From: a virus
Reading direction: 5' to 3' (one strand)
IMG/VR virus record: IMGVR_UViG_3300031696_000072
Coordinates: 1-21,838 of that record
Length of the DNA: 21,838 nt
This document shows, piece by piece, positions 1 through 21,838 of the stretch. The position numbers and the translations under genes were made by a program. The first letter of the stretch is position 1, and every line of letters starts with the position of its first letter. The notes beneath the pieces were generated by a model. The model saw only the letters and a program-made list of their open reading frames with translations. It had not been told where the DNA came from and ran no database searches.

Positions 1-1957
1 GAATAACTTGTTCTAACACAGCGCCAGTTGGAATATAATCGCTTAGTGCAATAGGTGCAATTCCGTCTGCATCTAACGTAGTTCCGTCTCCGATAATAGA
101 TATTACTTTAGACCATTTATAATTTGTTTTACCTAAGTGGTCTCCTGCTGCGCCGTCGTCCATTAACGTACCGTCGGCCATAAAATGTTTGCCTGTCGGT
201 GCAACAAACTTTACCATTGTTCCAGCTTCTAGTAAACGTAAACTGTTTGCAGTAAACGTACCTACTGTATAAGGATTTGCATCGATATCTTGTAATAGTC
301 CTAATGTTTGGTTTGTACTAGTGCTATATTGGTTCCAAGACGCACTAAGATCACTAACAATAATTTTTGGGTATTTTGCAAGGTAGAAGTTTTGGGTGTT
401 AATATTACTTAAAACTTTTTCGATAGTGTTATATATAACACCTTCAATGTCAGTTTGTGTTGCAAACGTAAATGATTGTTTTTCGGCAAATTCTTCTTTA
501 TAAATTACGCCGTCATCTGCAAACAAACTTGTATTTGAATACTTACCACTTGCATCTTTTAAGTCAAAGAATCGACTTATACCACTTGAAATTCTATTTG
601 AACTTTTAGTTTTAATAATGTCTTGACTAATTGCCAACGGGCCAATATTATAATCTTCGCCAGTAATTAATCTATTTTGTGTATAATAAGTTGCAGGTGC
701 ATTTTGCTTAATTTCTGCATTAGTTTCTGATGATGTGCCGTTAGACACAGTATAGTTTAATTTAAGTCCAAGTGTAAGTGTTTGTGCTGTACCGTTTCTT
801 GACTGATAAGGTATATCAATACTTACTGTATTAATTGCACTAGGCGTTATTACACTTCTCACGTTACTACTAGATCTATAATATGCTCTAAAATCACCAG
901 CCGGTAAATTACCAAATACACCGTCACTGAATACTAAGTTAATTCTGTCGCCAATACGTGTAGTTACTGCAAATACATCTCTAGTTTTATTAAACAAGCT
1001 ATTGTAGATAACGTTGTTGCCTTCAGTAGAATCTATTTTTGTCCACTGGTTACTTTCGTAGCCGCTGCTGTTTACTGCAAATACCCAAACATCAGTATCA
1101 TTAATATTTTCAGAATCAATTTGAATTGCTTGATTCGGCGTAGGGTTAGTTACACTAAAGTTTCCTGTTTCAAGCTTACCTTGACGGAAGTGCATAAAGA
1201 AGCCAGTGTTAGCACTGCCAGCGCCTTGTCCGTCATCACGGAATAAAAATGCAGGACTGTTACCTGGAAGCGGTGCTTCTTCAAATATTTCGTCTGTTGA
1301 CATATCTGTGCTTACAATTTCAAAGCCCGTGCTTACACCTTCAATACGCTTAGTAAACGGATATATTGCTGTGCCAGTATTTGTAGCATTTAAGCGATAT
1401 TTTTGTGTTTGTACATCTGCAATTAATGCAGACTTTAAAGGATTACCAATCGAATTAGATATCGGTAATGCTGAATTCATAATCTTAACAAACTGCTCAA
1501 AGTAATTTGTGTTAGTTTGGTCATTCCACTTAACAGTAATTCCTGCCATATTTAACCCGTTACTATCTAACAGATTTTCAGTTGTTTTAATTGTGTCAAA
1601 TTTGAGCAAGCCGTTAGCTGCTTGGTTTCTGCGGGGATTGTAAGACAACATACGTGCTAGACGTAATACACTTTCTCTGCGTTCTGCTGTTTCAAGGAAG
1701 TTTTCACGAGCGTTTAAATCAATACGGAATGATAAGTTTTGCCCAAGGAAAGCAATCATATCAATTAGCGCAAGGTATTCACTCGATTCAATGTAATCGT
1801 TAAAATCTTCTGGATAGTTTTGACGCAAATAGTTAATCATTGTGCGTCTTAGATTATCAAAATCGTAGCTTTGGAAATCAGCATTCCTAAAGCTTTGGTA
1901 TATTCTTTTCCAGTCCTCAGCTACTAAAAGCCTCGACTGTCGATCATTTGCAGACAT
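1..1957 (-). CDS. 6: Baseplate wedge protein gp6-like, C-terminus cut by the window edge
   Basis: This is the N-terminal part (652 codons, open to position 1) of a T4 gp6-type baseplate wedge protein, the subunit whose dimers form the inner ring holding the wedges together. The start is ATG at 1957 (MSANDRQSRLLVAEDW), with AAGGAAA about 5 nt upstream. The N-terminal motifs DFNDYIESSEYLALIDMIAF, FRIDLNARENFLETAERR and LARMLSYNPRRNQAANG (roughly residues 44-103) are typical of gp6 proteins of marine T4-like phages. It is the last gene visible in the minus-strand baseplate operon, directly after gp25, the usual order for wedge genes. T4 gp6 has 660 residues, so most of the protein may be present. 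The frame was checked at the start, through the first 400 nt and at the window edge, not codon by codon in between. Confidence 0.85.
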   Translation of the reverse strand, partial: MSANDRQSRLLVAEDWKRIYQSFRNADFQSYDFDNLRRTMINYLRQNYPEDFNDYIESSEYLALIDMIAFLGQNLSFRIDLNARENFLETAERRESVLRLARMLSYNPRRNQAANGLLKFDTIKTTENLLDSNGLNMAGITVKWNDQTNTNYFEQFVKIMNSALPISNSIGNPLKSALIADVQTQKYRLNATNTGTAIYPFTKRIEGVSTGFEIVSTDMSTDEIFEEAPLPGNSPAFLFRDDGQGAGSANTGFFMHFRQGKLETGNFSVTNPTPNQAIQIDSENINDTDVWVFAVNSSGYESNQWTKIDSTEGNNVIYNSLFNKTRDVFAVTTRIGDRINLVFSDGVFGNLPAGDFRAYYRSSSNVRSVITPSAINTVSIDIPYQSRNGTAQTLTLGLKLNYTVSNGTSSETNAEIKQNAPATYYTQNRLITGEDYNIGPLAISQDIIKTKSSNRISSGISRFFDLKDASGKYSNTSLFADDGVIYKEEFAEKQSFTFATQTDIEGVIYNTIEKVLSNINTQNFYLAKYPKIIVSDLSASWNQYSTSTNQTLGLLQDIDANPYTVGTFTANSLRLLEAGTMVKFVAPTGKHFMADGTLMDDGAAGDHLGKTNYKWSKVISIIGDGTTLDADGIAPIALSDYIPTGAVLEQVI

Positions 1958-2015
1958 ATCATTTTCCTTGTTTACTAATGTATTTACCTGAAATGATAAT
2001 GTGTGTATTTAATTT

Positions 2016-2456
2016 TTATTGCTGGAGTAGTCCGTTATCTTTGTCAAATCTGAAGCGTAACTGATCAGTTACACCGAAGGGTAAAAACGTTATAGCGCAA
2101 TCAATTTGTATTCCTTGCTCATACGTATCAATTTCAATATTACTTGCTTGTATTCTGGGATCATAGTTAACAATGCGAGTAACATCATCAATAATTGCTT
2201 CTTGCACTTCGATAGTAAACGGTTCATATAAAATATCCCAAATAATAGTGCCAAATGTAGGATCACTTAATTTCTCAGTTTGGCGTATATGGAAGTGATT
2301 TATTAAGTCTTGTTTAATAAGTTCAAAGTCATATATACTAAAAGTTTTAGTATTTGCAACTGTAGAGAAACCCCTGTATGTTCTACCAGACGTTGCTGTC
2401 TGTTTAGGATTGGATATTGTAACTCTTTTGTATAGATTTTTTTCTAATTGGCTCAT
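2016..2456 (-). CDS. 25: Baseplate wedge subunit gp25
   Basis: A 146-residue protein of the gp25/GPW family (lysozyme-like fold without known enzymatic activity), the wedge component that initiates sheath polymerisation and is shared with type VI secretion and other contractile tails. The diagnostic stretch is SDPTFGTIIWDILYEPF (about residues 64-80), followed by VQEAIIDDVTRIVNYDPRI and the EIDTYEQGIQIDCAITFLP strand region; T4 gp25 has a similar size (132 aa). The ATG at 2456 is preceded by AGGG about 10 nt upstream. It lies 16 nt after the gp5-type gene and 58 nt before gp6, so it is probably translated from the same late message. The call is secure. Confidence 0.92.
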   Translation of the reverse strand: MSQLEKNLYKRVTISNPKQTATSGRTYRGFSTVANTKTFSIYDFELIKQDLINHFHIRQTEKLSDPTFGTIIWDILYEPFTIEVQEAIIDDVTRIVNYDPRIQASNIEIDTYEQGIQIDCAITFLPFGVTDQLRFRFDKDNGLLQQ

Positions 2457-2472
2457 ACTATATTTACCCTAA

Positions 2473-4944
2473 TTATACCCTTAAAGAACCTGCTGGTTGT
2501 TGTGCTGCACTATTATCAGTTGGCTCTTGTTGTTTTATATTTTGTTTTGCTAGTAAAATTTCCTGTTCTAAACTTTTTAATGCATCAGCTTCTTCATTAT
2601 GGAACCGTTTAACAACACTTGCTTTAACACCAGAAGTACTCCTAGCAAAATGCTTATTGACATTTCGACGCTCTTTATAAACTGCTCTAATTAAAGCAGC
2701 TTCACTTGGTTCAGTGAGAGATGGTTGGTTACCTGGATATCCAAGAGATGCAAGAGCATTGCGGAATACTTTTGCTGCGCCGCCAACTCCGTGTTGTATA
2801 GCACAAGACCACACAACATTTTGTAAAGTTGTAGAACGTAAATTACAGTCAAGAGCAGTTTTTCTTTTAATATTTCTAGCACCTGGACTATAGTACGCTA
2901 ATACTGCATACTCGTGTTGTGCTTCTGCTGCTTCTGCTGTAGACATTACTTGTGCCCAAGCTGCTTTATATGCTTTAGTTCCTGCGCGGGCTGCTGTTGC
3001 TCCTCCTGCTGCGGATAATTGCGACTCTAAATTAGGATGTGCGTTTGCTAGCCAATTATGGAATTCGTTCATAACACCTACGTTTGCTGCAAGCTGATAT
3101 GTTCCGTAACTAAATCCACCTGTACTATCCCAACCAATAGTTGCTGGGTTTCCTCTTGATTCGTATCTTGCGCTTAATGATCCTAATGCTTCTGTACCGT
3201 CAAAGTCAAAGTTGCTTGTATAATCTCCTTGTGGTACTGGAGTTTGGCCGTGTCCGGGTCCACCTGCACTTGATCCCGATGTAACGTTGCCGCCTGAGCC
3301 GCCAACATACGCACTTGTTGTACGTCCTTGTAAGTTTTTATCAAACGTATCCGGAGTAACTACTCTATCTGCTGTTGGGAGTGCTCCTGGTGTTTCTCTA
3401 TCTGTTTGTGTTTTCTTAAACGATAGCGGATCTAAGTTTTCATGGTGCGGCCAAGGCTCGTGCTGCGGTGCTCTTGCTAGTATAGATTCGTATCCTGATA
3501 TTACACTACCTGGCTCAACACGCGGTAACGTGATTGTTTCAAGTGATTGTACTTCTTGCGAAGGATTTGCTATCGAAGCTGTTGGTCCATTCATATGCAC
3601 ATATGTTGCTGTTTCTCTATGCTCTTTAGTACTGTTAATATGTGTTGAGCCGCCTGCTGTTAATCTATTATCTTGACCTGTTTTAATATGCAAAAAATTA
3701 TTAGTATCTAAATGCTGCGATCCTTTTACTTTTATATGTTGATCTTTTCCTACAGTAATTTTACTATTAGCTCCAACATGTAAATTAAAATCGTTAACAG
3801 ATTCAATTTGTACTCTGCCAGTATCTTGGCCTTTTGTTCTGCCAGTAGCTTTAATATTAACATTTCTGCCAGCTTCCATATTAATATCACGTTCAGCAGT
3901 AATGTTTAAATCATTTTCAGTCATAATACTAACACTGTCTTGTGCATGAATATCAATTTTGCCATCACTAGACATTTCTATCCAAGTTGTTCCACGAGCG
4001 TTACCTATATAAATTAAGTCTTCGCTGTTATTCATTAATATTTGATGACCAGTTCTAGTACGTATACGGAATAATTCGTTTTGCGGAATGGTTCTATCAC
4101 CGCCCTCTTCTTTATTTCCTTTGTTTTTATATATAGGAGGACCATCTTCTGCATGTGTGGCGCGAACAAATCTTTCATCGCCGTCGTCCATTACAAATGA
4201 TGTGCCGCCAAGTCTATTAGACGGTACTGCTACTTTTTGTCCAGCTGTGCCTATTTCTGATTTAGGTGCTCCGTCTCTCCGATCCTTTGGACCAGGAGTA
4301 CTAATACCAAATACCATACTAGGTATTTCTCGTCTTGCACTAGTTGTAGTTGTGCCGCGGGCTTCGTCATTTAACAACCCTTGAATTTCTAAGGATTCTG
4401 TAAAGTCTTTGTTGTAAGGTTTTTCAAAAAGTGTAGGATCAACCTTTGCGCCAGTTTCAATTGCTTTGTTATACTCGCCTACTGGAAGTTTTCTACCTTT
4501 TAAACCAGGAGGAGTAACACCTGTTGTATTTTGTGTAGATGCTTTGCCGTCAGGAACCATAAAGTTCATATAGTCTGCAGGTATACATCCAATCCAATAA
4601 CCAAAGTTTGCATTGCCTTCTGCAAATATTACAAGTACCTTAGTACCTATGTCTGGAGGGACCATCCACATACCATAACTTTTTTGTGTATGTTCGTAAC
4701 CATCGTTTGCTGTTAACGCTGAGTTTGGTGTTGTGCCGTAAAAAGGGCTTAAATATCTAACATTTAGTAGCTGTCCTGATTTTTCCGGAGTGCCACCCGC
4801 TTGAGTGTATTTTAACAATTCAACAGTAAGACCGCCCATATATCGACTGTCGAGGTTATTAACTACAATTGCTTCATATGGTCCTGAATCTTTAAATCCA
4901 GTAGTCATACCTGCTGATGTTCTTGTATAGTTTCCTGATGCCAT
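2473..4944 (-). CDS. 5: gp5-type central spike with C-terminal lytic domain
   Basis: An 823-residue protein that should form the trimeric central spike of the baseplate and locally cut peptidoglycan. Visible order: an OB-fold-like N-terminus (about 22-125, with VPPDIGTKVLVIFAEGNANF typical of gp5/VgrG); a charged linker; a beta-helix-like region (about 290-450) of short alternating repeats such as DSVSIMTENDLNITAERDIN; a Gly/Ser/Pro-rich linker (about 540-575); and a lysozyme-like domain (about 587-790) beginning LSARYESRGNP and FSYGTYQL, resembling VgrG3-type glycoside hydrolases, with E595 as the likely catalytic acid. In T4 gp5 (575 aa) the lysozyme lies between OB-fold and beta-helix; here it follows the beta-helix, as in evolved VgrG spikes. 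Start ATG 4944 has GAGGA about 11 nt upstream. Domain boundaries are estimates by eye. Confidence 0.82.
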   Translation of the reverse strand: MASGNYTRTSAGMTTGFKDSGPYEAIVVNNLDSRYMGGLTVELLKYTQAGGTPEKSGQLLNVRYLSPFYGTTPNSALTANDGYEHTQKSYGMWMVPPDIGTKVLVIFAEGNANFGYWIGCIPADYMNFMVPDGKASTQNTTGVTPPGLKGRKLPVGEYNKAIETGAKVDPTLFEKPYNKDFTESLEIQGLLNDEARGTTTTSARREIPSMVFGISTPGPKDRRDGAPKSEIGTAGQKVAVPSNRLGGTSFVMDDGDERFVRATHAEDGPPIYKNKGNKEEGGDRTIPQNELFRIRTRTGHQILMNNSEDLIYIGNARGTTWIEMSSDGKIDIHAQDSVSIMTENDLNITAERDINMEAGRNVNIKATGRTKGQDTGRVQIESVNDFNLHVGANSKITVGKDQHIKVKGSQHLDTNNFLHIKTGQDNRLTAGGSTHINSTKEHRETATYVHMNGPTASIANPSQEVQSLETITLPRVEPGSVISGYESILARAPQHEPWPHHENLDPLSFKKTQTDRETPGALPTADRVVTPDTFDKNLQGRTTSAYVGGSGGNVTSGSSAGGPGHGQTPVPQGDYTSNFDFDGTEALGSLSARYESRGNPATIGWDSTGGFSYGTYQLAANVGVMNEFHNWLANAHPNLESQLSAAGGATAARAGTKAYKAAWAQVMSTAEAAEAQHEYAVLAYYSPGARNIKRKTALDCNLRSTTLQNVVWSCAIQHGVGGAAKVFRNALASLGYPGNQPSLTEPSEAALIRAVYKERRNVNKHFARSTSGVKASVVKRFHNEEADALKSLEQEILLAKQNIKQQEPTDNSAAQQPAGSLRV

Positions 4945-4963
4945 GTTTAATGTAGTCCTCTAG

Positions 4964-5968
4964 TTATGGTGCTGTGAATAATTTCTTACCACTGTTAAAA
5001 TCATACCTGTCAAATCCAGTACGCATTGGTTTATATGCATACACGCCTTCGGTTACTGAGGCTTCTGAAGAAGGTTTACCGTTTACTGGATTAACTGTTG
5101 TGTCTTGAGTTACAAGTTGAGGCTTAGTTGCTTCTGCAGCTGGTCCTGGGTTTGCAGTTCCGTCGGATACATTTGGATTTACATTTGCTCGTTCTGCGGC
5201 TCGTTTTCTTGCTTCTGCTATTACGTCATCCGGGCCTTTAACTTTAGGTGCTGAGCCTGCTCCTTTAGCAACTTCGTTTGCAGGTGGAACATTTGGTATA
5301 CACGGTTCAAGCTTGAGTTTAGCCTTAGTATCAGGTTTAGCCCCTTGTGCCATAAATCTTATCTGTTCTGGAGTAGCTGTGTCGCCAACTTTAAGATTGT
5401 TAACTTGGTCAGCTATACCTACTTTTACTTCGCTACTAGTTACAGGACCTACTGCTTTAGGATCAGTTACTACTGTAGTTTCTACAGTATTTCCTGTAAC
5501 AGCACTAGTAGTTTTTGTTACTTCTGTAACCGGTCTTGCATGGTCTACGTTTGGGTCAGGTACATAAAGCGGAACGCCATACCAGTCGTCATCAAGTAAT
5601 ACCGAGTTTATTGGAGGCCAAAGTGTTGCTGTAGAGAGAGATTCAATGAATAACTCATAACTTCCGTCATTTGTTATCTTCAGCTCACTAAGCTCAATAC
5701 ACAACGGTGTTATTCGCCAAAATTCCCAGTCAGGAACAACAACAAAATAATGTTTATTATTTGGAAATGGTACGCCACTATGGCGTTCGTGATTATTTAT
5801 TATTATAATAACTCGAGGTTTGCCATCTTCATGAACAAACGCCTGATGATAGTTATCATACGCCACAAACCCGTCTGCGGTTCTCCAACCTTGGTCAGGT
5901 TCTGTAGTGACTGCTACCGATTCGTCTTCAGTTTCGCCGGTTGGTTCGTCGTCATCTATCTCTACCAT
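4964..5968 (-). CDS. Unknown protein of the baseplate operon, between hub and spike genes
   Basis: A 334-residue protein I do not recognise. Acidic N-terminus (EIDDDEPTGETEDESVAV), then a compact-looking, aromatic-rich part (about 28-135, with VIIIINNHERHSGVPFP and DDDWYGVPLYVPDPN), then a long Thr/Val/Ala/Pro-rich low-complexity stretch, and a C-terminal tail ending GFDRYDFNSGKKLFTAP. No signal peptide or membrane segment is visible. The start chosen is ATG 5968, which overlaps the stop of the upstream gene by 1 nt (TGATG) and has AGGAG 7 nt upstream; a GTG one codon earlier (5971) is too close to that site. Its place between the hub-like and gp5-type genes suggests a small baseplate or spike-associated structural protein, but this is context only. 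Confidence 0.75.
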   Translation of the reverse strand: MVEIDDDEPTGETEDESVAVTTEPDQGWRTADGFVAYDNYHQAFVHEDGKPRVIIIINNHERHSGVPFPNNKHYFVVVPDWEFWRITPLCIELSELKITNDGSYELFIESLSTATLWPPINSVLLDDDWYGVPLYVPDPNVDHARPVTEVTKTTSAVTGNTVETTVVTDPKAVGPVTSSEVKVGIADQVNNLKVGDTATPEQIRFMAQGAKPDTKAKLKLEPCIPNVPPANEVAKGAGSAPKVKGPDDVIAEARKRAAERANVNPNVSDGTANPGPAAEATKPQLVTQDTTVNPVNGKPSSEASVTEGVYAYKPMRTGFDRYDFNSGKKLFTAP

Positions 5969-8900
5969 CACCCAACTCCTTTAAGTAAGCTTTTAGCTTT
6001 GTCAGTTGCTGCACCGGAAACTGATGCTATGCTAGTCGATGCTATGCTATTTACAGCAAGTGAAGCTGTTACTGCATTAGTATTGAGTTGGTCGGTTGCA
6101 AGACTAGCTTGGAGACCAGTAGGAGTGTAACCTCCTGATGCAGCAACTCCAATGCCGCGTATTGCATCACTAGCTAGTGAGCCAACAGCAAGGCCGCCGG
6201 CGCCGCCTATTTTACCAGCTATTGCGCCAAATGCTACATCGCCTATTGCTTTTGGAATAATTTTACTTAGATCAAGAGCTTTTACTAGGCCAAAATCAAC
6301 ACCTGCAATTTCAGACGGTATAGCATTAGTAATAGCTCCCATCGCGGCAGCTTCAAGATCTTTAAATCCTGCTGATAACTTATCAGCTTCGTCAGATGGT
6401 ATTGCTGGTAATAACTTTGTGATATCATCATTTGCTGGTGCTGGTATACAATCTATACCTTGATTTTGTGCTCCGACTGTTCCGTCACTAACTACTGTTC
6501 CCTTTTTAATTGAAGATTCATTACTAACTTCTACGTTAGATTTAGATCCTTCTGTAGCAGGATCATCTTGTCCAACACGCCTAACCATTTTAAGGGTTTG
6601 TGTGAATTGCCCTTTAGAGAAGTTATTAACCACTGCCCAAATATTGTACAACCCACTAAAGTTTTGTACTGTTTGCGGCATTTCCATAGTTGCACCTTTA
6701 ACTTGGTAATCAAATGGTGTTTTGAAATTAACTACACAAAAAACTTGTCCTCTAGTATATATCATTGTACCGTCAGATCCTACACTAGGTTTATCTTTAG
6801 ACATAGATGTGTAGTTTCCAGTCTGTTGTGGGATGAAGAACGGGTCTCCCATAATAGACATTTCAGCAGTAATCATGTCGGCTGTTAAATTTGTAATTCT
6901 ATCATGAAAGTTTTCTGCAATTCTTGTACGTATGTCTAAACTATGAGATCCTGGAGATAAAGCAGTTTTAGTCTCTAGCTGGGTGCCGCCACCTGGATCG
7001 TTGTTACTTCCGGTGTTTTTTGGATCAGCAATTGTTGCTCCAGCATCCATATCTTGTTGTACTGTTGCCGTTGTACCAACGTTTGTATCTTGACGTGAAC
7101 CCGAGTTCATACCTAAATCTGAAAATGCTGTTTGCTGAAATGCATTATTAAAGTTAATATCAAAAGCTAAAACATCTTCATTTTTACCTGTGTAAATATA
7201 ATTGTATTCTTTAGCTGCGGCAGCTCTTAATCCTGCTGCATTAGATGCTTTAGCAGAACTTGCTGCTGTTACAGCTTCATCAACTTCGTATGGAACAACA
7301 CTAAACACATAAACTTTAGGCTTGCGGCCCATTGTAGCTTCTGTTAGTTTACTTTCTTCAAGATAAACCTGTGTGTCAATTCTAAACCATTTAGACATTC
7401 CATTTTTTGTTTCCTCTGTTGATTTAACCATTGCATATTCAGTTTGTAATACTAACTTTTCAATAATAGTAGTAATTTGTTCGTTAGCCTTAAATTGATG
7501 TTCTCGTACTGCTCCTGAAGGTTGTGCTGCTTGGGCAGCAGTATCAACTAGTCCGGTTTCGTCATCTGTAACTGCTTGTGCATCTACAGCTGGTGTGTTG
7601 CCAGGTGCATTTGTATTAATTGTTACTGGACTTAGACCAATTTCATTCATTAAGTCTGTATTTTCAGCAAAGCTTTTAATTATATTAAAAATATTTGTTG
7701 ATTGTTTAATTACTATGTTATCTAAACTTTCTGGCGTAGCATTAGATTCGTTTAGATCAGGATTTTTATGTTGGCCTTTTTCAGCAGCTTGTTTTTCTGC
7801 TGTAGTAGTAAAAGATTCTTCATCAATTGTTTTTGATTTTAATGCATTTCGTATTGCTGCTTCATCTTTTGGAAATGCTATAATATATCTATCATAAGGA
7901 GCAAGTGCTCCAGCTTCTTCTAAGTTTTGTATTTGACCGTTTATTCCTGCTGTAATTGACGCATCATTTGTTTCAAGAATTTCGTGTAGTTGCTTTCCAT
8001 ATGCTGTAATTGATGTTTTAATTTTATTAATATTATCATCTAATCCTGTTTCAGCCATTGGTACTGCTGTAACTGCATATCGACTACCTTGGCCGGAGAC
8101 ATTAAATTCCATATTAACAAGTTTAATAGGTATAAAAATAGGCTCTGTAACAAAGTTAGCATCTGAGTAGCCGTCTAAATTCCAGCCAACAAAATCTATT
8201 CTTAAACAAAAAGGAGCTTGTAGATAATTAGATTCACCAGATTCGGCAGCTGATCCAATAACAGCTTGAATAAAATTTCCCATACTATAAGGTTCAGTTA
8301 CATTAAACGTAAGTGCTGTTCCTAATGTTACCCTAGTGTTTGGATTAGGAGCAATTACGCCTTCTATGTTTAGATCATCAATATAGTATTCTGCATGGGT
8401 TGTTGTGCCATCGTTGTGATGATTTCCTGCAACGTTGCCGGCTACCTCGTCAGCAACTTGATATCGTTTTTCTAAGTTGCCGCCACCGCTTTGTATTATA
8501 TAACTTTTAAAACCGCCTGCTGTTCTAATTACACCAGGATCATTATATTCTTCTGCACTTAATATACCTAGTGAAATTTTATAATTAACACCATTATGAT
8601 TTCGTAAAGGATTAGGAACTCTACTAGCAGAAGAATCGTTACTTTTATACGGATCTGGCCAAGCATTATCTACAAATTCATCGTATGCAGAATTGTCTAG
8701 CTGATCTCGATACTGTGATAATTGTAATGCTGTATCTTCTCCAGTTAATCCTGCAAGGTCAGCTGCTCCTCGCTCGATTATTTTTAAAGGGTTATCAAGT
8801 AATCCAGTTAACTCTTCGGCATCACCTATTAGTCCTTGGAGTTTATTTTGAAGTGCGCCTAACACGCCGCTTGCTCCTAACAACCCTCCTATAGCTGCGC

Positions 8901-9102
8901 CTTTTCCGCCATCAAGTAATCCGCCTACTACGCCGCCTAGTAATGCTGCGCCAAGTTTATTAGTACTTAATGATCCGCCTAGACCGCCTGGTATTTTTCC
9001 GCCTACGCTTGCTCCAACTTTTGCACTAACTGTGCTGACTGCTGTATTGACTGCTGAATTAGCTGTACTCTTAACTGCTGCATTTAAATTGAACGCTGGC
9101 AT
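5968..9102 (-). CDS. Large virion protein, putative baseplate hub (gp27-position) protein
   Basis: A 1044-residue structural protein. Both ends are Gly/Ala-rich and hydrophobic (about 25-95, with LGAALLGGVVGGLLDGGKGA, and about 930-1000), which suggests buried glycine-zipper helices. The middle contains beta-rich stretches that look like tail hub material (FNVTEPYSMGNFIQAVIG, APFCLRIDFVGWNLDG, IPIKLVNMEFNVSGQGSRYA and later PKVYVFSVVPYEV, LAFDINFNNAFQQ). It sits directly upstream of the unknown 334-aa gene and the gp5-type spike, where a hub protein to hold the spike is expected, and no other gp27 candidate is in the window. T4 gp27 has 391 residues, so this would be far larger. Start ATG 9102 has AGGAA close upstream and follows the gp53 stop by one base. 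That it is a virion protein is likely; that it is the hub is inference. Confidence 0.55.
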   Translation of the reverse strand: MPAFNLNAAVKSTANSAVNTAVSTVSAKVGASVGGKIPGGLGGSLSTNKLGAALLGGVVGGLLDGGKGAAIGGLLGASGVLGALQNKLQGLIGDAEELTGLLDNPLKIIERGAADLAGLTGEDTALQLSQYRDQLDNSAYDEFVDNAWPDPYKSNDSSASRVPNPLRNHNGVNYKISLGILSAEEYNDPGVIRTAGGFKSYIIQSGGGNLEKRYQVADEVAGNVAGNHHNDGTTTHAEYYIDDLNIEGVIAPNPNTRVTLGTALTFNVTEPYSMGNFIQAVIGSAAESGESNYLQAPFCLRIDFVGWNLDGYSDANFVTEPIFIPIKLVNMEFNVSGQGSRYAVTAVPMAETGLDDNINKIKTSITAYGKQLHEILETNDASITAGINGQIQNLEEAGALAPYDRYIIAFPKDEAAIRNALKSKTIDEESFTTTAEKQAAEKGQHKNPDLNESNATPESLDNIVIKQSTNIFNIIKSFAENTDLMNEIGLSPVTINTNAPGNTPAVDAQAVTDDETGLVDTAAQAAQPSGAVREHQFKANEQITTIIEKLVLQTEYAMVKSTEETKNGMSKWFRIDTQVYLEESKLTEATMGRKPKVYVFSVVPYEVDEAVTAASSAKASNAAGLRAAAAKEYNYIYTGKNEDVLAFDINFNNAFQQTAFSDLGMNSGSRQDTNVGTTATVQQDMDAGATIADPKNTGSNNDPGGGTQLETKTALSPGSHSLDIRTRIAENFHDRITNLTADMITAEMSIMGDPFFIPQQTGNYTSMSKDKPSVGSDGTMIYTRGQVFCVVNFKTPFDYQVKGATMEMPQTVQNFSGLYNIWAVVNNFSKGQFTQTLKMVRRVGQDDPATEGSKSNVEVSNESSIKKGTVVSDGTVGAQNQGIDCIPAPANDDITKLLPAIPSDEADKLSAGFKDLEAAAMGAITNAIPSEIAGVDFGLVKALDLSKIIPKAIGDVAFGAIAGKIGGAGGLAVGSLASDAIRGIGVAASGGYTPTGLQASLATDQLNTNAVTASLAVNSIASTSIASVSGAATDKAKSLLKGVG

Positions 9103-9103
9103 A

Positions 9104-9400
9104 TTATATTCCTAAAGTGTTTCTTAATGCAGAATGATCAGGCAAGAATATTTTCGTGCCTGCAATAAAATCAAAAACAGGATCTTTTAATACATCTAAA
9201 TTACGCTGTGCAAATACCCACCATAACTCTTTTCTGCCGTATGTAATATGTGCAAGTAAGTCAGGACGATATGTGTATTCAGGAGTTATTGTAAAAAGAA
9301 TATCTTTTCCACTTACTGGCACTGGTCGTGGTTTTAGTATGTCTAAATAACCTTGATTAGTTACTGGCGTATTTGCATACGGACTTAAATTGTTTCTCAT
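9104..9400 (-). CDS. 53: Baseplate wedge protein gp53-like, LysM-like C-terminus
   Basis: A 98-residue protein resembling the gp53 baseplate wedge family, which carries a LysM-like fold and links neighbouring wedges in T4. The match is the pattern TYRPDLLAHITYGRKELWWV (about residues 44-63), then NLDVLKDPVFDFIAGTKIFLP, the usual LysM layout of a start on a residue grid, a tryptophan-rich helix and a closing GTKIFLP strand. It is shorter than T4 gp53 (196 aa), which is common for marine relatives. ATG 9400 overlaps the preceding stop by 1 nt (TAATG), with a GGAGGG ribosome site upstream inside the previous gene. The 1-nt gap to the next gene implies tight coupling. Confidence 0.72.
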   Translation of the reverse strand: MRNNLSPYANTPVTNQGYLDILKPRPVPVSGKDILFTITPEYTYRPDLLAHITYGRKELWWVFAQRNLDVLKDPVFDFIAGTKIFLPDHSALRNTLGI

Positions 9401-10251
9401 TATACAAATCCCTCCGGTCCATTTATATGACCGCCGTTAGCATATGCAGATAAACTAAAGCCTGCTGCTGATCTTCTTGCGTATTGCGGTTGTAATGTAA
9501 CTGTTATTGAACTTTGTGTAGGCACATAGTTTTGATGCCCGTCTACACTACACTCAATATAGTCAACATCAACAGGCAAGTCTGTTGTAAAATTTGTTAT
9601 TACAACAGGAATATTATTTAATACATGTTTGCCGTAACCGTTAAGTCTGCAAACAACAGGTGGATTGCCAAGTGGTTGGCTATTACCGTAAAACATCTTT
9701 GTTGCGCTTCTTAAAAAGTGTAGGCATGCTAACCAATACCTTGCATCATTTTCATTTTCTTGATAAAAATCGCCTGTAAGTGTAATTGCATCTACTTGAC
9801 TATTTTCATATGCATTATAAGCATAATTTGTATGTGTTGGATGCACTTGAGAGTAACTTGCACTGTGACTTAATAATACTGTAGGGTTAAACGGAAATAT
9901 CATTCTGTTTCCAGTATTCCAGTGACTAGATGGAGCAGAAGGTTCACGTAATGGAGCTAATATGTTGCCGCCTGTTAAAAATACTTCAGGAACACTTATA
10001 CTAACTCGCCAGTCGCCTGCTTCTGCAGATGAATTGTCAGCTGAGATAATAGCCCTTGATATTGTTCTGTTATTATTTGACCCAAACCCTGATGTCTGGC
10101 TTACAAAGTCAGCAGCTAACTTTCCTAACGGACCAAGGGCGCCAAGCTTCTGGGTTATTGCTCCTAATGCAGCGTCTTTAACAGTATTTTTTACATCAGA
10201 TAACACACTACTCATAAAGTTAGATGCTGCTGATTTTATTGAAAAGGCCAT
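9400..10251 (-). CDS. Baseplate tail-tube cap/initiator protein (gp48/gp54-like)
   Basis: A 283-residue protein, first gene of the minus-strand baseplate operon. The N-terminus (about 1-55) is helical and Ala/Leu-rich; the rest looks like the tail-tube fold: MIFPFNPTVLLSHSASYSQV, then QVDAITLTGDFYQENENDAR, a helix YWLACLHFLRSATKMFYG, then VVCRLNGYGKHVLNNIPVVI and a final strand SSITVTLQPQY. The order of a strand pair, a long helix and further strands, together with the wording DAITLTGDFY, resembles T4 gp54/gp48, which cap the hub and start the tube. I cannot tell gp48 from gp54 here. ATG 10251 has AGGAG about 11 nt upstream; the operon's late promoter is not obvious, as only degenerate boxes lie in 10252-10334. 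Confidence 0.55.
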   Translation of the reverse strand: MAFSIKSAASNFMSSVLSDVKNTVKDAALGAITQKLGALGPLGKLAADFVSQTSGFGSNNNRTISRAIISADNSSAEAGDWRVSISVPEVFLTGGNILAPLREPSAPSSHWNTGNRMIFPFNPTVLLSHSASYSQVHPTHTNYAYNAYENSQVDAITLTGDFYQENENDARYWLACLHFLRSATKMFYGNSQPLGNPPVVCRLNGYGKHVLNNIPVVITNFTTDLPVDVDYIECSVDGHQNYVPTQSSITVTLQPQYARRSAAGFSLSAYANGGHINGPEGFV

Positions 10252-10282
10252 AATTTATCTTGTCTCCTATACTACTATTTAG

Positions 10283-10311
10283 TTGACAAAATTAACATAG
10301 TAGTTTATAAT
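10283..10311 (+). promoter_or_regulatory. Sigma70-type promoter for gp55
   Basis: Perfect -35 TTGACA (10283-10288), 17-bp spacer, perfect -10 TATAAT (10306-10311). Transcription would start near 10318, leaving a leader of about 17 nt that just holds GGAGA before the gp55 ATG at 10335. An 8-bp palindrome, GTTATAAC, lies at 10313-10320 over the predicted start. Full consensus implies recognition by the unmodified host polymerase, suiting a gene needed before late transcription. Confidence 0.85.
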
Positions 10312-10334
10312 AGTTATAACAACTGGAGAATGTA

Positions 10335-11189
10335 ATGAAACCCAAGAATTATTTAAACAATAAAGACATACTTAAAGAAATACATAAGTCAAAGAATCAA
10401 TTTAACAGTTATACTGAACCAGAATACGGTCAGTATGATATTATTTTGCCTACACTAGATAAAGTTAACAGACTAACTGTTACAGAAGCAAAGCGTAACA
10501 AGGCAAAGAAGATGTCTTCAGCTGAATACGAGCGTAGGAAAGGGTTAGGTGAAAAAGTTAAGCAAGCAGAATGCGAAACATTATATACTGAAATCACAAA
10601 AGAAGAATTAATCTTTCGCATTATGTCATTTGATCATATTCCTGAAGAGCCAGGTCGTAAAAAGAACCCAAAGACTGTTGCTGATACAAGAGTTAAGCTT
10701 CCCTTTCCACCATTTCATCATTACAAGTACAATGACGAAGGCGAACTTATATTAGTTGGAAAAAGTCATTGGGTAGGTGGTATGGACAATGGACATTTTA
10801 GTCATCAACATGGTAAAGCAACTAATACGCTTGCGCTAATGTGGTTAAAGCTTGTTGATCGTTATGCAACTCGTGGTAATGTTCGTGGGTATACTTATAA
10901 TGACGAAATGAAAGGTCAAGCAATACTACAATTAGCACAAATTGGCTTGCAGTTTGATGAATCTAAGTCAGACAATCCGTTTGCTTACTATACTGCCGCT
11001 GTAACTAACAGTTTTGTTCGTGTTATTAATATTGAGAAGCGTAATCAAAACATTCGAGATGATATTTTGGAAATGAATGACTTAAATCCAAGTTATACTA
11101 GACAAAATCAAGGCGAATGGGAAGCAGCAGTAAAGCGCAACGAAGAAGCAGGCGCCACAGCGTTTGCAGAACTTAAACCCAAGAAATAG
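10335..11189 (+). CDS. 55: Late-transcription sigma factor gp55-like
   Basis: A 284-residue homologue of T4 gp55, the small sigma factor that directs host RNA polymerase to late promoters. The N-terminus NYLNNKDILKEI (5-16) matches T4 NYVNNKELLQAI. The core is at about 165-245, with GLQFDESKSDNPFAYYTAAV and NSFVRVINIEKR paralleling T4 HNFDETKYKNPHAYITQA and NAFVQRIKKERK. T4 gp55 has 185 residues; the extra length is mostly a segment at about 30-160 containing PFPPFHHYKY and GKSHWVGGMDNGHFSHQHGK. The T4 C-terminus ends in a sliding-clamp-binding motif (SLDFLYE); I see none here, the tail being charged and Ala-rich. ATG 10335 has GGAGA close upstream. Its own promoter precedes it and gp47 follows, as in the T4 order 55-47-46. 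Confidence 0.85.
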   Translation: MKPKNYLNNKDILKEIHKSKNQFNSYTEPEYGQYDIILPTLDKVNRLTVTEAKRNKAKKMSSAEYERRKGLGEKVKQAECETLYTEITKEELIFRIMSFDHIPEEPGRKKNPKTVADTRVKLPFPPFHHYKYNDEGELILVGKSHWVGGMDNGHFSHQHGKATNTLALMWLKLVDRYATRGNVRGYTYNDEMKGQAILQLAQIGLQFDESKSDNPFAYYTAAVTNSFVRVINIEKRNQNIRDDILEMNDLNPSYTRQNQGEWEAAVKRNEEAGATAFAELKPKK

Positions 11190-11190
11190 G

Positions 11191-11219
11191 TTGACAACTG
11201 TTGCATTTTACTATATACT
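11191..11219 (+). promoter_or_regulatory. Sigma70-type promoter for gp47-gp46
   Basis: TTGACA (11191-11196), 17-bp spacer, TATACT (11214-11219), beginning one base after the gp55 stop codon. It should start transcription near 11226 for gp47, gp46 and the two following small genes. With the promoters at 10283 and 14712 it forms a set of three with identical spacing on the same strand. Confidence 0.82.
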
Positions 11220-11231
11220 TGTACATGTACA
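11220..11231. promoter_or_regulatory. 12-bp perfect palindrome over the gp47 transcription start
   Basis: TGTACATGTACA is its own reverse complement. It begins immediately after the -10 element and covers the predicted start base, a position where a bound dimeric repressor would block initiation. No protein is identified that would bind it; operator function is inference. Confidence 0.4.
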
Positions 11232-11246
11232 TATGGAGAACTAAAT

Positions 11247-12263
11247 TTGTTTAAAAAAGCTGCGGTATTTACGGACATTCACTTTGGTCTGAAAGGTAAC
11301 AGTCGTATACACAACGAAGATTGCGAAGAATTTATTGATTGGTACATAGAACAAGCACAAGCTGCTGGTTGCGAGACTGGCATTTTCTGCGGAGACTGGC
11401 ATCATAATCGTAATTCACTCAATCTTACCACTATGGACGCAACAATTAGAAGTATGGAGAAGCTTGGTGCTGCATTTGAGAAGTTTTACTTCTTTGATGG
11501 TAACCATGACTTGTATTATAAAGACAAGCGTGACGTTAACAGTACTGCCTTTGCAAAACACATACCAGGTATTACGTTTGTAGACGAAATCTTCATTGAA
11601 GATGATGTTGCACTAGTACCGTGGCTTGTTGGCGATGAGTGGAAGAAGATGAAGGACATTGAAACAAAGTATTTGTTTGGTCACTTTGAACTTCCTAGCT
11701 TCTATATGAACGCATTGGTTAGAATGCCTGATCATGGTGACCTAAAGCCTGAACATTTTAGGCACCAAGAGTACGTATTCAGTGGACACTTCCACAAACG
11801 ACAGAAGCAAGGTGCTATTCATTACATCGGCAATGCATTTCCACACAACTATGCTGACGTAGGGGATGATGACCGTGGTATGATGATACTTGATAAAGAG
11901 AATAACAAAGAGCCAGAGTTTATTAACTGGCCCAACTGTCCTAAGTACCGTACTGTAACACTTAGTAACTTAATTGACAACGCAGATACCTTTATTAAAC
12001 CTAAAATGTACTTGAGAGTAACGCTTGACCTTCCTATTAGTTACGAAGAAGCAAGCTTTATCAAAGAAACATTCATTACCCAGTACAATTGTCGTGAGAT
12101 CACACTAATTGCACAGAAGCACTTAGAAGAGATTACTACAGACCTTGATATAAGTGTATTTGAAAGTGTAGATCAAATAGTAAGCAATGAAATAGCAGAA
12201 CTTGACACCAACAACTATGACAAGAGTATGCTCTTGCAAATATATAATGGACTAGAATCATAA
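11247..12263 (+). CDS. 47: Recombination endonuclease subunit gp47 (Mre11-like)
   Basis: A 338-residue calcineurin-type phosphoesterase, the nuclease half of the gp46/gp47 complex (Mre11/Rad50 or SbcD/SbcC type) that resects DNA ends for recombination-dependent replication. Metal-binding motifs in order: TDIH (D10, H12), GDWHH (D50), GNHD (N86, H87, D88), GHFE (H146) and SGHFH (H181, H183). The length matches T4 gp47 (339 aa). The only workable start is TTG at 11247, with GGAG 8 nt upstream: no ATG occurs before the first catalytic motif. A TTG start may hold expression down relative to gp46. The gene follows its own promoter and ends 1 nt before gp46. Confidence 0.93.
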   Translation: MFKKAAVFTDIHFGLKGNSRIHNEDCEEFIDWYIEQAQAAGCETGIFCGDWHHNRNSLNLTTMDATIRSMEKLGAAFEKFYFFDGNHDLYYKDKRDVNSTAFAKHIPGITFVDEIFIEDDVALVPWLVGDEWKKMKDIETKYLFGHFELPSFYMNALVRMPDHGDLKPEHFRHQEYVFSGHFHKRQKQGAIHYIGNAFPHNYADVGDDDRGMMILDKENNKEPEFINWPNCPKYRTVTLSNLIDNADTFIKPKMYLRVTLDLPISYEEASFIKETFITQYNCREITLIAQKHLEEITTDLDISVFESVDQIVSNEIAELDTNNYDKSMLLQIYNGLES

Positions 12264-12264
12264 T

Positions 12265-14034
12265 ATGATAAAGATTAAAGACTTAACTGTCAAAAACTTT
12301 ATGAGTGTGGGTAATCAGACTCAAGCAGTAGACTTTGACCATGAACAACTGACATTGGTGCTAGGAGAAAACTTAGATCAAGGCGGTGATGATAGTGGAT
12401 CACGTAATGGTACTGGTAAAACTACTATTATCAATGCACTATCATATGCATTGTATGGTACAGCACTTACAAACATCAAACGCAATAACTTAATTAATAA
12501 AACTAACAGCAAAGGCATGTTAGTAACGTTGCAGTTTGAAAAAGATAACAATAGCTATCGTATTGAACGAGGGCGTTCGCCTAATCTTTTTAAATTCTAC
12601 ATTAATGATCAAGAATCATTAGTAGACGAGTCGCAAGGTGACAGTAGACAAACACAAGACGATGTTAATACACTGTTGGGTATGAGTCATGACATGTTTA
12701 AGCACATTGTTGCTCTAAACACTTATACCGAACCGTTTTTAAGTATGCGCACTAATGACCAGCGTGTTATTATTGAGCAGTTACTAGGTATTACTATACT
12801 ATCCGAGAAGGCTGACTTACTTAAAGAGCAAACTCGGCAGAGCAAAGACGCTATCACTGAAGAGACACTAAAGATTAATGCTATTCAAACTGCAAACGAA
12901 AAGATTGAAGCAAGTATTGAACAATTAGCCGGTAGACAACGTGCTTGGCTGTCTAAACACAAGCAGGACCAAGATAAACTAGCAAATGCTATTGATCAAC
13001 TAGAACATTTAGACATTGAATTAGAACTTGAGTCGCATGAAAAGTTAGCTAATTGGACACAGCATAACAATACTATTTTGGCTCTTAGAAAAGAATTAAG
13101 TACGTTAGAACCTGCACTATTACGTGCCGACAAGTCTGTAGATAAAGCAAATAAAGACATCGCAGATTTAGATGATGCTACGTGTTACACCTGTGGGCAA
13201 GAACTGCATGCAGACAAGAAAGCCGAGATTGGTGAGCGCAAAAATAAAGAACTTGCTGATGCAATAGCTTATCAATCCGAAGTTAGTGTAAAACTTACAG
13301 ATGTAATGACAGCACTTAACGAAATTGGTGACATTAATGGCAAGCCTACAACGTTTTATGATAGTGCAAAGGAAGCATATGAGCATAGAAGCAATGTAGC
13401 TAACTTAAAACAGACATTAGAAACAAAAGCAGCAGAAGAAGACCCGTATACTGCACAAATTACTGATTTAAATGACACTGCTATTCAGAAGATTGACTGG
13501 TTAGTTGTTAATGAGCTTACTAGTTTTAAAGATCACCAAGAGTTCTTGTTAAAGCTACTTACAAACAAAGATAGTTTCATTCGTAAGAAGATTATTGATC
13601 AAAACCTAGCATACTTAAACAACAGACTTTCATATTACCTTGATAAGATTGGGTTACCGCACCAAGTTATATTCTTAAATGACTTAACTGTCGAAATTAC
13701 CCAGCTAGGACAAGACTTAGACTTTGATAACTTGTCGAGAGGTGAACGTAACAGACTTATCTTAGGGTTAAGCTTTGCATTCCGTGATGTTTGGGAAAGT
13801 TTGTATCAGAATATTAATTTATTGTTCATTGATGAACTTATAGACAGTGGTATGGATACTGCTGGTGTAGAAAATTCGTTAAGCATACTTAAAAAGATGG
13901 CACGTGAACGTGAAAAGAACATTTATCTTATCTCACACAAAGATGAACTCATTGGTAGAGTTAATCATGTGTTACGTGTAGTAAAAGAGAATGGCTTTAC
14001 AAGCTATGCAAACGATTTAGAGGTAACAGACTAA
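12265..14034 (+). CDS. 46: Recombination endonuclease subunit gp46 (Rad50-like ATPase)
   Basis: A 589-residue SMC/Rad50-type ATPase, partner of gp47. Walker A GSRNGTGKTT (about 45-54); Q-loop region around LNTYTEPF; coiled-coil arms (about 180-300 and 320-430) flanking the zinc hook CYTC (C307, C310) through which dimers join; ABC signature LSRGERNR (about 490-497); Walker B LLFIDE (D523, E524); H-loop ISHKDE (H558). All key residues are present. T4 gp46 has 560 residues. ATG 12265 directly follows the gp47 stop; only a weak ribosome site is visible, so translation is probably coupled to gp47. The gene order 47-46 is the same as in T4. Confidence 0.94.
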   Translation: MIKIKDLTVKNFMSVGNQTQAVDFDHEQLTLVLGENLDQGGDDSGSRNGTGKTTIINALSYALYGTALTNIKRNNLINKTNSKGMLVTLQFEKDNNSYRIERGRSPNLFKFYINDQESLVDESQGDSRQTQDDVNTLLGMSHDMFKHIVALNTYTEPFLSMRTNDQRVIIEQLLGITILSEKADLLKEQTRQSKDAITEETLKINAIQTANEKIEASIEQLAGRQRAWLSKHKQDQDKLANAIDQLEHLDIELELESHEKLANWTQHNNTILALRKELSTLEPALLRADKSVDKANKDIADLDDATCYTCGQELHADKKAEIGERKNKELADAIAYQSEVSVKLTDVMTALNEIGDINGKPTTFYDSAKEAYEHRSNVANLKQTLETKAAEEDPYTAQITDLNDTAIQKIDWLVVNELTSFKDHQEFLLKLLTNKDSFIRKKIIDQNLAYLNNRLSYYLDKIGLPHQVIFLNDLTVEITQLGQDLDFDNLSRGERNRLILGLSFAFRDVWESLYQNINLLFIDELIDSGMDTAGVENSLSILKKMAREREKNIYLISHKDELIGRVNHVLRVVKENGFTSYANDLEVTD

Positions 14035-14228
14035 TGCATGATCCACATGATTCGCTTGTTAAAGCTTACTTAGAATATTTTGCAGCAAACGAAAAATTTG
14101 AACGACAAAATAGTGTACGGACGCATCGCGCAGTACGAAAGTGCTTGCGCGATATACGTGCATTAGCTAAAGAACGATCAGATGAAATACACGTAAAGCA
14201 CAACACTACTAGAAAAACCAGAACATAG
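14034..14228 (+). CDS. Small unknown basic protein downstream of gp46
   Basis: A 64-residue protein whose ATG overlaps the gp46 stop by 1 nt (TAATG). It reads MHDPHDSLVKAYLEYFAANE, then a basic helical part rich in Arg/Lys (VRTHRAVRKCLRDIRALAKE). The overlap, the helical composition and the place in the gp55-47-46 transcript support a real gene. I do not recognise a family. Its basic helix could bind DNA, RNA or the gp46/47 complex, but nothing in the sequence shows which. Confidence 0.65.
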   Translation: MHDPHDSLVKAYLEYFAANEKFERQNSVRTHRAVRKCLRDIRALAKERSDEIHVKHNTTRKTRT

Positions 14229-14245
14229 GCAAAACACCATAGGCA

Positions 14246-14707
14246 ATGGTAAGTATACTCATGCAGTGGACTTACAAAGGCAACGAGATTGACAAAATAC
14301 TAGACGACTACGAAGGATTTGTTTATCTTATTACCAACACCACTACAGGCCAGAAATACATAGGCAAGAAACTAGCAAAGTTTAAAACTACTAAGCCACC
14401 ACTTAAAGGCAAGAAAAATAAACGGCGCGGAACTAAAGAAAGTGACTGGAGAGAATACTATGGCTCCAGTGATAGACTGAACGCAGACGTTGCAGCACTA
14501 GGCGCAGATAAATTTACAAGAGAAATACTATACCTATGTAAAGGTAGGGGCGAAATGTCCTACATAGAGGCAAGAGAACAGTTTGACAGACGTGTACTTG
14601 AAACAGATGAATACTATAATGGTATTATAAATGTTAGAGTCGGTGGATCAGACAAACTCAAACAGGCATTACTAGAACATCACATGCAGGCAAAAAAATC
14701 AATTTAA
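14246..14707 (+). CDS. GIY-YIG endonuclease, SegE-like
   Basis: A 153-residue protein with a GIY-YIG nuclease domain: GFVYLITN (about 24-31, the GIY-type strand) and KYIGKK (about 37-42, the YIG strand), then a Lys-rich segment and ESDWREYYGSS, a helix, REILYL, and a glutamate in SYIEAREQF that may be the catalytic acid. This layout resembles SegE-type freestanding homing endonucleases of T-even phages, which cut related genomes and so spread their own locus. Start uncertain: ATG 14246 (used here) or ATG 14261; both have weak ribosome sites. It lies at the end of the gp47-46 transcript, next to a non-coding region, a common setting for such elements. The gene and its flanks are unusually rich in AGGCA. 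Confidence 0.75.
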   Translation: MVSILMQWTYKGNEIDKILDDYEGFVYLITNTTTGQKYIGKKLAKFKTTKPPLKGKKNKRRGTKESDWREYYGSSDRLNADVAALGADKFTREILYLCKGRGEMSYIEAREQFDRRVLETDEYYNGIINVRVGGSDKLKQALLEHHMQAKKSI

Positions 14708-14711
14708 TCAG

Positions 14712-14740
14712 TTGACAGCTACATCGAAATCAACTATACT
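14712..14740 (+). promoter_or_regulatory. Sigma70-type promoter in front of the gene-free region
   Basis: TTGACA (14712-14717), 17-bp spacer, TATACT (14735-14740), starting a few bases after the endonuclease stop. The predicted start is near 14747. No credible coding frame follows for more than 600 nt, so its product is most simply a non-coding RNA. Confidence 0.82.
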
Positions 14741-14746
14741 TGTTTA

Positions 14747-15336
14747 TAGGCAGATTTAATATACAAGCTCAACAGGCATCCACAGGCAAACATTCCAACA
14801 CATAAGGTTAGCGGGCCGGATAATAATACCGCTGTGGAAAAAGCTCTCGTATAGAAGCACACGTACATATTGATCGACTACCCAGAGGTAGGAAGCCACC
14901 AAACAAATTGGGCTCACTGGTTGATATAGATTGTATTGTTGGCAGTCGAAAAACACAACATAGTTCATAAAAACCCTTTAGCACTAGGAACGAAGCGGGG
15001 GAATATTGTACTATAGAGATTACATTAACTAGCTTAACGTATTCTTTATGTTACATAATGTCGACGTAGGTTGGGAAAGGTCAGAGCCCATTGAACTTGT
15101 GTATAAACAAATACCTATTTCCAATGTCTTGGCTGTGGCGAACTCACATGAGGTTATCCAAGAAGACGACGGGACTAGAAATAGTTCCGTCTGACTAAAC
15201 AATCTACATGAAATTAATACTTTATTACATTCGTAATAAAGCAATTATAATATCATCTTACAACTTATCACTTATACAAAACGAAGTATAGTCAGTTAGA
15301 GCGTAAGCGATAACTATTATTTACGAAGTAAATAAT
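14747..15336 (+). ncRNA. Candidate long structured non-coding RNA (about 590 nt)
   Basis: About 680 nt between the endonuclease gene and the next gene lack a convincing frame but follow a consensus promoter and contain many complementary segments. Helices read by eye (left arm/right arm): 14780-14784/14833-14837 enclosing 14811-14814/14829-14832; 14874-14877/14946-14949 enclosing hairpin 14878-14882/14887-14891 and an 11-bp helix 14895-14906/14931-14943; 15022-15027/15056-15061 enclosing 15035-15040/15048-15053; 15071-15081/15113-15124 with two bulges; 15128-15132/15158-15162; 15168-15177/15182-15191 with a GAAA loop; 15220-15228/15233-15241; 15270-15277/15286-15292; 15294-15302/15307-15315 with tandem G-A pairs and a GTAA loop; 15316-15324/15328-15336. 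Nested arms, GNRA loops and abutting hairpins are typical of ornate RNAs. The 3' end is uncertain: no U-tract terminator follows. Not a tRNA or tmRNA by any motif I can find. Confidence 0.62.
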
Positions 15337-15353
15337 CAAACAGTTAACAAATT

Positions 15354-15361
15354 AATAAATA
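15354..15361 (+). promoter_or_regulatory. Late promoter box (AATAAATA)
   Basis: AATAAATA followed by C, 30 nt before the ATG at 15391, differs from the T4 late consensus TATAAATA only in the first base, which is relaxed in marine T4-like phages. It would place the next two genes under gp55 control. Confidence 0.5.
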
Positions 15362-15390
15362 CATTATAGTTGATATTAAGGAATAATCGT

Positions 15391-15765
15391 ATGAAAATCT
15401 CTGAGTTTACAGAACACGAGCAATTAGATGAATTGAGTGCTGCAGATGCCGGAAATAAAATTGGTGGTGGCGTAAGAGCTGTAGGCTCTGGAGTTAAAAA
15501 CTTTGCTAAGGGTTTTGGTCAGGGATTAATGGGTAAAAAGAATGCACCTGCAAAAAGTGCGCCGGCTGCTGCCGCAGCTCCTAAAGTAACTCCTACTAAG
15601 CCTGGTGCTCCAGCAGCTAAACCAGGGACTGCTCCAGCAGCTAAAGTAGCACAACCTGCAGCAAGTCCTAATATGGATGTAATGAAAAAGAGTATTGCAT
15701 CAATGCAACCTAAACAACGAGCAGCTATTAGACAACAAGCATCTAAAAAAGCCGGAGTAGTATAA
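15391..15765 (+). CDS. Small Ala/Pro-rich protein, putative internal head (ejected) protein
   Basis: A 124-residue protein of unknown family. Start ATG 15391 has AAGGA 8 nt upstream; an in-frame TTG at 15370 lacks such a site. Visible order: N-terminus MKISEFTEHEQLDELSAADA, resembling the capsid-targeting leaders of T4 internal proteins (MKTYQEFIAE-type), with L12-x-E14 fitting the [LI]-x-E cleavage rule of the prohead protease gp21; a Gly-rich cationic helix (about 20-45, NKIGGGVRAVGSGVKNFAKG); an Ala/Pro/Lys linker (about 50-95); and a C-terminal helical part with MDVMKKSIASMQPKQRAAIR. Its stop overlaps the next ATG by 1 nt (TAATG). It shares module order with the second half of that gene. 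Packaging in the head is inference; another virion role is possible. Confidence 0.6.
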   Translation: MKISEFTEHEQLDELSAADAGNKIGGGVRAVGSGVKNFAKGFGQGLMGKKNAPAKSAPAAAAAPKVTPTKPGAPAAKPGTAPAAKVAQPAASPNMDVMKKSIASMQPKQRAAIRQQASKKAGVV

Positions 15766-18047
15766 TGAGACTTAACGAGATCGATTTAACACAGCGTACA
15801 CTAATTACTGAAGGATGGAATGATCCTCGCTTAACACTACTTGAAACACAACATATTATTCCTTTTATCACAAATGTTGAGCGTTATATTGTAGAAGCAA
15901 AGTTAAGCCCAGAGCAAATTAGTCAATTATTTACAGATGTTGAAAAAAATGCAACAGCAGCAGGCGGCAACAGATCTTTACTTGGCAAAGGTGCAGATGT
16001 TGCTAAACTTCCTGTTAAGGCACTTAAATTTATTGACGGTCAAATTAACAAGCTAGGAGCAGCAGTACAAAAAGCTGGACCAGTTGAAAATGCAGATGCT
16101 AAGTTTGAACAACTAAAAGCTAAGATTGGTGCTAAAGACAGTAAAGTTGTTAAAGCAATACAAGGCGTTAGTGATTGGGCTAAAGCTAATCCTGGTAAAG
16201 CTAGTATTGCAGTAGCAGTATTAACCGCAGCGGCTGCTATGGCAGGCGGACCACTTGGTGGTGCGTTAGCTGGCTTTTTAGCAAGAGCAACTAAAGATTT
16301 ATTACAAGGCGAAAAACTTTCAACAGCAGCTGGCAAGTCAATGAAGACAGCAGTTCTTGGTTATCTATCAGGAAAAGCATTCCAGTTTATGTCAACCGAA
16401 TTTAAGGATTTTTTTGCTACTGGAAGCGACGAAGATGTTAAAGCAGCAGCACAAGCACTTAAAGATGCTGCTTCACAACCTGCAATAGATGCTGCAACCT
16501 TAGAAAAGGGTCCTGCATTGGATGCATGGAATGCAGCTTTTCCAGACGGAGCAATAAGAGTTGAGATTTCAAGCACTGGCACTGCTGGTAATTATTTTAG
16601 TGGCGAAGTTATGTTAACACAAGATCAAGCAGACACATATCAAGCATTAAGCGCCGCGGCTGATCAGGCAGCAAAGGATACAGGAAAAGAATTCTTAGGA
16701 TCTACAATACCTGATGCACATAGCCCCGAAGCTCGTGCTGCAACAGCCAAAGTATATGGCTTCCTAGAACAAGTTAAAGCGTCAACAGATCAGGCAGCAC
16801 TAAAAGCATTAAGAACGGCAGGAATTGAAGCAAACAATGCTATTATAGATGCAGGGCAAGAAGCACTAAACGATCCTGAACTTAAAGCACAAATTGCACA
16901 ACTTACAGGCGATGCAGCAAAAGACGTCGAAACAATGAGCACTATTGCTGACATTGCTGCACCACTCGGTCAAGGTGCTGTTACAGGTGCTGCATCAAAC
17001 AATAAAAAATCAACTAAAGAAGAAAGTAAAAATCTTTCTTCACTACAAATTAAAACTATTATAGAATGGTGTGACCAATCACCGGCTGTTATACTTGCAG
17101 AAGGTCCATTGGATGCAATTAAAAAAGGCGCAGCATCAGCTGGAAACGCACTTAAAAAAGGCGCAGCAGCAGTTGGGGCAAAAGCAGCAAAGGTTAGCAA
17201 GAACATAACAACTAAAGTTACTGCTGACAAGATGCAACAAGCATGGGTTAAGGCAGGTAAGCCAACTGACAGTGATGCTGTTGCAAACATACTAAGACAA
17301 CAAGGCGTTGATGATAAAGTGTTAGCGCCAGTTTACAAAACACTAGGAGCAAAACTTCCGCCAGCGCCAGTTGCAGCAGATCCAAAAGCAGCAGCAAAGC
17401 CAGGAGCAGCACCAACAGCAGCACCGGGTGCAGAGCCAGCAGCAACATCAGGAGAAGCACCCACAGCAGCACCCACAGCAGCACCCACAGCAGCACCTAC
17501 AGCAGCACCTGCAGCAGGAGCAGCACCTACAGCAGCATCAGGAATGGACTTTAAAGCTGTTCAACAAGCTGTTGCTAAACTATCACCGGAAGATGCAACA
17601 GCACTTGTGCAACATATTGATTCGCTTGAAAAAGCAGGTATGAAGGCAGCGGGCGCCAAACCAGCACCTAAAAACGCAGCAGCCGGCGACACATTTGAAA
17701 AAGCTAAAGGCGATATACGTAAAGTACAAGGTGGACAGAAACCTATGCCACCGAAGACAGCAGCTACTATTGCAAGTGATCTTGCTAAACTAGCTAAAGG
17801 TGATAAAGAAAGTGGAGTTGCAGCAGCACAAAAAATTATGACGTTTGCTAAAGCAGGAGTTGATATTAGTAAGCAACAACAAGCTTGGGTTGCAAATGCT
17901 AAAGCAGGCGAAAGATTCCTAACTCAAAGTGTTTACTATGAAATTACTAAGATGTTAAAAGAGCATAATTTAAGTTGGAGTGATTTAGGAATGCGTGTAC
18001 ACTTACTAGAAGGTACTAATAGTATGTTTGGAATAAGCTATATTTAA
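15765..18047 (+). CDS. Large Ala-rich protein, putative internal head/virion protein
   Basis: A 760-residue protein of unknown family. The N-terminus MRLNEIDLTQRTLITEGWND again resembles a capsid-targeting leader, with I14-T-E16 before G17 as a possible gp21-type cleavage site; further [LI]-x-E-G sites occur at L444-A-E446 and L747-L-E749. A hydrophobic Gly/Ala segment (about 145-173) could span or disrupt a membrane. The part after 446 (GPLDAIKKGAASAGNALKKG) is a cationic Gly/Ala helix, then comes an Ala/Pro linker (about 532-590) with APTA repeats and a helical module MDFKAVQQAVAKLSPEDATA, the same order as in the preceding 124-aa protein. The short motif QQAWV occurs twice (about 491 and 705). 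GGAG lies 7 nt before ATG 15765. The gene meets the opposite-strand small gene tail to tail. Confidence 0.6.
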   Translation: MRLNEIDLTQRTLITEGWNDPRLTLLETQHIIPFITNVERYIVEAKLSPEQISQLFTDVEKNATAAGGNRSLLGKGADVAKLPVKALKFIDGQINKLGAAVQKAGPVENADAKFEQLKAKIGAKDSKVVKAIQGVSDWAKANPGKASIAVAVLTAAAAMAGGPLGGALAGFLARATKDLLQGEKLSTAAGKSMKTAVLGYLSGKAFQFMSTEFKDFFATGSDEDVKAAAQALKDAASQPAIDAATLEKGPALDAWNAAFPDGAIRVEISSTGTAGNYFSGEVMLTQDQADTYQALSAAADQAAKDTGKEFLGSTIPDAHSPEARAATAKVYGFLEQVKASTDQAALKALRTAGIEANNAIIDAGQEALNDPELKAQIAQLTGDAAKDVETMSTIADIAAPLGQGAVTGAASNNKKSTKEESKNLSSLQIKTIIEWCDQSPAVILAEGPLDAIKKGAASAGNALKKGAAAVGAKAAKVSKNITTKVTADKMQQAWVKAGKPTDSDAVANILRQQGVDDKVLAPVYKTLGAKLPPAPVAADPKAAAKPGAAPTAAPGAEPAATSGEAPTAAPTAAPTAAPTAAPAAGAAPTAASGMDFKAVQQAVAKLSPEDATALVQHIDSLEKAGMKAAGAKPAPKNAAAGDTFEKAKGDIRKVQGGQKPMPPKTAATIASDLAKLAKGDKESGVAAAQKIMTFAKAGVDISKQQQAWVANAKAGERFLTQSVYYEITKMLKEHNLSWSDLGMRVHLLEGTNSMFGISYI
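17457..17516 (+). repeat. Five 12-nt tandem units encoding an Ala-Pro-Thr-Ala linker
   Basis: The unit GCACCCACAGCA occurs three times exactly (17457-17492), followed by two variants (GCACCTACAGCA and GCACCTGCAGCA). It lies in frame in the Ala/Pro linker of the 760-aa protein. Exact copies suggest recent slippage, so linker length probably varies between related phages. Confidence 0.85.
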
Positions 18048-18250
18048 AAGAAAGGCATTCCGCTTTTCTTAGTAGTTTCTAGATTCTCTTTAACGATATC
18101 ACTAATAAGAGACCTGTCTTCCCAGGTTAAGCAAAAACCCTCATCTAACGTAACACTGCCACGCATGTACCAACAAAGTTTTAAGATTTCACTCTTAATT
18201 TCTTTTTGTTGGTTTTCCATGTGTTTGACTTCTTCTAGGATTTCAGCCAC
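18044..18250 (-). CDS. gp26 -1 frameshift extension / small tail-assembly chaperone
   Basis: A 68-codon frame after gp26 encoding a helical, charged protein (MAEILEEVKHMENQQKEI, then LCWYMRGSVTLDEGFCLTWE and ENLETTKKSGMPFF). The helix, a WYMRG turn and an ENLETTKKSG end resemble C-terminal extensions of tail-assembly chaperones. Taken alone it would start at GTG 18250, but the nearest AAGGA is about 14 nt away, too far. The same frame is open upstream to 18274, where gp26 carries T TTT TTC, so it is probably translated mainly as a -1 fusion to gp26, joined through RIRILAWSV. Its stop overlaps that of the 760-aa gene on the other strand by 3 nt. Confidence 0.7.
   Translation of the reverse strand: MAEILEEVKHMENQQKEIKSEILKLCWYMRGSVTLDEGFCLTWEDRSLISDIVKENLETTKKSGMPFF
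18048..18070. terminator. Bidirectional terminator-like hairpin between convergent genes
   Basis: AAGAAAGGC (18048-18056) pairs with GCTTTTCTT (18062-18070) over a 5-nt loop: 9 pairs, one of them G-T. On the minus strand it is followed by TTTAAAT. It overlaps the last codons of the small minus-strand gene and lies immediately after the stop of the plus-strand 760-aa gene, so it could end both transcripts. The stem is AT-rich, so strength is uncertain. Confidence 0.45.
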
Positions 18251-18267
18251 GGACCAAGCTAAAATCC

Positions 18268-19149
18268 TTATGCGAAAAAATTTGATTGATCAAACGTGAT
18301 TGGAACTTCCCAATCCTTAGGTGCTCCGTTTTTAACATCTTCGTCCGGTGAAGTTACCTTTATCGGCTCTAATGTAAACTTAGTACGCTGTGCTTCTAAA
18401 TGATCTATAATAGTAGTGTAAAAATCTTTGTCAGCATTATCAATAAAATCATCAATGTGTGTTTGATTTGTAACTACTGTATCACCTATTGATATTGATG
18501 CAATACTTTTAGCTAGTGTGCTAACAGTTAAATCAGTAAGCTTTTTAAAACTTACATTAAACTTTGCTAGTTTTTCTGAGTCTGGCATTTCGTCATCGTT
18601 AACTAAACTAAAAATACGCTGCTCTTCAAAAGTTTTTAAACTTGCATCAGTAAATTCTTTGTATGTTAATGGGCGAATTAAAATTTTCATATCGTTAATA
18701 TCTAAATTAACTTCAAACTCTTTAGTAACAAGGTTGTTAAGTAATTGACGTAAGTCTACATCAAACTTACGCTCGTCACCTATGTTTGGAACTTTTGTAG
18801 TAATTTCCATGCTATCACCGTATGTTGCAATACGAATAGCAATAAGTATTGCATCTAAATCAATACTAGGCATGCACCAAGGATTAGTAATGTTAGGAAC
18901 ACAACTTTTAACAACGTCAACAGTTGCAGCACCGTTAAGAAGCGCATCTGGTGTTTTCATTGTTAGTTCGTCTTTGGCTGTCATAGCAAATACAGGATAT
19001 TCACCGTTCTGAGTAATTTCAATAGATCCCTCAGGGTAAAACATTCCTTTACTTGGAAGCGTGATATAGACTTTAGGTTGTCTAAAATATTTTCTTAATG
19101 GATTTTGTTCCATATTACCTGAATATTCCGATGGGTTAAACTCTGACAT
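18268..19149 (-). CDS. 26: Baseplate hub assembly protein gp26-like
   Basis: A 293-residue protein of the T4 gp26-type baseplate/assembly family. Recognisable features are NPLRKYFRQPKVYITLPSKG (about 17-36), YPEGSIEITQNGEYPVFAMT, the helix following TPDALLNGAATVDVVKSCVP, and DLDAILIAIRIATYGDSMEI (about 98-117), a pattern standard among marine T4-like gp26 proteins. T4 gp26 has 208 residues; the extra C-terminal part is helical and acidic. ATG 19149 has GGAG 6 nt upstream and a late-type box further up. The codons before the stop are TTT TTC GCA TAA preceded by T, giving a slippery heptamer that leads into the following small frame. The product probably acts during assembly, not in the finished virion. 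Confidence 0.82.
   Translation of the reverse strand: MSEFNPSEYSGNMEQNPLRKYFRQPKVYITLPSKGMFYPEGSIEITQNGEYPVFAMTAKDELTMKTPDALLNGAATVDVVKSCVPNITNPWCMPSIDLDAILIAIRIATYGDSMEITTKVPNIGDERKFDVDLRQLLNNLVTKEFEVNLDINDMKILIRPLTYKEFTDASLKTFEEQRIFSLVNDDEMPDSEKLAKFNVSFKKLTDLTVSTLAKSIASISIGDTVVTNQTHIDDFIDNADKDFYTTIIDHLEAQRTKFTLEPIKVTSPDEDVKNGAPKDWEVPITFDQSNFFA
18274..18280 (-). promoter_or_regulatory. Slippery heptamer T TTT TTC for a -1 frameshift
   Basis: On the minus strand, 18280 to 18274 reads T TTT TTC in the gp26 frame (X XXY YYZ form), two codons before the gp26 stop at 18270-18268. After a one-base slip the next codons are CGC ATA AGG and the frame stays open through the 68-codon extension to 18044. 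Geometry and motif match classic tail-assembly frameshift sites. Confidence 0.68.
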
Positions 19150-19160
19150 GATTCTCTCCG

Positions 19161-19168
19161 TATAAATA
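19161..19168 (+). promoter_or_regulatory. T4-type late promoter for the tape measure gene
   Basis: A perfect TATAAATA, the T4 late consensus recognised by gp55, lies 61 nt before the GTG start of the tape measure gene, in the divergent spacer. There is no -35 match upstream, as expected for late promoters. Confidence 0.82.
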
Positions 19169-19194
19169 CAATGTGTACTAGTATGTATCTAATA

Positions 19195-19202
19195 TATTTA
19201 TG
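19195..19202 (-). promoter_or_regulatory. Late promoter box (CATAAATA) for gp26
   Basis: On the minus strand CATAAATA lies 46 nt upstream of the gp26 ATG. It differs from the T4 consensus only in the first base. With the plus-strand box at 19161 it forms a pair of divergent late promoters in a 79-nt spacer. Confidence 0.55.
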
Positions 19203-19228
19203 TGCGTATATAACTCAAGGATTTTAAT

Positions 19229-21838
19229 GTGGCTGATGAAGTAGAAATTGGTAATGTAGGCGGTAATGGTGTAGCTAGTGAAGTTACGCTACTTCGTCTT
19301 GCTTCTGCGGTAGAAAAAATGGGCGGTGGTGGCGCAGGCGGAAAGAAAGCTGCTGCTGGCGTTGCTGATTTAGGTGCCCAAGCTGGCAATGCAGCAGACG
19401 ACATTGAAGATTTACAAGACGCCACTGACAAAACTACTAAATCTTTTCAAGATGCTGGTCATGCAGCAGGTAAGCTTTCACGATCGTTACTAGGCGCAGC
19501 CGGAAACGGCATATCAGGACTGTTGAGTAGCTTTGGTGGCTTAGCCAAAGAGGCCCTTATGGGCGGCGAAAGCATGAGCGACTTTACAAGGCATATTCCG
19601 ATAGTCGGTAGTCTGCTAGGTGGCTTGACAGGAATATTTGATCAAAATTTAGATAGCTTTAGACAAATGAGTAACTCAGGTGCAGTATTTGGCGAAGGGC
19701 TTAATGGCTTACGAAATATGGCAGCTAGTGCAGGCATTCCGTTAGGTGAGTTTTCAGACATAGTTGCTGAAAACAGTCAGAGAATGACATACTTTGGTGG
19801 AGGCGTTGCAAACGGTACTGTGCAGTTTGCAAAATTGGCAGGAGAATTAAGAAATGGACCTGGCAGGGCATTAATGGGAATAGGTTATACTGCTCAAGAT
19901 TTAAATGAATCATTAATTGATTATGCAGAATTTAGTCAACGTCAAGCAAGGGCTGAAGGTAAACAAGCTAAACTAACTGCCGATGGAGCAGCTAACTATC
20001 TTGAAACAGTTGACCAATTAGCAGCAATAACAGGTAAGCGCAGAGATCAAATTAAAGAAGAAATGAATCAAGTCAATCAAGACTCGAGATCACGCGCAGC
20101 AATAGCAAGGATGACTGATGATCAACAGTTAAAATTCGCAGCTAACTTATCACAAACACCAGATGCTCTTGCTGATGCACTAAAAGATATGGCTGATGGC
20201 GTAGCAAATACTCCACTGGCACAAGGTTTACTAACAGCATCTGATACATTTAGAGAGTCATCAAAAGATATTCAAAATATGAGTGCAGCTGAATATAGTA
20301 CATTTATGGTCAATGTTAGAAAAGATCTTGATGAAAAATCCGCAGGAATGAAAGAAGGCTTAGATGCTGTTATTGCAAGCGGAACTGGATATGGACAAGC
20401 ATTAGATTTGGCCGGCACTTTAGCAGATAAAGTATTAGTAACTGAAGAGCAAGCTTTAGAAATAACAAAAAAGAAAAAAGCTGAAGCAGCTAAAGATGCA
20501 GGGCAAAAAGGTTTTAGTAATGCACTACGTGAAATTCGTACTAATTTAATGTCTGCATTTTCAATGGGCCCAGATAGTCCATTAGGTGCAATGGGATTAG
20601 GCCTTGAATCGTTTACTGGAATGTTTACAAAGTTGGTAGCAAGTGATGGATTCAAATCTGTAATAGACGGGCTTAAAGATGTAATGACGCAAGTAATGGG
20701 CGCATTTAAACAATTCCTTGCTGACTTTACTCAGTTTGATCTTAAAACAGCATTGTTCGGAGGAACAAAGGAAGTTGAAGGCGGACCAGGCGGCTCCCAA
20801 GAAGTTGAGGTTGCTGGACTTTTTGGAAACTTAATGAATGAAGATGGTCCATTAATGATGGCTTTCCAAGATGCAGCTGATTGGATTTCAACAAACGTTG
20901 GTCCTGTTATAGGCGATATGTTTAGTGGCATGATTAGTAATCTGTTACCTGACTGGGACACTATTGTTGTTGGAGCATTAGCAGGAATTGGCGCCATCAT
21001 AGCAGCACCGTTTATTGGCGCAGCCTTAATAGCAGCAGCACCGTTCTTAGCAATATTTGCAGGCATATCAGGAACAATTGCGGCAATTACTATTGGATTT
21101 ACTGCAATAGCAGCAATGTTTTCTTGGGAATTTATTAAAGAAAATATAAACGATGCATGGAATTCAATAACAGGAATATTTACAGGAATAACAGATTGGT
21201 GGGATACTGTAGATCTTATGACTCCGTTAACAGAGATGTGGGATAAGGTTACAGGATTCTTTACTTTTGGAGAAGAAGGATTTAGTATATCTGCGCTGTT
21301 TGGTAAAGCATGGGACTTAGTAACAGGATATTTTTCTTTTGCAGGCAAAGTATGGACAGGCATTGGTGGATTGTTTGATGCAGCTTGGACAAAGGTTACA
21401 GGATGGCTAGGCTTTGGTGATAAAACATGGAGCCTCAGTAAAATATTTACTGATGCATGGGCAACTATTACAGGATTTTTTACTTTTGGCGAAAGTTCGT
21501 TTAGTATTAGTCAACTAGCAACTGATGCATGGGCAACTATTACAGGATTCTTTAGTTTCGGTGAAAGTTCGTTTAGTATTAGTCAACTAGCAACTGATGC
21601 TTGGAAAACTGTAACTGGATTCTTTAGTTTTGGCAGCGGCGAAGAAGGCACAGGATTTAGCATTAGTCAATTAGCATCAGACGCATGGTCAACTATTACA
21701 GGATTCTTTAGTTTTGAAGGCTTTGAGATGCCAAGCATTTCAGGTATGTTCCAAGGTATAATAGACAAGGTTAAAGGATTCTTTAGTTTCGATTTTAAAA
21801 TGCCTAACTTTAAATCATTTTTACCTAAATGGATGGGC
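19229..21838 (+). CDS. Tail tape measure protein, C-terminus cut by the window edge
   Basis: 870 codons without a stop, from GTG 19229 (AAGGA 7 nt upstream) to the window end. The length, the helical Gln/Ala/Asp-rich body, a hydrophobic segment at about 579-632 (GALAGIGAIIAAPFIGAALI onward) and Trp/Phe-containing repeats identify a tape measure protein, which sets tail length and lines the tube before DNA passage. From about residue 632 the protein consists of repeats of the form DAW-x-x-[IV]TGFF-[ST]F, separated by linkers such as FSISQLA; at least eight degenerate copies are visible. T4 gp29, the functional equivalent, has 590 residues; this one is at least half as long again, predicting a longer tail or an extra C-terminal module. 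ATG codons nearby are in another frame that stops at once, so GTG is the start. Confidence 0.85.
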   Translation, partial: MADEVEIGNVGGNGVASEVTLLRLASAVEKMGGGGAGGKKAAAGVADLGAQAGNAADDIEDLQDATDKTTKSFQDAGHAAGKLSRSLLGAAGNGISGLLSSFGGLAKEALMGGESMSDFTRHIPIVGSLLGGLTGIFDQNLDSFRQMSNSGAVFGEGLNGLRNMAASAGIPLGEFSDIVAENSQRMTYFGGGVANGTVQFAKLAGELRNGPGRALMGIGYTAQDLNESLIDYAEFSQRQARAEGKQAKLTADGAANYLETVDQLAAITGKRRDQIKEEMNQVNQDSRSRAAIARMTDDQQLKFAANLSQTPDALADALKDMADGVANTPLAQGLLTASDTFRESSKDIQNMSAAEYSTFMVNVRKDLDEKSAGMKEGLDAVIASGTGYGQALDLAGTLADKVLVTEEQALEITKKKKAEAAKDAGQKGFSNALREIRTNLMSAFSMGPDSPLGAMGLGLESFTGMFTKLVASDGFKSVIDGLKDVMTQVMGAFKQFLADFTQFDLKTALFGGTKEVEGGPGGSQEVEVAGLFGNLMNEDGPLMMAFQDAADWISTNVGPVIGDMFSGMISNLLPDWDTIVVGALAGIGAIIAAPFIGAALIAAAPFLAIFAGISGTIAAITIGFTAIAAMFSWEFIKENINDAWNSITGIFTGITDWWDTVDLMTPLTEMWDKVTGFFTFGEEGFSISALFGKAWDLVTGYFSFAGKVWTGIGGLFDAAWTKVTGWLGFGDKTWSLSKIFTDAWATITGFFTFGESSFSISQLATDAWATITGFFSFGESSFSISQLATDAWKTVTGFFSFGSGEEGTGFSISQLASDAWSTITGFFSFEGFEMPSISGMFQGIIDKVKGFFSFDFKMPNFKSFLPKWMG
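21449..21676 (+). repeat. 72-nt tandem repeat in the tape measure gene
   Basis: Units at 21449-21520 and 21521-21592 are both 72 nt and differ at only four positions; a third, with a 12-nt insertion, spans 21593-21676. Each encodes TDAW-x-TxTGFF-x-FG, a short linker and FSISQLA (24 or 28 residues). A more diverged copy follows (SDAWSTITGFFSF) and several precede it from about 21150. High DNA identity indicates recent duplication. Confidence 0.88.

Follow-up and report, generated by a model that had tools for sequence, protein, structure and literature searches.

The question raised by this locus is whether the gp26-like gene of the window (the whole stretch of DNA that was analysed, 21,838 nucleotides) yields a single product, or whether a programmed -1 frameshift at its 3' end gives rise to a second, longer one. 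The gene lies on the minus strand (18268..19149) and encodes in its 0 frame a short product of 293 amino acids, a candidate TAC-N, which matches PF12322 in a Pfam scan (E-value 7.5e-12, 45.8 bits for a cut-off of 24.5) and the baseplate hub family PHROG 150 in a PHROG scan (E-value 6.5e-15). Its 3' end reads TCA AAT TTT TTC GCA TAA GGA on the minus strand and includes, in the gp26 frame, the slippery heptamer T_TTT_TTC (18280-18274), recognized from the sequence and from its conservation in relatives. The original prediction had put this heptamer in frame two codons before the stop: the in-frame site is there, and the distance is right to within one codon, as a single sense codon (GCA) separates the heptamer from the TAA at 18270-18268. 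In the -1 frame, a stop at 18292-18290 is followed by open sequence from 18289 to the end of the frame at 18044, and a ribosome slipping at the heptamer could thus read into a minus-strand extension (18047..18277, stop at 18044-18046), a candidate for the C-terminal domain of a TAC-NC protein, with NFF-RIR as the predicted junction of the fusion. That no stop intervenes had been correctly foreseen, but the 68 codons then given for this frame are counted from its first GTG, and there are 77 from the slip. No match for the extension was found in the Pfam and PHROG scans. We propose, with a probability of about 0.9, that gp26 carries a programmed -1 frameshift, and that gp26 and the gp26/-1 fusion would be the short and long forms of a tail assembly chaperone.

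As for the surroundings of this 3' end, a 760-aa alanine-rich ORF on the plus strand (15765-18047) runs towards the gp26 gene, and its final four bases overlap the end of the -1 frame (18044, minus strand) tail to tail. A gene for a SegE-like GIY-YIG endonuclease (14246-14707, plus strand; PF19835, E-value 4.4e-36) sits in a recombination/late-transcription cluster beside the gp26 locus.

Viral contigs were searched with the close pair formed by the gp26 of the window and that of L002 as query, an alignment of 13 distant gp26 proteins being too diverse for this use. This search found 80 marine loci at 58-100% identity, with a 100% identical gp26 in one of them (L024). An in-frame T_TTT_TTC one codon ahead of the gp26 stop is present in 80/80, and slipping there opens a -1 frame of exactly 77 codons in each of the 79 loci not cut by a contig end. 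Likewise, T_TTT_TTC occurs together with an open -1 frame in all 80 relatives of the S-PM2 gp26, from cyanophages; the predicted S-PM2 fusion includes QSFFRISMFYNN across its FF-R junction. The site is also found in 18 more distant phages and in a KVP40-like contig (L201). It has the form T_TTT_TTC in Atu_ph07, Phosso, Vibrio 2.275.O, PA5oct, RaK2, 121Q, SCTP-2, BF and GAP32, as well as in P19, ACP17, VH7D, OLIVR6 and P-HM1, and the form T_TTT_TTT in XacN1, RAS14 and pf16. Rhizobium phage RHph_I1_9 has T_TTT_TTG, which we take to be the slippery form of P2. The original prediction had looked to homologues for conservation of the heptamer together with an open -1 frame, and these homologues, be they marine, cyanophage or more distant, keep the two; only in a few relatives are the frames separated by stops, the slippery site missing or a clear start present for the small gene.

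T_TTT_TT(C/T/G) is common to 20 deep lineages (21 if a chance internal heptamer in T4 gp51, excluded here, is counted), with a run of six to seven T throughout. The residue preceding the two Phe varies among these lineages (N, H, Y, S, R, A, D), while its codon has T at the third position and the first Phe codon is TTT without exception. Based on the codon use of each gene, codon choice alone would produce this pattern with a probability of ~1e-15, a value that assumes 20 independent lineages, which they are only partly.

Some relatives depart from the pattern around the site. In L187 (Stenotrophomonas phage IME-SM1), five T are found at ~2219-2224 (GATTTTTCGG) versus six in relatives, and the annotated gp26 continues in a frame in which the usual stop is skipped; this is either a true variant or a homopolymer error in the record. 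Two Ackermannviridae gp26 ends, those of Vibrio phage VP-1 (L190) and Serratia phage Kevin (L191), have a long open -1 frame and no T_TTT_TTN, and their slip sites are likely the shorter T runs GTTTTTC and GGTTTTC. The C-terminal part of jumbo-phage gp26 carries zinc-ribbon-like motifs of the CxxC type in most of L004-L014, one of them just before the FF slip site; the marine clade has no such motifs.

Could the -1 frame be a separate small gene, with a start of its own (GTG 18250 or ATG 18220) or translated by termination-reinitiation at the gp26 stop? Depositors have annotated it as such in several phages, and the ATGA overlaps of Atu_ph07 and Phosso and the TAATG overlaps of 121Q and VH7D could allow a stop-coupled restart. 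In the window, the observation that the small frame has no well-placed ribosome site is borne out: the only upstream AGGA sits 14 nt from GTG 18250, too distant to serve it, and ATG 18220 is preceded at ~11 nt by a weak AGAAG. Nor do the relatives share a start upstream of the conserved core. Among 50 marine sequences taken as distinct (>5% DNA difference from each other), an ATG occurs at -1 codon 19 in 22 and a GTG at codon 9 in 18, and the sole universal ATG, at codon 37, falls within the conserved WYMRG core. P19 has a single possible start, at codon 32 of 57, RaK2 has none before codon 31, and the 74 codons of the PA5oct -1 frame include no ATG, GTG or TTG at all. In the same 50 sequences, differences at codon positions 1/2/3 of the -1 frame are 0.32/0.14/0.42 for codons 1-8 and 0.30/0.19/0.53 for codons 48-76, a pattern which, at the level of sequence, shows coding constraint on the -1 frame reaching back to its first codon, at the slip. 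A separate gene would not account for this constraint, and would leave the heptamer without a reason for its retention. We therefore consider it improbable, even if it is the best of the alternatives to a frameshift.

A second element that speaks for a frameshift is a putative RNA hairpin, likely its stimulator, located on the minus strand at 18237..18268 (12-bp stem 18268-18257/18248-18237, 8-nt loop). It begins 5 nt 3' of the heptamer and has, in the window, a folding energy of -16.5 kcal/mol (z -2.55). Across the 50 marine relatives, 88.2% of the cells of an 11-pair stem are paired, versus 32-50% in a control with the partner displaced by 1-3 columns. The covariation score (0.203 versus 0.130 in shuffled alignments) and the number of cells changed on both sides (28 versus 11.9) were each reached in 0/500 shuffles; in the same set, pairs showing a double change (four) and pair types were no more numerous than in the shuffles. 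The stem pair 22-35, for instance, is found as GC (23), UA (10) and CG (5). Its bases occupy first or second codon positions, and the amino acids thus change jointly (Ala..Ala, Pro..Gly, Ser..Asp), a pattern for which protein constraint alone gives no obvious reason. Strong single-sequence hairpins are found 3' of the site in PA5oct, S-PM2, P-HM1 and pf16. A gapless cyanophage alignment gave no consensus hairpin, and the alignment-based hairpin is that of the marine clade only.

These features also bear on a transcriptional origin of the shift, in which RNA polymerase would stutter on the T run and produce mRNAs one base longer or shorter. The six to seven consecutive T of all lineages would fit such a process, but runs of six are generally considered short for polymerase slippage. 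Moreover, the T run is kept in one codon phase and is followed at a fixed spacing by a hairpin with compensatory changes, which is the layout of ribosomal -1 frameshifting; we thus regard stuttering as very unlikely, slightly more so than a separate gene. A control for chance was obtained from ORFs of at least 100 codons in 16 sequences: a heptamer lies within the last ~12 codons of 13 of the 245, ten of which are gp26 cases with -1 frames of 71-80 codons. A coincidence of a random poly-T with a random open frame, or an error in the assembly, has a negligible probability. Single sites can arise by chance in AT-rich phage DNA, as in the other three, unrelated ORFs of this control, but those open -1 frames of only 3-9 codons, and conservation over ~160 contigs and GenBank genomes refutes this explanation.

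If a programmed frameshift is the right reading, what would the two products do? The gene adjoining gp26 encodes a tail length tape measure protein (19229..21838, plus strand, running off the window; PHROG 58, E-value 7.4e-21), the partner to be expected for a tail chaperone, and is transcribed divergently from gp26 instead of lying downstream on the same strand. Between the two genes lies a motif resembling a T4 late promoter (TATAAATA, 19161-19168, plus strand), which is weak, as one match in the window is below chance expectation. An AlphaFold2 model of gp26 (pLDDT 83.7) superposes on the HK97 chaperone gp13 (2ob9_A) over 101 of 107 residues with a modest Z of 5.8 (rmsd 4.8), a match that ranks 47th among unrelated chains and came from the VIA list only; Foldseek returned nothing significant for this model against the PDB. 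The -1 extension is predicted to form a helical hairpin (pLDDT 87.3), for which a search of BFVD gave no significant match, one weak row (E-value 4.2) being the tape measure chaperone of Moogle. The putative extension would behave like the second domain of a tail chaperone, and T4 gp51 has the cyanophage extension in fused form.

The following mechanism can be proposed. Most ribosomes would read through T_TTT_TTC and terminate one codon further, which yields the short protein of 293 aa. Some, a minority, would be delayed by the hairpin 5 nt downstream, slip one base back on the heptamer and continue in the -1 frame to make a long protein of ~370 aa. These two proteins would represent TAC-N and TAC-NC isoforms, as in the analogous lambda G/G-T and P2 E/E+E' systems, and both would load onto the tape-measure protein from the adjoining gene. 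What we infer here is that ribosomes slip in vivo, in what ratio they do so, and that the products act as chaperones.

T4 itself offers a different arrangement. T4 has two members of PF12322, gp26 and gp51. T4 gp26, which has neither heptamer nor extension, aligns with cyanophage gp26 up to its last residues (E-value 3.6e-11). The gp26 of the window aligns with that of cyanophages as well (hhalign, E-value 1.1e-6). Residues 206-245 of T4 gp51 match the cyanophage -1 extension (E-value 7.4e-6), a frame already labelled 'gp51' in cyanophage annotations, as a separate gene. Two PF12322 genes are found in T4-type genomes (T4, G003 and G004), and one in each of the ten site-bearing genomes searched, as well as in S-PM2 and Atu_ph07. 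The window extension matches those of Atu_ph07 and Phosso; it shows no homology to the cyanophage extension that hhalign could detect (probability 0.5%), and agrees with it in position, size and pattern. The original prediction that a frameshift would tie gp26 to the general chaperone system gains from the conservation of the frame, from the marine hairpin and from the match of T4 gp51 to the cyanophage extension. PHROG 634 (baseplate hub assembly catalyst) matches positions 56-116 of the cyanophage -1 extension, and at least part of this family would hence represent the C-terminal segment of a protein made by frameshifting and not a free gene.

The simplest account of these sequences would be that T4 swapped the frameshift for a duplication, one copy making the short form and the other a fused long form. 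The direction from frameshift to duplication is one that we infer from the distribution rather than from a rooted tree. A broader scenario, which would not have been described earlier, is that gp26 frameshifting, with its covarying hairpin in the marine phages, is widespread and probably ancestral in the whole T4-like superfamily (here cyanophages, KVP40-like, marine and jumbo phages), and that the T4 lineage duplicated the gene into a short gp26 and a fused long gp51; we put it forward tentatively, as a possibility that is rather unlikely in this full form.

If the frameshift is true, hundreds of cyanophage, marine and jumbo-phage genomes, which miss the long chaperone form and file its tail separately as 'hypothetical protein' or 'gp51', would have to be re-annotated. 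The frameshift would also suggest why T4 requires gp26 as well as gp51, a point of confusion in the hub assembly of this phage, and provide a natural comparison between recoding and gene duplication as ways to control an isoform ratio.

Vladimirov et al. 2022 (Virology 566:9-15) reportedly identified the tail chaperone genes of T4-like phages, in families that are presumably gp26/gp51, PF12322. PMC12846349 (2025) cites Vladimirov et al. 2022 with regard to poly-T slippery sites in the TAC-N genes of T4-like phages. A connection between gp26/gp51 of T4-like phages and tail chaperones was thus probably known already; what may be new is the covarying hairpin, together with the breadth of the survey. 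With respect to T4, the difference lies in the gene layout, T4 having two separate genes and no slippery site, and the window a single gene with a putative -1 frameshift. In lambda and P2, a chaperone gene beside the tape-measure gene makes a short product and a -1 frameshifted long one (Xu 2004, Christie 2002, as cited). No sequence homology to P2 E/E+E' or lambda G/G-T is shown here, and the tape-measure gene of the window is divergent, unlike in the lambda and P2 layout. The first product of the window is presumably about twice the size of theirs. In the Vandenendeviridae and Andersonviridae, the 3' end of TAC-N carries a poly-T -1 site that is conserved and has the motif GTTTTT, and the open -1 frame is routinely annotated as a separate gene (PMC12846349). 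They differ from the window in this motif and in phage group, and resemble it, by layout, in the poly-T site and the open -1 frame.
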